A stretch of 64,000 nucleotides of DNA from Halovivax limisalsi (lineage in GTDB: Archaea; Halobacteriota; Halobacteria; Halobacteriales; Natrialbaceae): NCBI RefSeq assembly GCF_023093535.1, contig NZ_CP095757.1:3596001-3660000 (forward strand). The letters are read 5' to 3'. Below the pieces are notes generated by a model that had not been told where the DNA came from, made no database searches, and worked only from the letters and a program-made list of their open reading frames with translations. The number at the start of each line of letters is the position of its first letter. Positions within the stretch are counted from its first letter, which is position 1. This document shows, piece by piece, positions 1 to 64,000 of this stretch. The translations under genes and the position numbers were made by a program.

Positions 1-1
1 G

Positions 2-301
2 CGCACGTACGAACCCGAGGACGGCTCGATCACCGTCTCGCTGCGCCCCGAGTCGATCACGATCGTCGACGAGACCACCCGCGATCGGTGGGTCGTCGAG
101 ACGGCCGAGCGGACCCTCGACCGCATCGAGGCCACCCAGGAGTGGGAGGCCCAGCGCGACGACCCTGAGGGCGGTGCGACCGCCCCGACGAACGAGTACG
201 CCCAGCTCGCCCGCGAGGAGTACGACTCGCCGGTCGAGAACTACCGCCAGGCCGTCGTCCAGGCCCTGGAGAGCCTGGACGAACTCGAAGCGGCGGCGTA
301 A
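2..301 (+). CDS. C-terminal fragment of an unrecognised acidic protein
   Basis: This is an open frame entering from the left edge and ending at TAA 299-301, giving 99 residues of a truncated protein. The fragment is acidic with amphipathic helical stretches. It contains a beta-like segment followed by a Trp-containing DETTRDRW motif and ends in Ala/Glu-rich helix. Codon use has the high GC3 typical of the window, so it is very probably the real 3' end of a gene. I do not recognise the family and cannot assign a function. The next gene is convergent. Confidence 0.7.
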   Translation, partial: RTYEPEDGSITVSLRPESITIVDETTRDRWVVETAERTLDRIEATQEWEAQRDDPEGGATAPTNEYAQLAREEYDSPVENYRQAVVQALESLDELEAAA

Positions 302-441
302 TCGACGGCGCGACCGACGCCCGGCGTACTCGGAGACGCGGTCGCCGCTATCCGGGTGATCGGCCCACTTTCACAACTGAACGACGACGTTTGATGCCGT
401 TTTCTCACTCGTGATCGGCACCCTGCGGCGCGTGGACCGAG

Positions 442-630
442 TTACAGGTATCGTCGACCGACCAGGACGAGCGCGATCGCCGCGGCGAGGACGCCGATAA
501 CCGTGGGAACGAGTTGATCGCTGCCCCACTCCCAGTCGAACATCTGCGTGCCTACGATGGCGACGATCGCAACGAGCAGTCCGATGACGGTACCGATCGT
601 CGACGAATTTCGCCGGCCGAGTTCGACCAT
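442..630 (-). CDS. small two-helix membrane protein
   Basis: This 62-residue protein starts at the ATG at 630, giving the N-terminus MVELGRRNSS. A start six codons further upstream is open but gives a less natural N-terminus. Two hydrophobic segments are visible (about residues 11-28 and 38-57), separated by a short acidic/Trp linker, with basic residues at the C-terminus. It resembles the many small haloarchaeal integral membrane proteins of unknown function. It is convergent with the truncated gene at the left edge and lies downstream of tsr3 on the same strand. Confidence 0.6.
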   Translation of the reverse strand: MVELGRRNSSTIGTVIGLLVAIVAIVGTQMFDWEWGSDQLVPTVIGVLAAAIALVLVGRRYL

Positions 631-688
631 ACAGGAACTACGGGCCACCGATTGAAAAGATTACAGGAGCAAACCGCGCTGGATCCGA

Positions 689-1198
689 TCACTCGTCGGC
701 GAGGTAGTCGTCCTGGACGGCGACCACCTCGCTCGAATCCTCGCACGCGGCGTACCGCCGGAGTGGTTCGGCGTTCAGTTCGAGAAACGTCTCGCCCCAG
801 CGGAAGGGTTCGAGGAGCCGTTCGGCGTGCTCGGGCTCGCCGAGGATCCACAGGGCCGCCGCGAGCGCCTCGACGGTGGTCAGTTCGAACGGCCGACCGA
901 AGTTGACCGGATTGGCCGCGACGAGGAACGGGAGGGCGCGGTGCTCGCCGGCCATGGAAAACGCGGCTTCGCCCGCGGATTCCCACGAGCAATCGAGGGC
1001 GACGAGCGTGTCGAGGGCGTCCGCGCGATCGGCTGGCGAGAGCGCCTGCTCGGCGTGTGGATTAAGGGCTACTCCGTAGGGAACTGCCTTCATCTGGCGG
1101 TGGAGGACGGCCTCGTCGAAGCGCTCCAGCCGGCGGGCCGTGCACTTCTCCGGATCGTCGTCGCCCTCGTAGTAAACGTGAATCTCCACGGGCGTCAT
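689..1198 (-). CDS. tsr3: 16S rRNA aminocarboxypropyltransferase Tsr3 (DUF367 family)
   Basis: Tsr3 transfers the 3-amino-3-carboxypropyl group from S-adenosylmethionine to a hypermodified uridine/pseudouridine of small-subunit rRNA during ribosome assembly. The 169-residue length fits archaeal members. Family motifs visible are the N-terminal beta strand with [10 protein letters not shown], the LDCSW motif near residue 70, the [10 protein letters not shown] motif near residue 97, and the helix with EALAAAL that packs on the cofactor site. The start is ATG at 1198. The upstream Rieske gene has the same orientation, separated by about 115 bp. Confidence 0.88.
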
Positions 1199-1313
1199 TC
1201 GGCGTCGCGGGCGAAAAACGGGTCGGTTTCAACCGTCGCAATGTGGAGAGAAGTGACGGGTTCATCGGACACTCTCCCGACCCCTCGTTTCCAGTTTCGA
1301 AAGCCTCGTGCGG

Positions 1314-3158
1314 TCAGGCCTCGTGAATCCGCTCGCCCCGGTTCAACCGGGTAGCGATCGAGAAGGTCTGCTCGGCCTCGCGTCGGGTCGGGAAGTGTGC
1401 AGCCATGTAGCGTGCCGTGGCGATCATGGGGAGTCTGCGATCGCGCTCGGTCTCCGCGAGGTCGTGCTGGCGGAACGCGGCCTCGACGTTCTGCAGGGTG
1501 TGAAAGCCGGCGTCCTCGCGGAGGAGTCCGTGCCCGAGGGTCCGTTTGAGTTCGTCGACGTCGCCCCCCGTATCGAAGTGCGCCGCGACTAAGCGACCCG
1601 CCTCGTTCACCGATCCCTCCTCGTCGAAGGTCTCGAGCAGGGCCGACCGGATGTCGGCCGGATCGCGATCGGACTCGGTCTCGCCGGGGGCCGGAACCGG
1701 CGCGGGCGGCGTATTGAGGAACCGATCGAGGTAGACGCTCATCGCCGCGTCGAAGACCCCGCGGTAGAGCGCCGGGGCGTCGGTTCGACGGGCGGCCTGG
1801 TGGACCGCGTTCGCGTACGTGAACGTGTGGTGGACGGTGTTCCAGTCGTTGAACTCGTTGGCCGTCCCGAAGCGGGCGACGCGCGTGGCGGCGGCGCGAC
1901 TCACCTCGGCCGCGAGTGTCGCCGAATCAGCGCCGTTGCGGACCGCCTCTGCGAGGGCGTCGACGATCGCCTCGGGATCGTCGCTCAACAGCGTCTCGCG
2001 GAAGTCGGCCGGGCGCGTCCACGTCTCGCCAGACCCCGCATCCACCAGCGCTTCGATCCCGGAGACGTCCGAGACGTCCTCGCCGTAGACGTCCGAGAGG
2101 AGCGCCACGAGATCGACCGGCCGGCGCCAGGCGGCCGACTCGTCGCTCCGGTTCGCCGTGGCGAGCGGCCGGACGAGCGAGGCGAGCGTGTCGGCGACCA
2201 GCCCGTCGCCGGCGGCCGATCCCGCTGCACCGTCGCCGGACTCCCCGCCGCGGCCACCGTCCGGCCAGCCGACGGCGTCGAGGCTCTCGAAGGCCTTGTT
2301 CGCGAAATCGAGGGTGTGGCCCGACGACAGGTACGGGTGGTCCGTCGCGGCGGTGAACACGAGATCCGCGAGCGCGCAGTCGCCGTAGCCCGCCGCGACG
2401 GCCGTTCGCAGACAGCGCTCGGCGCCGTCGCTGTCGCGAACCTCGATGCAGTCGCGGAACCAGCTGCGAAGTCGATCGAGCGAAACCTCGCTTGTCGCAA
2501 ACGAGGGCTGGTCGAAGTGCGGGGCCGCGCCGTCGCAGTCGTCGGCGACGTGACGGACGCCCGTGTAGAGGGCGCGTTTGCGATCGTCGGGGTCGAGGTC
2601 GTCGAGCAGGTTCGTCATACAGCCGAGGATCGTGTGGCCCGACGACCAGCCCAGCTCGCGATAGCTGGTGCCGAACTCGAGCGTCGACGTGATCGGATCT
2701 TGCGGGTCGACGCCGGCGTCGAGCAGGCCGACCGTCGACTTGGCGACGACGAGCCGGAGATTTTCCTCCAGGCCGCTCTCGAGTCGATCCGCCCAGTGTG
2801 CTTCGGCCGGGCGATCGAGCGGCGGATTCGGATCGACGTAGACCGTCCCGTCGCGCACCTCGACCGGATAGGTCCGGACGTCGTCCGCCCACGGATCGAA
2901 GGTGTCGCCACAGGACAGCTCGAATCGCGCGTGGTGCCAGTGACAGGTGAGGATGCCGTCCTCGACGGTGCCGTCCGAGAGGGGAAAGCCCATGTGGGGA
3001 CACCGGTTGTCGACTGCGCGGACCTCGCCCTCGTGGTGAAACAGCGCGATTGCGGTGCCCTCCGGCGTGACGAGTTTTCGTCCCTCCGTTCGCAGTTCGT
3101 CGGCGTCGACGACCGGGACGTACCCACCTGCCCCGGCCTCGGTGGAATCGGATGCCAT
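1314..3158 (-). CDS. Rieske [2Fe-2S] protein fused to a large helical domain
   Basis: This is a 614-residue protein. The N-terminal 110 residues form a Rieske ferredoxin-type domain with both cluster motifs: C53-P-H55 and C72-x2-H75, 16 residues apart. These would ligate a [2Fe-2S] cluster. About 500 residues of mostly alpha-helical sequence follow, rich in conserved-looking His (for example SSGHTILG, HPYLSSGHT, TVHHTFTYANAVHQ). I cannot assign this part to a named catalytic family. No signal peptide or membrane segment is seen, so it is probably cytoplasmic. It lies downstream of ilvA on the same strand with an 88-bp gap. The role is unknown; an oxygenase-like or redox function is only an inference from the cluster. 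Confidence 0.8.
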   Translation of the reverse strand: MASDSTEAGAGGYVPVVDADELRTEGRKLVTPEGTAIALFHHEGEVRAVDNRCPHMGFPLSDGTVEDGILTCHWHHARFELSCGDTFDPWADDVRTYPVEVRDGTVYVDPNPPLDRPAEAHWADRLESGLEENLRLVVAKSTVGLLDAGVDPQDPITSTLEFGTSYRELGWSSGHTILGCMTNLLDDLDPDDRKRALYTGVRHVADDCDGAAPHFDQPSFATSEVSLDRLRSWFRDCIEVRDSDGAERCLRTAVAAGYGDCALADLVFTAATDHPYLSSGHTLDFANKAFESLDAVGWPDGGRGGESGDGAAGSAAGDGLVADTLASLVRPLATANRSDESAAWRRPVDLVALLSDVYGEDVSDVSGIEALVDAGSGETWTRPADFRETLLSDDPEAIVDALAEAVRNGADSATLAAEVSRAAATRVARFGTANEFNDWNTVHHTFTYANAVHQAARRTDAPALYRGVFDAAMSVYLDRFLNTPPAPVPAPGETESDRDPADIRSALLETFDEEGSVNEAGRLVAAHFDTGGDVDELKRTLGHGLLREDAGFHTLQNVEAAFRQHDLAETERDRRLPMIATARYMAAHFPTRREAEQTFSIATRLNRGERIHEA

Positions 3159-3246
3159 GTCACGTCGTACCAGTAGCGGGATGAAAACCGTTCGCTGAAA
3201 CGCGTTTTTGTCTCCGAAGGTGAATGACTCGATTGCCCCCTCGAAT

Positions 3247-4458
3247 CTACATCACTTCCTCGACCTCGTACCCGGCCTCCCGGAGGTCGCCCAGTAACGC
3301 GTCGACGTGGTCGTGGCCGCGCATCTCGAGTTCGATCTCGACCTCGGCGTCGGAGAGCTCGATCTCGCGGGAGGTCCGATCGTGATGGATCGAGTAGATG
3401 TTGGGATCGTGCCGGGAGAAGATCGAGAGGAGGTCCTCCAGCGCACCCGGGCGATCCTTGAGGACGGTCCGGATTTTCAGGTAGCGACCCATCTCGACGA
3501 GGCCGCGCAGGATGACGGTCGTCAGCGTGTTCATGTCGACGTTGCCGCCGGAGAGCAGCGGAACGATCACCTCGCCGTCCGCGTAGTCGAACCGTTCGAA
3601 GATCGTCGCCGCGAGGCCGACGGCGCCAGCGCCCTCCACGAGCGTCTTCGAGCGCTCCAGGAGGTAGACCATCGTGACGGCGATCTCGGCGTCGGAGACG
3701 GTGACGACCTCGTCGACGTACTCCCGGATGTGTTCGAACGTCCGGTCGCCGATCGATCGCGTCGCGATCCCGTCCGCGATGGTCTCGACGGAATCGATGG
3801 TGACGCGTTCGCCCTTCTCGAGCGAGGGGGCCGCGCTCGATGCGCCCTCGGCCTGGACGCCGATGACGCGGATACTCGGGTCGAGGCCTTTGACCGCCGC
3901 AGCGATGCCGCTGATGAGGCCGCCCCCGCCGATCGGGACGACCACGGTGTCGACCTCGGGACAGTCCTCGACGATCTCGAGGCCGATCGTCCCCTGGCCG
4001 GCCATGACGGCCTCGTCGTCGAACGCGTGGACGTAGGTGAGCCCGCGCTCGCGTTCGATCTCGTGGGCGCGCTCGGCCGCGGCGTCGTAGTCCACCCCGT
4101 CGAGGACGACCTCGCCGCCGTAGTTGCGCGTCGCCTTGACCTTCGCCGTCGGCGCGTGGTCGGGCATGACGATCGTCGAGTCGACGCCGATGCGCGTGGC
4201 CGCGAGTGCGACGCCCTGGGCGTGGTTGCCCGCGCTCGCGGTGACGACGCCGCGGGCTTTTTCGTCCTCGGAGAGGGTCGCGATGCGGTTCGTCGCGCCG
4301 CGGATCTTGAACGCGCCCGTGCGCTGGAAGTTCTCGAGTTTGAGGTGGATCTCCGCGTCGGTCATCGCCGTGTAGGTGTGCGAGTATTCGAGCGGCGTGT
4401 CCCGCGCCGTCTGATCCACGCGCTCCCTCGCGGCTTCGACGTCCTCGAGATCGAGCAT
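3247..4458 (-). CDS. ilvA: threonine ammonia-lyase (threonine dehydratase) with ACT domain
   Basis: This PLP enzyme deaminates threonine to 2-oxobutyrate, the first committed step toward isoleucine. In this 403-residue protein the PLP lysine is K51 in TGAFKIRGA. The phosphate/substrate loop SAGNHAQG is at about 75-82 and the Gly-rich PLP-phosphate loop GGGGL at about 177-181. The last 75 residues form an ACT regulatory domain (from about 330), the short version seen in archaeal and catabolic-type enzymes, so allosteric control is likely. The ATG is preceded on this strand by an A/T-rich TTAAACC promoter-like box about 25 nt upstream, consistent with leaderless transcription. Confidence 0.93.
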   Translation of the reverse strand: MLDLEDVEAARERVDQTARDTPLEYSHTYTAMTDAEIHLKLENFQRTGAFKIRGATNRIATLSEDEKARGVVTASAGNHAQGVALAATRIGVDSTIVMPDHAPTAKVKATRNYGGEVVLDGVDYDAAAERAHEIERERGLTYVHAFDDEAVMAGQGTIGLEIVEDCPEVDTVVVPIGGGGLISGIAAAVKGLDPSIRVIGVQAEGASSAAPSLEKGERVTIDSVETIADGIATRSIGDRTFEHIREYVDEVVTVSDAEIAVTMVYLLERSKTLVEGAGAVGLAATIFERFDYADGEVIVPLLSGGNVDMNTLTTVILRGLVEMGRYLKIRTVLKDRPGALEDLLSIFSRHDPNIYSIHHDRTSREIELSDAEVEIELEMRGHDHVDALLGDLREAGYEVEEVM

Positions 4459-4815
4459 GCTCGGTGGTACTCACGGGGACGGTTTAAGGTTAGTAGATCG
4501 CGTCCGGCCAGGACCATCGCACTCGACCGCCGGACCGCATCGCTGGACGCGACTGCCGCTCATCAGTTCGGATCTCGGTCGGCCCGGGTGATCCGGGTCG
4601 ACGCGAAGGGAATACAAGGGGTGCACGGCGTGTGACGTGCACTCGTACGAGAGGACGGTGAACACATAAACGTGGGGAAGGCAGAGTGAAAGTGAAACCG
4701 CATTACTGCGGCGGGGCGATTCGACCGTCAGACGCCGGGCAGACGGGCGGCATCCGGGGGTCGGCCAGTCAGCCCTGGCACCGGAGGAGTCGACAACAGG
4801 GCGACGCTCGCTACG
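4459..4815. other. 357-bp intergenic region with no supported gene
   Basis: This region lies between the ilvA start and the 3' end of the gamma-glutamylcyclotransferase-like gene. The only supported signal is the ilvA promoter box near 4486-4495. Short frames here have basic, proline-rich translations unlike neighbouring proteins. An A/T-richer patch (4650-4710) contains TATA-like ACATAAACG, but nothing follows it that I can call a gene. A small RNA cannot be excluded. Confidence 0.5.
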
Positions 4816-5337
4816 TCAGTCGGTCCCAGTTGCGTCGGTGACGAACGCCTCGGAGTCGTCGAGCGCGTCGCGAACACGGGATTCGAACCCGGCGTTGCCG
4901 GGCCAGGTCCCCGGCGCGTCGAGGCGATCCGGATCCCCGACGTAACACCAGGCTTCCTCGGCGTCGATCGCCGACAGCCGGGCGGGGACCGCGACCCTGA
5001 CGTACAGTCCGCGATCGACGCCCTCGTACGCGTCGAGGGACTCGAGGCCGGCGTCGTCGACGGCGAGAAGCCGGCCGTTCACCGCGGGTCGAGAATCGTC
5101 GACGGTGAGCGAGTGATCGCGGTCGGGCCCGCCCGGCACGAGCGTCGGGTACTCGCCGTCGACGCGGCGAAGGCCGACGAGTGTCACCGCGCCGCGGAAC
5201 GCGAACCGGTCGGTTTCGAGCACGGCCTCGACTCGCTCCGGATCTGTGAGCGTCCCGTAGACGAAGACGAGGTGGGCGGACGCCGGGTCGAATTCGACGG
5301 CGCCGGCGGCTCGATCGGTCGGGCTATCTCCCCGCAC
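4816..5337 (-). CDS. gamma-glutamylcyclotransferase-like (AIG2/GGCT family) protein
   Basis: This 173-residue protein has the family signature near the N-terminus, FVYGTLTDP, which binds the gamma-glutamyl moiety. The acidic residue expected for catalysis is in LDAYEGV in the middle of the fold. The family includes enzymes releasing 5-oxoproline from gamma-glutamyl amines or peptides; haloarchaea use gamma-glutamylcysteine as a thiol, so a thiol-related role is possible but not shown. The start appears to be GTG at 5337, since no in-frame ATG precedes the motif. It is divergent from the MATE exporter gene, 71 bp apart. Confidence 0.8.
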   Translation of the reverse strand: MRGDSPTDRAAGAVEFDPASAHLVFVYGTLTDPERVEAVLETDRFAFRGAVTLVGLRRVDGEYPTLVPGGPDRDHSLTVDDSRPAVNGRLLAVDDAGLESLDAYEGVDRGLYVRVAVPARLSAIDAEEAWCYVGDPDRLDAPGTWPGNAGFESRVRDALDDSEAFVTDATGTD

Positions 5338-5408
5338 GTCCGGATGGTTGCGACCCGGGCACTTTCCGTTATCGGCACGTTCAAATCGACGCTACGGTTT
5401 CGATTCGT

Positions 5409-6794
5409 ATGGCAACGGGCAGCGTCCGCGCGCGAACGTTCGCCGTCTGGCGGCGCGTGCTCGCGCTGGCGTGGCCGATCATGGCCGAGCAGACGACGCG
5501 GACGCTGATGCGGACGGTCGACATCCTCGTCACGGCCACCTTCTCGCCCGCGGCGATCACCGCGATCGGACTGGCGGACATCTACGCGCGCCTGCCGCTG
5601 CGGATCGGCCTCGGACTCGGCGGCGGCGCGATCGCGCTGTCGAGCCAGGATACGGGTCGCGGCGCGGGAACCAGCCGGGACGAGGCGATCACCCAGGCGA
5701 TCCTGATCGGCGCGCTCGCGGGCGTCCCCTTCGTCGTCGGCGGGTTGCTCCTGTCCGACTGGGCGATTTCGGTCCTCGGGGCCGAGTCGGCCGTCGTCGA
5801 GTTCGGCGCGATCTACCTCGCGATCGTGATGGTGACGGCGCCGGCCCGCCACGTCGGGATCATCGCCGCCCGGGCGCTCCAGGGAACCGGCGACACCGTC
5901 TCTCCGATGATCGTCAACGTTATCGCGAACGTCGGGAACGTGACCGGCTCCGTCGTCCTCGGCCTCGGCTGGTTCGGCGCACCGGATCTGGGGATCGTCG
6001 GCGTCGGCCTCGCGACGGGCGCGGCGAACGTGTTCACGGCCGTACTACTCGTCCTCGTCGTCGCGAGCCCGTTCCGCGACAGTTCGCTGGTCCGGCCGAC
6101 CGACTGGGTCGTGACGAAACAGCTCGTCGCCGTGAGCACCCCGCGGGTGGCCGAGGGGCTGGTCGCGACCGCCATCGAGTTTCCCTTCAACTCGCTGTTG
6201 CTCGTCCTCGGCACCGAGGTCAACGCCGGCTACCAGGTCGGCCGGCGCGTCTACCAGCAGATCACCAGCCCGCTCGGCCGCGGCTACAACGTCGCCGCGA
6301 GCATCGTCGTCGGCCAGTCGCTCGGCGCCGGCGACCCCGACCGGGCCCGGTTCGAAGGGTGGGCGATCACCGCCCTCGGCCTCGCGACGGTGGGCGTGAT
6401 CGGCCTCGTCCTCGCCCGGTACGCCCCCGACTTCGTCGCCGTCTTCGACCCGGACGACCCGGCGACGGTCGAACACGCGATCACGTTCGCCGCCGCCTAC
6501 GGAATCGGCGCGCCGTTCCTCGTCTCCTACATCGTCATCTCCGGCGCGCTGCAGGGCGCCGGCGAGACGAAGATTCCGTTCCTGGCCCGCGTCAGCGGCC
6601 TCGTGCTCTTCTACCTCGGCTTCTCCTACGTCGCCGCCATCGAGTTCGACTACGGCCCGGCGGGCGTCGGCGCGGGCATCGTCGGCTACTTCGTCTGGTC
6701 GTTACTCGTCGTCGGCGTCGGCTTCCGGTACGGCGACTGGGCCGGCAAAGCCGCCCGGATGATGGACGAACGATCGCTGGCCGGCGACGACTGA
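5409..6794 (+). CDS. MATE family multidrug/metabolite efflux transporter
   Basis: This 461-residue integral membrane protein has about twelve hydrophobic segments in two related halves (roughly residues 15-230 and 240-450), the MATE/NorM layout. Family-like features include AWPIMAEQTTRTLM at the start of helix 1, the charged-residue pattern after helix 2, and ALQGTGDT / ALQGAGETKIPF repeated in the two halves, a hallmark of MATE proteins. It probably exports organic cations or metabolites using a Na+ or H+ gradient; the substrate is not predictable. The ATG at 5409 directly precedes the first amphipathic segment. Confidence 0.92.
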   Translation: MATGSVRARTFAVWRRVLALAWPIMAEQTTRTLMRTVDILVTATFSPAAITAIGLADIYARLPLRIGLGLGGGAIALSSQDTGRGAGTSRDEAITQAILIGALAGVPFVVGGLLLSDWAISVLGAESAVVEFGAIYLAIVMVTAPARHVGIIAARALQGTGDTVSPMIVNVIANVGNVTGSVVLGLGWFGAPDLGIVGVGLATGAANVFTAVLLVLVVASPFRDSSLVRPTDWVVTKQLVAVSTPRVAEGLVATAIEFPFNSLLLVLGTEVNAGYQVGRRVYQQITSPLGRGYNVAASIVVGQSLGAGDPDRARFEGWAITALGLATVGVIGLVLARYAPDFVAVFDPDDPATVEHAITFAAAYGIGAPFLVSYIVISGALQGAGETKIPFLARVSGLVLFYLGFSYVAAIEFDYGPAGVGAGIVGYFVWSLLVVGVGFRYGDWAGKAARMMDERSLAGDD

Positions 6795-7031
6795 CCCTGG
6801 GACCAGAGTCAAGTGGGCCGGTCTGCTCCCGGCAACGAGTGATCCTGGGACCCGCGGAGACGAGCGACCCCTCCCTCGAGCAGCCCGGTCCACTCGATCG
6901 ATCCTGAACCCGTCGAGCCGCCGATCGGTCGACGATGAATGCACGAGTGTTGCGCGGAACTGATACCGTCCCGAGTGTAAAATTTTCACCAATTTCAGAA
7001 AGTATTTACCGTCGACATGGCACCGTCCGAT

Positions 7032-8099
7032 ATGCACCGCGAACAGGCCCTCGTGATCGTGGCGGGGCTCGTCCTCGTGGCGACGCTCTCCACGCTCAGC
7101 CTCTCCGGCGCGATCGCCGTCCCCGACGATCCCGAACCGGCCGTCGAGCCGCCCGAGCGGGCGTCGCTCGCGGAAGTGACCGTCGCCGCCGAGGAGGTGA
7201 CCGGCGAGACGGCGACGATCGCCCTCGAGACGGCGCTCTCGCCCGAGATCACGCCCGTCGAGAACCTCACGGTGGTCCACCGGGCGACCGACGCCGAATC
7301 GGGGCTCCAGGTCGCGAGGACCGAACAAACGGTCGAGACGCTCGAAGCCGATCGCGAGTACGCCGTCTCGGGGGCGCTCGAGCTCCCGCGAACGAGCGCG
7401 TACCAGGTCGAGACGATCCTCTACGTCGACGGCGTCCGCGGCGACGCCGTCACGCGAACGATCGAAGGCGTCGAGACCCTCACGCCGGGTTACGCCGCGA
7501 CTGACGTCGAGTTTCACCGCTTCGGCGGCGTCGACGGACCGCTCGAGGACGTCCCGGCGATCGAATTTACGGTCGAATCGACCGAGGCCGACCGCGCGTC
7601 CCTCGACGTCGCCAGTTTCCTCACGAACACGGGGGACGATCCGGAGACCGGCCTCGAACTCGCGGTGACGGCCCGGCAGTCCGACTCGAACGTCGTCGCC
7701 GACTCCGCGACGGTCGACGTGGGGGAGATCGAGGGCGGTGAGACGGTGACCCCGTCCGTGACGCTCGACGTCCCGACCGAGTACGACTACTACCTCGACG
7801 CCACGCTCTGGCGCGGCGACACGATCGTCGCGACCGATCGGGCCACCGCGAACCTCGGCCCGGGCAACCTGACCGTCGATCGAGGCGGGTCGGAAGGCGG
7901 CATCCAGGTGAGCGACTTCGAACCGTCGAATGACCGCCACCGGGGCGAGGATGGGACCGGCGCGAGCGACGACGGCGGTGACGATGGGGCCGACGCGACC
8001 GGTCACGGCGACGACGGAACGCCGGGCTTCGGCGTGATAACCGCGCTCGTCGCGCTGCTCGCGATCGGACTGCGTTCCCGGAGGACCAGCCATGACTGA
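7032..8099 (+). CDS. exported surface protein with PGF-CTERM-type tail
   Basis: An N-terminal hydrophobic signal segment (about residues 5-27 from MHREQALVIV) is followed by a beta-rich extracellular region. A Gly/Asp linker (GDDGADATGHGDDG) then leads to TPGFGVITALVALLAIGLRSRR. That PGF motif, hydrophobic helix and basic end form the C-terminal sorting signal processed by archaeosortase A, so the mature protein should be lipid-anchored on the cell surface. I prefer ATG 7032 over 7017 because the TATA-like GTATTTAC (7001-7008) would start transcription close to 7032. The following gene overlaps by 8 nt, indicating an operon. The function of the ectodomain is unknown. Confidence 0.75.
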   Translation: MHREQALVIVAGLVLVATLSTLSLSGAIAVPDDPEPAVEPPERASLAEVTVAAEEVTGETATIALETALSPEITPVENLTVVHRATDAESGLQVARTEQTVETLEADREYAVSGALELPRTSAYQVETILYVDGVRGDAVTRTIEGVETLTPGYAATDVEFHRFGGVDGPLEDVPAIEFTVESTEADRASLDVASFLTNTGDDPETGLELAVTARQSDSNVVADSATVDVGEIEGGETVTPSVTLDVPTEYDYYLDATLWRGDTIVATDRATANLGPGNLTVDRGGSEGGIQVSDFEPSNDRHRGEDGTGASDDGGDDGADATGHGDDGTPGFGVITALVALLAIGLRSRRTSHD

Positions 8100-8493
8100 C
8101 ACACAGCCTGACGGCCGGATCGCCGACGAATCGACCGATCGATCGACCACTGACGAATCGAACACCGGACACCGTTCCGGGACAGCGAACGGCCACCGAG
8201 AATCCGACGAGTCGAAGCGGTCGTCCGGGGAAGCCCTCGTCGAGACGACCACAAACGGGCGGAGCGACGACGAAACCGCCCGACGGATCCGGATGCTGTA
8301 CTGGGCCGCCCTCGGCGTCTGTACACTACTGGCGCTCGTCGCGCTCTCGCGGTTCTACGCGAGTATCGAGGCGGCGATCGACGTCTGGATCGCCGCCGAG
8401 TACCGGCCGATCGCCTCCGGGGCGTTCAACTTCGCCGTGTTGCTCGTCGCCCTGGTCGGCGTCTCCGCGGCGATCCGTCGCCTCTCCCACTAG
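8092..8493 (+). CDS. two-helix membrane protein with long hydrophilic N-terminus
   Basis: This is a 133-residue protein. About 65 residues of Ser/Thr/Asp/Glu-rich, probably disordered sequence precede two transmembrane helices (about residues 69-88 and 105-125) and a short basic end (AAIRRLSH). Its ATG lies inside the last codons of the PGF-CTERM gene (8-nt overlap), so translation is coupled and the two proteins may work together at the cell surface. I do not recognise a named family. Confidence 0.65.
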   Translation: MTDTQPDGRIADESTDRSTTDESNTGHRSGTANGHRESDESKRSSGEALVETTTNGRSDDETARRIRMLYWAALGVCTLLALVALSRFYASIEAAIDVWIAAEYRPIASGAFNFAVLLVALVGVSAAIRRLSH

Positions 8494-8677
8494 GGGTCCC
8501 ACGGTCACGACAATCGAGCCGTAGCCGGGGTCGCACCTTCGGTCCGGGCCGGCTGGCGGCGCCAGGGAATCGGACCGCGGCGTCGGCGTAGTTTGATCAC
8601 GAAAGGACGGTTAACCGAAGTCTCCCGGCGTCGTAGCATGGGAAAGGTTTTCGACGCGGCCTCCCTAACGTGGGTCC

Positions 8678-9931
8678 GTGCGTCTGGAGATTCGCCCGCG
8701 CGTCGCACTCCTGTTGCTGCTCGGCGTCCTCGTACTGACGGTCTCGGGGTCGATCGCCGGCTCGAATCTCGACGCGGAATCCGGACGGACCGAAATCGAA
8801 ACCGAATCCCTGGAGGACGGCTCCGAGGTCTGGCCGTACACGAGCCGAACGACCTCGACGGACGGGCGGACGCTCGCGATCAACATCGTCGTCTACGGCG
8901 ACGCGGACGCCACGGAACGATTCCTTCGCGAGCAGACACTCGGCGACTGGGAGGAGGTCGACGAGGACGAAACGCACGTCGGCACCGAGGCGGAATCCGT
9001 CGCCGCGAGCAACGAGTCGACGATCGCCTGGGGGAGCGCCGCCGGCGCCGTTCGCTACGCCTACCTCGACCCGGCAGACGGCGGGGCCCGCTGGGTCACC
9101 GAATCCTACCAGCTCAAGGACGGGACCTACCTCGGCGATCGCCAGCACATTCGCGCCTACACCGACCCCGTCGGCGGCGACTGGACGGTGATGCAGGCCC
9201 ACCGCGAGCACTGGGACTGGTTCCAGCTTCGCCACTCCGTCCACACCGTCAAGGAATCGCAGGCCTACGTCGAATCGGAGTTCATCGACAGCTGGTACGT
9301 CGAATCGCTGAGTCGCGAGTACGTCGGGAACGACCGCGGCGCCGATTCGGACGGCTGGACGACGTTCATCTCGCTTCGCGACGGCGTCATCCCCGCGCTA
9401 CTCGGCCTCGTCCTCATCGGCTCGATCGAGGTCGGGAGTTGGCGGAACCGGACCGAGGACCTCCGCGCCTGGTGGAACGACGAGGCGGTCCAGACGGCCG
9501 TCAACGCGATGTTGCTCGCCACCGTCATCGTCTCGTTCTTCGCGTTCGTCCGCATCGGCGCGGTCGAAGCCGAGCTGGCGTTCCCGGAGACGAGTCCGAA
9601 GGTCATCGTGGCCGTCTTCTATCCCCTGCTCGTCCTCGGTCTCCCGATCGCCACCTACCTCGGCGCTCGCCACCTCGAACGCATTCCGGCCTTTACCGCC
9701 GCGGCGCTCGGCTTCGTCGTCGCGATGTTCCTCGATTACACCACCGTCGGCGTCGTCACCCTCTCGCTCGCCACCGTCGTCCACCACATCAGCCTCGCGA
9801 CCGCGCTCGGCTTCGTCGCCGCCGGCGCCTCCGAAACCGCCCGCTCGCCCGAGAACGACCCCGGCCACGTCCGCACCGGCGTCCTCCTCTGGCTCGTCAC
9901 CGTGGGCATCCCGCTGCTGCAGTTCCTGTAA
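8678..9931 (+). CDS. membrane protein, possibly LssY-C-like ectodomain with four C-terminal helices
   Basis: This 417-residue protein starts at GTG 8678; no better ATG exists before the signal-like helix (residues 7-27). The region about 60-230 is hydrophilic and contains LAINIVVYGDADATERFL and two more segments that vaguely resemble the LssY C-terminal domain; that link is tentative. Residues about 240-417 hold six hydrophobic segments. No catalytic motif is clear. A hairpin array starts right after its stop codon. Confidence 0.6.
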   Translation: MRLEIRPRVALLLLLGVLVLTVSGSIAGSNLDAESGRTEIETESLEDGSEVWPYTSRTTSTDGRTLAINIVVYGDADATERFLREQTLGDWEEVDEDETHVGTEAESVAASNESTIAWGSAAGAVRYAYLDPADGGARWVTESYQLKDGTYLGDRQHIRAYTDPVGGDWTVMQAHREHWDWFQLRHSVHTVKESQAYVESEFIDSWYVESLSREYVGNDRGADSDGWTTFISLRDGVIPALLGLVLIGSIEVGSWRNRTEDLRAWWNDEAVQTAVNAMLLATVIVSFFAFVRIGAVEAELAFPETSPKVIVAVFYPLLVLGLPIATYLGARHLERIPAFTAAALGFVVAMFLDYTTVGVVTLSLATVVHHISLATALGFVAAGASETARSPENDPGHVRTGVLLWLVTVGIPLLQFL

Positions 9932-9949
9932 ACCGAACTTGTTACGTCG

Positions 9950-10287
9950 TGCGAGAAAGCTTCGCTCTCTCGTGACTGAGCGAATCGAAGATTCGCGATG
10001 TCCGCGAAACCGCTGGTTTCGCTTGATCCCGAGAGAGCGCCCAGCGCTCTTTCGGACGACCTCGGGGTCGCTTCGCGACCCGCGTGCGGCGGAGCCGCCA
10101 CGGCATTCGGTTGCGGGCCCTTGGCCCGCAATCCGCTCGGCGCAAACACTTCGAGGGAAAAGCACCGGAAGAGCTCCGCTCTTCCAAGCCCTCACTCGCT
10201 TCGCTCGCGAGGAGGCCGCGAGCGCGAATGCGCTCGCGGTGAAACGGCGCGCGGTTCGCGCCGTATGCTCGCCCGCAGCCACCGGCT
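9950..10287. repeat. array of about 13 consecutive short inverted repeats
   Basis: Almost the whole segment folds as back-to-back hairpins with 4-10 bp stems and mostly 3-5 nt loops, often GAA, TTC, GCT or CTT. Clear examples are 9981-9995, 10004-10022, 10031-10053, 10057-10070, 10066-10080, 10111-10131 (9-bp stem), 10167-10185 (8 bp), 10216-10239 (10 bp) and 10244-10264 (8 bp). The units are not copies of one another. The block 10288-10437 that follows has no gene I can support. Together they make a 506-bp region without a coding sequence. Confidence 0.8.
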
Positions 10288-10437
10288 GGGTCGGTCGGTA
10301 CCCGTTTTGGGAATCCGTCTATCGGGACAGGTGCACCAGCATCACTACATTGAAACCTCGTCCAGCCGTCCTACTCGTGTCCGTTCGAGCCACGCAGTAC
10401 TGAAACGCACTGGCGACGGAATCCGTTCCACGAACCC

Positions 10438-10680
10438 CTAGTCCGGGCTCTCGTAGGGGCGTTCCCACGTGGGCGTGATCTGGGTGTAGAGGACGACGCC
10501 GGAGAAGAGGACGACGTACAGTAGCCAGGGAGGCTGGTCGAGCCACTCGAACGTCGCCGTCGCGGCGAAGATCCAGGCGATCAGGAGCGAGCTGTCGACG
10601 AGCATCCGGCCGCCGTTGTGCCGGAGGTACGCGAGGAGGCGCCGAGCGCGCGAGTCGATGACCGGTCGCTCGGAATCCAT
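10438..10680 (-). CDS. small two-helix membrane protein
   Basis: This 80-residue protein starts at the ATG at 10680 (MDSERPVIDS). A basic region (RARRLLAYLRHN) precedes two hydrophobic helices (about 29-46 and 51-67) and an acidic C-terminus. It resembles short haloarchaeal membrane proteins of unknown function. It sits immediately downstream of citrate synthase on the same strand, about 105 bp after that gene's own start-distal flank, and no partner is suggested by context. Confidence 0.55.
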   Translation of the reverse strand: MDSERPVIDSRARRLLAYLRHNGGRMLVDSSLLIAWIFAATATFEWLDQPPWLLYVVLFSGVVLYTQITPTWERPYESPD

Positions 10681-10785
10681 ACCGGGCGAACGGACCGGAC
10701 GACCATAGACCTGTTGTCGGGCACAGATGCGGCCTCGGGCCACGACGTGCCGAAGCGTTGAACAAGAAGGGGCGCTTCGGGCCGC

Positions 10786-11934
10786 CTACCGATCCTCGAT
10801 CGGGACGTACTCGCGGTCGTCCGGCCCGACGTAGCGTCCGCGCGGGCGGATGAGGCGATTGTCCTCCTGATACTCGAGGACGTGGGCGGACCAGCCGGCG
10901 GCGCGACTCATCGCGAAGATGGGCGTGTACATGTCGATCGGGATGCCGAGCTGGTAGTAGACCGAGCCGGAGTAGAAGTCGACGTTCGGGGCGATACCCT
11001 TCTCGACGAGGCCGACCTCGTCGGTGAGGTAGTCCTCGATCGCGGTCGTGATCTCGTACCAGGTGTCGTCGCCGGTTTCTGCCAGTTTCGCGCTGCGGGC
11101 CTTGAGGATCGTCGCTCGAGGGTCCGTCACGTTGTAGACGCGGTGACCGAAGCCGGGGATGCGCCGGCCCTCGTCGGTCGCCCGCTCGACCCACTCGCGC
11201 GGGTCGAGATCGCTCGATTCGATCTCGAAGAGGACCTCCATGACGTCCTGGTTGGCCCCGCCGTGGAGCGGGCCCGAGAGCGCGCCGATGCCGGCGGTGA
11301 CCGACGAGTAGAGGTCCGCCATCGTCGAGCCGACGACCATCGCGGTGAACGTCGAGGCGTTCAGCCCGTGGTCGGCGTGGAGGATCAGCGCCTGATCGAA
11401 CGTCTCCGCGGCGACGTCGTCGGGTGCCTCACCCGTGAGCATGTAGAGGAAATTCGCCGCGAGATCCAGATCCGGGTCGGGATCGATCGGCGCCTCGTCC
11501 TGGCGGACCCGGTCGTAGGCGGCCAGCAGCGTCGGGATCTTCGCGGTGATCCGCCTGGCCTTCCGGCGGGCGGCCTCGCGATCGTCGGCGGGCGCCTCGG
11601 CGTCGGGGTCGGTCGCCGAGAGCATCGAGACGGCGGTTCGCATCGCCGCCATCGGTGCCTCTTCGGCCGCGGCGAGCGCGCGAACCGTCTCGAGGATCGA
11701 CTCGTCGACGGCGCGCTCCGCGGCCATCGCGTCGGTAAACGAGTCCAGTGCCGCCCGGTCGGGCAGCTCGCCGTGCCAGAGCAGGTAGACGACCTCCTCG
11801 TAGCTCGCCCGTTCGGCCAGGTCGGCGATGTCGTAGCCGCGGTAGATCAATCGGCCGGCGTCGCCGTCGATCGAGCTCAGCTCGGATTCCGCGGCGAGTA
11901 CACCCTCCAGCCCTTTGGTGAGCTCGTCAGCCAT
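10786..11934 (-). CDS. gltA: citrate synthase
   Basis: This enzyme condenses oxaloacetate and acetyl-CoA to citrate at the entry to the citric acid cycle. The chosen ATG at 11934 gives 382 residues (MADELTKGLEGVL), the usual size for archaeal and Gram-positive type enzymes; an open extension upstream is basic and proline-rich and is rejected. Catalytic residues are visible: H224 in GPLHGGAN, H264 in GFGHRVY and D319 in NVDFYSG, with the substrate-binding His in LHADHGLNAST (H189). A TATA-like stretch lies about 25 nt upstream. It is a monocistronic-looking gene divergent from the SpoIIM-like gene. Confidence 0.95.
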   Translation of the reverse strand: MADELTKGLEGVLAAESELSSIDGDAGRLIYRGYDIADLAERASYEEVVYLLWHGELPDRAALDSFTDAMAAERAVDESILETVRALAAAEEAPMAAMRTAVSMLSATDPDAEAPADDREAARRKARRITAKIPTLLAAYDRVRQDEAPIDPDPDLDLAANFLYMLTGEAPDDVAAETFDQALILHADHGLNASTFTAMVVGSTMADLYSSVTAGIGALSGPLHGGANQDVMEVLFEIESSDLDPREWVERATDEGRRIPGFGHRVYNVTDPRATILKARSAKLAETGDDTWYEITTAIEDYLTDEVGLVEKGIAPNVDFYSGSVYYQLGIPIDMYTPIFAMSRAAGWSAHVLEYQEDNRLIRPRGRYVGPDDREYVPIEDR

Positions 11935-12281
11935 ACCCCGAACTTTCGCTCGGTACTGGAAAAGGGTTACCGTTTGCGAGACTACGGCGAGCGACGTCGA
12001 TCCGGGTTCCAGAGGCGGCGACAGTCCCGAATGCAGGAGCGGCGACGGCCCCGGCTTCGGGACCAGCGGCGAGTCGGGTTCCAGAGCGACCTGGATCCAC
12101 CCGGTCGTCACTCGCAGGGTGATCGACGCCGCCGACGCCAGGCGAGTCGAGCTCGGGAAACTCGGCCGGACGCGTCGGCGTTCGCTCGGACGGGCCAGTA
12201 CGGAATCGCGCTCGTCCGGAGACGTCGACGCCCGTTCGGACGGGTCGGTTCGTTTAACTGTCCAGTCGCGAAACGACCGCT
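11935..12281. other. 347-bp divergent promoter region
   Basis: This is the region between the starts of citrate synthase (minus) and the SpoIIM-like gene (plus). The only clear signals are an A/T-poor promoter next to 11934 and GTTTAACTG at 12252-12260, placed 25-30 nt before the ATG at 12282 as a haloarchaeal TATA element. The intervening GC-rich sequence is open in several frames but its translations are arginine- and proline-rich; I see no gene. Confidence 0.5.
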
Positions 12282-13808
12282 ATGCGCCTCGGTGTGGCCC
12301 TCACGACGGTTCGCCGGACGGTTCGGTCGCGCCCGCTCGACCTGCTCGGCTTCTACATCCTCGGGATGGCGACGGCGGCGTTCCCGCAGCTCCTGCTGTT
12401 GGTGGCACTGGCCCTCGCCGGCGGCTACCTGTACGTCACCGGTCGGCTCGCGACGATCGGGGACGAACTCGCCGGCCTCGACGCGCCGCCGGATCCGCAG
12501 GCGGCGCCGGCTGCGTTCGAACGCTGGGCGGACGAGGCCGCCCTCGCGCTCGAACCCGCGGTGACGGGTCCGACGGTCGCGATCGCCGCGGTGACCGCCC
12601 TCCTGATCGCCGTGAGCGCGCTGGTGGTCTGGTCGGCGATGAGCGCCGGCCAGCTCGGCGCCTGTTTCGGCCGCCTCAGGAGCGAATCCGGCCTCCGGGC
12701 CGGGATCGACGCCGCGCTGACCTACTGGCTCTCGTTCCTCGGTCTGCTGGTGCTCGAACTGCTCACGTGGATCGCACTTCTGATCGCACTCGGGCTGGTG
12801 ATCGGCGTCAGCGGCGCCCTCACCGCCATCGGGTCGATCGGGGCCCTCCTCGGGTTGCTCGGGGTCGTCTTCGCCGTCGTCGGTGCGATCGTCGGCGCGA
12901 TCGCCATCCGGTTGACGTTCGCGTTCGCGCCGGTCGCGGTCGTCGTCGACGACGTGCCGGCCGTCCGGAGCGTCTACCACGCCGGCGGATTCGTCCGGTA
13001 CCGAAAGCGCGAGGCCGGCTTCTACGCCGTGATCGCCGTCGCCGGCGCGATCGCCGTCGGACTGCTCACGTCGCTGCTGGGCGTCGTCGGCGTCGTCGCC
13101 GGCACCGGGTTGCTCGGCACGCTCGTCCTCCTGCCGACGCTCGACCTGCTGAAGACGACGCTGTACGGCGGCGGACGCGGCCGGATCGATCCGCCCGAAC
13201 CCGACGGCCGGTCCCGACGCCGCCAGCTTCGCGACGGGCTCGGCCGCGGCGTCTCCGAGCTCGTCGCGTTCGTCCGCGAAGCGCCCGGGACGCACGCCGT
13301 CGCCGCGGCCGCACTCGTTGGCGGTATCGCCCTCGGCTGGGTCGGCGCCGGCCCGCTCGACGGCGTCGTCGAGAGTTCGATCGACGCGCGCCTCGCGGGC
13401 CACGTCGCGCCCGCGGCCGCGGTCGAGTTCTTCGGCAACAACTGGTCGGTCGCGCTCACGATGGCCGCAAGCGGCCTCTTCCTCGCGATTCCGGCGGTGA
13501 CGTTGCTCGCCTTCAACGGCGCCATGATCGGCGCGCTCGCGCGCACCGAGGTCGAGCCGCTCGAACTGCTGGCGTTCATCGCACCGCACGGCGTCTTCGA
13601 ACTCCCGGCGATCGTGATCGCGGGCGCGGCCGGCATCTTCCTCGGCCGCCACGCCTGGGCCGCCTGGCGAGGGCGGGGGACTCGCGAGACGCTCGCGAAC
13701 GCGCTCGAGCGGGTGCTGTGGGTGCTCGTCGGCGTCGGGATCCTCCTGCTCGTCGCCGGCCTGATCGAGGGCTTCGTCAGTCCGTACTACTGGCGCCCGT
13801 TCCTGTGA
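12282..13808 (+). CDS. polytopic membrane protein with C-terminal SpoIIM-like (DUF95) domain
   Basis: This is a 508-residue membrane protein. The N-terminal 300 residues have five or six long hydrophobic segments with a VVDDV-type loop. The C-terminal part (about residues 330-508) matches the stage II sporulation protein M / DUF95 pattern: a FFGNNWSVALTM segment, the FNGAMIGAL motif, PHGVFELPAI and a final helix. In archaea DUF95 proteins are of unknown function and have no link to sporulation. The ATG at 12282 follows its TATA-like box by about 27 nt. Confidence 0.8.
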   Translation: MRLGVALTTVRRTVRSRPLDLLGFYILGMATAAFPQLLLLVALALAGGYLYVTGRLATIGDELAGLDAPPDPQAAPAAFERWADEAALALEPAVTGPTVAIAAVTALLIAVSALVVWSAMSAGQLGACFGRLRSESGLRAGIDAALTYWLSFLGLLVLELLTWIALLIALGLVIGVSGALTAIGSIGALLGLLGVVFAVVGAIVGAIAIRLTFAFAPVAVVVDDVPAVRSVYHAGGFVRYRKREAGFYAVIAVAGAIAVGLLTSLLGVVGVVAGTGLLGTLVLLPTLDLLKTTLYGGGRGRIDPPEPDGRSRRRQLRDGLGRGVSELVAFVREAPGTHAVAAAALVGGIALGWVGAGPLDGVVESSIDARLAGHVAPAAAVEFFGNNWSVALTMAASGLFLAIPAVTLLAFNGAMIGALARTEVEPLELLAFIAPHGVFELPAIVIAGAAGIFLGRHAWAAWRGRGTRETLANALERVLWVLVGVGILLLVAGLIEGFVSPYYWRPFL

Positions 13809-13936
13809 CCGGGTGAGCGGACCACGGACCGGTTCGATCGGCGACGGGACACGAGCAGACCGAACGGGCCCGCGCCGACCGAATCAACTGAGAGACGACC
13901 GAACCAGTAAAGACACGCGCCCACATCGATTCGGCC

Positions 13937-14893
13937 ATGACGACGTTCGGAACGGCGGAGGCGGCACCCGGCGAGGTCGACACGGGTCGACTCGAAGTCG
14001 GCGAGACGAGGGACGGCTCGCCGTTCGGGCTGCCGGTGGCCGTGATCGAGGGGGCGGAAACGGGGAAGACGCTCTACCTCCAGGCGGCGAGCGACGGCGA
14101 CGAGCTGAACGGGGTGGGCGTCCTCCGGCGGGTGATCCCGCAGCTCGATCCGGCCGACATTTCGGGAACGATCCTCGCCGTCGGGATCGTCAACTACCAC
14201 GCCTTCCAGGTGGCCGAGCACCGGAACCCGATCGACGACCGGAAGATGAATCGCACCTACCCGGGCGACTCCGACGGGAGTTCGAGCGAGCGCATCGCCG
14301 CGGCGACGTTCGAGGCCGCGACGAACGCCGACCTGATCCTCGACCTTCACCAGGGCTCGACGAGCCGGATGATCGACGAGGTCAGGGTGCGCTGCGGGAA
14401 GCGCCATCGCCTCCACGACGCGTGCCTGGAACTCGCGCGGGTCTTCGGCGCGGGGTATATCCTCGACCAGAAGGGGCCGGAGGGTCAGCTCGCCCGCGCG
14501 GCGCCCGACGAGGGCGTGCCGACGGTCGACCCGGAACTCGGCGGCTGCGTCGGGTGGGACGAGACGAGCATCCAGGTCGGCGTCGAGGGCGTGTTCAACG
14601 TCCTCCGACACTACGGCTTCCTGGAGGGGTCGGCGATAGCAGCCGACCAGACCCGCGCGAGCGACTTCGAGCAGTACAAGAGCCCCGCCGGCGGGCTCGT
14701 CGACCTCGCCTGCGACCTCGGCGACGAGATCGAACCGGGCCAGGTCCTCTTCGAGGTGACGACGCCGTTCGGCGAGCCGAAGGCGACCGTGCGCGCCGAG
14801 ACCGAGGGGATCCTCTGGCGAACTCGCCGGCTCCCGCAGGTCGCGAGCGGCGAGTACGTCTGCTCGGTCGGAACCGAGGTGGACGCGGTCTGA
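13937..14893 (+). CDS. succinylglutamate desuccinylase/aspartoacylase family hydrolase
   Basis: This is a 318-residue M14-type metallo-deacylase. Family features are GDELNGVGVLR (E56 as metal ligand), IVNYHAFQVAEHRNPIDDRKMNR (substrate Arg) and DLHQGSTSRM (H138 as metal ligand). A C-terminal beta-barrel extension follows from about 240. Where the family normally has the first zinc-binding His of an HGDE motif, this protein reads D53-G-D-E, so the site may use Asp. The stop TGA overlaps the ATG of the next gene (TGATG), so it is translationally coupled to the threonine synthase-like enzyme. The substrate is unknown; de-acylation of an amino acid derivative is the family role. Confidence 0.82.
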   Translation: MTTFGTAEAAPGEVDTGRLEVGETRDGSPFGLPVAVIEGAETGKTLYLQAASDGDELNGVGVLRRVIPQLDPADISGTILAVGIVNYHAFQVAEHRNPIDDRKMNRTYPGDSDGSSSERIAAATFEAATNADLILDLHQGSTSRMIDEVRVRCGKRHRLHDACLELARVFGAGYILDQKGPEGQLARAAPDEGVPTVDPELGGCVGWDETSIQVGVEGVFNVLRHYGFLEGSAIAADQTRASDFEQYKSPAGGLVDLACDLGDEIEPGQVLFEVTTPFGEPKATVRAETEGILWRTRRLPQVASGEYVCSVGTEVDAV

Positions 14894-16113
14894 TGGCGAC
14901 CGATCTCCGCTGTCCCGACTGCGGGGCCGTCTATCGGGCGGGGCCGGCCGAACCCTGGCGCTGCGGCTGCGGACACGCCCTCGAGTACGTCGACCGACCC
15001 TTCCCGGAGGGCCAGCCCCGGTCGCTCACCTCGCTCGATACCTCGCCGGGGCTCTGGACGTTCTTCGAGTTCCTGCCGATCGAGGTCGGCGTCACGCTCG
15101 GCGAGGGGATGACGCCCGTCGTGGAGGCGCCCGACTGGGGCGTCGACTTCAAGCTCGAGTACGTCTTTCCCACGGGCTCGTTCAAGGATCGCGGCGCGAC
15201 GACGACGCTCTCGCGCGCGCTCGAAGTCGGCGTCGAGAAGGTGATCGAAGACTCGTCGGGCAACGCCGGCGCCGCGATCGCCAGCTACGCGGCCCGGGCG
15301 GACATCCCCGCGGACATCTACGTCCCGGCGAACGTCAAGCAGTCGAAGCTCATGGCCATCCAGCGCGTCGACGCCCGCCCGGTGCGCGTCGAAGGATCTC
15401 GGGAGGACGTCACCGCCGCCTGCGTCGACGCCGTGGAAGGCCGAAGCGAGGGGAACGGGACCGCCGCGGAACCCGCCGAGACGGGGGCCGCCGACGAGAC
15501 TCGTCCACTCGACGAGCGAGATCCGGACGGCCACCCCGACGCGCCGTACCAGCAGGGCCCCGGCTGGTACGCCTCACACGCCTGGAACCCCGCGTTCTAC
15601 GCCGGGACGATGACGTTCGCCCTCGAAGTCGCCGCCCAGCGCGGGTGGACGGCGCCCGACGCCGTCGTCGCCCCGATCGGCCACGGCACCTTGTTCCTCG
15701 GCGCCTACCGCGGCTTCGAACTGCTCACCGACGCGGGGATCATCGATCGCATCCCGCGGATGATCGGCGTCCAGACGGTCGGCTACGACCCGATCGTCCA
15801 CGTCGTCGACGGCGAGCGGATCGTCGAGGACGACGAGGACCGCGCCGACATCGCCGACGGCATCCAGATCCGCGAACCCGCCAGAGGGGGCCAGATCGTC
15901 GAGGCGATCGAGGACAGCGGCGGGACGGCGATCGGCCTCGGCGAAGGGCCGATCGAGAACGCCCTCGACCGGCTCCACCGCGACGGCTTCTACGTCGAAC
16001 CGACGAGCGCGGTCGCCCCCGCCGCCCTCGCGCACCTGCGCGAACTGAGCTACCTGGAGGATGACGACGACGTCGTCGTCCCGCTGACCGGCTCGGGGCT
16101 GAAGACGCTCTAG
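14893..16113 (+). CDS. thrC: threonine synthase-like PLP enzyme
   Basis: This 406-residue protein starts at the ATG at 14893, which overlaps the preceding stop. A zinc-ribbon-like N-terminus (C7-x2-C10 and C24-x-C26) is typical of archaeal threonine synthases. The PLP lysine is K98 in TGSFKDRGA, and the loop SSGNAGAAIASYAA binds the cofactor ring and phosphate. The C-terminal VPLTGSGLKTL is a threonine synthase signature. It would convert O-phosphohomoserine to threonine. An acidic, low-complexity insertion of about 40 residues (roughly 177-217) interrupts the fold. Paralogues exist in haloarchaea, so the exact substrate is less certain than the family. Confidence 0.85.
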   Translation: MATDLRCPDCGAVYRAGPAEPWRCGCGHALEYVDRPFPEGQPRSLTSLDTSPGLWTFFEFLPIEVGVTLGEGMTPVVEAPDWGVDFKLEYVFPTGSFKDRGATTTLSRALEVGVEKVIEDSSGNAGAAIASYAARADIPADIYVPANVKQSKLMAIQRVDARPVRVEGSREDVTAACVDAVEGRSEGNGTAAEPAETGAADETRPLDERDPDGHPDAPYQQGPGWYASHAWNPAFYAGTMTFALEVAAQRGWTAPDAVVAPIGHGTLFLGAYRGFELLTDAGIIDRIPRMIGVQTVGYDPIVHVVDGERIVEDDEDRADIADGIQIREPARGGQIVEAIEDSGGTAIGLGEGPIENALDRLHRDGFYVEPTSAVAPAALAHLRELSYLEDDDDVVVPLTGSGLKTL

Positions 16114-16358
16114 TCGCATAGACAGGGGTCACAGTCACGTTCGTCGACCCTGTTTCGCCGCGGGGACCAACACTACCTGTCGACGACGATCCACGACCTG
16201 TTGACGATCATCCGATGGTCTCCCGACAGATAGTCGGAGGACAGAAGCCGAATTGGACCTCGCGGATCGCGGATGGAGTGGTGCCGACGAAATCCGACTC
16301 GTCAGCCACAGTATCGTCCGAAGCTGCAGTTCGCTACCGCCTGCGATTGGTCAACGAG

Positions 16359-16796
16359 TCACTCGGCCATCTCCACGTCGTACCGGCGGACGAGACTCCC
16401 AACGTGCCAGAATTTCAACATCATAGACGCCAATCCACCAAGCGTTGCTCGAATCGGCTGTTTCCGATACGCGGAGACAGCTGCGTACCCCGTCACCGGA
16501 ACGTTGAGCAGGTTGAGTACGTTCGGATACGATACCCCAATCACCCGCTGTTCTTGCTCTTCCGTCCACCACCGTTCGGCAAGTACAACCCTGGTCATCC
16601 ACGCATCGTTCTTCTTCGGAGACGAGAATAGCAGCGGATTGATCGCCGTAAATACTACGGTAATACCTGCGAGTTTCCAATTTCGATGATAGAGTGCATA
16701 GAGAAGAGCGGGGAGCACGAGTACACGACTCCAGCCGCTTTTCGGATTCGAGTGTCGCTCCCAGAAGGCTTCCTCAAACTCCTCAAGTGAGGGCAT
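16359..16796 (-). CDS. DUF6653 family membrane protein
   Basis: This is a 145-residue protein starting at ATG 16796 (MPSLEEFEEAFWERHSNPKSG). The FWERHSNPKSGWSR stretch, a following helix pair (about 25-55), and NAWMTR-like and MMLKFWH segments match the DUF6653 family, whose function is unknown. The gene and its flanks are distinctly A/T-richer than the rest of the window, with less strict GC3, suggesting recent acquisition or weak selection. A strong TATA-like ATATATTTACTAC at about 16815-16827 gives a leaderless start at 16796. The region 16114-16358 downstream contains no other gene. Confidence 0.75.
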   Translation of the reverse strand: MPSLEEFEEAFWERHSNPKSGWSRVLVLPALLYALYHRNWKLAGITVVFTAINPLLFSSPKKNDAWMTRVVLAERWWTEEQEQRVIGVSYPNVLNLLNVPVTGYAAVSAYRKQPIRATLGGLASMMLKFWHVGSLVRRYDVEMAE

Positions 16797-16963
16797 ACCG
16801 AGAGAGTGGGGTACTAGTAGTAAATATATTCGGCAATATACCACTCCGATAGATAGTCTGTGAACAGCCTGTGCTGACCTAAATGGGACGAGGGACGTCG
16901 CTAACTGAGGGGTACCCGCCCGAACCCGACATTCCTATACCCGCGCCCCGAAAACGGGGCGAT

Positions 16964-18742
16964 ATGTTCCCAGCGCTTCGCGACGAGGTCGCGTCGGCCC
17001 TCGAGGCGGCGCTCGCCGCCCGCGAGTTACCGACCGACGACCTCGGCATCGAGGAACCGCCGGACGACGTCGAGAGCGTGCTCGCCTCGAGCGTCGCCTT
17101 CCGGCTCGCCGGCGTGGTCGGGGCCGCGCCGCCCCGGGTCGCCGCCGAGCTGGCCGACGAGATCGACCCTGACGAGCTGACGCTCGTCGACCGCGTCGAA
17201 ACCCAGGGGCCGTACCTCAACTTCCTGCCGAGTGCGGCCTACTACGCCGAGACGCTGGACGCGGCGACCGAGTCGACCTACGGGCGCCGTCCCGACCGCG
17301 GAGAGTCGGTCGTCGTCGAGCACACGAGCGCCAACCCGACGGGGCCGGTCCACGTCGGGCGCGCCCGCAATCCGATCATCGGCGACGCCGTGGCGAACGC
17401 GCTGGACTACGCCGGCTACGACGTCGACCGGCACTACTACGTCAACGACGCCGGCCGCCAGATCGCCGTCTTCACCTGGGCCTACGAGACGTTCGACGAG
17501 AGCGACCTCGGCGAGCCCGACCGCGAGAAGGCCGACTACGACCTCGTCCGCTACTACCGCGAGGGCAACGCGTTCCTCGAGGACGCCCCCGAAGAGGAAG
17601 TGGAAGCCGCCGAGGCCGAGATCGAATCGATCATGCAGGGGCTCGAAGCGGGCGAGGAGGCGACCTACGAGCGGGTGAGCGAGGTCGTCGACCGGGTGCT
17701 CGAGGGGATGCGCGAGACGCTGTCTCGCCTGCCCGTCACCTTCGACGAGTTCGTCAAGGAGACGCGATTCATGCGCGACGGCTCGACCGACGACGTTGTG
17801 GCCCGCCTGCAGGACCTCGACGAGGCGTTCTACGAGGACGACGCCTGGCAACTCGATCTCTCGGCGTTCGGGATGGAGAAGCCGTTCGTCTTCCTGCGGG
17901 CCGACGGCACGTCGCTGTACACGACCCGCGACGTCGCCCACCACGAGTGGAAGTTCGATCAGTACGACCGTGCGGTCACCGTCATCGGCGAGGATCACGA
18001 GCTCACGTTCGACGAGCTGCGAAAGACGCTCGAACTCCTCGGGCACGACACCGACCCGCTCGACCAGCTATTTTACTCCTGGGTGAACCTGCCCGGCGGC
18101 GAGGGGATGAGCACCCGGGCGGGAACCGGGATCGACCTCGACGACCTGCTCGACGAGGCGGTTTCCAGAGCCCGCGGGGAGGTCGAAGACCGCCTCGACG
18201 ATCGCATTCGCGACGACGATCTCACGGAGGCCGACGTCGAGCGCATCGCCCGCCAGGTCGGGATCGGCGCCGTCAGATACGACATCGTCGCGAAACAGCC
18301 GACGAAGGCGATCACCTTCGAGTGGGATCGCGCGCTCGACTTCGAGGCCCAGTCCGCGCCGTACGTCCAGTACGTCCACGCCCGCTGCTGTGGTATCCTC
18401 GAGGAGGCGGACGCCGATCCGGCGGCCGATCTCTCGGACCTCGCCGACGACGTCGATGCCACCACTCTCGAGACGCCGGAGGAACGCGACCTGCTCGAAG
18501 TCATTGCGCGCTTCCCGCGGGTGATCGAGACGGCCGCCGACGACCTCGAACCCCACCGCGTCGCGACCTACACGCGGGAATTCGCGGAGACGTTCAACGC
18601 GTTCTACCGGGAGTGTCCGGTGCTTTCGAACGACGTGGACGAGGAGACGCGGGCCGCACGGCTCGCACTGGTCGCCGCGTCGAAACACACTATCGCGAAC
18701 GCGCTCGACGTCCTCGGCGTCGCGGCCCCGCGCTCGATGTGA
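16964..18742 (+). CDS. argS: arginyl-tRNA synthetase
   Basis: This class I synthetase charges tRNA-Arg. It starts at ATG 16964 (MFPALRDEV), 27 nt after a TATA-like CCTATAC, giving 592 residues; the in-frame extension to 16883 lies inside the promoter and is rejected. Domains are an N-terminal additional (Add-1) tRNA-binding domain (about 1-100), and a Rossmann catalytic core with the HIGH variant HVGRARN in [15 protein letters not shown]. The KMSKS position is replaced by GMSTRAG, as in archaeal ArgRS. The C-terminal anticodon-binding helical domain (about 480-592) follows, with YVQYVHAR. It has no operon partner. Confidence 0.96.
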
Positions 18743-18753
18743 CGGCGGAAATC

Positions 18754-18779
18754 GAGAGAGAGAGAGAGAGAGAGAGAGA
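18754..18779. repeat. (GA)13 dinucleotide microsatellite
   Basis: Thirteen uninterrupted GA units lie 12 bp after the argS stop codon, outside any gene. Such a simple tract is rare in this GC-rich sequence. Transcribed from argS it would give a purine-only run. Confidence 0.95.
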
Positions 18780-18836
18780 AGCTGACGAGAGCGAGGGTGT
18801 GTCCGACCGATCGAACAGGGCCGACGGCGGACGTGC

Positions 18837-19244
18837 TCAGAGACGGTCCGAGGAGCCGACGGAGACGGAGCGATCCGAGGAGTGGCGGGGACGTTCGGTC
18901 TCTCGCTCGTGCTCGCCGAGCGATTCGAGGTACCGGATCACCGCCTCGTACCGGTCGCTCCTGACGACGTCGCCGGAGCGGCGATCCCACTCGACGATGT
19001 CGTGGTCGGCCAGTCGGGGGAGGTGATTGTGGACCAGTTCGAGCCGTTTGGTTCTAATCCGCTCACCGCTGGGCGTCTGCGGCGGCGTCGATTCCTGCGC
19101 CGAGCGGACCGATTCGATGGCGAGTTTGGTCGCGAGGCCGTGGATCGACCAGACCGGTTGGATCTCGAACCAGGAGAGGACCCGACGACGGTCAAGGTCC
19201 GAGAGGAGTCCGAACGCGCCGGTCGGGTCGATGGGGGAATCCAT
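18837..19244 (-). CDS. DUF7344-like winged-helix protein
   Basis: This 135-residue protein has the haloarchaeal DUF7344 layout. An N-terminal helix (PTGAFGLLSDLDRRRVLSWF) precedes a helix-turn-helix region (SIHGLATKLAIE). A recognition helix with KRLELVHNHLPRLADHDIVEWDRRSGDV then resembles the wing of ArsR-type repressors. The final 25 residues are Ser/Arg/Asp-rich. It probably binds DNA as a small transcription regulator. A strong A/T-rich promoter (AATATTA, about 19271-19279) lies 27-35 nt before the ATG at 19244. Targets are unknown. Confidence 0.7.
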   Translation of the reverse strand: MDSPIDPTGAFGLLSDLDRRRVLSWFEIQPVWSIHGLATKLAIESVRSAQESTPPQTPSGERIRTKRLELVHNHLPRLADHDIVEWDRRSGDVVRSDRYEAVIRYLESLGEHERETERPRHSSDRSVSVGSSDRL

Positions 19245-19388
19245 ACGCCTAGGGATCCGCGTATCACCCCTTAATATTACGCCAAATTCTTTAGGGAGAA
19301 CGGGCGCGGGATCCGGTACTACAATCTCCGCCCGGTCGGCGCACCCGACGACCGGCAGTGGTGCGAGTCGCAGTGATAGACGGTGCCA

Positions 19389-20324
19389 TCACGAATCGGC
19401 TTCGGCGTCGGTGATCGCGGCCGAGACGTCGTCGCTCGAAGCATCATCGTCCGTTGGGGCATCGGTCGTCGCGCCATCCTCTGGTGTCTCATCGTCCGTC
19501 GTGTCACCATCCGGTGCGTCGTCGTCCGTCGAATCCGTTCCCGGCGACCCGCCGGTCGACGAGTCGTCCGTCGAAGTGTTCGGTGCGTCGGCGCCCGAGC
19601 CGTCGGTTTCGAGTTCGTCGCCGGCCAGCGTCGACGCGAGGGTTCGGTAGGCGGTCGCGGCCGGGCTCTCGGGGTCGTGGACGACCAGTGGCGTGCCGGC
19701 GTAGAGGCTGGCCCGGACAGCGGTGTCTTCCGGAATCGCACCGAGCAAGTCAACGTCGAGCCGGGAGGCGATCTTTTCGGCCGGGACGTCCCCGGAGGGG
19801 TGCGTCCTGGTCACCAGGAGACCGGCGAGCTCGCCGTCGACGCGGTCGACGAGGTCGATCGTCTTCGCGGCGTCCTGGATCGCCGCGGGTTCAGGCGTCG
19901 CGACGATGACGACGGCGTCGGCCAGGCCCAGCGGGAGGACGGTCTCGTGGCTCACGCCGGCGCCGACGTCGAGCAGGACGTAGTCGGCGTCCTCGCGCAG
20001 CGTGTCGACGACGTCGCCGAGTCCCTCAGGCGCGGTCGCCGCGTACTCCGAGAGGTCGTTGCCGCTGGGCACGCCGACGATGTTCTCCGCGAGGCGGTAG
20101 GTCGCCTCCTCGACGGTGGCCTCGCCGGCGAGCACGTCGTGCAGCGTCGCGGATCCGGGCGAGAGGCTGACGAATCCGGCCAGGTTGGCCATCCCGAGAT
20201 CGGCGTCGACGATGGCGACGCGCGCGCCGGCGCCCGCGAGTGCGGTCCCGAGGTTGACCGTGGTCGTCGTCTTGCCGACGCCCCCTTTCCCGCTCGCGAT
20301 CGCGTACACCGTCTCCTGGCCCAT
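19389..20324 (-). CDS. minD: MinD/ParA-type P-loop ATPase with acidic tail
   Basis: This is a 311-residue deviant Walker ATPase: KGGVGKTT at residues 13-20, the switch I/II region VDADLGMANLAG at about 39-50, and the VLLDVGAGVS Walker B. MinD-type proteins in haloarchaea act in the placement of polar structures such as archaella and chemoreceptors. Residues about 235-311 form a Ser/Thr/Asp/Glu-rich disordered tail without the amphipathic membrane-targeting helix of bacterial MinD. It is divergent from prf1, with about 150 bp between the two starts. Several MinD paralogues are normal in this group, so the precise role is open. Confidence 0.88.
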   Translation of the reverse strand: MGQETVYAIASGKGGVGKTTTTVNLGTALAGAGARVAIVDADLGMANLAGFVSLSPGSATLHDVLAGEATVEEATYRLAENIVGVPSGNDLSEYAATAPEGLGDVVDTLREDADYVLLDVGAGVSHETVLPLGLADAVVIVATPEPAAIQDAAKTIDLVDRVDGELAGLLVTRTHPSGDVPAEKIASRLDVDLLGAIPEDTAVRASLYAGTPLVVHDPESPAATAYRTLASTLAGDELETDGSGADAPNTSTDDSSTGGSPGTDSTDDDAPDGDTTDDETPEDGATTDAPTDDDASSDDVSAAITDAEADS

Positions 20325-20476
20325 ATAGGTGGAGACAATGGCGGGACCACCTAAATCGTTGCGACCCGTCCGACGCCTGGCAGACGGTCGTCACCTCGCC
20401 GTCGACCCGCCCGCGAAACCGACACTCGGCTGCCGTGTCAACAGGTACTTAGCCCTCGCTCCGTTTCGCTTCGACA

Positions 20477-21736
20477 ATGAGCAGGGAGGCCCAGGAGGAC
20501 CAATCCGACCGGAAGAAGTACGAATTCCGGAAGGTGATCGAGGACCTCAAAAACTACGAGGGCTCCGGGACACAGCTGGTGACGATCTACGTCCCCGACG
20601 ATCGGCAGATCTCGGACGTCGTCGCGCACGTCACGCAGGAACACTCCGAGGCGGCGAACATCAAGTCGAAACAGACGCGGACGGCCGTCCAGGACGCCCT
20701 GACCAGCATCAAGGATCGGCTCAAATACTACAGCACCTACCCGCCGGATAACGGGATCGTGCTCTTCTCCGGCGCCGTCGATTCGGGCGGCGGACAGACG
20801 GAGATGGTCACCCGCGTCCTCGAGAGTCCGCCCCAGCCCGTCGAGTCGTTCCGCTATCACTGCGACTCGAACTTCCTCACCGAGCCGCTCGAGGAGATGC
20901 TGGCCGACCAGGGCCTCTACGGCCTCATCGTCCTCGACCGGCGGGAGGCGAACGTCGGCTGGCTGAAGGGCAAGCGCATCGAACCGGTCAAATCCGCCTC
21001 CTCGCTCGTCCCGGGCAAGCAGCGCAAAGGGGGCCAGTCAGCCCAGCGATTCGCCCGGCTGCGACTCGAGGCGATCGACAACTTCTACCAGGAGGTCGCC
21101 GGCATGGCGAACGACCTCTTCGTCCCCAAACGCCACGACATCGAGGGCATCCTCGTCGGCGGCCCCTCCCCGACCAAGGAGGAGTTCCTCGACGGCGACT
21201 ACCTCCACCACGAACTGCAGGATACGGTCATCGGCAAGTTCGACGTCTCCTACACCGACGAGTCGGGACTCCGGGAACTGGTCGACAACGCCGAGGAGGC
21301 GCTTGCCGACGCGGAGGTGATGAAGGACAAGCGCCAGATGGAGACCTTCTTCGAGGAGCTCAACGCCGGCGAGCTGGCGACCTACGGCTTCGAGCAGACC
21401 CGACGGAACCTCGTGATGGGATCGGTCGAGACGCTCCTGATCAGCGAGGACCTCCGCAAGGACGTCGTGAGTTACGAGTGTCCGGAGTGTGGGACGACGG
21501 ATCGCGAGGTGCTCGACCGGCGCAAAGCGACGACCGCCCACACCTGCAGCGACTGCGGAACGGAGCTCGACGCCGACGACGCCGATCGCGAGGACGCCAT
21601 CGAACACCTCATCGAGATCGCCGAACAGCGCGGCACCGAGACGAAGTTCATCTCGACGGACTTCGAGAAGGGCGAGCAGCTCTACGACGCGTTCGGCGGG
21701 TTCGCCGGGATTCTCCGGTACTCGACCGGCGTCTGA
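20477..21736 (+). CDS. prf1: peptide chain release factor aRF-1
   Basis: aRF1 recognises all three stop codons and triggers peptide release. The 419-residue protein has NIKS at 61-64 (stop-codon decoding) and the catalytic GGQ at 185-187 (KQRKGGQSAQRFARLR). The C-terminal domain carries a C-x2-C ... C-x2-C zinc pair (CPECGTTD and HTCSDCGTE), typical of archaeal aRF1. The ATG at 20477 lies about 27 nt after GGTACTTAG, again suggesting a leaderless mRNA. It is divergent from minD. Confidence 0.97.
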   Translation: MSREAQEDQSDRKKYEFRKVIEDLKNYEGSGTQLVTIYVPDDRQISDVVAHVTQEHSEAANIKSKQTRTAVQDALTSIKDRLKYYSTYPPDNGIVLFSGAVDSGGGQTEMVTRVLESPPQPVESFRYHCDSNFLTEPLEEMLADQGLYGLIVLDRREANVGWLKGKRIEPVKSASSLVPGKQRKGGQSAQRFARLRLEAIDNFYQEVAGMANDLFVPKRHDIEGILVGGPSPTKEEFLDGDYLHHELQDTVIGKFDVSYTDESGLRELVDNAEEALADAEVMKDKRQMETFFEELNAGELATYGFEQTRRNLVMGSVETLLISEDLRKDVVSYECPECGTTDREVLDRRKATTAHTCSDCGTELDADDADREDAIEHLIEIAEQRGTETKFISTDFEKGEQLYDAFGGFAGILRYSTGV

Positions 21737-21858
21737 GCGTCGGTCGAGGGCCCAACTCGGTCGGCGTCGCCGAATCCCCCGGCGTCGGTACTCGACCGAC
21801 GACCCGGTGCAGTTCCGCCGGCGGAATTATTTTACGGGCGACCGTGTACGATACCCGT

Positions 21859-23682
21859 ATGGCATCGCCGACGGTCGAGGACGGCATCTACGCGGAGACG
21901 CTCGCGGTGTTCGAATCGGCCGGCGGCGACGGCGAACCGCTCACGACCCCGGAGGTCGCGGACGCGCTCGGAGTCGACCGACGCACGGTCTACGCGCGCC
22001 TGGAACGACTGGCCGACGCGGGCGAGCTGAACACGAAAAAGGTCGGCGCCGGCGGACGCGTCTGGTGGCGGCCACCCGACTCGGACGGGGCCGGCCGACC
22101 GGACCCGTTCGATCCGGATCCCGCGTCCGCGGTACTCGAGGCGATCTGTCACCCTGCGCTGGCAACGGACGCGTCGGGCGTGGTGACCTGTGCCAACGAG
22201 GCGTTCTGCGAGCGGTTCGACTTCGAACGCGATGCGCTCGTCGGAACGGACTTCGAGCGGCTCGCGGACACGGAAGCGGCCGACGAAGGGCCGGCGATCG
22301 GGCGATCGGACGGCGTGGACGCCGAAACCGCATCACGGCGGGTCGACCTCGTCGGAGGTGACGGGACCGCAGTGCCCGTCGACGTGTCGACGTTCCCCGC
22401 GTCGACCGACGACGGAACCGGGACGGCGGCGATCCACAGACTGCGCGAGGCGACGGATCGAACCGACGACCGGTCCGAATTCGCGATACGAACCGACGTG
22501 CAGGCGGCCGTGATCGACATCGTCGATTCGATACTGTCGTGTACGACGCGGGCCGGGATCGAGGAGGCGGTCTGTACGGGGCTGGCCGAGGCGGACGCCT
22601 ACGCGGCCGCGTGGATCGCCGAAGTCGACCCCGACGACCAGACGCTCAATCCCCGCGTCGAAGCCGGGTCGTCGGGGTACGCCGACGCCGTCGAGATCTC
22701 GATCGATCCTTCGACCGAGATCGGCCAGGGCCCCGCCGGGCGGGCCGTCAGGACCAGAGAGACCTGCGTCTGTCGCGACATCGTCGCCGATCCGACGTTC
22801 GAACCCTGGCGAGCGCTCGCCCGGGACCGCGGCTTTCGGTCGGGGGCCGCCGTCCCGATCGTCCACGACCCGACGCTGTACGGGACGATCATGCTCTACG
22901 CCACGCGCGAGGGAGCCTTCGACGTCGCGGAACGGCGGCTCGTCACGCAACTCGGCGAGATCGTCGGCTACGCCATCGCGACCACCGAGCGCAAACGCGC
23001 GATGCTGAGCGACGAACTCGTCGAGATCGGCTACCGGAGTCGACGATTCCTCGAACGCGTCACAGACGGGGATCCGGTCGACGGTGTCGCCGAGCTCGAA
23101 CGAATCGTCCCCGTCGGCGACGGCACGTACCTCGTCTACGGCCGCGCGCGGAGCGGCGGGATCGAGGCTATCGACCGACTCGTCGAGGCGGAGTCGGCCC
23201 CCCAGTTCGACGACTACGCCGTCCTGTCGGTCGACGAGACCGAGTCGCACTTCGAGTTGCGGCTCGCGGACCCGCCGATGGCCTGCGTCGTCTCCGAGGC
23301 CGGCGGCTCCTTCGAAGCCGCGCGCATCGTCGACGGCGACCTCTCCGTTACGGTCCACTTACCGCCCGGAAGCGACATCCAGCGGGTTACGAGCGCGATG
23401 CAGGCGGCGTATCCGCACCTGGAACCGATCACTCGAAAGCAGCGAACGAGACGCGCGCCGGAGACGGCATTCGACGCGTCGCTCCTCGAAACGGCGCTGA
23501 CCGACCGGCAACGGGCCGCGCTCGAAGCCGGCTACGCCGCCGGCTTCTTCGAGTGGCCGCGCGATTCGTCGGGCAAGGAGGTCGCCGCCTCGCTCGACAT
23601 CAGCCCCGCGACCTTCCACCAGCACGTCAGGACGGCCGAACGCAAGCTCCTCGACGAACTGTTCGACGATCGGGCGGGCTGA
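21859..23682 (+). CDS. Bat-like transcription regulator (HTH, PAS, GAF, HTH-10)
   Basis: This is a 607-residue multidomain regulator. Residues 1-70 form a winged helix (PEVADALGVDRRTVYARLERL). About 85-185 is PAS-like (AICHPALATDASGVVTCANEAF). About 215-375 is a GAF domain with AEADAYAAAWIAEVDP. A bacterio-opsin-activator-type region follows, and the last 60 residues are HTH-10 (LTDRQRAALEAGYAAGFFEW, SGKEVAASLDISPATFHQHV). Proteins of this kind regulate haloarchaeal genes in response to light, oxygen or small molecules; the ligand here is unknown. The N-terminal extra HTH is less usual. Start ATG 21859 follows TATA-like TTATTTTAC. It ends 2 bp from the convergent DUF6276 gene. Confidence 0.85.
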   Translation: MASPTVEDGIYAETLAVFESAGGDGEPLTTPEVADALGVDRRTVYARLERLADAGELNTKKVGAGGRVWWRPPDSDGAGRPDPFDPDPASAVLEAICHPALATDASGVVTCANEAFCERFDFERDALVGTDFERLADTEAADEGPAIGRSDGVDAETASRRVDLVGGDGTAVPVDVSTFPASTDDGTGTAAIHRLREATDRTDDRSEFAIRTDVQAAVIDIVDSILSCTTRAGIEEAVCTGLAEADAYAAAWIAEVDPDDQTLNPRVEAGSSGYADAVEISIDPSTEIGQGPAGRAVRTRETCVCRDIVADPTFEPWRALARDRGFRSGAAVPIVHDPTLYGTIMLYATREGAFDVAERRLVTQLGEIVGYAIATTERKRAMLSDELVEIGYRSRRFLERVTDGDPVDGVAELERIVPVGDGTYLVYGRARSGGIEAIDRLVEAESAPQFDDYAVLSVDETESHFELRLADPPMACVVSEAGGSFEAARIVDGDLSVTVHLPPGSDIQRVTSAMQAAYPHLEPITRKQRTRRAPETAFDASLLETALTDRQRAALEAGYAAGFFEWPRDSSGKEVAASLDISPATFHQHVRTAERKLLDELFDDRAG

Positions 23683-23684
23683 TA

Positions 23685-24074
23685 CTAGTACAGCAGGCTC
23701 TCCAGTTTGTCGCGACGGCGTTCGAGGTCGACAGCTGGCTCGACACCCGGATCCGCGACGAGGCGATCGATTACGAGCAGCGGATCCACGCCCGCGCGTT
23801 CGGCCGCCTCGAGCGCCGATTCGAGTTCGCGGCGGTTGTGCGCGAGCGAGTCGACGAGCGAGAGGACGAGCGCCATGGCGACACCGCCCTCGCCGGGGGG
23901 AAACGAGTCGCTGACGCGGGAGAAGTCCGGTACCTTGGGCGGCGGCGACGCGACCGGCTCGACGGTCAGGCAGGTCGGACAGATCGCGGCGGCTCCTGCC
24001 GACTCCGGCGCCAGCGAGCGACGCGACTCTCGGACGGTAAAGATGACGGGATCGGCGTCACAGGAACAGGACAT
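23685..24074 (-). CDS. DUF6276 family protein with cysteine pairs
   Basis: This 129-residue haloarchaeal protein has an N-terminal Cys cluster (MSCSCDADPV) and a second pair in ICPTCLTV, likely a zinc-binding knuckle. The conserved-looking FPPGEGGVAMALVLSLVDSLAHNR helix and a VDPLLVIDRLVADP segment follow. These match DUF6276 as I remember it. The function is unknown. It is encoded just downstream of atpD on the same strand (66 bp), so the two may be cotranscribed. Confidence 0.7.
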   Translation of the reverse strand: MSCSCDADPVIFTVRESRRSLAPESAGAAAICPTCLTVEPVASPPPKVPDFSRVSDSFPPGEGGVAMALVLSLVDSLAHNRRELESALEAAERAGVDPLLVIDRLVADPGVEPAVDLERRRDKLESLLY

Positions 24075-24140
24075 CGGAAGTTGGTTCGGGTGAGTAGCGG
24101 CTCAGTCGCGTTCGGTCGGGTGGGCGCCTCCAGCAGGCAC

Positions 24141-24854
24141 TCAGTCGCTGCCAGCCGCGGTCTCCTGAACGTCGGCGGCGACGAACGGGTCTTCGTCCGC
24201 CTCGGCGGCCTCCTTCTCGGCGTCCTCCTCGGCCTCCTTCTTGTCTTTGATCTTCTTCATGCGGAAGATCTCCTCGCGTTCCTGCTCTTCGAGTTTCTGC
24301 TCGATGTACTCCTTGCTCTCGTAGAGGTCGGGCAGGAGTTTGAACTCGAGCGCGTTCACGCGACGCTTCGTCGTCTCGATCTCCTCGAGCATCTTCTTCA
24401 TCGCCGTCTCGACCTCGGCGGCGAGGATGATGCTCTCGAGGAGGTCCTCGTATGCTTCCGCGGCCTCGTCGATGCGCGCGGAGGTGCCCATGATCCCGTA
24501 GCCGCGCTGGTCGAGGCTCTTCGAGACCCGCGAGGATTCGATCTGCGGGACGACGACGCCCATGATGTTCTTCGACTCGGTGGTGATCTCGGGGTGTTCC
24601 TGCAGCGCCGCCGCGGCGCCGCGAACGGCGACGTCGCCCTCCATCGCGCGGGCCATGTTGATCTTGCGCTGGGCCGCCTCGTAGTCCTCCGTGAGTTCGC
24701 CGCGGACGTCCTGGGCCCGGTCGAGGATGTCCATGAACTCCATGATGAGGCCGTCCCGTTTCTTCTCCAGGGTGCCGTGGCCCCGCTCGGAGAGGTCGAT
24801 GCGATCTTCGATCGCCATCAACTCCTTGCGGGTCGGTTTGACGTCGGTGGCCAT
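24141..24854 (-). CDS. atpD: A-type ATP synthase subunit D
   Basis: This is the central-stalk (rotor) subunit of the archaeal ATP synthase. The 237-residue protein shows the family's long coiled-coil N-terminal helix ([21 protein letters not shown]), the middle MGVVVPQIE segment and a C-terminal coiled coil with [17 protein letters not shown] highly acidic tail follows. It is separated from the main atp block by a zinc-ribbon gene and an oppositely oriented small gene, so it probably has its own promoter or shares the zinc-ribbon promoter. Confidence 0.95.
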
Positions 24855-24951
24855 CTTGGGGAGAGCTTTCGCTCCCAGGCGGATAACTGTTTTCAGATGC
24901 GGTCGCCGGGGCCAACCGGGCGGCCTCGCCGTCCCAATCCGCCGGTCGGAC

Positions 24952-25155
24952 TCACCCCAGAAACAGATCGATCATGTTGCCCGAGGACTGGCCCCGATAC
25001 AGTTCGGAGTACCCACAATTCGTGCAGCTGACGACCTGGAAACTCCGGTTCTGGATGTCGAACATCTTCGAGAGGCCGCCGCCCGTGGTCGAGATCTCGT
25101 CGGTTTCGGTCTCCGTGTGGCCGCACTTCGGACAGCCGCGGTCGCCGTCGTGCAT
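24952..25155 (-). CDS. small zinc-ribbon protein (COG3478-like)
   Basis: This is a 67-residue protein with two cysteine knuckles, CPKCGHTET and CTNCGYSE, spaced as in a TFIIS/COG3478-like zinc ribbon. Conserved-type segments ([29 protein letters not shown]) suggest a nucleic-acid-binding or structural Zn protein of unknown role. It lies 97 bp upstream of atpD on the same strand and is transcribed from the symmetrical promoter shared with the divergent gene at 25213. Confidence 0.82.
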
Positions 25156-25172
25156 GGCCGACGGTTCCGGCC

Positions 25173-25196
25173 GAAGAATAAAGTACTTGTTGTTTC
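25173..25196. promoter_or_regulatory. bidirectional palindromic TATA element
   Basis: The palindrome AAGTACTT (25181-25188) sits inside an A/T-rich patch. Its centre is about 29 nt from the ATG of the zinc-ribbon gene (25155, minus) and about 29 nt from the ATG of the small membrane protein gene (25213, plus). One symmetrical TATA-like core could therefore direct both leaderless transcripts. Confidence 0.6.
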
Positions 25197-25212
25197 GACG
25201 TCACGTTTGCGT

Positions 25213-25425
25213 ATGGCCGCCGTCATCCTCATCGCGCTCGTCCTGTCGATCGCCGCGTTCGTCGGGCTGTGGTGGGCCATCGAACGCGAAACGTCGAATC
25301 CGACCGTGATGGACCGCGAAACGGCGGAACGACGGGCGATGGAACGCGGTGGGCGCGGAGACGAAACCGGATCGAGTACGGACCGGACCGCCGACGAGGA
25401 CGGTGACGACGTCGGCTGGGACTAG
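25213..25425 (+). CDS. small single-helix membrane protein
   Basis: This 70-residue protein begins with a hydrophobic helix (residues 1-20, ILIALVLSIAAFVGLWW). An acidic and basic linker (TVMDRETAERRAMERGG) and a disordered Asp/Glu-rich tail ending in DDVGWD follow. Haloarchaeal homologues of this kind are uncharacterised. The ATG at 25213 is the first in frame after the shared promoter. It faces atpB, which ends 271 bp away; that gap holds nothing I can call. Confidence 0.6.
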   Translation: MAAVILIALVLSIAAFVGLWWAIERETSNPTVMDRETAERRAMERGGRGDETGSSTDRTADEDGDDVGWD

Positions 25426-25696
25426 GACGACCGTCCGACCCGGCTCGCGACAAGAGCCATCGACCGGTTACCGGCCGACGATGCTGGGTGCGGGCCGTTC
25501 GCCCGACATCCCAGATCGCTCACAACTCGCCGGCGAACGGGAGCAGACCACCGCCTGGTGTGCGACGAGGTCGCGTACCGAAGCTGGACTCCGCACTACG
25601 ATCGAAGGCAGTGCGAGCGAGTTACGGCACGCGAATCGAACGAGAGAGTCGCGAAATCGAGCCACGAAAACGGACGCCAATACGACCGACCAGCTA

Positions 25697-27121
<1,425 letters not shown>

Positions 27122-27122
27122 G

Positions 27123-28886
27123 TTAGTACAACCCCCGTAGCTGCTCGGCGAGGTCAGATTCGAGTTCGTCGATGAACTCGTCGTACGCCTCGGCCGTCCC
27201 CATTCGATTCAGGCGCGGTGCGGCCTCGATATCCTGGATCTCGTCGACCGGGACGCCGGCGTCGAGCGCCTCGAACGCCTCGTCGTTGAACGTCTTGATC
27301 GCCTCGAGCATCCGGTAGGTCTTCTCCGGTTCGCAGTAGGTGTCGACGTCGTGGAGGGCGTTCTGCTGTAGCCACGCCTCGCGGAGATAGCGTGCGACTT
27401 CGAGGGTGAGCTGCTGGTCCTCCGGCAGGGCGTCCTTCCCGACCAGCTGGACGATTTCCTCGAGCTCGGACTCCTCGTCCAGCGTGTCGACCGCCCACTG
27501 GCGGGTCTCCGGCCAGTCGCCGGCGACGTTGTCGGTGAACCAGGGGTCGAGCTGACTGCGATACAGCGAGTAGGACTCGTCCCAGTTGATCGCCGGGAAG
27601 TGCCGGCGCTCGGCCAGATCGGCGTCCAGCGCCCAGAACGTCTTCACGATGCGCAGCGTGTTCTGGGTGACCGGCTCGGAGAAGTCCCCGCCCGGCGGCG
27701 AGACGGCGCCGACGACCGAGATCGATCCCTCGCCGCCGTTCTGGAGCTCGAAGCGCCCGGCGCGCTCGTAGAACTCCGCCAGTCGCGCGGCCAGGTAGGC
27801 CGGGTAGCCCTCCTCGCCGGGCATCTCCTCCAGCCGGGAGGAGATCTCGCGCATGGCCTCGGCCCACCGCGAGGTGGAGTCGGCCATCAGCGCGACGTCG
27901 TATCCCATGTCGCGGTAGTACTCCGCGATCGTGATCCCCGTGTAGATGCAGGATTCGCGCGCCGCGACGGGCATGTTCGACGTGTTGGCGATGAGGCAGG
28001 TCCGGGCCATCAGCGGGTTCCCGGTCTGGGGGTCCGGCAGTTCCGGGAAGTCCTCGATGACCTCGGTCATCTCGTTGCCCCGCTCGCCGCAGCCGATGTA
28101 GACGACGATGTCAGCGTCGGACCACTTGGCCAGCTGCTGCTGGGTGACGGTCTTGCCCGAGCCGAACGGCCCCGGAATCGCGGCCGTCCCGCCCTTCGCG
28201 AGCGGGAACAGGCCGTCCTGGATTCGCTGGCCGGTGACCAGCGGGTCCGTCGGGGTCCGCTTCTCGGCAGCCGGGCGCGCCTGGCGCACCGGCCACTCCT
28301 GATGCATCGAAATTTCTTCGCCGCTATCGAGTTCGACGACCGTCTCCTCGACGGTGAACTCGCCGGACTCGACGGCGACGACCTCGCCGCCCTCGGAGTC
28401 GGGCGGCACCATCACCTTGTGGTCGATGGTGACCGTCTCGGGGACGGTCCCGACGACGTCGCCCGGTTCGACCGCGTCGCCTTCCGAGACCTCGGGGTCG
28501 AACGTCCAGGTCTCGTCCAGGTCGATCCCCGGCGCGTCCACGCCGCGATCCAGGAACGCCGATCCCATCTTCTCCTCGAGGGCGTCGAGCGGACGCTGGA
28601 CGCCGTCGTAGATGGAGTCGAGCATCCCCGGTCCGAGGTCGACGGAGAGCGGTTCGCCCGAGTTCTCGACGGGTTCGCCGGGGCCGACCCCCGAGGTCTC
28701 CTCGTAGACCTGGATCGTGGTCTCGTTTCCTTCGATCTCGATGACCTCGCCCATCAGTCCTTCGTCGCCCACGTAGACGACATCGTTCATCCGGGCGTCG
28801 AGGTCCGTGGCGGTCACGACGGGACCGCTCACGCTGTCGATGACACCGTCCTCCTGGACGGTCTCCGTGTCTGTTGCCTGACTCAT
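27123..28886 (-). CDS. atpA: A-type ATP synthase subunit A (catalytic)
   Basis: This catalytic subunit of the A1 head makes ATP using the Na+/H+ gradient. The 587-residue protein carries the P-loop GPFGSGKT (about residues 232-239) and the nonhomologous insertion region (about 120-190) of V/A-type catalytic subunits. [27 protein letters not shown] corresponds to the Walker B side. Several archaeal homologues have inteins at the P-loop; none is present. Its start overlaps the atpF stop by one base, and atpB begins 2 bp downstream of its stop. Confidence 0.98.
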
Positions 28887-29212
28887 TAGTCTTCTTCCTC
28901 CATCAGGTCGATCCCGATCGCACGTTTGATCTGCTCGCGCAGTCCGCTGCCGCCGGTCCCGCTGCCGATCGTGACGACGACCGGTTCGACGCTCGTCTCG
29001 ACGCGTTGCCGCACGCCGCGGGAGAGGTGCTCGACGTCGTCGTCGTGCATGACGACGATGCCGACGCCGTCGTCCTCGAGAACGGTCTCGACCGCGTCGT
29101 CGAGATCGTCGTCCTTCTGGTCGTCCGGCACGTTCTCGAACCGTCTGACGCCGGCCAGCCGGAATCCGGTCGTAAACTCCGCGCTGCCGACGACGGCGAT
29201 TTCCTGGCTCAT
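28886..29212 (-). CDS. atpF: A-type ATP synthase subunit F
   Basis: This is a rotor/stalk subunit with a Rossmann-like fold. The start is ATG 29212 ([21 protein letters not shown]), giving 108 residues. The [15 protein letters not shown] segment and the MHDDD motif near residue 65 are typical. It is highly acidic with a short C-terminal helix ([13 protein letters not shown]). The ATG overlaps the atpC stop by 4 nt, and its own stop overlaps the atpA start by one base. Confidence 0.93.
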
Positions 29213-30261
29213 AGGACCACCAGTTCGTTCTCGATCTCGTCTTCGGAGAGGCCGACCTCGCGACCGCGGGCGATCGCGCGGATGTTCTCGACCTCCCGCT
29301 CCTTCGCGAGGATGTACGAGAGGACCGCCGAGACGGATACCGGATAGATGCTCGAAAGACGGTCGGAGTACTCCAAGAGCGCCGCGTCCAGCGCGTGCTC
29401 GAACTGGATGAGACTGTCGGCCTCGCGCAGCCGATCGAGCGCCGTCGAGAGTCGATCGCCGTAGGTCGGATCCTCGGTGATGTGGGTCACGAGGGCCTCG
29501 CGATCGTTGACCAGTCGACGCAGCTCCGCTTCCGTGAAGAGGTCGCCGCCCTCGATGTAGAACTCCGCGGGATCGAGGTCGGCGCCGCTGCGGGCCAGCC
29601 GGAGCGCGTTCCGGGCGTTCCGGAAGTCGATCTCGGCCTGCAGGAACTCGACGTACATGGCCTCGGGACCCTCCTGCGGGCGACCGAGGTCCGCGAGCAG
29701 GCGCTCGTAGAACGTCCGGTCGAGCGCGTTCTCGAGCGGGACGAGCGTGCCGGTGTCGTCGTACTCCTCGTAGGCCGCAGAGAGCGCATCGTAGAAGATC
29801 GTCCGGTTGAGCAGCTCGATCGCGTCCTCGATGTCGTCGACTTCGACGAGCCGGTCGAGGAGCGCGTCGTCGAGTTCGCCCGCGCGGATGAGGTCCGTCC
29901 GGATCTCCTCGGCGGGCGTGTCGGTGTAGATCCCGCGCAGGATCGTCTTGACGTTCCAGACGTCGAACTTCCGCAGGTAGCGCGCGATCAGGTCGTAGAG
30001 TCGCCCCTCCGACCACTCGAGCAGGTCGTCGAAGTGTTTCGCCAGATTGCGATTCAGCGCGTACTCGATGAGATCCACGCCCGAGAATCGCGTCCCGAGC
30101 TGGTTGATCTCGTCCTCGTACTCGCGTTCCTCCATGAACCGCGCGATGCCGCTCGGCCCCATCCGGATCAGCTTCCGGTAGTCCTCGTCCGCGAACAGCG
30201 TCGCTCTCCGCGTTCGGACGCGGGCGTTGACGAACTCCGGATTCGAGGCACTGGCACTCAT
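29209..30261 (-). CDS. atpC: A-type ATP synthase subunit C
   Basis: This funnel-shaped subunit connects the rotor stalk to the K ring. The 350-residue, almost wholly helical protein starts with a short hydrophilic N-terminus. The three-fold helical repeat typical of d/C subunits is visible, with [33 protein letters not shown] and a final FVLARERE-type helix followed by ENELVVL. It overlaps atpE by 4 nt (ATGA) and atpF by 4 nt. Confidence 0.94.
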
Positions 30262-30839
30262 TGCTCGAACAGTCGTTCGCTGATCTCGCGCAGGTTCTCC
30301 TCCCAGACGTCCTCGAGGATCGAGTCGAACGTGTTGTTGACCCGGACGCGGGAGCCCTCGCTCTCGACGACGACGCCGCCGAGGCAGTCGCGTTCGCCGG
30401 CCACCTCGTAGCCGTCGTAGTCGTCGACGATCGATTCCAGGAGCTCGCGGTCGTCGGCGCGGCCGTAGACGCGGACGGCGTCGCCGGACTCGAACTCCTC
30501 GCTTGCAGCCGAAAGCAACGTCCGGGTCAGCTCCTCGCGCGTGTCGCCTTCGAGGGCGGCCAGTTCCGCCTCGACGGCCTCGCGAACGTCACCCAGCACG
30601 TCGCGTCGCGCTTCGAGACGCTCCTGCTTGGCCTCGAGTTCCGCGCTGGAGAGTCGCTGCTCGCGCAGCTGCTCGATCTCGCGGTCGGCCTCCCGCTCGG
30701 CCTCCTCGCGGATCGCGTCGGCGTCGTCCTCGGCGTCGGCGACGATCTCCTCGGCGCGCCTTTCGCCCTCCTCGCGGATTTCCTCCGCACGCGCGTGGGC
30801 TTCATCTCGGATGTCCGCTACGACAGTATCCAAACTCAT
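30258..30839 (-). CDS. atpE: A-type ATP synthase subunit E
   Basis: This is a peripheral stalk subunit that pairs with subunit H. The 193-residue protein has a long N-terminal coiled coil (about residues 5-95), extremely rich in Glu, Ala and Arg. A globular C-terminal domain (about 100-193) with DDYDGYEVAGERDCLGGVVV and VNNTFDSILE matches the family. It starts 15 bp downstream of the atpK stop and overlaps atpC by 4 nt, so it is within the operon. Confidence 0.93.
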   Translation of the reverse strand: MSLDTVVADIRDEAHARAEEIREEGERRAEEIVADAEDDADAIREEAEREADREIEQLREQRLSSAELEAKQERLEARRDVLGDVREAVEAELAALEGDTREELTRTLLSAASEEFESGDAVRVYGRADDRELLESIVDDYDGYEVAGERDCLGGVVVESEGSRVRVNNTFDSILEDVWEENLREISERLFEQ

Positions 30840-30854
30840 TGTGAAGTCCGCCGG

Positions 30855-31115
30855 TTAAGGCATCAAGAAGATGATGACGATGGCGAAAATGACGAGCGTC
30901 TCCGGCAGCACTGTCATGACGATGCCCGGGACGAACATGTCGCGGTCCTCGGCGATGGCGCCGACTGCCGCGGCACCGATCCCCCGCTCTGCGTAGCCGG
31001 AGCCGAGCGCCGCGAGGCCGACGGCGATCGCCGCCGCCGCGTTCGCATCATACGTGTTAGACTCTGCAGCGGTCGTGAGGGCAGTACTTGCGAAGTCGGG
31101 TAGGTTTTCGATCAT
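30855..31115 (-). CDS. atpK: A-type ATP synthase subunit K (proteolipid c)
   Basis: This is the rotor ring subunit that carries the ion. The 86-residue protein has two membrane helices (about 27-50 and 62-84) joined by a polar loop (GAIAEDRDM). The ion-binding glutamate is E72 in VLPETLVIF. An extended N-terminus of about 22 residues precedes helix 1. A 190-bp gap separates it from atpI, and a TATA-like box in that gap suggests extra transcription, as many copies per ring are needed. Confidence 0.95.
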   Translation of the reverse strand: MIENLPDFASTALTTAAESNTYDANAAAAIAVGLAALGSGYAERGIGAAAVGAIAEDRDMFVPGIVMTVLPETLVIFAIVIIFLMP

Positions 31116-31129
31116 GGTTTGCTGAAGTC

Positions 31130-31185
31130 CGTACGTTCAGTTGGCTGTGAACAGTCGTACCTGACGGTGGACACCCCATAAATCC
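31130..31185 (-). promoter_or_regulatory. putative internal promoter and 5'UTR hairpin for atpK
   Basis: On the minus strand a TATA-like GGATTTATGG (31177-31186) lies 62-71 nt before the atpK ATG. A bulged inverted repeat, bounded by GTAC at both ends (31131-31160), lies between it and the ATG. If transcription starts about 27 nt after the TATA box, atpK gets a 5' leader of roughly 40 nt containing this hairpin. Confidence 0.4.
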
Positions 31186-31305
31186 CTCGAAAGAAATCGA
31201 CACCGCTAAAAGCTGGGTCGCCGATTTTCGGCAGAATTTAGCCTGCGGACCGACCGCTATTTTCACGCGTCGCGATCGGTCCCGCGGCCGAACGAAACCG
31301 ACGGT

Positions 31306-33573
31306 TCAGTCGGCCGCCGGAGCGCCGTCGCGGCCGAACGGCTCGTACTCCTCGCCGCCGCCCTCGTAGAACTTCTGGAAGAACTCGACGTACTCCAGGC
31401 GCAGCATCTGGATCCCGGCTGCGGTGATGCCGAGCATGAGGACGAGGACGTGCCCGAGAACGAACACGAGCACGCCGCCGAGGACCGCGATCACCGCGGT
31501 CGCGCCGTCGCCCATGTGCATCAGCCCTGGGAACGTCTGTTCGTAGCCGCTGACGTCGTAGGTGGGGTAGTTGAAGACCGTCGAGCCGTGGTCCTCGTAG
31601 GCACCCCAGACGAGCAGGTTGACCGCGAACGCCATCCCCGCCTTCGCGAGGAGGACGGCCGTCAGCCGCAGGTACGAGAGGACGTGGCCGAACATGTAGG
31701 CCGGCGCCTCCGCGATGCCGGCGATCCCCTCGCCGATACCGACCATGACGAGTCCGCCGAACATCGCAACCAGACCGATGATGCCGACGGTCTCGGAGAA
31801 GCCGGTAAAGCCGAGGGAGAACGCCTCCATGGCGTACAGCGGACTCCCCTCGCCGAAGAGCAGATCGGGCTTTTGCCCGCCGAGATGCCTGCTGAAGATC
31901 CAGACGAACAGCCCGTTCATCGCGAGGATCCACGAGAGTTTCTCGTAGACGGCCGCCTTCAGCCCGTGGCCGAGCTCGTTGAAAAAGCCCATGATGAGCC
32001 CCAGGTTGAGGTGGACCAGGCCGAAGATGATGGCCACGACGATCCAGAACCGGGCCCACTCGGTGATCAGCAGCCCCTTCGCGAGCGAGCCCTCGAGCGG
32101 CAGCTGCGTGAACGCCTCGCTGAAGTTGTACAGGTGGGTCCCGAACGCCTCGCCGTACAGATAGCCGAAGATCATCGTCGAGGCTCCGGCCCAGATGCCG
32201 ATCGTCCCGAGGGCCTTGCCCGCGTCCGAGTCGAACGCCCGCCAGACGCCGTAGCCCATCGCCATGTAGAGCAGGCCGTAGCCGATGTCGCCGATCATAA
32301 AGCCGAATGCGATGGGGTAGGTCAGGAAGACGAGGAAGGTCGGGTCGAGCTCGCTGTACTTTGGCTGGCCGACCATCTTCACCAGCATTTCGAACGGTCG
32401 CGCCGGCGAGAAGTTGTCGAGAACGACCGGCGGATCCTCGTCCATCGTCACCGCGCCAGCGGATCCGGCTGCGGCCGATCCGGTCGTTCCGCCGTCGGTC
32501 GCTTTGACCGGTTCGGCGTCGTCCTCCGCGGCCGATTCCGGCGATTGCGGTTCGCGGTCGCCGGCCTCCGAGCGATCCTTCGCGTCCGGTTCGCCGGTCT
32601 CGTGTTCCTCGTGGCCGTGGTCGCTGTAGTCCGCGATTTCGAGTTGTTCGATCTCGACGCGGTCGCCGACGGTGTCGCGAAGGCCGGCCTCGAACGCGTC
32701 GTAGCGCTCGGCCGGGATCCAGCCCTCGGCGACGAACGCCCGCTCGGTCGTCGCGAACCGAAGCGGCGCCTCGGCCCGTTCGACGTCGGTCGTCAGTTCC
32801 GTCTCGACGCGACGCAGGAACGGCCCCGTCTCGGCGGCGATCTCGGCCAGTTCCTCGTCGATCTCGGTCACGTCGGACGCGAGTTCCTCGCGTTCGGCCT
32901 CCAGCTCCTCGAGGTACGCAGACGGCGTCGAGTCGACCTCGGGCACCTCGTAACTCGAGAACTCGACGCTGACCAGCGCGTCGGCGATCAGGCCCTCCGT
33001 GTCGGCCGCGCGCGGCCGACCGCTGGACGCGGGCGCTGCGGCGATGGCGACGACGTCGCCCCCGACGAAGGTCTCGTACGCGTCGATCTCGTCCGCGGCG
33101 TCGAGCTCGGCTTCGATCTCGCGGACGTCGCCCTCGCCGACGACGAGGTCGATGCTCTCGTAGCCCGAGAGGAGTTCGAGGTCGATCCCGAGTTCGGCGA
33201 ACGGCTCGAGGCGGTCGATCCGATCCTCGACCCGGCGGAGTCGCTCTCGCCGCTCGCTCCGTCGGTCGTCGAGATCGTTGACGCGGACCCGGAGCGCTTC
33301 GAGGCGATCCACCCAGTCGTCGGGCAGGGTCGCCTGGGGGTCGACTTCGTCCGGGTCGACCTCGAGCGTGCTCTCGAGCGCGCGGACGGTGACGAGATGT
33401 TCCGAGGCTTCGTTTGCGCCCTCGATCGGGTCGCCGTTCTCGAAGCCGGCCCAGGAGCCGTCGTAATCGGAGAGGTGGACGAGCCCCAGTTCGTGGACGG
33501 TCTCGATGACGGTGGGCATGACTGCCCGCGAACCCGTCACCGACACCTTCGCCATCTTCTCAGGCCTGAACAT
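31306..33573 (-). CDS. atpI: A-type ATP synthase subunit I (a-type membrane subunit)
   Basis: This is the stator membrane subunit that forms the ion half-channels against the K ring. In this 755-residue protein, residues about 1-330 form the cytoplasmic arm with coiled coils. An acidic linker of about 65 residues (roughly 333-395, Glu/Asp/Ser/Ala) follows, longer than in non-halophiles. The remaining 360 residues hold seven or eight membrane helices. The channel arginine lies in LSYLRLTAVLLAKAG. The ATG at 33573 overlaps the end of atpH by 14 nt. Confidence 0.95.
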   Translation of the reverse strand: MFRPEKMAKVSVTGSRAVMPTVIETVHELGLVHLSDYDGSWAGFENGDPIEGANEASEHLVTVRALESTLEVDPDEVDPQATLPDDWVDRLEALRVRVNDLDDRRSERRERLRRVEDRIDRLEPFAELGIDLELLSGYESIDLVVGEGDVREIEAELDAADEIDAYETFVGGDVVAIAAAPASSGRPRAADTEGLIADALVSVEFSSYEVPEVDSTPSAYLEELEAEREELASDVTEIDEELAEIAAETGPFLRRVETELTTDVERAEAPLRFATTERAFVAEGWIPAERYDAFEAGLRDTVGDRVEIEQLEIADYSDHGHEEHETGEPDAKDRSEAGDREPQSPESAAEDDAEPVKATDGGTTGSAAAGSAGAVTMDEDPPVVLDNFSPARPFEMLVKMVGQPKYSELDPTFLVFLTYPIAFGFMIGDIGYGLLYMAMGYGVWRAFDSDAGKALGTIGIWAGASTMIFGYLYGEAFGTHLYNFSEAFTQLPLEGSLAKGLLITEWARFWIVVAIIFGLVHLNLGLIMGFFNELGHGLKAAVYEKLSWILAMNGLFVWIFSRHLGGQKPDLLFGEGSPLYAMEAFSLGFTGFSETVGIIGLVAMFGGLVMVGIGEGIAGIAEAPAYMFGHVLSYLRLTAVLLAKAGMAFAVNLLVWGAYEDHGSTVFNYPTYDVSGYEQTFPGLMHMGDGATAVIAVLGGVLVFVLGHVLVLMLGITAAGIQMLRLEYVEFFQKFYEGGGEEYEPFGRDGAPAAD

Positions 33574-33892
33574 CGACGTCCTCCTCGAACAGGGTTACGA
33601 CGTGGTCGACCACCTCGTCGACCCGTTCGCGGGCGCCGTCGGCGAGCGCCTCGCGTTCGGCCTCGCCCTCGCGGAGGATGCGCTCGCACTCGGCGTCGAT
33701 CTCCGCCCGGGCCTCCTCGAGGCGCGTTTCTTTGCGTTCGCGCGCCTCGCGTTCCGCCTCGGTGCGGATCTCCTCGGCGCGCTCCCGGGCCTCGGCGATG
33801 CGTTCGTCCCGATCGTCTTCCGCCTCGGCGACGATCTCGTCGGCCTCCGTCTCCGCCGACTGTATCCGGTCGAGAACCTCTGGCCTCGGCAT
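33560..33892 (-). CDS. atpH: A-type ATP synthase subunit H
   Basis: This is a peripheral stalk subunit, a continuous coiled coil that dimerises with subunit E. The start ATG at 33892 (MPRPEVLDRIQSAETEADEI) gives 110 residues, composed almost entirely of Glu/Arg/Ala heptads with a short C-terminal domain (VVDHVVTLFEEDVDVQA). It is the first gene of the atp block, preceded by a TATA-like box at 33922-33931. Longer upstream frames run into the promoter region and are rejected. Confidence 0.93.
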   Translation of the reverse strand: MPRPEVLDRIQSAETEADEIVAEAEDDRDERIAEARERAEEIRTEAEREARERKETRLEEARAEIDAECERILREGEAEREALADGARERVDEVVDHVVTLFEEDVDVQA

Positions 33893-33921
33893 AGTCGAAT
33901 CACGCGAAACTGGACCGGCGG

Positions 33922-33931
33922 CGTATAAGGT
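33922..33931 (-). promoter_or_regulatory. TATA-like element of the atp operon
   Basis: The minus-strand sequence CCTTATACGC lies about 35 nt before the atpH ATG, inside an otherwise GC-rich gap. It fits the main promoter for atpHIKECFAB, with a short leader. The divergent methyltransferase gene has its own CATATT box at 34039-34044. Confidence 0.55.
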
Positions 33932-34069
33932 AGTTGCGAAACCCGCTCGGCCACGTGACGGGCGGCTGGTAGCTTCAACGACGCTGCGGCGAGACTCCCC
34001 GCGCGGTCGGCGCGGACGCGCCACCGTCGATCAGCAGACATATTGGGCGGGCCGGACAGTGTCCGGACG

Positions 34070-34690
34070 ATGGGTATCCTGGAGAACAAGCGGCGGGCGC
34101 GACTCTTCTACAAGTACCTCTCGCGGGTCTACGATCGGGTGAACCCCTTCGTCTGGAACGAGGAGATGCGCGCCGAGGCGCTCGACCTGCTCGACCTCGA
34201 ACCCGGGTCGACGGTCCTCGACGTCGGCTGTGGGACCGGGTTCGGGACGGCGGGCCTGCTCGAACACGTCGATCACGTCCACGCGCTCGATCAGAGTCCG
34301 CACCAGCTCGAACAGGCCTACCGGAAGTTCGGCAAGACCGGCCCGGTCTCCTTTCACCTCGGCGACGCCGAACGCCTCCCGTTCGCGACGAACACCTTCG
34401 ACGTGGTCTGGTCGTCCGGGTCGATCGAGTACTGGCCCCAGCCGGTCAGGACGCTCCGGGAATTTCGGCGCGTCCTCGTCCCCGGCGGCCAGGTGCTCGT
34501 TGTCGGGCCGAACAACCCGGAGAATACTGTACTGCGGAAGCTCGCCAACGCGATCATGCTCTTTTACGACGTCGAGGAGGCCGACCGCATGTTCGCCGCC
34601 GCCGGCTTCGAGGACGTCGAACACGTCCGCATGGGGCCCTCCTACGAGCCGAAGGTCGCCATCACGACGGTCGGCCGGGCTCCCGAATAG
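34070..34690 (+). CDS. SAM-dependent methyltransferase, probably quinone ring type
   Basis: This is a 206-residue class I methyltransferase starting at ATG 34070 (MGILENKRRARLFYKYLSRV). SAM motif I, DVGCGTGFG, is at residues 51-59. The acidic loop HALDQSP follows, then GDAERLPFATNTFD (motif III), and PGGQVLVVGPN toward the C-terminus. The N-terminal YKYLSRVYDRVNPFVW resembles demethylmenaquinone/MPBQ-type methyltransferases, so a role in menaquinone methylation is plausible but unproven. The CATATT box 27 nt upstream supports a leaderless start. Confidence 0.78.
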   Translation: MGILENKRRARLFYKYLSRVYDRVNPFVWNEEMRAEALDLLDLEPGSTVLDVGCGTGFGTAGLLEHVDHVHALDQSPHQLEQAYRKFGKTGPVSFHLGDAERLPFATNTFDVVWSSGSIEYWPQPVRTLREFRRVLVPGGQVLVVGPNNPENTVLRKLANAIMLFYDVEEADRMFAAAGFEDVEHVRMGPSYEPKVAITTVGRAPE

Positions 34691-34771
34691 GTCGGCTGTA
34701 CCTCCGGTGTATGTCGGCAGCCCCCGCGCCAGTCGGCCGCTCCGTCGACGAGCCCGATCCACCAGTCGCCC

Positions 34772-35254
34772 TCACGTCGCCGTCGTCTCCAGGGTCGCGA
34801 TCGTCCGGCCGTCCGTCGTCTCGACCGTCGCGACGACGCGGTCGCCCGAGTCGATCGGCGGTTCGTTGGTCGCAGCGACCCGAAAGCCGGCGGATTCGCC
34901 CGGGTGCCAGCTCGGATCGGCCCGGCTGTTGAACGGACCCGTGGGCCCGCCCTCGAATCCGTTCGTCTGAAAAAACGGGACCGGCGGTTGATCGGCGAGC
35001 GGCGTTCCCTCGACGGTGACGGTGACGTCGATCGCGGTCACGTCGAGGGGGTCCCCGTGGTGATGGGCGAACTCGAACGTGTGAGTCTCGCTGTCGACCG
35101 TCAGGTCGAGGGCGGCGTTCGGCGCCGGTTCGACCGGGTCGATCGAGGTGATCGTGACCGCGGCGACGCCGGCGAGACAGACCGTGAGGGCGAGCAGACA
35201 CAGCACGCCGACGATCGGTGCGATCGAGCGCTGATCGGTGGGAGGCACGGACAC
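34772..35254 (-). CDS. type IV pilin-like protein
   Basis: This 160-residue protein has an N-terminus matching haloarchaeal type IV pilins (DUF1628/pilin-N): a short positive leader (MSVPPTDQR), then SIAPIVGVLCLLALTVCLAGVAAV, the hydrophobic helix that forms the pilus core. Prepilin peptidase PibD would cleave just before the helix. The remainder is a beta-rich head of about 125 residues. No pilus assembly genes are nearby, so it is an orphan pilin gene; the function could be adhesion or pseudopilin-like. Confidence 0.7.
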   Translation of the reverse strand: MSVPPTDQRSIAPIVGVLCLLALTVCLAGVAAVTITSIDPVEPAPNAALDLTVDSETHTFEFAHHHGDPLDVTAIDVTVTVEGTPLADQPPVPFFQTNGFEGGPTGPFNSRADPSWHPGESAGFRVAATNEPPIDSGDRVVATVETTDGRTIATLETTAT

Positions 35255-35419
35255 CCCTCGCCCCGGCTTCGTACTTCAACGCTCGGTCGCGTGCGCCGTG
35301 GCTCCTGAGGGGGCCATCAGTCGTTCGAGAGCGGCCGTTGGTCCCGTCGTGCGAGCAGCCGATCGCGGCCCGGTCGAGTCCGTAAGGCCTGTTTCCAACC
35401 GAACCGGTCGAGCGGGACC

Positions 35420-36628
35420 TCAATCGAGTTCGTCGAGCGTGATCGAGCCGGCGTCGGTTTCGACGATCAGTTCGTACTCCCCGGCGGGTTCGACGAGCCA
35501 GGTCCGGCCGTCGTCGAGTTCCGCGATCACCTGCTCGTCCGACGTGATCGTCCCGTCGACCGGCACACCCGTGACGGCGTCGGTGACGTTCAGGACGAGT
35601 AGTTCGCCGCCCGCCGACGCGTTCACGGAGACGTTCAGCTCGCCGTTCCCCCAGGTTCCCCGTTCGACCTGCGGAAGCGAACTCAGAGTCAGTTCCTGGT
35701 TCTCCCTGAATATCTCGCCGGTACCGCCGTCGAGATAGGTGTTGAGTAGCCCCTGTTTGTGAATTGTAACGAAGCGGTGAAGCTGGATGGTTGGGTGCGT
35801 GTTCCTGAAGGTTCCTTGCTGCTCGGAGTCACCCCCGGTTACCCACGGATACAACTCGTCGAGTCTGGCGTTCGCTTCGCTCTGTTCGTAGTCGTACGGT
35901 AACGAGAGGTCGCGGTTGTCGAACCTGACGGCCTCGCGTTTGAACGTCCCCCCATCGATCGTGGCGAGGATGGCTCCGGCCTCACTCGCTCTGACTGCCG
36001 TCGGATCCATCGGCTCGGCCCCCGACATCGCATCGAACACGTTCGACCGGACGGGACCCTGGTACAGGCTGAGAAGATCGGTCGGCGTCCGAACCGTGAT
36101 CGTCGTCCCTTCGACATCGTCCGCGAGATCCGACAGGCGCTCGAAGTGGGACGTCAGCCGTGCCGCCTCGCGATCGTTTCGAGCCATCGTCCGGAGGAGA
36201 TATGCGGCCGACGCCTCGCCGTTCGCGACGGCGCTGACGGCCCGTTCCTCCCGCGTCTGGAGGACGTCCTGTCGTTCGAGCAGCCGGTCGTGCAGGTCCT
36301 CGAGCAGTGCTTCCCGCTCGGCGTCGGAACGAACGGCCCACTCGTACTCGGCTTCGTGGAGGACCCACTCGCTGCGAGCGGCGTCGCCGTGGGAGGCGAT
36401 CGTCGCTCCCAGATCGGGACCGGGCGTCGTGTACGTCGATTCGGCGGGTTCGTCGAGTCCGAGTCGGGTCGTCGTCTCGTCCGACGGCTGCTGGAGGGCG
36501 GCCTGGTCGCCGGACGAGGGCGCCTCGGTTCTGATCGGATCGGCGGTGGGATCGGCTGCCACGATCGCCATCGTCGCGAGGGAGGCGACGAGGAGGGCGG
36601 CGATCGCGACGGTGCGCGCGGACCTCAT
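35420..36628 (-). CDS. exported protein with helical N-domain and beta C-domain
   Basis: This 402-residue protein starts at ATG 36628 (MRSARTVAIAALLVASLATM), a classic Sec signal peptide. A Ser/Thr/Pro-rich stretch follows, then a long helical region (about 85-190) with LHDRLLERQDVLQTREERAV. The C-terminal part (about 300-402) is beta-rich and contains NASAGGELLVLNVTDAVTG and a final DAGSITLDELD. It is divergent from the membrane-anchored regulator at 36971, a gene pairing seen repeatedly in haloarchaea as far as I recall. No catalytic motif is recognisable. Confidence 0.7.
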   Translation of the reverse strand: MRSARTVAIAALLVASLATMAIVAADPTADPIRTEAPSSGDQAALQQPSDETTTRLGLDEPAESTYTTPGPDLGATIASHGDAARSEWVLHEAEYEWAVRSDAEREALLEDLHDRLLERQDVLQTREERAVSAVANGEASAAYLLRTMARNDREAARLTSHFERLSDLADDVEGTTITVRTPTDLLSLYQGPVRSNVFDAMSGAEPMDPTAVRASEAGAILATIDGGTFKREAVRFDNRDLSLPYDYEQSEANARLDELYPWVTGGDSEQQGTFRNTHPTIQLHRFVTIHKQGLLNTYLDGGTGEIFRENQELTLSSLPQVERGTWGNGELNVSVNASAGGELLVLNVTDAVTGVPVDGTITSDEQVIAELDDGRTWLVEPAGEYELIVETDAGSITLDELD

Positions 36629-36970
36629 TCGGACGCTCGGTTTCGACCCCAGGTACAAAAACCAGTCGGCATCGAGACACCAGCGACACGATCCGGCGCG
36701 TCTCGGCCGGGATGGTCGACCGGGTCGGCCCCGAAAACCGAACGTTCGAGGCCGCTAGGCCGGCACCGGCGTGGTCCGATCCGGCACACCGATAGACCGA
36801 ACGAGTCGGTCGCGATGGTGGATCGCCCGCCTCCTGCTGGTCCCGTGCCGCCGCGTACCGACTTCTTGGCCCCTCGTCGCGGTCTCAGCGAGGTCCCTCC
36901 GACAGACAACACGTCAAAAATCCTCGTATGGAAAGGGTTTTTTGACCCCGGCACACACCGAAACACATCA
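36629..36970. other. 342-bp divergent intergenic region
   Basis: This region separates the exported protein gene (minus) from the membrane regulator gene (plus). It holds the inverted repeat described at 36913-36946 and no supported coding sequence. A frame open over most of it in the regulator's reading phase gives a proline/arginine-rich translation and is dismissed. Confidence 0.5.
36913..36946. promoter_or_regulatory. inverted repeat upstream of the membrane regulator gene
   Basis: GTCAAAAA (36913-36920) and TTTTTGAC (36939-36946) form a perfect 8-bp inverted repeat with an 18-bp spacer. It ends 24 nt before the ATG at 36971 and so overlaps the expected TATA/BRE position. It could be an operator or the promoter itself. 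Confidence 0.5.
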
Positions 36971-38104
36971 ATGCGGGTCCAATCGGCCCTCCTGATCGCT
37001 CTCGCCGCCTCCCTCCTCTGTACCGCCGGTTTCGGTACGGTAGCCGCGGTCGACGCCCCCGGCGAGACTGGTCCCCAGGACGTACGAATAGAACTGACGG
37101 CCGACGGCGACGCGACGTGGTCGATCGACCACCACTACGTACTCGAAGACGAGGACGAGATCGAACGGTTCGAGGCGTTCGTCGAGTCGGTCCAAACCGG
37201 CCAGCGAGAGATCGCGGACTATCGCGGGACGTTCGAGGACGCCCGCGTCCACGCCGAGGCCGGGACGGATCGAGAGATGCCGATCGAGGACGGGTCGTGG
37301 GAGGATCCGCGCGTTCGACCGATCGAGGCCGTCGACGCGATCGACGCCGAATCGGCGGGCTATCCGGAGAACGCGACGGTCGGCACGCTGACGTACTCGT
37401 TCACCTGGCGAAACTTCGCCGAGACGGACGACGGCTATCTGAACCTCCAGGGCGCGTTCCTCGACGCGGACGGCGAGCCGTGGTACGCCACCGTGGCCGA
37501 AAACCAGCGGCTTCTGATCCGCGCCCCGCCGGATCACGACTTCGTGACGGCCCCGCAGGGCATCGAGAACGATACGCTCACCTGGAACGGGTATCAAGAA
37601 CTCGACGCCGAGTCCTTCGACATCTCCCTCATCGAACGTCCCGCGGGCTTGAGTCTGCCGTGGCTGACCCTGCTGGGCGGCATCATTCTCCTCGCGGCCG
37701 TCGCAGCCGGGCTCTGGTACTGGCTGTCCCGCGAGGATCGGTCGAACCCGCTGGAATCGGTGTTCGACGACGGAGCGATCGCCGAGTCGAACGGGGGCGA
37801 GTCGACCGGGACGAACCCGAGTTCCGAACCGGTCGGACGCGAACCCGAGTCGAGCGAGCCGGCCGCCGCCGCAACCGACGTCGATCCCGAGTTACTCAGC
37901 GACGAGGAGCGCGTCACGCACATGCTCGAACAGAACGGCGGTCGGATGAAGCAGGCGGCGATCGTCAAAGAGACCGGCTGGTCGAACGCGAAGGTTTCGC
38001 AACTCCTCTCGCAGATGGACGAGGACGGCGAGATCGAGAAACTCCGCATCGGCCGCGAGAACCTCATCACGCTCCCCGAAGTCGACCCGACGCAGGTGGA
38101 GTGA
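36971..38104 (+). CDS. membrane-anchored winged-helix regulator
   Basis: This 377-residue protein starts at ATG 36971. A signal peptide (1-26) is followed by an extracellular beta-rich domain (about 30-225) with YVLEDEDEIERFEAFVE and LTYSFTWRNFAET. One transmembrane helix (about 232-253, LPWLTLLGGIILLAAVAAG) leads to an acidic cytoplasmic linker and a C-terminal MarR-like winged helix (about 310-370, HMLEQNGGRMKQAAIVKETGWSNAKVSQ). It is a one-component regulator of the haloarchaeal membrane-sensor type: the ectodomain would sense and the HTH would bind DNA at the membrane. A candidate operator lies just upstream. Confidence 0.82.
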   Translation: MRVQSALLIALAASLLCTAGFGTVAAVDAPGETGPQDVRIELTADGDATWSIDHHYVLEDEDEIERFEAFVESVQTGQREIADYRGTFEDARVHAEAGTDREMPIEDGSWEDPRVRPIEAVDAIDAESAGYPENATVGTLTYSFTWRNFAETDDGYLNLQGAFLDADGEPWYATVAENQRLLIRAPPDHDFVTAPQGIENDTLTWNGYQELDAESFDISLIERPAGLSLPWLTLLGGIILLAAVAAGLWYWLSREDRSNPLESVFDDGAIAESNGGESTGTNPSSEPVGREPESSEPAAAATDVDPELLSDEERVTHMLEQNGGRMKQAAIVKETGWSNAKVSQLLSQMDEDGEIEKLRIGRENLITLPEVDPTQVE

Positions 38105-38200
38105 CGAGCCGGCCACCAGCGGCGTCGAACGTACCCCGCGCCAGCGGCGTTCGCTCGACCGCCTGCTACGTGCACCGTTCTCGTCCGGTTCGCTAACGCT

Positions 38201-38252
38201 CACCCTCCTCGAAAAATCTCGGCCAAAAACGCCGCTCGCTCCCTTCGGTCGC
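38201..38252 (-). terminator. T-rich 3' element downstream of the radical SAM gene
   Basis: In the sense of the minus-strand gene ending at 38273, this segment carries GCGTTTTTGGCC and ATTTTTCGAGGAGGGTG. The runs of T in GC-rich flanks fit a haloarchaeal terminator. A near-copy occurs at 51657-51704, in the same orientation after etfA. Confidence 0.45.
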
Positions 38253-38272
38253 TCCCGGTGTAGCAACTTTGC

Positions 38273-39346
38273 TCACGCCAGCGGCGTCCGCTCGACGACC
38301 TGGCCGTCGTAGGTTGGATACTGCTCGACGATCTCGCCATCGTCGAGGTCGCCCTCGTCGATCATCTCCTCGAGGAGCCACCAGGCGACCTCGACGTGAT
38401 CGGATTTGACCGTGTAGAACTCCGAGGGGACGCCGAGCGCCTCAAAGCGATCGGGGCTGGCGCGCGTCTTGCCGTAGACGAGCGTGCCGTCGTCGGTGAC
38501 GTCGTCGAACTCGCGGCGGATCTGGCGGGCCATCCGTTTGAGTCGGCGGCGGTGCTGGGCGGCGTCCTTGAAGACGGACGTACAGAAGTACACCTTCGGG
38601 TGGTCGCCCATCTCCGCGAGGATCGCCTCGCGGTCGGTCTCGACCGCGCTCATGTGGTCCTCCTTGAGTTCGAAGCCCTCCTCCTGCATGCGTCGATAGT
38701 TCCCGTCGGACATCTCGAACTCGTTGACGTTACAGAAGTCGGCGGCGCCCTCGTCCAGAAAGTCCAGAAACTCCGGTTCCGGCCGGATGCCGGGGATCTC
38801 GAACGCGGGCGTCAGTCCCTCCTCGCGAGCGACGTAGAGGATGTCCTCCCACTCGGTGCCGTGGAGGTCGCCCCACCGTTCGAGCGGCGGGTGAAAGCGG
38901 ATCTCGTCCAGGCCGGCCTCGGAAAGGCGGCGCATGTTCTCGCGACCGCCGGTGATCCCCGTGTAGAGGTGGGTGTGGTGGTCCTCGCCGAACTCGTCTT
39001 TCAACAGCGAGAGGTAGCGACAGGTTCGATCGAGGGCTTCCTGCGGTTCGCCGCCCGTGATCGAGGTGCCCAGGGCGTCCATCCGGCGGGCTTCCGCAAG
39101 AACGTCGTCGTCCGATTCGACGAGGCGTTCGTTCGCGTAGACGTCGGTGACGTTCTTGCGATTCTCGCCGAGCGGGCAGTAAAAGCAGTCGCGCTGGTCG
39201 CAGTAGCCGTAGACGAACAGCACCATCTTCCCACCTTTCGCGCACTGCTCACAGCCCTTCGAGATCATTCGGTGAGCGTGGTTACAGCCCGACGGGCAAA
39301 AACGACACGGGTTCGGGCCGCGCTGGCGAACTGACGGGGGCGACAC
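38273..39346 (-). CDS. radical SAM protein (COG2108-like)
   Basis: This is a 357-residue radical SAM protein. Cluster cysteines are C49-x4-C54-x2-C57 in YGYCDQRDCFYCPLG, an unusual spacing. GGEP (98-101), which contacts SAM, follows. The N-terminus has an additional Cys cluster (CRFCPSGCNHAH and GCEQCAKGG), as in COG2108 proteins related to pyruvate formate-lyase activating enzymes. The start is uncertain: GTG 39346 keeps the first Cys pair, whereas ATG 39268 would start at MISKGCEQCAKG. The substrate is unknown. It is divergent from the histidine kinase gene with only 74 bp between. Confidence 0.82.
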   Translation of the reverse strand: MSPPSVRQRGPNPCRFCPSGCNHAHRMISKGCEQCAKGGKMVLFVYGYCDQRDCFYCPLGENRKNVTDVYANERLVESDDDVLAEARRMDALGTSITGGEPQEALDRTCRYLSLLKDEFGEDHHTHLYTGITGGRENMRRLSEAGLDEIRFHPPLERWGDLHGTEWEDILYVAREEGLTPAFEIPGIRPEPEFLDFLDEGAADFCNVNEFEMSDGNYRRMQEEGFELKEDHMSAVETDREAILAEMGDHPKVYFCTSVFKDAAQHRRRLKRMARQIRREFDDVTDDGTLVYGKTRASPDRFEALGVPSEFYTVKSDHVEVAWWLLEEMIDEGDLDDGEIVEQYPTYDGQVVERTPLA

Positions 39347-39420
39347 CGCAGGGACCGGCGCCGGTCACCGGTCGAGCGGCCTGCAAACTTATCATCCTCC
39401 CAACCGAGATACAGATACCA

Positions 39421-41268
39421 ATGGCAGACCGGCTCCGAGTGCTGTGGATCGGGGCGCGTTCGTCTCCACTCGCTTCGACGACCGACTGCGCCGGTCGTTC
39501 CCTCGAGATGACGACTGCGCAACCGCCGGTCGAGGACACCGAAAGCGCACTTCTGGGCGTCGACTGCGTCGTCGTCGGCCCGTCAGTCGAGGACGCCGCC
39601 GAGACCATCCGGTTGCTGTCGGCCGACATCCCGGTCGCAGCCGTTCTCGACGACGGGGAAGGGCTTTCGGGGAGCGACGCTCTCGCGGCGGGTGCCGCTG
39701 CGATCCTGCGGCCGGCGGACCTGCAGGGGGACGCGACGATCGCGGCCAACCGGTTGGCGACCGCGGTGGCCGCCGAGAGCGGGCCGACGGGCGGACGAAT
39801 CGATTCGGAACGGCAAACCGACGGATCGAGCGATACCCCGTTTCGACGCCCCTACCGGACGCTCGTCGAAGCGGTCGGCGATCCGATGTACGTCGTCGAC
39901 GCGTCCGGGCACTTCCGGATCGCAAACGAGGCGCTGGCACAGTACACGGCGTACGAGCGAGCGGAATTGCCCGGGGTACACGCGTCGAAGATTATCGGCG
40001 AAGCGAACTTCGACCGGGCCAGCGAACTGATCAACTCGGTGGCCGACGCCGACGAGAAAGACTGGGGCCGAATCGAACTGTCGTTCGACCCGGCTGACGG
40101 GGAGTCTCGCGTCTGGGAGGCCACGATCGCACCGTTCGAGGCGGATGGCGACGTGATCGGGTCGGCCGGCGTCGTCAGAGACGTCTCCGAGCGAGTCCGG
40201 CGCATCCGCGAACTGGCGCGGTACGAGACGATCGTCGAGACGGCCCCGACGGGACTGTTCGTGGTCGGTGCGGAGGGGACGATCACCTGGGCGAACGACG
40301 AGTTCGTCGGCGCCTTCGCGGAGCCGGCGGCGGAGATAATCGGCGCCCCGTTCGGGGAGCTCGTCGAACGAGGCTACTTCGGACCCGATATAGTCACGGA
40401 CTACCTGGAGTACGTCGGGACGCTGCTTTCCTCGGAGAGTTCCGACGAGATCATCTCCTCGACCGTTCGATTTCACGGGCCGGACGGCGACACCCGGCAC
40501 TTCGAATCGTACAACGCCTTGCTCCCTCTCGAGGACGGCGAATTCAACGGGACGGTGCACGCGTTCCGCGACGTCACCGAACAGCGACGGTACCAGCGCG
40601 AGCTCGAGCGACAGAACGAACGCCTCGACCAGTTCGCGAGTCTGATCAGTCACGACCTTCGAAACCCGTTGAACGTCGCACAGGGCCACGCAGACGTACT
40701 CCGCGAGGCCGTCGACCACGAGTCGGTCTCGGAGATCGGGTGGGCCCTCGACCGCATGGAAGCACTGACCGCGGACCTGCTGTCGCTCGCGAGACAGGGC
40801 CAGACCGTCGGGGATCCTGAACCGGTCGATCTCGCGGCGATCGTCGGGGAGGCGTGGGACGTCGTCGATACCGACTCGGCGACGCTCGATCGCCACGTCG
40901 AGGAGACGGTTCGAGCCGACCCGCGCCGGGTCCGCGAGCTCTTTACGAACCTGTTTCGGAACGCGGTGGAGCACGCCGGCGCGGACGTCACCGTCCGTGT
41001 CGGACGGTTGCAGGACGATACGGGGACTGACGACACCCAGGCGGGACTCTACGTCGAGGACGACGGACCGGGCCTCCCCGACGAAGACGTCTTCGAAGTC
41101 GGGTACACGACCGCGTCGGACGGGACCGGATTCGGCCTTGCCATCGTCGCCGAGATCGCCGAGGCCCACGGGTGGACCGTCACGGCCGGCGAGAGTGCGT
41201 CGGGCGGGGCGCGGTTCGAATTTCGCGACGTCGACACGGCGAAGGCGGAGCCTCCGGGGCGGTACTGA
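39421..41268 (+). CDS. PAS-PAS sensor histidine kinase
   Basis: This is a 615-residue cytoplasmic kinase. Residues 1-118 resemble a receiver domain without a clear phosphoacceptor Asp. PAS domains lie at about 145-260 and 268-390. HisKA has the phospho-acceptor H411 in LISHDLRNPLNVAQGH. HATPase runs from about 500 to 605, with the N-box NLFRNAVEHAG, G1 DDGPGLP and G2 GTGFGL. No transmembrane segment is present, so the signal is probably intracellular (redox, light or ligand). No response regulator gene is adjacent. ATG 39421 lies 27 nt after a CTTATCATC box. Confidence 0.9.
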   Translation: MADRLRVLWIGARSSPLASTTDCAGRSLEMTTAQPPVEDTESALLGVDCVVVGPSVEDAAETIRLLSADIPVAAVLDDGEGLSGSDALAAGAAAILRPADLQGDATIAANRLATAVAAESGPTGGRIDSERQTDGSSDTPFRRPYRTLVEAVGDPMYVVDASGHFRIANEALAQYTAYERAELPGVHASKIIGEANFDRASELINSVADADEKDWGRIELSFDPADGESRVWEATIAPFEADGDVIGSAGVVRDVSERVRRIRELARYETIVETAPTGLFVVGAEGTITWANDEFVGAFAEPAAEIIGAPFGELVERGYFGPDIVTDYLEYVGTLLSSESSDEIISSTVRFHGPDGDTRHFESYNALLPLEDGEFNGTVHAFRDVTEQRRYQRELERQNERLDQFASLISHDLRNPLNVAQGHADVLREAVDHESVSEIGWALDRMEALTADLLSLARQGQTVGDPEPVDLAAIVGEAWDVVDTDSATLDRHVEETVRADPRRVRELFTNLFRNAVEHAGADVTVRVGRLQDDTGTDDTQAGLYVEDDGPGLPDEDVFEVGYTTASDGTGFGLAIVAEIAEAHGWTVTAGESASGGARFEFRDVDTAKAEPPGRY

Positions 41269-41373
41269 AAATCGGTTCGTGGCCCGAGGGGTCGAACCGG
41301 GTCGCGACCCGATACCCGACGATCCGCGTCGGTCCCCGAAGACGGATATAGCCGGCTTCCGTACAGCCACCCG

Positions 41374-42480
41374 ATGCTGCTGGTCCTGTGCGTCGACCTC
41401 GACGACGACCTCGGCCGCAAGACCGGCTTCGACACCCCGGTGATCGGTCGCGATCCCGTCGAAGCAGCCGCGCTGGCGCTCGCGACGGCCGATCCGGAGG
41501 ATTCGGACGCGAACGTCATCTTTCAGGGCCTGCACGTGTACGAGGATCTCGCCGCCCGCGACGAGAGCGTCGAGGTGGCGATCGTGACCGGCAACGAGGA
41601 GGGATCGGTCAGCGCGAGCCGCGAGATCGGCGACGAGGTCGATACGGTCCTGGCGAGCCTCTCGACGAGCGAAGACGTCACCTCGCTGATCGTCACCGAC
41701 GGGGCGCAGGACGAGTCGGTCCTGCCGGTGATCCGGGCCCGCGTCCCGATCGACGGCGTTCGCCGGGTCGTCGTCCGTCAGGCCCAGAACCTGGAGTCGA
41801 TGTACTACACCATCAAGCAGGTTCTCGCGGACCCCGAGACCCGGGGGACGATCCTGATCCCGCTCGGCATCCTCCTGCTCATCTACCCGCTCGCGTTGCT
41901 GGGGATGCTGCTCGACTATCCGGGGCTGGTCCTCGGGACCATCTCGACGCTGCTCGGCCTCTACCTCATCTCGCGCGGCCTCGGCCTCGGCGCCTACCTC
42001 GACGGCGCGGCAGATCGACTCGCGCGATCGCTCTACGCCGGGCGGACGACGCTCATCGCGTACGTGGTCGCGCTCGCACTCGTGGCGATCGGCATCGTCT
42101 CCGGCCGGGACGCCGTGGCGGCGGCCGAGGCGACCGGCGGCGGACTCGACCTTCCGCTCGCGGCGAGCGCGTTCCTCTACGGATCCGTTCACTGGGTCGC
42201 CGCGGCCGGATTGACGACCAGCCTGGGCCAGATCACCGACGAGTACATCGCCGGCCGGCTGAAGTGGCGCTACCTCAACGCGCCGTTCTACGTCATCTCG
42301 ATCGCGCTGGTCGTCCACGCCGTCGCCGGCTTCTTCGTCGGCGACCGCTCGCTCACCTACCTCGCGACGGCGATCACCGGCGGAACGCTGCTCGGCATCG
42401 TCAGCACGCTCACCTTCGCGGTCGCGGAGTCGCGGGCGACGACCGAATCCGGGCGCGGGGCCACCGAACTCGGCGAGTGA
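41374..42480 (+). CDS. DUF373 family membrane protein
   Basis: This 368-residue protein begins with LLVLCVDLDDDLGRKTGFDTPVIGR, the DUF373 hallmark; this soluble N-terminal part (about 1-150) has a Rossmann-like layout with acidic loops. About six hydrophobic helices follow (150-345), then a short acidic tail. The function is unknown in all archaea. It follows the histidine kinase on the same strand by 105 bp. Confidence 0.88.
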   Translation: MLLVLCVDLDDDLGRKTGFDTPVIGRDPVEAAALALATADPEDSDANVIFQGLHVYEDLAARDESVEVAIVTGNEEGSVSASREIGDEVDTVLASLSTSEDVTSLIVTDGAQDESVLPVIRARVPIDGVRRVVVRQAQNLESMYYTIKQVLADPETRGTILIPLGILLLIYPLALLGMLLDYPGLVLGTISTLLGLYLISRGLGLGAYLDGAADRLARSLYAGRTTLIAYVVALALVAIGIVSGRDAVAAAEATGGGLDLPLAASAFLYGSVHWVAAAGLTTSLGQITDEYIAGRLKWRYLNAPFYVISIALVVHAVAGFFVGDRSLTYLATAITGGTLLGIVSTLTFAVAESRATTESGRGATELGE

Positions 42481-42636
42481 CGCCGCCGGCTGGCCACGAG
42501 GGCCGTCGCGAACGATGACACCAGCATACCGGACCTGTTCACGAAGCGCCGCCAGAACCGCGCGCCGGTCCGAATTCGGGCGCCGCCGGACCGCCCAATG
42601 AGAACATATTAGGGGGCTGGAACCACCGTTTCGCAC

Positions 42637-42783
42637 ATGACTCGACGGGCGATCGGTTTCGGCCGCCTCGCGCCCGAGGCGAGGCGCGGCGCCGGGACCG
42701 ACGGCGGGTGTGCGAGGGGCGGAGAGGCACGCAGTTCGACCGCGTCGACCGACTCGATCGGACGGAGGAGCCGGCGATGGTAG
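42637..42783 (+). CDS. possible leader ORF upstream of the CNNM/CorC gene
   Basis: A 48-codon frame begins at ATG 42637, placed about 30 nt after CATATT (42605-42610), where leaderless transcription would start. It ends at TAG 42781-42783, overlapping the first codons of the downstream transporter gene by 7 nt. Its translation is arginine/glycine-rich and basic, unlike normal proteins here. It may only couple translation rather than make a functional peptide. Confidence 0.25.
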   Translation: MTRRAIGFGRLAPEARRGAGTDGGCARGGEARSSTASTDSIGRRSRRW

Positions 42784-44111
42784 AACTCGCCCTCTCGTTC
42801 GGCCGTCTGCTCGCCGCCCTCGCGCTGGTTGCGCTCAACGGCTTCTTCGTCGCGGCGGAGTTCGCCTACGTCCGCATCCGACCGACGGTCGTCGACCGGC
42901 TCGTCGAAGAGGGACGATCCGGCTCGCGCGCCCTCCAGCGGGCCATGGGGAACCTCGACGACTACCTGGCGGTGACCCAGCTCGGAATCACGCTCGCTTC
43001 GCTGGGACTCGGATGGCTCGGCGAACCCGCCGTCGCCGCCCTCATCGAACCCCTCCTCGGGACGGTCCTCCCCGCGAGCACCGTCCACCTGCTCGCGATC
43101 GTGATCGGCTTTACGATCATCACCTTCCTGCACGTCGTCTTCGGCGAACTCGCGCCGAAGACGTTCGCGATCGCAAAGACGGAGCGGATCGCGCTCGCGG
43201 TCGCCTGGCCGATGCGCTTCTTCTACGTCGTCCTCTACCCCGGCATCGTCGTGTTCAACGGCGCCGCGAACGGCTTCACTCGCCTCTTCGGCGTGCCGCC
43301 GGCCTCCGAGAGCGAGGAGACCTACACCGAAGAGGAGTTGCGCACGCTGCTCGCCCAGTCCGGTCGGAAGGGCGATATCGACCTCGAAGCCGTCGAGATG
43401 GTCCAGCGCGTGTTCGACCTCGACGCCGTCCTCGCGCGCGAAATCATGATTCCCCAGCCCGACGTCACGGCGCTCGAGGCCGACGCGAACCTGGAGACGA
43501 TGCGCGAACAGATCGTCGAGATCCAGCACACGCGCTACCCCGTGATCGATCGCGATGACGACGACCGAATCGTCGGCTTCGTCGACGCGAAGGACGTCGT
43601 GCGAGCGACCGACGCCGGCGAAACCGATGTGACGGCCGAATCGCTCGCCCGCGAACTGCCGGTGGTCCCGGAGACGAAGACGGTGCTCGACTTGCTGGCG
43701 CAGTTCCAGCAGGAAGGGCGACAGATGGCCGCGGTCGTCGACGAGTGGGGCGCCTTCGAGGGGATCGTCACCGTCGAGGACGTCGTCGAGGTGGTCGTCG
43801 GCGACATTCGCGACGAGTTCGATCACTACGAGCCGGCGATCCGAGACCGGGCCGACGGGACGTACGTCGTGGACGCGAGCCTCACCGTCGCGGAGCTCAA
43901 CGATCGACTCGACACCGACCTCGTCGCCGATCGCGTCGAAACCGTGGGCGGGTTGATTCTCGACGAACTGGGCGAGGTCCCCGAGACTGGCGCAACCGTC
44001 GCCGTCGACGGCATCGCGCTGACCGTCGAGGGCGTCGACGACAACCGAATCACGTCGGTCGGCGTCGCGGACGTCGGAGACGACGAGGAACCGGCGGACG
44101 CGGACGGCTGA
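42777..44111 (+). CDS. CNNM/CorC-type transporter (DUF21, CBS pair, CorC-HlyC domain)
   Basis: This 444-residue protein starts at ATG 42777. The N-terminal DUF21 domain (about 5-185) has four hydrophobic segments and AAEFAYVRIR / FGELAPKTFAIAKTE motifs. Two CBS motifs (about 215-335) follow, with MIPQPDVTALEADANLETM and AAVVDEWGAFEGIVTVEDVVEV, and a C-terminal CorC/HlyC domain (about 350-430). The family is linked to Mg2+ or Co2+ extrusion and adenine nucleotide sensing through CBS. There is no obvious operon partner. Confidence 0.92.
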   Translation: MVELALSFGRLLAALALVALNGFFVAAEFAYVRIRPTVVDRLVEEGRSGSRALQRAMGNLDDYLAVTQLGITLASLGLGWLGEPAVAALIEPLLGTVLPASTVHLLAIVIGFTIITFLHVVFGELAPKTFAIAKTERIALAVAWPMRFFYVVLYPGIVVFNGAANGFTRLFGVPPASESEETYTEEELRTLLAQSGRKGDIDLEAVEMVQRVFDLDAVLAREIMIPQPDVTALEADANLETMREQIVEIQHTRYPVIDRDDDDRIVGFVDAKDVVRATDAGETDVTAESLARELPVVPETKTVLDLLAQFQQEGRQMAAVVDEWGAFEGIVTVEDVVEVVVGDIRDEFDHYEPAIRDRADGTYVVDASLTVAELNDRLDTDLVADRVETVGGLILDELGEVPETGATVAVDGIALTVEGVDDNRITSVGVADVGDDEEPADADG

Positions 44112-44158
44112 GTCGGGGACCGATCAGCTCCGACGATCGTCCCGCGACCGGGTCGGGG

Positions 44159-44449
44159 TCACTGTAGCGTCGCCCAGGTGAGAAAGCAGAGGGCGAGAAA
44201 CTGCAGGCCCCGCAGGATCGCGACCGAGGTCAGTACCGCGGGGTCGTTCACGTAGAGCATCTTCATGCTGGAGAAAAAGAAGTAGATGGCCGTCGCGTTT
44301 TCGAGCAGGAGTACGACGGCGAAGACGACGAGGCCGAGGATCATCGGGGTCCGGAACGTCCGGTAATTTCGAATCCAGATGCTCGCCAGCACGAGCAGCA
44401 AGAGCGCACTCAGCGCGGCGAATCCGGTGGCGATGGTGAGCGTCGTCAT
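44159..44449 (-). CDS. small membrane protein cotranscribed with HTH gene
   Basis: This 96-residue protein has three hydrophobic helices (about 4-24, 35-58 and 70-92). In haloarchaea such a protein (DUF7521-like, as I recall) commonly sits next to a small winged-helix regulator, as here: its ATG follows the HTH stop by a single base. It may sense the membrane state or hold the regulator. The function is unknown. Confidence 0.65.
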   Translation of the reverse strand: MTTLTIATGFAALSALLLLVLASIWIRNYRTFRTPMILGLVVFAVVLLLENATAIYFFFSSMKMLYVNDPAVLTSVAILRGLQFLALCFLTWATLQ

Positions 44450-44450
44450 C

Positions 44451-44726
44451 TTACTCGACGTGAGTGAGGATCTCGTCGAACTGTTCGCGATGCGCGTCGA
44501 ACTGGTCGGTCAGGAAGTACATCGCACCGTAGCCGTCCTGGCCGCGCTCGATCACGTTGTGTTCTTCGAGTTTCTCCAGGTGGTACCTGACCGTGTTGTA
44601 GTCGACGTCGATCGCCTCGGCGATCCGGTTCGCGTTTCGCGGGCACTCGTCGATCGCGGTGACGATCTTCGCCCGGTTCGCCCCGCCCCTGGAGCCGACG
44701 AACAGGTACCAGAGTGCCTGTTCCAT
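44451..44726 (-). CDS. ArsR-like winged-helix regulator
   Basis: This 91-residue protein shows a typical winged helix: RAKIVTAIDECPRNANRIAEAIDVDYNTVRYHLEKLEEHNVIERG. The recognition helix is YNTVRYHLEKL, followed by a wing with GYGAMYFL. No metal-binding Cys are present. It probably binds its own promoter; GGATAATTAAACG at about 44738-44750 is the nearest TATA-like element. It is translationally coupled to the downstream membrane protein. Confidence 0.8.
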   Translation of the reverse strand: MEQALWYLFVGSRGGANRAKIVTAIDECPRNANRIAEAIDVDYNTVRYHLEKLEEHNVIERGQDGYGAMYFLTDQFDAHREQFDEILTHVE

Positions 44727-44783
44727 GCATGTTCCTTCGTTTAATTATCCGTATCAGGTAAAAATACTGCGGCTCGCCCGGCG

Positions 44784-46250
44784 TCACGGTTCGACCCTCC
44801 GCTCGACCCAGCCGGCCGGTCCGTTCGGGAAACTGTCGGTCGCTTCCGCGGGCTGGCGGTCGCCGTTCCCGTCGATCGTCCGGACCACGACCTCGTGAGT
44901 CCCCTCTGGCTCGTACCGGTACCGCCACTGCCGGGTCACGTCTTCCCCTGGCAGGGGGTCGGCGAGGTCGGCGTCCGTCCAGGTCGCGCCGCCGTCGGTC
45001 GACACCTCGACGCGGTCGACGCCGCGGGTCCCCGCGTAGGCGTGGCCGCCGACCTCGATCCGACCGTCGTCGAGCCGATCGATCGTCCAGAGCTTCGCGA
45101 CGGCCGTGATCGGCGCCTCGCTGTTCCAGCCGCGCTCCTCCCAGTAGCCCTCCGAGGGGGCCTCGCGGACGACGACGTCGGTGAGCCACTTGGTGTTGAG
45201 CTTCCCCCAGGTACCGGGAGCGACGAGCCTGAGCGGGTGACCGTGTTCGCGCGGAAGGATCTCGCCGTTCATGCCGTAGACGAGGAGGCCGTCGCGAACG
45301 GCGTCCAGTTCGGTCGTCGCGACGTAGCCGTCCGCGGCGTGCAACTCGACGTACTCGCCGAACGGGCCGACCTCGTCCAGGAGCGCGTCGAGCGGGATGC
45401 CGGACCACAGCGCCGTGTCGAGCTTGTCGTCGTTCAGCCCTTCGCCGATGCAGCGCAGCGCGACGAAGCGGTCGACGCGCTCGCGCTCGCGAATCCCGTC
45501 AAACGAGAGCGTTCGCGGCCGGTCGACCGCGCCGCGGATCGAGAGTCGCCAGTCGGTTGCGTCGACGGTCGGCGGCGCGGTGGTGATGTCGACGGTGTAG
45601 AACGCGTCGATCGAGCTCACCGGCGGCGCGACCGCCGTCGACTCGATGCCCGTCTCGTCCGCGGCGGCCAGCAGGTCGGCCGTCCGACCGTCGTCGACGA
45701 ACGACTCGTCGATCCGACGGGACCGGCGCGTCCGGCGACTTCCGAGGAGGAGCGAGAGGCCGGAAACCGCGGTCGTTCCGGCCATCGCGCCGACCACGGA
45801 CCGTCGCGTCCCGTCGGGCGTCGACCCGCCGTCCGGGCGATCGAGCGCGCCGACCGTCACGATCGCACCGACGGCGAGCCCGCTCGCGATCGACGGCAGG
45901 ACGACGCCGGTGAGCACCAGCGTCGGTCCCACGACCAGCGCGATCCCGATCCCGACGCCAGGGGCCGTGCTTCTCGATCCGCGGGCGATCACGAGCCCGA
46001 TCGCCGCCGCACTCGCGTAGAGCGTTCCCGAGGCCGCGACCGCGCCGAGGAGGTGAAAGCCGTGAGAGGATTCCCCGACCGCCTCGATCATGTAATTGAC
46101 GACCCGGGCGGGCGTCAAGTCGACGATCAGCGCGTCGATGGCCAGCACGACGAACCCCTCGGTCCAGCCGGCGACCGCGTAGCCGGCCGCGAGTCCGGCG
46201 ACCGCCGCGGTCGTGGCGAAGAGTACCCGCACCCGGTTCGTTCGACCCAT
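44784..46250 (-). CDS. sulfite-oxidase-fold molybdopterin protein, membrane-anchored
   Basis: This 488-residue protein is counted from ATG 46250. Four or five N-terminal membrane helices (about 1-170) are followed by a sulfite oxidase-type Moco domain (about 215-400). The likely molybdenum ligand is C267 in VALRCIGEGLNDD, together with LWSGIPLDALL and HGHPLRLVAPGTWGKLN. A C-terminal dimerisation beta domain with VEVSTDGGATWTDADL follows. The Moco domain probably faces outside. The ATG overlaps the stop of the preceding repeat protein (TGATG), so the two are produced together. The substrate is unknown; a YedY-like reductase is possible. Confidence 0.85.
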   Translation of the reverse strand: MGRTNRVRVLFATTAAVAGLAAGYAVAGWTEGFVVLAIDALIVDLTPARVVNYMIEAVGESSHGFHLLGAVAASGTLYASAAAIGLVIARGSRSTAPGVGIGIALVVGPTLVLTGVVLPSIASGLAVGAIVTVGALDRPDGGSTPDGTRRSVVGAMAGTTAVSGLSLLLGSRRTRRSRRIDESFVDDGRTADLLAAADETGIESTAVAPPVSSIDAFYTVDITTAPPTVDATDWRLSIRGAVDRPRTLSFDGIRERERVDRFVALRCIGEGLNDDKLDTALWSGIPLDALLDEVGPFGEYVELHAADGYVATTELDAVRDGLLVYGMNGEILPREHGHPLRLVAPGTWGKLNTKWLTDVVVREAPSEGYWEERGWNSEAPITAVAKLWTIDRLDDGRIEVGGHAYAGTRGVDRVEVSTDGGATWTDADLADPLPGEDVTRQWRYRYEPEGTHEVVVRTIDGNGDRQPAEATDSFPNGPAGWVERRVEP

Positions 46251-46642
46251 CACTCCGAGATGACGAAGTACCCGAGCGCTCCGCCGCCGCCGAGGAGCAC
46301 CAGCCCGAGGCCGATCAGTTCGACGGTGCCGAGCGAACCATCCTCCGATCCACCCATCCCGTCGTCGCCGTCCATGCCATCGGCTCCGTCCATCCCGTCA
46401 TCTCCATCCATCCCATCATCACCGTCCATCCCGTCGTCGCCGTCCATCCCATCATCACCGTCCATCCCGTCGCCGTCTCCGTCCATCCCATCGTCGCCGT
46501 CCATGCCGTCGTCGTCCTGGGCGAGAACCACGCCGTCGCCGGTGACGGCGCCGGCGAGCGCCGTCGCGGCGAGCGGGGCGGTGAATACGGTCAGGACGAG
46601 CAATGCAACCGTTCCGATCCGGACGTATGGTGATTGCACCAT
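46250..46642 (-). CDS. exported Met-Asp-Gly repeat protein with C-terminal anchor
   Basis: This is a 130-residue protein. A signal peptide (about 1-31) leads to GDGVVLAQDDD, then about nine copies of a six-residue unit of the DGMDGD type (47-96). A C-terminal hydrophobic helix (about 107-127) and FVISE follow. The repeat is extremely acidic and Met-rich, and would be exposed outside the cell between two anchors. It could bind Cu or Ca ions or act as an extended spacer, but this is inference. The stop overlaps the start of the sulfite-oxidase-fold gene by one base. Confidence 0.75.
   Translation of the reverse strand: MVQSPYVRIGTVALLVLTVFTAPLAATALAGAVTGDGVVLAQDDDGMDGDDGMDGDGDGMDGDDGMDGDDGMDGDDGMDGDDGMDGADGMDGDDGMGGSEDGSLGTVELIGLGLVLLGGGGALGYFVISE
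46355..46504 (-). repeat. 18-bp coding minisatellite
   Basis: About eight units of the form ATGGACGGCGACGACGGG (minus strand) encode the Met-Asp-Gly repeats. Neighbouring units differ mainly at synonymous positions, and one unit is extended (GDGDGM). Copy number would be expected to vary between strains. Confidence 0.85.
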
Positions 46643-46754
46643 ACCAGATTCGGCGAGCGAGATCCGGATAAATCATTTTCAGAATCCGACCCGAATCTCT
46701 CCGGCTTCTCTCTAGAATTATCCCGAATTTCGCGCCGGCCGCCGCCCGGCCGCG

Positions 46755-47597
46755 TTATCGTTCGCGCTCGACGACGAACTCGGCCAGGTCGAGCAAGTAC
46801 GACCGGGCGTCGGCGTCGGCGGGCTCGACCGATTCGAGCGCGGCGACGGCGCTGTCGGCCTGCGCCCGCGCCCGCTCGTTCGCCTCGTCCGGGGAGAGGT
46901 CGGTCACCTGCAGCAGCGACGGTCGGTCGAGCGTGGCGTCGATCCCGGTCGGTTTCCCGAGCGTCGCCGGATCGGCGACCGCGTCGAGGACGTCGTCCCG
47001 AATCTGGAAGGCGACGCCGACGCGCTCCGCGTACTCGCCGAGGGCGTCGATCGTCGCCCGGTCGCCGTCGGCGGCGATCGCGCCCAGTTCCGCGGCCGCT
47101 CGAAAGAGCGCACCCGTCTTGCGTCGGGCCAGCGCAACGTACTCGGCCTCCGAGGTCGGCATCGCGGTCAGTTCGGTCGCCTCGCCCTCGCCGAGTTCGA
47201 CCATCGCGCGGCTGACCGCGCGCATCGCCGCCGGCTCGTCCGAGAACAGCGCGAACGCCTCGCCGAGGAGGCCGTCACTCGTCACGATCGCGGGACCGTG
47301 ACCGTGGGCCGACCAGGTGCTCTCGGCCCCGCGACGAACCGCCGACCGATCGATGATATCGTCGACCAGCAACGACGCGGTGTGGACGAGTTCGATGCCC
47401 ACGCCGAAATCGAGCGCGCCCTCGGCCGTCCCGCCGACCGTCTCGCACGACAGCAGCGTCACCATCGGTCTGACGCGTTTGCCGCCCGACAGGACGGCCT
47501 CGGAGACGCTCGTCCGAAGCGCGTCCGGTTCGAGGTCCCCGCAGACGTCCTCGAGGCGCGCCTCGATGAGCCGCTGGCGGCGGTCGAGGGGTTCCAT
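46755..47597 (-). CDS. polyprenyl synthetase family protein (geranylgeranyl diphosphate synthase-like)
   Basis: This trans-isoprenyl diphosphate synthase would make C15-C20 or longer chains for archaeal lipids. The 280-residue protein has the first Asp-rich motif DDIID (79-83) and a second, DDVLD (201-205), along with SGGKRVRPMVTLL near the N-terminus, the usual substrate-binding Lys/Arg. It is shorter than bacterial enzymes and lacks some C-terminal residues, but both Mg-binding motifs are intact. Chain length cannot be fixed by eye. It is convergent with nothing close and is a single-gene unit. Confidence 0.88.
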   Translation of the reverse strand: MEPLDRRQRLIEARLEDVCGDLEPDALRTSVSEAVLSGGKRVRPMVTLLSCETVGGTAEGALDFGVGIELVHTASLLVDDIIDRSAVRRGAESTWSAHGHGPAIVTSDGLLGEAFALFSDEPAAMRAVSRAMVELGEGEATELTAMPTSEAEYVALARRKTGALFRAAAELGAIAADGDRATIDALGEYAERVGVAFQIRDDVLDAVADPATLGKPTGIDATLDRPSLLQVTDLSPDEANERARAQADSAVAALESVEPADADARSYLLDLAEFVVERER

Positions 47598-47713
47598 CGG
47601 CCGATCTAGCGAGTACAGGAAAAAGTAGGTGACGATACGATCGGTCGCACGGCCCCGGGGATCGACGGTCCGTGAGGAGATCCGACGCTGGTATCGGGGC
47701 GTCGATCCGCCGG

Positions 47714-50035
47714 CTACCGGTCGTCCTCCCAGACCGGCAGCCCCGATTCCGAGTCAGCCTCGTCCGCGGCGACGAACTCGACGAACTCGGTCTCGACGGC
47801 GGGTTCGACGTCCGTCTCGAACCCGTCGAGCGCGTCGCTCAGGCGCTCGGCCTGGACGGAGAGGCCGTCGGCCCGGTGACTCACGGCCGTCACCGCCGAC
47901 GTCTGTTCTTCGGCCGCCGCGGCAACCTGCTCGGACTCGGCGGCGGTCTGGTCGGCGATCTCGGTCGCCGAGGCGGCCATCGAGACGACCTCCTCCGTCG
48001 TCGCGGCCTGCTGTTCGGTCGCCGCGGAGATCTCCTGGACGCCGTCGTTCGTCTCCGTCGCGTACGCCGCGATCTCCTCGAGCGCGCCGGCGGCGTTCTC
48101 GACCGAGTCGACGTGCTCCTCGATGCGCTCGGCGGTCCGCTCGACCTGTCCGGCGGTCTCGTCGGTGCGCTCGGTGATGCGCTCGATGCGCTCTTCGATG
48201 TCGGTCGTGGCCTCCTTCGTCTCGGCCGCGAGTTCCTTGATCTCCTCTGCGACGACGGCGAACCCGCCGTCGTCGCCGGCCTCGTCCGCTTCGCGCGAGG
48301 CCTCGATGTTGGCGTTGAGCGCGAGCATGTTCGTCTCGTGTGCGACGTCGGAGATGAACGTGACCAGGTCGTCGATCTGCTCGATTTCGGCTTCGAGCGC
48401 CTCGATCGCCTCGACGGCCGCGTCGGCGTCGGCTTGCACGTCCGCCATGCCGTCGATGGCGAGCTGGGCCGCCTCCCGGCCGTCCTGGCCCGTCTCGGCC
48501 GTCCGTTCGGCGACGTCCGCCACCTCGTTCGACGCCGCGGCGATCTCCTCGGTCGTCGTCGAGAGCGACTCCATCTCCCCGACGACGGTCTGGAGGTGTT
48601 CGTGCTGCCGATCGGCGCCGTCGGAGATCTCCTGGATCGACTCGCTCATCTGTGCGGAGGCGGTCTTGACCTCGCGGGCGCTTCCGTCGACCGACCGGCT
48701 GGCTCGGTCGACGACGTCCGCGAACGCCTGCGCGCGAGCCGTCGTCGTTTCGAGGTCGGCGACCATCCGGTTGAACGAGGTCGCGATCTGGGCCATCGCC
48801 TCGTGATCCGAATCCGGTTCGAGTCGACGGGTCAGGTCGCCGTCCGCGCAGTCGGCCATGACGTCGCCGTACTCCGCGGCGGTCGCCTCCAGATGGCGGT
48901 TGATCTCGGCCGTCTCCGCTCGCGCTTCTTCGGCCTCGCGTCGCGCCTCGGTCGCCTCCTCGATCCGTCGTTTGAGCGACGTTCGCATCGCGTCGAAGCC
49001 CTCGTAGAGCCGGCCGATCTCGTCGACGCGATCGGTCTCCAGATCGACGTCGAGATCGCCGCCCTCCATCGCCGCCGCGCGATCGCGCAACGCGGCGAGC
49101 GGCAAGACGGTCTGGCGCCCGAGGACCACGCCCATCACGCCGAGCGCGAGCAGGCTCACGAGCACCGTCAGGACGAAACTATCACCGACCGAATTCGCGA
49201 CGCCGTAGGCCGCCTCCGTTGGCACCGTCGTCACCGCGACCCAGGGCGTGTCCGCGATAGGAACGTACGCGTAGACGTCCTCGTCGGTCTCGTGGATCGT
49301 CGGGCGCCCGCCCATCGCCGCAGCGAGCGATTCGTCGTCGATCGCCGCGGCGTCGACGGATCGGTTGTCACCGGCCAGGACCGGCGTTCCGTCGGCGTCG
49401 AAGACGGTGGTGGTCGCGTCTGTCGACGGTTGTTCGAGTTCCTGCAAGCGGTACTCGAGCGCGCCGATGACGACGGCGATCCGATCGTCGCGGTCGCGGA
49501 CTGGGCTGGCGAAGGCCATGACCTGGTCGTCCAGCACGTCCGCGCGATACGACTGCGGCGAGTGCCAGACGTCGTCGTCGAGCGTGAACGAGTCGACGAA
49601 GCCGAGGTCGGCCCAGGGTTCGTCGACGGCCGAGAGCGCCTGGCCGCGGCGGTCGGCGTCGGTGCTCGTGACGATCTCGCCGCTGTCGGTGTCGACGTAG
49701 TGGATGGCTCTGACCGCGACCGACATGCGCGCCTGCGATTCGACGAGCTGGGCCTGGACGGCCTGCGTCTCGCCCTCGACCAGCGGCTGGGCCGCCGATA
49801 TCGAGCGCGTCTGGACGCCCATCGTCTCGACCCAGTCGCCGATCGTCCCGGCCTGCATCTCGGCGGTCCGCTCGAGCTGGTCGGTCGCATCCGTCCTGAC
49901 CGTCTCGTTCACCTGTCCGTAACTCGCGGCCCCGACGAGGCCGATGACGAGCACGACGGCGAGGATCGAGACGACGAACTTCGCCAGGTAGCGCCGGCGA
50001 ACGAACGACGGGACGAAGCGGGCGAGACCGGACAT
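47714..50035 (-). CDS. methyl-accepting chemotaxis protein (halobacterial transducer)
   Basis: This is a 773-residue chemoreceptor. TM1 is at about residues 20-42. A dCache-like extracellular domain (about 45-285) follows, with TM2 at about 289-311 and HAMP regions. A long cytoplasmic coiled coil carries the signalling tip EISAATEQ and FISDVAHETNMLALNANIEASRE (CheA/CheW contact), plus a DGGFAVVAEEIKELA helix. It has no CheR/CheB pentapeptide tail. It is coupled to the upstream substrate-binding protein gene by a 1-nt overlap (TGATG), a pattern matching haloarchaeal transducer/binding-protein pairs such as BasT/BasB. Confidence 0.93.
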   Translation of the reverse strand: MSGLARFVPSFVRRRYLAKFVVSILAVVLVIGLVGAASYGQVNETVRTDATDQLERTAEMQAGTIGDWVETMGVQTRSISAAQPLVEGETQAVQAQLVESQARMSVAVRAIHYVDTDSGEIVTSTDADRRGQALSAVDEPWADLGFVDSFTLDDDVWHSPQSYRADVLDDQVMAFASPVRDRDDRIAVVIGALEYRLQELEQPSTDATTTVFDADGTPVLAGDNRSVDAAAIDDESLAAAMGGRPTIHETDEDVYAYVPIADTPWVAVTTVPTEAAYGVANSVGDSFVLTVLVSLLALGVMGVVLGRQTVLPLAALRDRAAAMEGGDLDVDLETDRVDEIGRLYEGFDAMRTSLKRRIEEATEARREAEEARAETAEINRHLEATAAEYGDVMADCADGDLTRRLEPDSDHEAMAQIATSFNRMVADLETTTARAQAFADVVDRASRSVDGSAREVKTASAQMSESIQEISDGADRQHEHLQTVVGEMESLSTTTEEIAAASNEVADVAERTAETGQDGREAAQLAIDGMADVQADADAAVEAIEALEAEIEQIDDLVTFISDVAHETNMLALNANIEASREADEAGDDGGFAVVAEEIKELAAETKEATTDIEERIERITERTDETAGQVERTAERIEEHVDSVENAAGALEEIAAYATETNDGVQEISAATEQQAATTEEVVSMAASATEIADQTAAESEQVAAAAEEQTSAVTAVSHRADGLSVQAERLSDALDGFETDVEPAVETEFVEFVAADEADSESGLPVWEDDR

Positions 50036-51297
50036 CAGAGGCTCACCCGGTCGAGCCGCTCGATCGAATCGCCGTCGAACGTCCAGTGGGCGAACGTCCC
50101 GGCCGCGACGTCGCCGTTGTCGTCGAAGACGACGTCGCTCGACGCCCCGACGTACGTGATCGGTTCACCGGCCGCGGCCAGCGCCATCCCGTCCGCGAGT
50201 GAGTCGGGGGCGATCCGCTCGCCTGGTTCGCTCGTCACCTCCCGGATCGCCGCCCGGATCGCCTCGCCGTCGTTGCGCCCGGCGTAGGCGTTCGCCAGCA
50301 GGAGGACGGCCGTCGCGTCGTAGGCCGCGGCGTTGAACGAGGTGCTGTCGGCCGAGATATCGTACCGGTCCTCGAGCGCCTCCGCGAAGGCTGTCGCCCC
50401 GGGACCGCCGGAGAGCGGCGCCGTCCCGGTGACGTGATCGAGCGAGTGGTCGACGTCGGCGGGGAGGCCCTCGTCCTGCAACCCGTCCGTGACCAGCACG
50501 TCCGTCTCCGGGAGGCTCTCGTGGAGATCCTCGAACAACCGGGCACCGTCGTCGGCGTACCCGATCACGACCACGACGTCGGGCTCGCTCTCCGCGATCG
50601 ACGAACGGTCGCCGACGTACGCGAATTCGTCCGGGCTCGGTGCGTCGTAAGGCAATCGAGCGGACACTGTGCCGCCGTGTTCGGTCCGGAACGACCGGCT
50701 GAACGCGCGGGTGAGCTGGTAGCCGTAATCGTTGTTCACGTAGATAACGGCCGCATCCTCGTGACCAGCGTCGGCGGCGAGCCGCGCCAGCACGCGCGCC
50801 TGCAACGCGTCCGAGACCACGGTCCGGAACACGAGATCGACGTCGTTCAGCACGCTGAGCGTCGGACTCGTACTCGCCGGCGAACAGCACACCGTTCGAT
50901 AGGGGATCAGCACCTGCTGGGTCGCCTGGAGCGTGACGTCGGAAATCAGCGCGCCGTTGACCGCCGGATACCCGGACCGGACCAGCTTGAGTGCGCCTTC
51001 GACGCCCGTTCGCGGGTCCGACTCCGTATCCTCCATCCGAACGTCGAAGTGAAATCCCGTGTTCGCGGCTTCGAGCTGTTCGACGGGGAGCCTCGCGGCT
51101 TTCTCGACGTCCGTCCCGATCGGACCAACCTGGCCGCTCACCCCGAGCAGGAGCCCCAGTTTGATCGTGCGATCCGTCGGATCGGGCTCGGCGCTGGTCC
51201 CGATTCCCGGAACCGTATCGAGACAGCCCGCACCGAGTCCCGCCGTTCCGGCCCCGAGTGCTCCCAAGAAGCGTCGTCTGGACCGACGAGAGGTCAT
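50035..51297 (-). CDS. Tat-exported substrate-binding lipoprotein (branched-chain amino acid type)
   Basis: This 420-residue protein has a twin-arginine signal SRRRFLGALGAG followed by lipobox LGAGC (Cys about 25), so it should be anchored outside by a lipid. The mature part is a Leu/Ile/Val-binding-protein-like (periplasmic binding type 6) bilobed fold, with KLGLLLGVSGQVGPIG, VIYVNNDYGYQLTRAF and YDATAVLLLANAY. No ABC permease or ATPase genes are nearby; the neighbouring chemoreceptor suggests it serves sensing rather than uptake. The ligand is unknown. Confidence 0.88.
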   Translation of the reverse strand: MTSRRSRRRFLGALGAGTAGLGAGCLDTVPGIGTSAEPDPTDRTIKLGLLLGVSGQVGPIGTDVEKAARLPVEQLEAANTGFHFDVRMEDTESDPRTGVEGALKLVRSGYPAVNGALISDVTLQATQQVLIPYRTVCCSPASTSPTLSVLNDVDLVFRTVVSDALQARVLARLAADAGHEDAAVIYVNNDYGYQLTRAFSRSFRTEHGGTVSARLPYDAPSPDEFAYVGDRSSIAESEPDVVVVIGYADDGARLFEDLHESLPETDVLVTDGLQDEGLPADVDHSLDHVTGTAPLSGGPGATAFAEALEDRYDISADSTSFNAAAYDATAVLLLANAYAGRNDGEAIRAAIREVTSEPGERIAPDSLADGMALAAAGEPITYVGASSDVVFDDNGDVAAGTFAHWTFDGDSIERLDRVSL

Positions 51298-51320
51298 GGG
51301 TACCCTAGTCGAGCGCGAGA

Positions 51321-51345
51321 GTATAATATCATCGATTCAATCGAT
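51321..51345 (-). promoter_or_regulatory. promoter with adjacent perfect palindrome
   Basis: The minus strand has a TATA-like GATATTATAC at 51321-51330, about 27 nt before the lipoprotein ATG (51297). Directly upstream is a 15-bp perfect inverted repeat, ATCGATT-C-AATCGAT (51331-51345), in the position where BRE or an activator/repressor site would be. The surrounding 60 bp are exceptionally A/T-rich. Confidence 0.55.
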
Positions 51346-51526
51346 AAATAAATAGTCAAAGATATATATTATTGTGGAGGTGACAGGCGTGGGAGGTCCA
51401 GACAGTCTGCGATCGTTCGTCGAGTACGCCGCTCGCTGGCCTGTTCGGCAGCCAGTCCGCGCGTAACGGTCCCCGTTCGTCGAGGGTCCGGCCGGTCGCC
51501 GCGCCGGTTGCAGGGCCACGGTCGGC

Positions 51527-51655
51527 TCACGGTAGCCACTCGGGCCCCGGGATCAGCGACAAAGACGGTTCCCGCACGTACGGTGTCGGCATCCGGAATT
51601 CGTCGATCAGCGCGGGGACGACGCGGGACCACCGTTTCTGGTCGGTGAACCCCGT
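51527..51655 (-). pseudogene. C-terminal remnant of an unrecognised gene
   Basis: A 42-codon frame with normal haloarchaeal codon use ends at TGA 51527-51529. It reads like the end of a real protein: FTDQKRWSRVV, then ALIDEFRMPTPYVREP and SLIPGPEWLP. A stop lies directly upstream (51656-51658), so the rest of the gene is missing. Its internal segment resembles the etfA C-terminus: 26 of 28 nt identical between 51596-51623 and 51718-51745. The other parts of the 414-bp gap 51298-51711 contain the lipoprotein promoter and the T-rich element. Confidence 0.4.
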
Positions 51656-51656
51656 T

Positions 51657-51704
51657 CACCCTCCTCGAACCATCCGGGCCAAAAAGGCCGCTCCCGTCGG
51701 TCGC
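51657..51704 (-). terminator. T-rich 3' element downstream of etfA
   Basis: In etfA sense, this contains the palindrome GGCCTTTTTGGCC followed by TTCGAGGAGGGTG. It aligns with 38201-38252 apart from a few substitutions and a 4-nt deletion. Its position 8-55 nt after the etfA stop suits a terminator. Confidence 0.45.
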
Positions 51705-51711
51705 GGTCCTG

Positions 51712-52668
51712 TTACTCGAACTCCTCGATCAGCGCGGGGACGACGTCGAAGAGGTCGTCGTGGATCGCGTAATCCGCGATGTCCATGATCGGCGCGTTCG
51801 GGTCCGTGTTGATCGCGACGATCGTCTCCGAGCCCTTCATCCCGGCGACGTGCTGGACCGCCCCGGAGATGCCGATCGCGATGTAGACCTCCGGCGTGAC
51901 AACTTTACCGGATTGGCCGACCTGCCGGTTGGCCGGCAGCCAGCCGTTGTCGACGATCGGCCGCGACGACGACAGCGTCGCGCCGGTCGCCTCGACCAGC
52001 TCGCGGATGAGGTCGAGGTTTTCCTCCTCTTCGATCCCGCGGCCGATCGAAACCAGCAGGTCCGCCTCGGTGATGTCGACATCGCCGCCGGCGACCTCCT
52101 CGAAGCCGGTCACGGTCGAACCGATCGCGGCCTCGTCGATCTCGGCGTCGAACGCCTCGATCGCGGCGTCGCCGGTGCCGTCGGCTGCCGGCCACTCGCC
52201 CTCGCGGATCGTCGCCAGCGCCGAGCCCGCGTCGAGTTCGGTCGTCGTCTCGACCTTCCCGCCGTACATCTCGCGCGTCGCGACCAGCGACTCGCCCTCG
52301 ACGGCCAGATCGATCACGTCGGTGACGATCGGCACGTCGAGCCGGGCCGCGGCCGCCGGCGCGTAGTCGAGACCGTTGACGCTGTTTGGCACCAGCACGT
52401 ACTGCGGTGCCAGCTCGTCGTAGAGCTGTTCGAGAACCTGGACGGAGACGTCGTGGTTGAACTCCTCGCCGTCTGCAACCGTGTGGACGACGTCGACGCC
52501 CTCGCGGTCGAGTTTCTCGCCGAACGAGTCGACGTCGCCGCCGATCACCGCGAGGTGGACCTCGCCGCCGGTCGCGTCGGCCAGGTCCCGCCCCGCCGTC
52601 GCGAGTTCGTAGCTCACGTCGCGCAACTCGCCGCGGCGGTGGTCCGCGATCGCAAGGACGTCGCTCAT
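51712..52668 (-). CDS. etfA: electron transfer flavoprotein subunit alpha
   Basis: The ETF alpha subunit holds FAD and passes electrons from acyl-CoA and other dehydrogenases to the quinone pool. The 318-residue protein has an N-terminal Rossmann-like domain and the C-terminal FAD domain: [19 protein letters not shown], then [35 protein letters not shown] and a final [10 protein letters not shown]. The start at 52668 is ATG. It is linked to etfB through a 20-codon mini-ORF that overlaps both genes by 4 nt. Confidence 0.96.
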
Positions 52669-52736
52669 GCGACCACCTCCAGAGCGAAGCTCTGGCGTAC
52701 TCGCAGGAGCTTGCTTCGTTCGCTCATGCGACCACC
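52661..52736 (-). repeat. 17-bp direct repeats flanking an internal hairpin at the etfB-etfA junction
   Basis: TCGCTCATGCGACCACC occurs perfectly at 52661-52677 and 52720-52736 (59 bp apart). Each contains an overlapping stop/start (TGA/ATG) signal on the minus strand. Between them is the perfect hairpin CCAGAGC-GAA-GCTCTGG (52679-52695). Confidence 0.9.
52665..52727 (-). CDS. 20-codon coupling mini-ORF between etfB and etfA
   Basis: ATG 52727 overlaps the etfB stop (ATGA), and the TGA at 52665-52667 overlaps the etfA ATG at 52668. The peptide is [20 protein letters not shown]. It is basic and not recognisable as a protein domain. The likely meaning is preservation of translational coupling after a 59-bp insertion or duplication. 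Whether the peptide is stable is unknown. Confidence 0.45.
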   Translation of the reverse strand: MSERSKLLRVRQSFALEVVA

Positions 52737-53518
52737 CCCTTCTCGCGAAGCAGATCTGCGAGTTCGCCGGCGGTCTCCTCGGCGCTGCCCTCGAAGATCG
52801 TCGCGTCGCTCTCGGACTCGGGCTCGTACATCGCGGTCAGTTCGAGGTGGCCCTCGACGACGGAGTCGTCCAGGCCCAGCTCCTCGAGCGACTTCGCGTC
52901 GAGTTCCTTGCGCTGGGCCTGACGGATGCCGCGCAGGCTCGCGTATCGCGGCTCGTTGATACCGGTCTGGATGGTCAACACGGCTGGCAGGTCGACCTCG
53001 CTGAGCTCCTCGACGCCGCCCTCGAGTTCGCGGTGGACGGCCGCGGTGCCGTCCTCGAGGGCGTCGTGATCGAGCTCGTTGACGACCGCCGACCACTGGA
53101 AGCCGAGCGTCTCGGCCAGCGTGACGCCCGTCGCCATCCAGCTGTCGTCGCCCGTCTGGACGCCCGTGAGGATGAGGTCGGGATCTTCGTCCTCGACGAC
53201 GGCGGCGAGGATCTCGGCCTTCGCGTCGACGTCGAGTAAGTCGACGCCCTGGAGGGCGTCGTCCCAGATGCGAACCGCGCGATCGGCGCCCTTCGCAAGC
53301 GCCTGACGGATCGTCTGCTCGCTGTCCTCGGGGCCGATCGTTACGGTCACGACCTCGTCGGCGAGATCGGCTTCCTGCAGCTGGACGGCCTCCTCGATGG
53401 CGTAATCGTCCCACTCGTTGAGGTCCGCGCCGAGGTAGCGCTCGTCGATCTCGGTGCCTTCGATCTCGAACTCGTCGTCGACGGTCGACACTTCCGCGAC
53501 CGGTACGAGGATCTTCAT
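52724..53518 (-). CDS. etfB: electron transfer flavoprotein subunit beta
   Basis: The ETF beta subunit is the AMP/FAD-binding partner of EtfA. The 264-residue protein starts with MKILVPVAEVSTVDDEF. It has the adenine-nucleotide-binding ETF-fold core with YAIEEAVQLQE, ALAKGADRAVRIWDD and LILTGVQTGDDSWMATGVTLAETLGF, and EMPRYASLR-like INEPRYASLRGIRQAQRKEL. It is the first gene of the etf operon; the plus-strand gene upstream is divergent. Confidence 0.95.
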   Translation of the reverse strand: MKILVPVAEVSTVDDEFEIEGTEIDERYLGADLNEWDDYAIEEAVQLQEADLADEVVTVTIGPEDSEQTIRQALAKGADRAVRIWDDALQGVDLLDVDAKAEILAAVVEDEDPDLILTGVQTGDDSWMATGVTLAETLGFQWSAVVNELDHDALEDGTAAVHRELEGGVEELSEVDLPAVLTIQTGINEPRYASLRGIRQAQRKELDAKSLEELGLDDSVVEGHLELTAMYEPESESDATIFEGSAEETAGELADLLREKGVVA

Positions 53519-53727
53519 CGCCCGAGACTGGGACGCGAACCCCGTAAATCCTTTCGAAACCGGCGGCGTTCGGCGACGGGTTTCGACGGTCGGATTCGCG
53601 GCTGGCCGGCCCGGCCGTCGACGGCACGAGCGCGCGAGCCGAACCGATCGCTCGACCGTCGACGGCCGACGCGGCCGCCGGAGGGCAGATACGCAAGCGG
53701 TTTAACGGTCCCGATACTACTCGGCCT

Positions 53728-54198
53728 ATGGCTGACTGTCCACTCGCGGACGACTGCCCGAGTTTTTCCGAGCGTATCGCAGGCATGGGGTGTCAGCACT
53801 ACGGCGACCGGGGTGGCAAAGAGTGGTGTAACCACTACAGCCAGCCCATCGAGGACCTGAAGAGCCAGCCCGTCAAGAGCGGCGAAGAGGTCGTGGTCGA
53901 CGTCGTCGACATGCACGAGAGCGGCGCCGGCGTCGGCCGAACCGAGGACGGCTTCATCGTCATGGTCGACGGCGTCCTCCCGAAGGCCCGCTCGCGCGTC
54001 GAAATCACCCGCGTCCACAGCAATCACGCCCGCGCGGAGGAGGTCGAACGCCTGCCCCTCGACCCGGAGAAAGACGCGGACGAAGACGACGAATCGGCCG
54101 AGGAGTCGGCCGACGAGGACGAGGAAGAACGGGACGGCGACGACAACGGCCCCGACCGACCCCAGCTCGGCAGCCGCGAGAACTTCTGGGGACGCTGA
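53728..54198 (+). CDS. TRAM-domain protein with zinc-binding N-terminus
   Basis: This is a 156-residue protein. Cys at 4, 10, 22 and 34 with nearby His suggest a small Zn site. The TRAM domain (about 48-105) is recognised by GEEVVVDVVDMHESGAGVGRTEDGFIVMVDGVLPKARSRVEI, an OB-like RNA-binding fold also found in tRNA methylthiotransferases. The tail is highly acidic. Stand-alone TRAM proteins in haloarchaea are thought to act as RNA chaperones. The gene is transcribed away from etfB. Confidence 0.85.
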   Translation: MADCPLADDCPSFSERIAGMGCQHYGDRGGKEWCNHYSQPIEDLKSQPVKSGEEVVVDVVDMHESGAGVGRTEDGFIVMVDGVLPKARSRVEITRVHSNHARAEEVERLPLDPEKDADEDDESAEESADEDEEERDGDDNGPDRPQLGSRENFWGR

Positions 54199-54341
54199 GC
54201 GCCGAGAATCGAGGCCGCCTCGGGCGGCGTCCGCGGACAGTCACCGATTTCTCCGGTCGTTCGACACCGACGACAGAGACGGCGCCGACACGGGGTCGAC
54301 CCGTCGGCGGGTTTTTGCCGATCGGACGCCAACGTCACACC

Positions 54342-54962
54342 ATGGAAACGGCGCTCCGGGCCGGCATCGCCGTCTACAACGACGGGCACTACCACGCCGC
54401 GCACGACGCCTGGGAAGCCCACTGGCTCGACCTCGAATCGGGCACCGGGGACGAGGTGCTGCTCCACGGATTGATCCAGTTCACCGCGGCGGTCCACCAC
54501 GCCCACGGGCGAAACTGGGAAGGAGCGGTCGGCCTGGCCGAGAGCGCCCGCGACTACCTCGCCGACCTCCCCGCGGACTACCGGGGCTGCAACGTCGGCG
54601 CAGCGAGACGGTTCCTCGCCGCTCTCGCCGCGGATCCGGAGCTGGTCGAACGGCGCCGCCCGCTCTCGCTTTCGCACGAGGGAACGATTCTGACCCTTTC
54701 GGACTGTTCGCCCGCGGAGATCGCCGTCGCCGCGACGGTCCTCGCCGACGAGTGGGGCTACGACGAGGGAGTCGTCGAGCGAGCCGGGGAATACGCGCTG
54801 ACCGGCGCCGAGCGCGACCGCACGGGAACGCCGTTCCGGGCGCTGTTACGGGATTTCGTCGCCGGTGACGCGAAGAACCGAGACATCGCGTACCAGCGGC
54901 TGCGCCAGCGCGTCGATCGGCGCGACTCGACGATCGCGGACGTCGAAGGCCTCTTCGAGTGA
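54342..54962 (+). CDS. DUF309 family protein
   Basis: This 206-residue protein starts at ATG 54342 (METALRAGIAVYNDGHYHA). The motif YHAAHDAWEAHWLDLESG with GLIQFTAAVHH is the DUF309 signature of alpha-helical proteins. Its conserved His/Glu could bind metal, but no activity is known. The extension to 54315 is rejected in favour of the ATG next to the motif. A poly-T-rich TTTTTGCC lies 28-36 nt upstream. Confidence 0.85.
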   Translation: METALRAGIAVYNDGHYHAAHDAWEAHWLDLESGTGDEVLLHGLIQFTAAVHHAHGRNWEGAVGLAESARDYLADLPADYRGCNVGAARRFLAALAADPELVERRRPLSLSHEGTILTLSDCSPAEIAVAATVLADEWGYDEGVVERAGEYALTGAERDRTGTPFRALLRDFVAGDAKNRDIAYQRLRQRVDRRDSTIADVEGLFE

Positions 54963-55047
54963 GGATCTGCTCGCGGATGTCTCCTGACGTCCCGTACGTC
55001 CGGTCGGACGACCTCGGCCCCGACCGGCTCGTCGGGCGGTACAGTAC

Positions 55048-55794
55048 TCAGGACTCGTACTCCGCGGAGTTGTCCTGCGGGTCGTAGCCGAGCACCTCGC
55101 GGGCGCGCTCGATCGAGTAGTACTTGCGGTCGTTGTCGGAGATGCCGTAGACGATCTCGTAGCCGTAGTCGGCCTCGATACAGCGCTGGAAGAGGTGTGC
55201 ACAGTCGCGGTAGGAGAGCCACATCGCCTGGCCCCGCTCGTAGTCGATCGGGGGGTGGTCCTTCGTGAGGTTGCCGATCCTGACGCAGGCGACCGAGAGG
55301 TCGTACTCGTCGTGGTAGTACCGACCGAGGAGTTCGCCGGTCGCCTTCGAGACGCCGTAGAGGTTGCCCGGTCGCGGAAGTTCCGTCCCGTCGAGGCGGA
55401 AGTCGTCGTCCTCGCGGTACACGTCGGGGGTGCGCTCGTCGGTCTCGTAGTGGCCCACCGCGTGATTCGAGGAGGCGAAGGCCACCGTCTCGACGCCCTC
55501 CGCGACGGCCGCCTCGTAGATCACACGGGTGCCGTCGATGTTGTTGGGGAGGACGCTCGACCACGGAGCGTCCTTACGCGGGTCGCCGGCGAGGTGGATC
55601 ACCGCGTCCATTCCCGCCATCGCCTCGCGGACGGCCTTCTCGTCGGTGATGTCGGCCACGACGAACTCGCCGGGGTAGTCCTCGGTCGGCGGATCGCGAT
55701 CGAGCAGTCGCCAGGTGTACGCGTCGGCGAGTTCGCCCAGGATCGCCGAGCCAACCCGCCCTGATGCCCCGGTTAGCAGGACCGACTGTGCCAT
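55048..55794 (-). CDS. azf: extended SDR dehydrogenase, probably NAD-dependent glucose-6-phosphate dehydrogenase
   Basis: This is a 248-residue NAD-dependent epimerase/dehydratase-family enzyme. The NAD motif TGASGRVG (residues 8-15) is canonical, and the catalytic pair is Y146 and K150 in LYGVSKATGE. The stretch SSNHAVGHYETDERTP with DGTELPRPGNLYG and YERGQAMWLSYRDC resembles, to my recollection, the haloarchaeal Azf glucose-6-phosphate dehydrogenase and related uronate dehydrogenases. The assignment to azf is therefore moderate. It is convergent with DUF309. Confidence 0.68.
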   Translation of the reverse strand: MAQSVLLTGASGRVGSAILGELADAYTWRLLDRDPPTEDYPGEFVVADITDEKAVREAMAGMDAVIHLAGDPRKDAPWSSVLPNNIDGTRVIYEAAVAEGVETVAFASSNHAVGHYETDERTPDVYREDDDFRLDGTELPRPGNLYGVSKATGELLGRYYHDEYDLSVACVRIGNLTKDHPPIDYERGQAMWLSYRDCAHLFQRCIEADYGYEIVYGISDNDRKYYSIERAREVLGYDPQDNSAEYES

Positions 55795-56002
55795 TCGTTC
55801 GGTGGATAGCCCGGCCCCGATACGTACCTTGCGGTCTCGACCGGCGGGTGACAGCCGACTGCACGCGAACGGTGCTGGTCAAGGAGTTCTGGTACAGCGA
55901 GCGAATCGGATGCACGCGGGAGATCGACTCTGCTCCGGAGACGACCGGCCCCAGCTCGCGCCCGACCGGAACGTCCTTGCCGCGAGGTCGCGATCACCCG
56001 GT

Positions 56003-56389
56003 ATGCACTCGGACGGACCGGACTCCTCGAGCACCGATCCCACCCCGGCCGAAGTCGCCTGTTTCGAGAGCGGGATCAAGTTCGGCTCGCTGTACCACCA
56101 GTTCGCCGGCACGCCCGTCTCGCCCGAAAGCGCCGGCAGCCTCGCGCGCGCGATGGAGGAATCGATCGAGAACCAGCCACACTGCGAGCGGGTCACCGTC
56201 GACGTGGACGTCGACGCGCTCGAACGGGAACTCGAGGAGGACGCGGCCGACTACACGGAGTTGACCGGTCGGTTTCTCGACGTCGAAATCGTCGTCGAAC
56301 GCGACGGTCGGCGCGTCACGTCGCGAATGGCGATGGACGACGGCTACCCGCTGATGCGCGTCGTCGACGTGGCGGGTCGAGGCGAGTGA
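56003..56389 (+). CDS. mptD: archaeal dihydroneopterin aldolase MptD
   Basis: MptD cleaves 7,8-dihydroneopterin to 6-hydroxymethyl-dihydropterin in tetrahydrofolate/methanopterin-type cofactor synthesis. The start is ATG 56003 (MHSDGPDSSSTDPTPAEV), giving 128 residues. Motifs are AEVACFESGIKFGSLYHQFAGTPVS and ENQPHCERVTVDVDVD, and a C-terminal beta strand with DDGYPLMRVVDV, as in the DUF372/MptD family. It is divergent from the azf-like gene by about 208 bp with no other gene between. Confidence 0.85.
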   Translation: MHSDGPDSSSTDPTPAEVACFESGIKFGSLYHQFAGTPVSPESAGSLARAMEESIENQPHCERVTVDVDVDALERELEEDAADYTELTGRFLDVEIVVERDGRRVTSRMAMDDGYPLMRVVDVAGRGE

Positions 56390-56489
56390 CCGATCCCCCA
56401 ACTCACGCCCGGATGGACCGTCCTAGCGGTCGATTTTCACTTTCACTTTCGGGCGATAGTTTAACCCGCCCCGCGGAGTACGATCGGGC

Positions 56490-56909
56490 ATGAGCCAGGC
56501 CTCACTCACGGACGAGGACCTCTTCGGGGAGGCGGCCAGCGAGATGCGCGAGGACGTCGAATCCTCGCTCGCGGCGGCGCGCGAGGAACTGCCGGCCGCC
56601 GACGAAATCTGGGAGACCGACGCCGACAACGTCCTCGGCGCGCTCAACGGGCTAAAATCGGCGCTCGACGCCGGGGAAGCCGAGTCACACCTGCGCGACG
56701 CGAAGAAGTGGTACACGATGGGCGAGCGCGCAGAGGCCTTCGACGACGCCGACGACCTCGCGGCCGACATCGAGGCGGTCGAATCGACGGTCGAAACCGT
56801 CGAGGAGGCGGCGGATCAGGTCACCGACCTCACGTCGACCATGCCCCAGCTCCGGGGGACGCTCCAGGACGCCGCTGCGGACGGCGAAGGGGGCGGCGAC
56901 GCGGAGTAA
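56490..56909 (+). CDS. DUF5790 family acidic protein
   Basis: This is a 139-residue helical acidic protein. It begins with SQASLTDEDLFGEAASEMREDVE and continues through DEIWETDADNVLGALNGLKSALD and KKWYTMGERA, a pattern I associate with haloarchaeal DUF5790. Amphipathic helices and Glu/Asp richness are typical. The function is unknown. It follows mptD by 100 bp on the same strand. Confidence 0.75.
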   Translation: MSQASLTDEDLFGEAASEMREDVESSLAAAREELPAADEIWETDADNVLGALNGLKSALDAGEAESHLRDAKKWYTMGERAEAFDDADDLAADIEAVESTVETVEEAADQVTDLTSTMPQLRGTLQDAAADGEGGGDAE

Positions 56910-56990
56910 GTCGACGGCCGAGTCCCGAAATCCGACCGAGGGCCGATCGTGTCGGACGCCGGCTGCGCGATCGAATCGCCCTGGGCGACG

Positions 56991-57734
56991 CTAGTTCTCC
57001 CCGTCACCGGCGTTCGTGAGATCACGCTCTTCGACGGCACCCAGCAGCCTCGCGAGTGATGCGGCTGCGAGGTCGAGCAATTCTTCGCCGCGAGCGGCGT
57101 CTCCGTCGGTCGGGTCACCCACGACGCCGTTCTCGGTGAACTCGGCGGCGTCGTGGGCGAGGTTCGCGAAGCTCACCCACTCGCCCCAGCCGTCGGCCGC
57201 GCCGTCGCGGGCGTCCTCGACGCGATCCTCTCGCACGAGATCCGGCTCGATCGCCCGAAGCAGACTCGTCTCGAGCGGCCCGGCGTGGCCCATGTCGGCC
57301 GAGTGCTCGCCGACTGCGTCGAACCAGGTGAACGCGACGGCGTAGACGTCCTCGTGGCGCGTGAGTTCGCCGGTCGCCTCGTGAAGGGCGTCCGCGTTGC
57401 CGCCGTGGCCGTTGACGACGACCACGCGGTCGAAGCCGTGATGGCCCAGGCTGGTGACGCAGTCCCGGACGACGGCCCGGAAGGTGTCCGGTTCGAGCCA
57501 GAGGGTCCCGGCGAAGTGACGGTGTTCTTCGGCGACGCCGACCGGGATCGCGGGGGCGATCGCGACCTCGCCGTCGTAGGCCTCGACGCCCGCCTCCGCG
57601 ACGGCTTCGGCGGCCATCGTGTCCGTCCCGAGCGGGGCGTGCGGGCCGTGCTGTTCCGTGCTCCCGACCGGCAGGACGGCCAGGTCGGTTTCGAGATCGG
57701 CCGCGTCGGGCCAGGCGACGCGTTCCAGGTGCAT
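56991..57734 (-). CDS. creatininase family amidohydrolase (ArfB-like)
   Basis: This is a 247-residue protein from ATG 57734, 27 nt after a CATACAAG box; a GTG at 57743 is open but less likely. Family Zn/Mn ligands appear in GSTEQHGPHAPLGTD (E27, H29, D38 counted from the ATG), and the VNGHGGN motif lies near residue 110. A GHAGPLETSLL element supplies another ligand. In archaea, members include the deformylase ArfB of F420/riboflavin synthesis, so this is a reasonable candidate, but other amide substrates are possible. Confidence 0.82.
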   Translation of the reverse strand: MHLERVAWPDAADLETDLAVLPVGSTEQHGPHAPLGTDTMAAEAVAEAGVEAYDGEVAIAPAIPVGVAEEHRHFAGTLWLEPDTFRAVVRDCVTSLGHHGFDRVVVVNGHGGNADALHEATGELTRHEDVYAVAFTWFDAVGEHSADMGHAGPLETSLLRAIEPDLVREDRVEDARDGAADGWGEWVSFANLAHDAAEFTENGVVGDPTDGDAARGEELLDLAAASLARLLGAVEERDLTNAGDGEN

Positions 57735-57869
57735 GCAGGTCACGACGGCCGGTCAGGTCTTGTATGCACCGTCTCGTCAATCGCGGGTGAACTGGAACGG
57801 CCGCGCCCGCGTTCAACACACGCGTTGGCAGGGCGAACACGTATCCGGCGGTCCGTCCCAACCCGAACC

Positions 57870-58214
57870 ATGAGTGACGCACACCGGGAGCAGGGCGTCG
57901 AACTCGGGGATCTGGGCCGGAAACTCGAAGAGCACGAGTATCCCGCGAGTCAGGACGAACTGCTCGAGGCCTACGGGGACGAGGAACTCGAGATGGAGGA
58001 GGAGACGACGACGTTCCGCGAGCTGCTCGAGCCGTTCAACGAGGACGGGTACGACTCCGCCTTCGAGGTCGAGCAGGCCATCATGACGATGGTCGGCGAC
58101 GAGGCGATCGGACGCAAGAACTACAGCGACCGGACGCCGCCCGCGCCGGGCGAGGACCGCCAGGACGAGGGCGCGCCGGGACAGGAGGGGCAGCGAGAAC
58201 AGGAGTCGTTCTAG
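57870..58214 (+). CDS. DUF5789/DUF2795-like small acidic protein
   Basis: This 114-residue protein starts at ATG 57870. The motif VELGDLGRKLEEHEYPASQDELLEAYGDEELEMEE and EQAIMTMVGDEAIGRKNY is the conserved core of haloarchaeal DUF5789 proteins. The C-terminal 30 residues are Gln/Glu/Gly-rich and disordered. The role is unknown. It is followed, convergently, by the ABC exporter. Confidence 0.8.
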   Translation: MSDAHREQGVELGDLGRKLEEHEYPASQDELLEAYGDEELEMEEETTTFRELLEPFNEDGYDSAFEVEQAIMTMVGDEAIGRKNYSDRTPPAPGEDRQDEGAPGQEGQREQESF

Positions 58215-58246
58215 AACGGGGCGGGCGGCGGTCGTCGTCCCGGCGA

Positions 58247-60193
58247 TCAGTCGTCGTCCTGCCCGGCTTCCGTGCGGGCGGTCCGGCGCTGGGCGCGTTC
58301 GATGAACTCCTGCGGGAGTTCGTCGATCTCGCCGGCCTGGACGCCCCAGAGGTGCGCGTAGAGACCGCCGTTGTCGAGGAGGTCGTCGTGGGTTCCGCGC
58401 TCGACGATCCGGCCCCCTTCGAGGACGATGATCTTGTCGGCGTCCTTGATCGTCGAGAGGCGGTGGGCGATGGCGAACGTCGTCCGGTCGGCGGCGAGTT
58501 TGTCGATCGAGCGCTGGATGAGCATCTCCGTCTCCGTGTCGACGTCGCTGGTCGCCTCGTCCAGGATCAGAATGTCGGGATCTTTGAGGATCGCCCGCGC
58601 GATGGAGATGCGCTGGCGCTGGCCGCCGGAGAGTTTGACGCCGCGTTCGCCGACCTCGGTGTCGTAGCCCTCGGGCAGGTTCTCGATGAAGTCGTGAGCT
58701 TCGGCCATCTTCGCGGCCTCGATCACGTCCGCACGGTCGGCGTCGAACGTGCCGTATTTGATGTTCTCCTCGACGGACCCGTAGAACAGGAACGAGTCCT
58801 GGCTGACGTAGCCCGTCTTCTCCCGCAGGCTGCGGAGGGTGACGTCCCGGAGGTCCTGCCCGTCGATGGTGATCTCGCCCTCGTCGATGTCGTACATCCG
58901 CAACAGGAGCTTCAGGATCGTCGATTTGCCGGCGCCCGTCGGGCCGACGAGCGCGAGCGTCTCGCCGCCCTCGACCGCGAAGTCGACGTCCTCGACGATC
59001 GTCTCCGCCTCGTCGTAGCCGAACGTGACGTCGTCGTACTCGACGCGACCGTCGGTGACCTCGAGTTCCGTCGCGCCGGGGTTCTCCTCGACGCGGCTCG
59101 GTTCGTCCATGAGGCCGAACATGCGCGCGGAGGACGCGCGAGCGCGCTGGTACATGTTGATGATCTGGCCAAACTGGGCCATCGGCCAGATGAAGCGCTG
59201 GGTGTAGAGGACGAAGACGACGAAGTTCCCTTCGGTGAGCGTCCCGGTGAACGGGCCGGGCGCGGTGCCGTTGAACACCCAGAGGCCGCCGACGACGAAC
59301 GTGATGACGAATCCGACGCCGGCGATGACCCGCAGCCCGGGGAAGAACTTGATCCGGGTCTCGATGGCGTCCCAGTTGGCGTCGAAGTAGTCCATCGAGA
59401 CGTCGTCGACGCGGTCGGACTCGTAGTCCTCCGTGGTGCTCGACTTGATCACCTGGATGCCGCCGAGGTTGTTCTCCAGCCGGGAGTTGACCTTCCCGAC
59501 GGTCGAGCGCACTTTCGCGTACTTCGGCTGGATGATCTTGACGAACGCGTATGTGAACGCGGCGATCAGCGGGACCGGCAGCAGCGCGACGAGCGCGAGT
59601 TGCCAGTTGATCCACAGCAGCAGGCCGCCGATCCCCAGCACCATGACGGACATGCGAAACAGCGAGTTCATCCCGTCGTTGAGGAAGCGTTCCAGGCGAT
59701 TGACGTCGTTCGAGAGGATGGACATCATCTCGCCGGTCTGTTTGTCGGAGAAGAAGTCCATGTTCAGCCGCTGCATCTTGTCGTACGTGTCCGTCCGGAC
59801 GTCGTGCTGGATGTTCTGGGCGAACGAGTTGAACCCCCAGTTGCGCAGCCAGTGAAAGATCGCGCCGAAGCCGAACGCGCCGATCAGGACGGCGATCGTA
59901 AACCAGAACTGTCCCTCCTGGGTGGGTGGCAGCCAGGCGTCGGGCAACACGACCAGCGGGATCTGCTCGGAGAAGTTCGCCTGACCGCCGTCGCGAAAGA
60001 TAGAATCGATGGCGATCCCGAGCATCAACGGCGGCAGTAGATCGAGGAGTCGAGCGAAGATACTCGCAAATATCCCGACGGCCGCCTGGAACGCGTATCG
60101 AGATCCGTACTCGCGGAACAGCCGCTTCATCGGGTTCTCGATTTTGTCCCGTTGTTCCTCGAACGGGTCGTCTTCTTCCCAGTCTACGCTCAT
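58247..60193 (-). CDS. ABC transporter with fused membrane and ATPase domains (exporter type)
   Basis: This is a 648-residue type I ABC exporter half-transporter starting at ATG 60193 (MSVDWEEDDPFEEQRDKI). Six transmembrane helices (about 40-330) are followed by a nucleotide-binding domain: Walker A GPTGAGKST, Q-loop YVSQDSFLF, signature LSGGQRQR, Walker B ILILDEATSDVD and H-loop AIAHRLST. It would act as a homodimer exporting lipids, drugs or peptides. A TATA-like AATATTTATT at 60218-60232 makes it leaderless. It is the last gene before the tRNA. Confidence 0.93.
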   Translation of the reverse strand: MSVDWEEDDPFEEQRDKIENPMKRLFREYGSRYAFQAAVGIFASIFARLLDLLPPLMLGIAIDSIFRDGGQANFSEQIPLVVLPDAWLPPTQEGQFWFTIAVLIGAFGFGAIFHWLRNWGFNSFAQNIQHDVRTDTYDKMQRLNMDFFSDKQTGEMMSILSNDVNRLERFLNDGMNSLFRMSVMVLGIGGLLLWINWQLALVALLPVPLIAAFTYAFVKIIQPKYAKVRSTVGKVNSRLENNLGGIQVIKSSTTEDYESDRVDDVSMDYFDANWDAIETRIKFFPGLRVIAGVGFVITFVVGGLWVFNGTAPGPFTGTLTEGNFVVFVLYTQRFIWPMAQFGQIINMYQRARASSARMFGLMDEPSRVEENPGATELEVTDGRVEYDDVTFGYDEAETIVEDVDFAVEGGETLALVGPTGAGKSTILKLLLRMYDIDEGEITIDGQDLRDVTLRSLREKTGYVSQDSFLFYGSVEENIKYGTFDADRADVIEAAKMAEAHDFIENLPEGYDTEVGERGVKLSGGQRQRISIARAILKDPDILILDEATSDVDTETEMLIQRSIDKLAADRTTFAIAHRLSTIKDADKIIVLEGGRIVERGTHDDLLDNGGLYAHLWGVQAGEIDELPQEFIERAQRRTARTEAGQDDD

Positions 60194-60394
60194 TACACCG
60201 CCGTGAGAGAGCCGCGCCAATAAATATTCCCTTCGAATCGAAATAGTATGGCGCGGGAAGCGTCGTGACGGGCGACCGATACGGGACGGCAGAGCCGGCG
60301 GATCAGCAGACGGGCAAGGGGGTTCGACGCTCTCCCGCGGTCCACCGAACGAGAAGGTAACAGTTATTCACGCCGGCCCATTGCTGGTCCGTAC

Positions 60395-60468
60395 GGGCTC
60401 GTGGTCTAGCCGGTTATGACGTGGCCTTTACAAGGCCGAGGTCGGTGGTTCGAATCCGCCCGAGCCCA
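60395..60468 (+). tRNA. tRNA-Val (anticodon UAC)
   Basis: The complete cloverleaf is 74 nt. The acceptor stem is GGGCTCG/CGAGCCC and the D-arm is GTC..GAC. The anticodon stem TGGCC/GGCCG has loop TTTACAA (anticodon TAC, one G-T pair), and the T-arm is GGTGG/CCGCC with loop TTCGAAT. The discriminator is A; CCA is not encoded. There is no intron. Its 3' half is duplicated downstream. Confidence 0.93.
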
Positions 60469-60469
60469 T
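60445..60469 (+). repeat. att-like direct repeat copy 1 (tRNA T-arm and acceptor end)
   Basis: The 25 bp GTGGTTCGAATCCGCC plus CGAGCCCAT lie inside and at the end of tRNA-Val. They are repeated perfectly at 60563-60587. T-loop-to-3'-end segments are the usual attachment sites of archaeal integrases. Confidence 0.85.
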
Positions 60470-60562
60470 TTCTGGGGCGAACGACAGTGAGCCACAGAAA
60501 TGTACGCGAGGAAGTTCGAACTATACTGAGGTTCTGCGAGCGAAGCGAGCAGGTTCTCAGGA

Positions 60563-60587
60563 GTGGTTCGAATCCGCCCGAGCCCAT
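60563..60587 (+). repeat. att-like direct repeat copy 2
   Basis: This is an exact copy of the tRNA 3' segment, 118 bp after the first. It is preceded by unrelated sequence rather than the rest of a tRNA, so it is not a second tRNA gene. Confidence 0.85.
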
Positions 60588-60622
60588 ATTTCTGCCGCGA
60601 GCAAATCGCGAGCGGCAGAAAT
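60588..60622. repeat. perfect 11-bp hairpin after the second att-like copy
   Basis: ATTTCTGCCGC and GCGGCAGAAAT pair with a 13-nt loop. The first copy is followed by a related weaker hairpin (ATTTCTG/CAGAAAT, 60468-60501). The remaining sequence to 60800 contains further short inverted repeats and no gene; the whole gap 60469-60838 is 370 bp. Confidence 0.8.
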
Positions 60623-60800
60623 CTGTCGAGAGGGCGGTTCGAAGTAGAGAAGTCACAGCCCGCGCAGCGCCGAAGGCGCGAGCTGGACTGTCTTCGCGTG
60701 GGTCGACTCCGTCCGAATTCCGGAGGCGGGAGCAGGTGAGAACGGCTCCGAGGGACGGGAAGCTATATCGATTCGAAACCGGTACAGCCACAATAAATAC

Positions 60801-60820
60801 TTAATAATTAGATAATTATT
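60801..60820 (+). promoter_or_regulatory. A/T-rich promoter of the 817-residue protein gene
   Basis: TTAATAATTAGATAATTATT is the most A/T-rich stretch of the region. A TATA element centred near 60814 would start transcription at about 60839-60841, on or next to the ATG of the following gene, implying a leaderless mRNA. Confidence 0.6.
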
Positions 60821-60838
60821 TCAAAAGGCAGAGAGACG

Positions 60839-63292
60839 ATGGATTCGTGTCTTGATATGTCAGACGAAACTATTCCGTTCACGGCCGGCGGGTTCGAGGG
60901 GAATCACAAGTGGACCGACGCGGACGTCCCCGAGCTCGAGTCGACCGGGCAACCGGTCGTCGTCGGGTCGATCGCAACGTTCCACGGCGGAGATACGGCG
61001 GGGATCCGGATGCGTAACGTGCGTGCCGACGGGGTTGAGATGTGCGTCGAGGAGGAGACCTCGGGAGACGACGAGACGTGGCACACGAACGAGGAGATCC
61101 GGTTTCTCGGCGCTCCGAGCGGGCCGATAACGGATGCATCGGGAAACGACATCGGGGAAGCCGGGGTCGTCGGCCTGGAGCAGCCGGACGGCGACCACTG
61201 GCACACGATCGAGTTAGACGACAGCTACGACGATCCGGTCGTGCTCACGCAGATCATGACCTACAACGGGCAGGACGCCTGTCACGGGCGGGTTCGCGAC
61301 GTGCGATCGGATCGGTTCGAGTTCCAGATCGAGGAGTGGGACGTCCACAACGGCCCGCACATCGAGGAGACGATCGGGTACGTGGTCCTCGAGGAGGGCA
61401 TCCACACGCTGCCCGACGAGAATCCGCTCTCCGAGGGGACGCCGGTCGAGGTCACGACCGTGTCGACGGATCACAACTGGTCTGACGTCTCGTTCTCGGC
61501 CGGGCTCGGAACCGACCCGGCCGTGGTGAGTCGGTCCCAGACCGAGAACGGACACCACGAGATCGTGACGCGCCAGCGAAACGCGGACGACGAAGGGGTC
61601 GAGGTCCGCCTCCAGGAAGAGGAGGGTCGCGGCGGCGACCACGTCGAAGAGACGGTCGGCGTCGTGGCGACGCCGCGACGCGACGTCGAGATCGGATTCG
61701 GTCGCGTTCCGGACGTCGATCACGACTGGACGGAGTTTACGTTCGAGACGCGCATCACCGCGTCGAGTCCGGTCGTCCTGGCGAACATCGATACGTTCAA
61801 CGGCGAGGACACGGTCGCGCCGCGGCTCCGGACCGTCACGGCGACCGACGGCCAGGTATTCCTCGAGGAGGAGACCTCGCAGAACGACGAGCGCCGGCAC
61901 AACGAGGAGACGGTCAGCGTCGTGTCCCTCACGGAGGGTCCGATCGCGGACGCAAACGGCGATCGCATCGGATGGGCCGGGACGGTGGAATTCGGCCAGT
62001 CCGACGAGAATTACTGGCACACGGTCGATTTCGGCGGCGAGGAGTACGACGATCCGGTGGTGTTCGCGACCATGCAGACGTACAACGGCGAGCATCCCTC
62101 GCACGTGCGACTGCGCAACGTCGGCTCGGGGTCGTTCGAGCTCCAGATCGAGGAGTGGGACTACCTGAACGGGCCGCACGTCGAGGAGACGATCGGCTAC
62201 CTCTATCTGGAATCGGGTACGCACACCCTCTCGGACGGTTCGCAACTGCACGTCGGGACGACGCAGTCGACCCACCAGTGGTTCAACGTGGAATTCATCC
62301 CGGATTTCGAGAGCGAGCAGCCGGCCCTGCTCACCCAGTGCCAGACGTACAACGGGTACAACGAGGTCGTGACCCGAACGACGAACCTCGACGCTCACGG
62401 GTTCGACGTCCGACTCCAGGAAGAAGAGGGAAGCGACGGCAGACACGACGTCGAGTCCGTCGGCTTCCTCGGCATCGCACGGCCCGGACGGAACACCCCC
62501 AGCTACGAGACCGAGCGGGTGCTCGACACCGCGGTCGAGGGATTCAGCCTCGACGACTGCGTCTTCGCGTTCGACAACGACTTCCCCGCCGGCGAGTACA
62601 CCTTGCCCAACCCGATCGACCTCGGTCCAGCCGGGTCGATCGACGAGATCGGTGACACGACCAACGGGATGTGCGGCGGGATGGTCCTCGCGGTTCGAGA
62701 CTACTTCGAACACGGTCGCTCGCCCTGGCCGGACGACCTGGTCGAGCGGTCGCCGCCGAACTCGCCGGTCGACGACGATCAGCCGGCCGAAGACACGGCG
62801 CTGTTCGATTTCCTCTCCGAACGGCTGTTCGATAGCTTCATGCCCGGAAACGGGAATCCGCTCGGGGCGGGGATCTACCAGACGCTGATGAACTCGCCGA
62901 ACACCAAGAAGTGGGGTCAGGTGAAAAAGAGCCGGAACGAAGTCATGCGCCAGGAGTGGAGGAACGAGATCAAACCGGCGCTCGATTCCGACACGCTCTG
63001 TCCGATCGGGCTGATCCACGTCGACACGCACGGGAACATCTTCAAGACCGGGCTCAACCAGATCGGCGACAACCACCAGGTCCTGGCCTACGGCTACTCG
63101 ACGTACGACGATACGGTCGAGATCTACGTCTACGATCCGAACGCCCCGAACGACACCGAGCGGCGGATCCAGTTTACCGACACGGGCGACCTGAGCGACT
63201 GGTTCGAGCCGTCGTACGTCGGCTCCTCGAAGCCGGTCTACGCCTTCTTCGCGGTCCCCTACTCGCCGAAATCGCCGCCGCGGTTCGACTAG
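60839..63292 (+). CDS. six-repeat beta-domain protein with papain-like C-terminal domain
   Basis: This 817-residue protein has no signal peptide and no membrane helix. Residues about 24-546 contain six related beta-rich repeats of 65-85 residues. Each has a core W..V.F...F-PVV....TYNG.......R.R.V...F....EEE......H.EET.GY, near 24-92, 120-186, 213-278, 296-364, 393-459 and 480-546. Similar repeats occur in many bacterial surface proteins. Residues about 570-817 look like a papain-fold domain: C612 in GMCGGMVLAVRDYF, H746 in NHQVLAYGY and D766 in YDPN, a possible Cys-His-Asp triad. It is a solitary gene between the tRNA/att region and the leuA-type gene. The function is unknown; a protease or transglutaminase-like effector is inferred. 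Confidence 0.8.
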   Translation: MDSCLDMSDETIPFTAGGFEGNHKWTDADVPELESTGQPVVVGSIATFHGGDTAGIRMRNVRADGVEMCVEEETSGDDETWHTNEEIRFLGAPSGPITDASGNDIGEAGVVGLEQPDGDHWHTIELDDSYDDPVVLTQIMTYNGQDACHGRVRDVRSDRFEFQIEEWDVHNGPHIEETIGYVVLEEGIHTLPDENPLSEGTPVEVTTVSTDHNWSDVSFSAGLGTDPAVVSRSQTENGHHEIVTRQRNADDEGVEVRLQEEEGRGGDHVEETVGVVATPRRDVEIGFGRVPDVDHDWTEFTFETRITASSPVVLANIDTFNGEDTVAPRLRTVTATDGQVFLEEETSQNDERRHNEETVSVVSLTEGPIADANGDRIGWAGTVEFGQSDENYWHTVDFGGEEYDDPVVFATMQTYNGEHPSHVRLRNVGSGSFELQIEEWDYLNGPHVEETIGYLYLESGTHTLSDGSQLHVGTTQSTHQWFNVEFIPDFESEQPALLTQCQTYNGYNEVVTRTTNLDAHGFDVRLQEEEGSDGRHDVESVGFLGIARPGRNTPSYETERVLDTAVEGFSLDDCVFAFDNDFPAGEYTLPNPIDLGPAGSIDEIGDTTNGMCGGMVLAVRDYFEHGRSPWPDDLVERSPPNSPVDDDQPAEDTALFDFLSERLFDSFMPGNGNPLGAGIYQTLMNSPNTKKWGQVKKSRNEVMRQEWRNEIKPALDSDTLCPIGLIHVDTHGNIFKTGLNQIGDNHQVLAYGYSTYDDTVEIYVYDPNAPNDTERRIQFTDTGDLSDWFEPSYVGSSKPVYAFFAVPYSPKSPPRFD

Positions 63293-63463
63293 CGATCCGG
63301 CGCGGGTCCGTGCGCCGACGGAGCCGAAGCGGCTCGACCTCCATCGATCCCCCGCTCGAGCGGCCGAATCTTCGATAGTGAGTTCTATATCCGAAAAACG
63401 TACAGAACAACAATCATCATTATAAACCAGGTGTGGCAGGCAACGTTCAGTCCGACCCGTGAG

Positions 63464-63470
63464 TTTAAGT
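63464..63470 (+). promoter_or_regulatory. TATA-like box of the leuA-type gene
   Basis: TTTAAGT lies about 30 nt before ATG 63497. By the spacing used elsewhere in the window, the transcript should begin at or just before that ATG, rather than at GTG 63561. Confidence 0.5.
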
Positions 63471-63496
63471 TCGTACGCTCATTTGGTACGGCTGCA

Positions 63497-63556
63497 ATGA
63501 CGACACCAGAGGGCGCCTCTGTCACCCGGCAGGGGAGTCGAGTTCTTCGACGGTAA
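63497..63556 (+). CDS. 19-codon frame at the leuA-type promoter (leader or broken N-terminus)
   Basis: Starting at the ATG nearest the promoter, this frame encodes MTTPEGASVTRQGSRV and then LRR before TAA. It lacks Leu-rich attenuator codons. In the next frame the sequence continues as VEFFDGNEV, which looks like the natural continuation of SRV. It may be the true N-terminus of the isopropylmalate synthase, separated from the rest by a frameshift. Confidence 0.4.
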   Translation: MTTPEGASVTRQGSRVLRR

Positions 63557-63560
63557 TGAA

Positions 63561-64000
63561 GTGGCTACTGTAGCCGAGATTGACGACGTACAGTTCTTCG
63601 ATACGACGCTGCGAGACGGCGAGCAAGCGGCACGCATCTCCTTTACGTACGAGGAGAAACGTGAGATCGCCGCGGTGCTCGACGAGATGGGCGTCCACGT
63701 CATCGAGGCGGGCTTCCCGGTGAGCTCCGACGAGGAGTTCGAGGCGGTGCGCGACATCGCCGACGCGTGCGAGACGACCGTCTGCGGCCTCGCCCGGATC
63801 GTCGACGCCGACGTCGAGGCGGCGCTGGATTCTGGCGTGGACATGGTCCACGTCTTCGCGTCGACCTCGGACGTCCAGATCGAGGATTCGATGCACTCGA
63901 CGCGAGAGGCAGTCAAGCGCAAGTCCGTCGAGTGCGTCGAGCGCGTCACAGACGCGGGCGTCGAGTGTATGTTCTCGCCCATGGACGCGACGCGGACCGA
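63561..64000 (+). CDS. leuA: 2-isopropylmalate/citramalate synthase-type enzyme (5' part)
   Basis: This is the first 146 residues of a DRE-TIM metallolyase, cut by the right edge. The motif FFDTTLRDGEQ (metal-binding Asp, catalytic Arg) and EKREIAAVLDEMGVHVIEAGFPVSSDEEF are typical of LeuA/CimA/homocitrate synthases; VHVFASTSDVQIEDSM and ECMFSPMDATRTD match haloarchaeal LeuA-type sequences as I recall. I start at GTG 63561, the first start in the body frame, but the conserved-looking VEFFDG lies 5' of it in the same frame, so this start is doubtful. It would feed leucine (or isoleucine) synthesis. Confidence 0.8.
   Translation, partial: MATVAEIDDVQFFDTTLRDGEQAARISFTYEEKREIAAVLDEMGVHVIEAGFPVSSDEEFEAVRDIADACETTVCGLARIVDADVEAALDSGVDMVHVFASTSDVQIEDSMHSTREAVKRKSVECVERVTDAGVECMFSPMDATRT

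Follow-up and report, generated by a model that had tools for sequence, protein, structure and literature searches.

A hairpin array behind a stop codon in Halovivax limisalsi and a dispersed family of palindromic 3'-end elements in haloarchaea

Between two convergent genes in the Halovivax limisalsi genome lies a stretch of DNA that appears to consist of little other than short hairpins, and the question is what such a stretch is, how its stems are kept intact and what it might do for the genes on either side. It occupies positions 9950-10287 of the window, by which we mean the whole 64,000-nucleotide stretch analysed here (NCBI RefSeq assembly GCF_023093535.1, contig NZ_CP095757.1, positions 3,596,001 to 3,660,000). 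An earlier note on this DNA had described about 13 different hairpins with only their foldedness conserved, and had suggested a compound terminator, a transcript stabiliser, a recombination or replication barrier, or the relic of a DNA element.

The array and its parts

Counting non-overlapping perfect stems of at least 7 bp with loops of 3-8 nt, we found eight in 9950-10287, as compared with a mean of 0.45 and a maximum of three in 500 dinucleotide shuffles of the same sequence; the next-densest 340-bp stretch within the window holds three such hairpins. The RNA folding z-score of the array is -8.2, and none of 100 shuffles folded equally well. The unusual density claimed earlier is thus borne out by both of the comparisons with shuffled sequence that had been proposed, stem number and folding energy. 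When imperfect stems are included there are 11 hairpins in 9952-10264 plus one or two weak ones, which makes the count of about 13 a fair one, and the majority of the loops are exactly 3 nt long (Table 1). No unit is repeated inside the array, and a CRISPR or a tandem satellite, which the earlier note had already set aside, can be rejected on that ground. Chance self-complementarity of intergenic DNA is an explanation that a GC-rich genome might invite; it is refuted by the shuffles, with their 0.45 stems against eight, and by the conservation of the modules across genomes described below.

Relatives set the true limits of the element at 9932, the first base after the upstream stop codon, and at about 10268. 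The window copy carries nearly all of the family modules, and no T5 or A5 tract occurs anywhere in 9932-10437. At the same site the gaps of four congeners are short and hold nothing comparable to the array, their flanks being too diverged to place the exact junction. The ~170 bp between the end of the element and the downstream gene (10269-10437) also have no counterpart in these short gaps. We consider it rather likely that in this array a haloarchaeal palindromic 3'-end element has been enlarged and has partly decayed. The earlier suggestion of a DNA-element relic would then be close to the mark, the array being one copy of a dispersed element family.

Table 1. Features of the window copy and its neighbouring genes (window coordinates).
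Feature	Position	Strand	Remark
Upstream gene, 417 aa, without Pfam family	8678..9931	+	stop TAA 9929-9931; orthologue in 4 of 4 congeners
Whole hairpin element, head box ACCGAAC to end box GTATGC	9932..10268	+	ends set from copies at unrelated genes
Head box ACCGAACTTGTTACG	9932..9946	+	family consensus ACCGAACTTTTTnCG; T5 interrupted here (TTGTT)
Hairpin 1 (module II-a), 9 bp, one A.C mismatch, loop TTC	9952..9972	+	
Hairpin 2 (II-b), 7 bp, loop GAA	9980..9996	+	
Hairpin 3 (II-c), 8 bp, loop GCT	10004..10022	+	
Hairpin 4 (II-d), 12 bp, one G.T, loop CCA	10029..10055	+	
Hairpin 5 (core I-a), 7 bp, loop TTC	10065..10081	+	
Hairpin 6 (I-b), 8 bp, bulge, loop GGA	10083..10102	+	
Hairpin 7 (I-c), 9 bp, loop CTT	10111..10131	+	
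A-box GGCGCAAACACTTCGAGGGAAAAG	10139..10162	+	family consensus GGCGnAAAAACTTCGATGAAAAAG; both A5 tracts interrupted here
Tail hairpin 8, 8 bp, loop TCC	10167..10185	+	
Tail hairpin 9, imperfect	10190..10215	+	
Tail hairpin 10, 10 bp, loop GAAT	10216..10239	+	
Tail hairpin 11, 8 bp, loop CGGTT	10244..10264	+	
End box GTATGC	10263..10268	+	GGATGC in many copies
Downstream convergent gene, 101 aa, without Pfam family	10438..10743	-	
Citrate synthase gene	10786-12111	-	beyond the 101-aa gene

A dispersed family with a fixed order of modules

Searched with the array, its own genome yields 15 matches (the array itself counted) and 23 of 41 genomes contain matching sequence; the matching pieces follow module borders, the modules recurring in the genome itself and in relatives at ~75-96% identity. 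The earlier statement that the units are not repeats thus holds within the array and fails beyond it, and the view that only foldedness is conserved was wrong, as linkers and end boxes keep their sequence from one genus to another. The module order, read from the folding of copies, is fixed: it starts with the head box ACCGAACTTTTTnCG and optional hairpins II-a to II-d, continues with TCGGGT, the core hairpin, optional I-b and I-c and the A-box GGCGnAAAAACTTCGATGAAAAAG, and closes with the tail hairpins and either GGATGC or GTATGC as end box. Short copies consist of the core plus the tail only. The core itself is a near-perfect palindrome, CGAA-C-TTTTT-n-stem-hairpin-stem-n-AAAAA-C-TTCG, followed by nnn-AAAAAG and optional hairpins.

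A pattern for the head was found in 15 of 61 genomes and one for the A-box in 44 of 119, with no match to the reversed-pattern control in either case. Exact A-box matches fall mostly in Natrialbales (Natrinema, Haloterrigena, Natronococcus, Natronorubrum, Halobiforma and others), Natronomonas and Halohasta; scattered bacterial ones look like chance, and viral contigs contained none. A covariance model of the core gave 26 matches at E < 0.001 in the window genome, some of them being both strands of one palindrome. Within the class 156 of 194 genomes had a match to it, and outside the class none of 124 (from a phylum-wide draw of 148). In 20 matches from distant families the end boxes are lineage-specific and still pair: CGAAC-T5/A5-CTTCG, CCACC-T5/A5-CGTGG and GCACG-T5/A5-CGTGC. 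A search of Rfam with the window and 14 copies returned tRNAs and no described family, and our literature search found no description of the element family or its sequence; it is apparently undescribed so far.

Position at gene ends and putative termination

Copies of the element are dispersed, covary and are placed at stop codons, and this much we regard as established. With genes called by a codon-usage script made for this analysis, we could assign a gene context to 146 copies: 71 are flanked by convergent genes, 43 lie between tandem genes in the same sense as these, 22 between tandem genes in the opposite sense and 10 between divergent genes. The intergenic bases of the same loci split roughly evenly among gene arrangements; relative to them convergent pairs are favoured (p ~2e-9) and divergent pairs avoided (p ~6e-9), although the copies are related and neither these position counts nor the substitution counts given later are independent. 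The head lies -1 to 6 nt from the stop codon in 66 of the 114 copies with a same-strand upstream gene, while about two fifths do not abut it. About half of the distant-family matches also lie within a few nucleotides of a stop codon, and orthologous genes of several genera end in an element whose hairpin sequences differ. The stop codons at the 66 heads are TAA (43), TAG (20) and TGA (3), as against 250 TGA, 112 TAG and 101 TAA among the genes of these loci. The near absence of TGA (3/66) could be explained by strong expression of the host genes or by a stop codon that the element contributes.

In the family, T5 is present downstream of the stop codon and T5 tracts face both neighbouring genes; the sense strand of the head reads CGAACTTTTTC in many copies, and the antisense strand of the A-box reads CTTTTTCATCGAAGTTTTT. 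T5C is known to be effective in haloarchaea, having ended 95% of transcripts in a Haloferax volcanii reporter in which one hairpin ended 59% (PMC7237163). Given that the core is a palindrome, presents T5 to each neighbour, adjoins stop codons and prefers convergent pairs, we favor the possibility that it is a bidirectional terminator; for the family this is probable, and we hold it with moderate confidence on the strength of these sequence features. The core starts at or just after the stop codon with an end stem, T5, a short stem and a triloop hairpin, and its second half mirrors these with the partner stem, A5 and the partner end stem. Palindromy offers T5 to RNA polymerase arriving from either side, such that transcripts of the upstream gene and of an oppositely reading gene would most likely both end there. 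Extra hairpin cassettes occur between head and A-box, and also behind the A-box, in an order that is fixed.

The compound terminator proposed earlier is therefore the best reading for the family, whereas the window copy is without T5. Because its T5 tracts are lost, terminator activity of the window copy itself is doubtful and we hold it with low confidence; having kept its hairpins, the copy is possibly a weak hairpin-only terminator, or a relic. If our reading of the family is true, haloarchaea would have a named 3'-end element for annotation throughout the class, and archaeal T-tract termination would be tied to a dispersed palindrome.

Upkeep of the hairpins and rival explanations

How the stems stay perfect can be approached from the substitutions they carry. 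Across 20 aligned cores (440 cells) there are 33 two-sided changes and no one-sided change, a level of covariation that none of 500 shuffles reached and that is lost with slid structures; a second subset of 17 cores has 11 two-sided and 5 one-sided changes. Invariance of the T5 and A5 columns comes partly from search patterns that contain T5/A5, and it is the other columns that are informative. Among 214 distinct hairpins (1944 stem pairs) we counted 10 G.U and 22 A.C pairs, as opposed to 24 G.U in 330 pairs of tRNA stems in the same loci, bearing in mind that A.C pairs are never drawn by the tRNA finder and that the hairpin finder tolerates no more than one mismatch, whatever its type. Selection at the RNA level should favour G.U, and the failure of G.U to exceed A.C makes such selection unlikely.

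The loops point in the same direction. Where triloops with the same arms and similar flanks were compared, 38 were identical, 35 were reverse complements, 5 were complement-only and 2 reverse-only; these comparisons share sequences, and their weight rests on the contrast with the last two classes, which serve as controls. Loop use is strand-symmetric overall (GAA 22 and TTC 18; TCC 15 and GGA 14), in contrast to RNA loops, which are strongly asymmetric (36-fold for GNRA; PMC8794818). Two ~300-bp copies at unrelated genes of the window genome differ almost exclusively inside hairpins, and three of their differences are an exact loop inversion. Arm homogenisation and spacer inversion are known outcomes of template switching between the arms of a hairpin (PMC8604942), and the substitution pattern suggests that strand switching here uses one arm to correct its partner and turns loops around. 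Since changes are two-sided, G.U is not favoured and loop inversions are about as frequent as identity, we hold with good confidence that the hairpin pattern has probably been shaped at the DNA level and not by RNA-level selection.

These data bear on whether the array could instead be a structured 3' UTR RNA that stabilises or regulates the mRNA. Strong folding, covariation and the sense orientation after stop codons are all consistent with such a role. The scarcity of G.U relative to tRNA, the strand symmetry of loops that are asymmetric in real RNA and the lack of an Rfam family argue against it; we disfavour this explanation as very improbable, and with it the transcript stabiliser of the earlier note. 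A REP/BIME-like DNA site, at which hairpins between convergent genes would recruit gyrase or another protein and thereby relieve positive supercoiling, is consistent with strand-symmetric conservation at the DNA level. REP/BIME elements occupy the same genomic niche as the haloarchaeal element, and together with REPINs of enterobacteria and pseudomonads they resemble it as many-copy, dispersed intergenic palindromes at 3' ends and between convergent pairs that form mosaics. The stems of the element are, however, freely replaced as long as pairing is kept, which leaves no binding motif beyond the linkers and end boxes, and such a role needs neither T5 tracts nor adjacency to stop codons; we regard a site of this kind as improbable. 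Those known systems differ in these same respects, and the window genome has no RAYT-type transposase.

That the element gets copied is shown by near-identical ~300-bp copies at unrelated genes, with homology that stops at the element ends, and many copies would be old since they persist at orthologous genes. The copying could be that of a non-autonomous mobile element, MITE- or REPIN-like, with a transposase acting on the hairpin ends and the position at stop codons reflecting merely where insertion is tolerated. Consistent with this idea are (i) the defined end boxes; (ii) terminal inverted repeats in the core (CGAAnT5/A5nTTCG), a MITE feature; (iii) an inverted near-identical pair in one region and (iv) the short gaps of the four congeners, where no comparable insert stands. 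Yet visual inspection of a few ends (those of the window copy and the L011/L012 pair) showed no target-site duplication, and PF01797 (Y1, RAYT-type transposase) had no match in the window genome while being present in 16 of 25 genomes searched, which led us to reject an IS200/RAYT association. The viral contigs, with no exact A-box match, make a virus-borne element not evident, copies are retained at the same orthologous genes across genera, and tolerance alone does not predict a placement exact to a few nucleotides that avoids TGA. We consider mobility of this sort unlikely, albeit with several features in its favour. Gene conversion between terminators is a possible means of copying. Taking our favoured reading to its full extent, we tentatively put forward, as somewhat short of probable, an undescribed class-wide element that would unite a core ending transcription in both directions, placement within a few nucleotides of stop codons, and hairpins both maintained and flipped at the DNA level, with a loop orientation near equilibrium in the family as a result.

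Several other known systems come close to this proposed element. It shares with the haloarchaeal T-stretch terminators of Haloferax volcanii (PMC7237163) a T5 shortly after the stop codon, T5C being present in many copies on the sense strand and, at the A-box, on the antisense strand; unlike in those terminators, its T5 lies in a palindrome arm with a matching A5 and would serve both directions, and it belongs to a dispersed conserved family with hairpin cassettes, of which the window copy is without T5. Hairpin-cluster intrinsic terminators (PMC8355165) likewise place several adjacent hairpins right after stop codons, but they are bacterial, act at the RNA level and are not a homologous repeat family, whereas the T tract of the element lies ahead of its hairpins, whose pairing has no RNA signature. 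Hairpins maintained by template switching, with spacer inversion (PMC8794818, PMC8604942), show the same instant two-sided stem changes, perfect arms and loop inversions such as GAA to TTC; in those cases the events, in rRNA or yeast genes, are rare and isolated, in contrast to a loop orientation near equilibrium throughout a family. T-tract terminators, REP-like palindromes and hairpin clusters are thus close, and none matches the element in all of the features tested. The element would offer a natural many-copy record of hairpin strand switching in which loop flips and arm corrections can be counted, and it bears on how hairpin arms can become perfectly paired and acquire compensatory changes without slow selection in two steps.

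Some copies stand in unusual surroundings. In the window genome, C1:120266-120331 and 121057-121122 (L020) are near-identical and ~0.7 kb apart; they are oppositely oriented and each follows the stop codon of an inward-pointing gene, which suggests a recent local duplication or conversion. At L213 (G080:C1:373902, 374061 and 374220) the A-boxes are spaced exactly 159 bp apart, in a tandem repeat whose unit joins an apparent gene 3' end to the element. Nine loci of Natrialbales (L090, L098, L104, L113, L114, L185, L191, L224 and L225) have longer flanks in common, TGAATACACAGCG-like upstream of the head and GCGGAGACCAGTGATGCATACATG-like after the tail; there the element is apparently embedded in a larger dispersed repeat and does not lie beside a stop codon.
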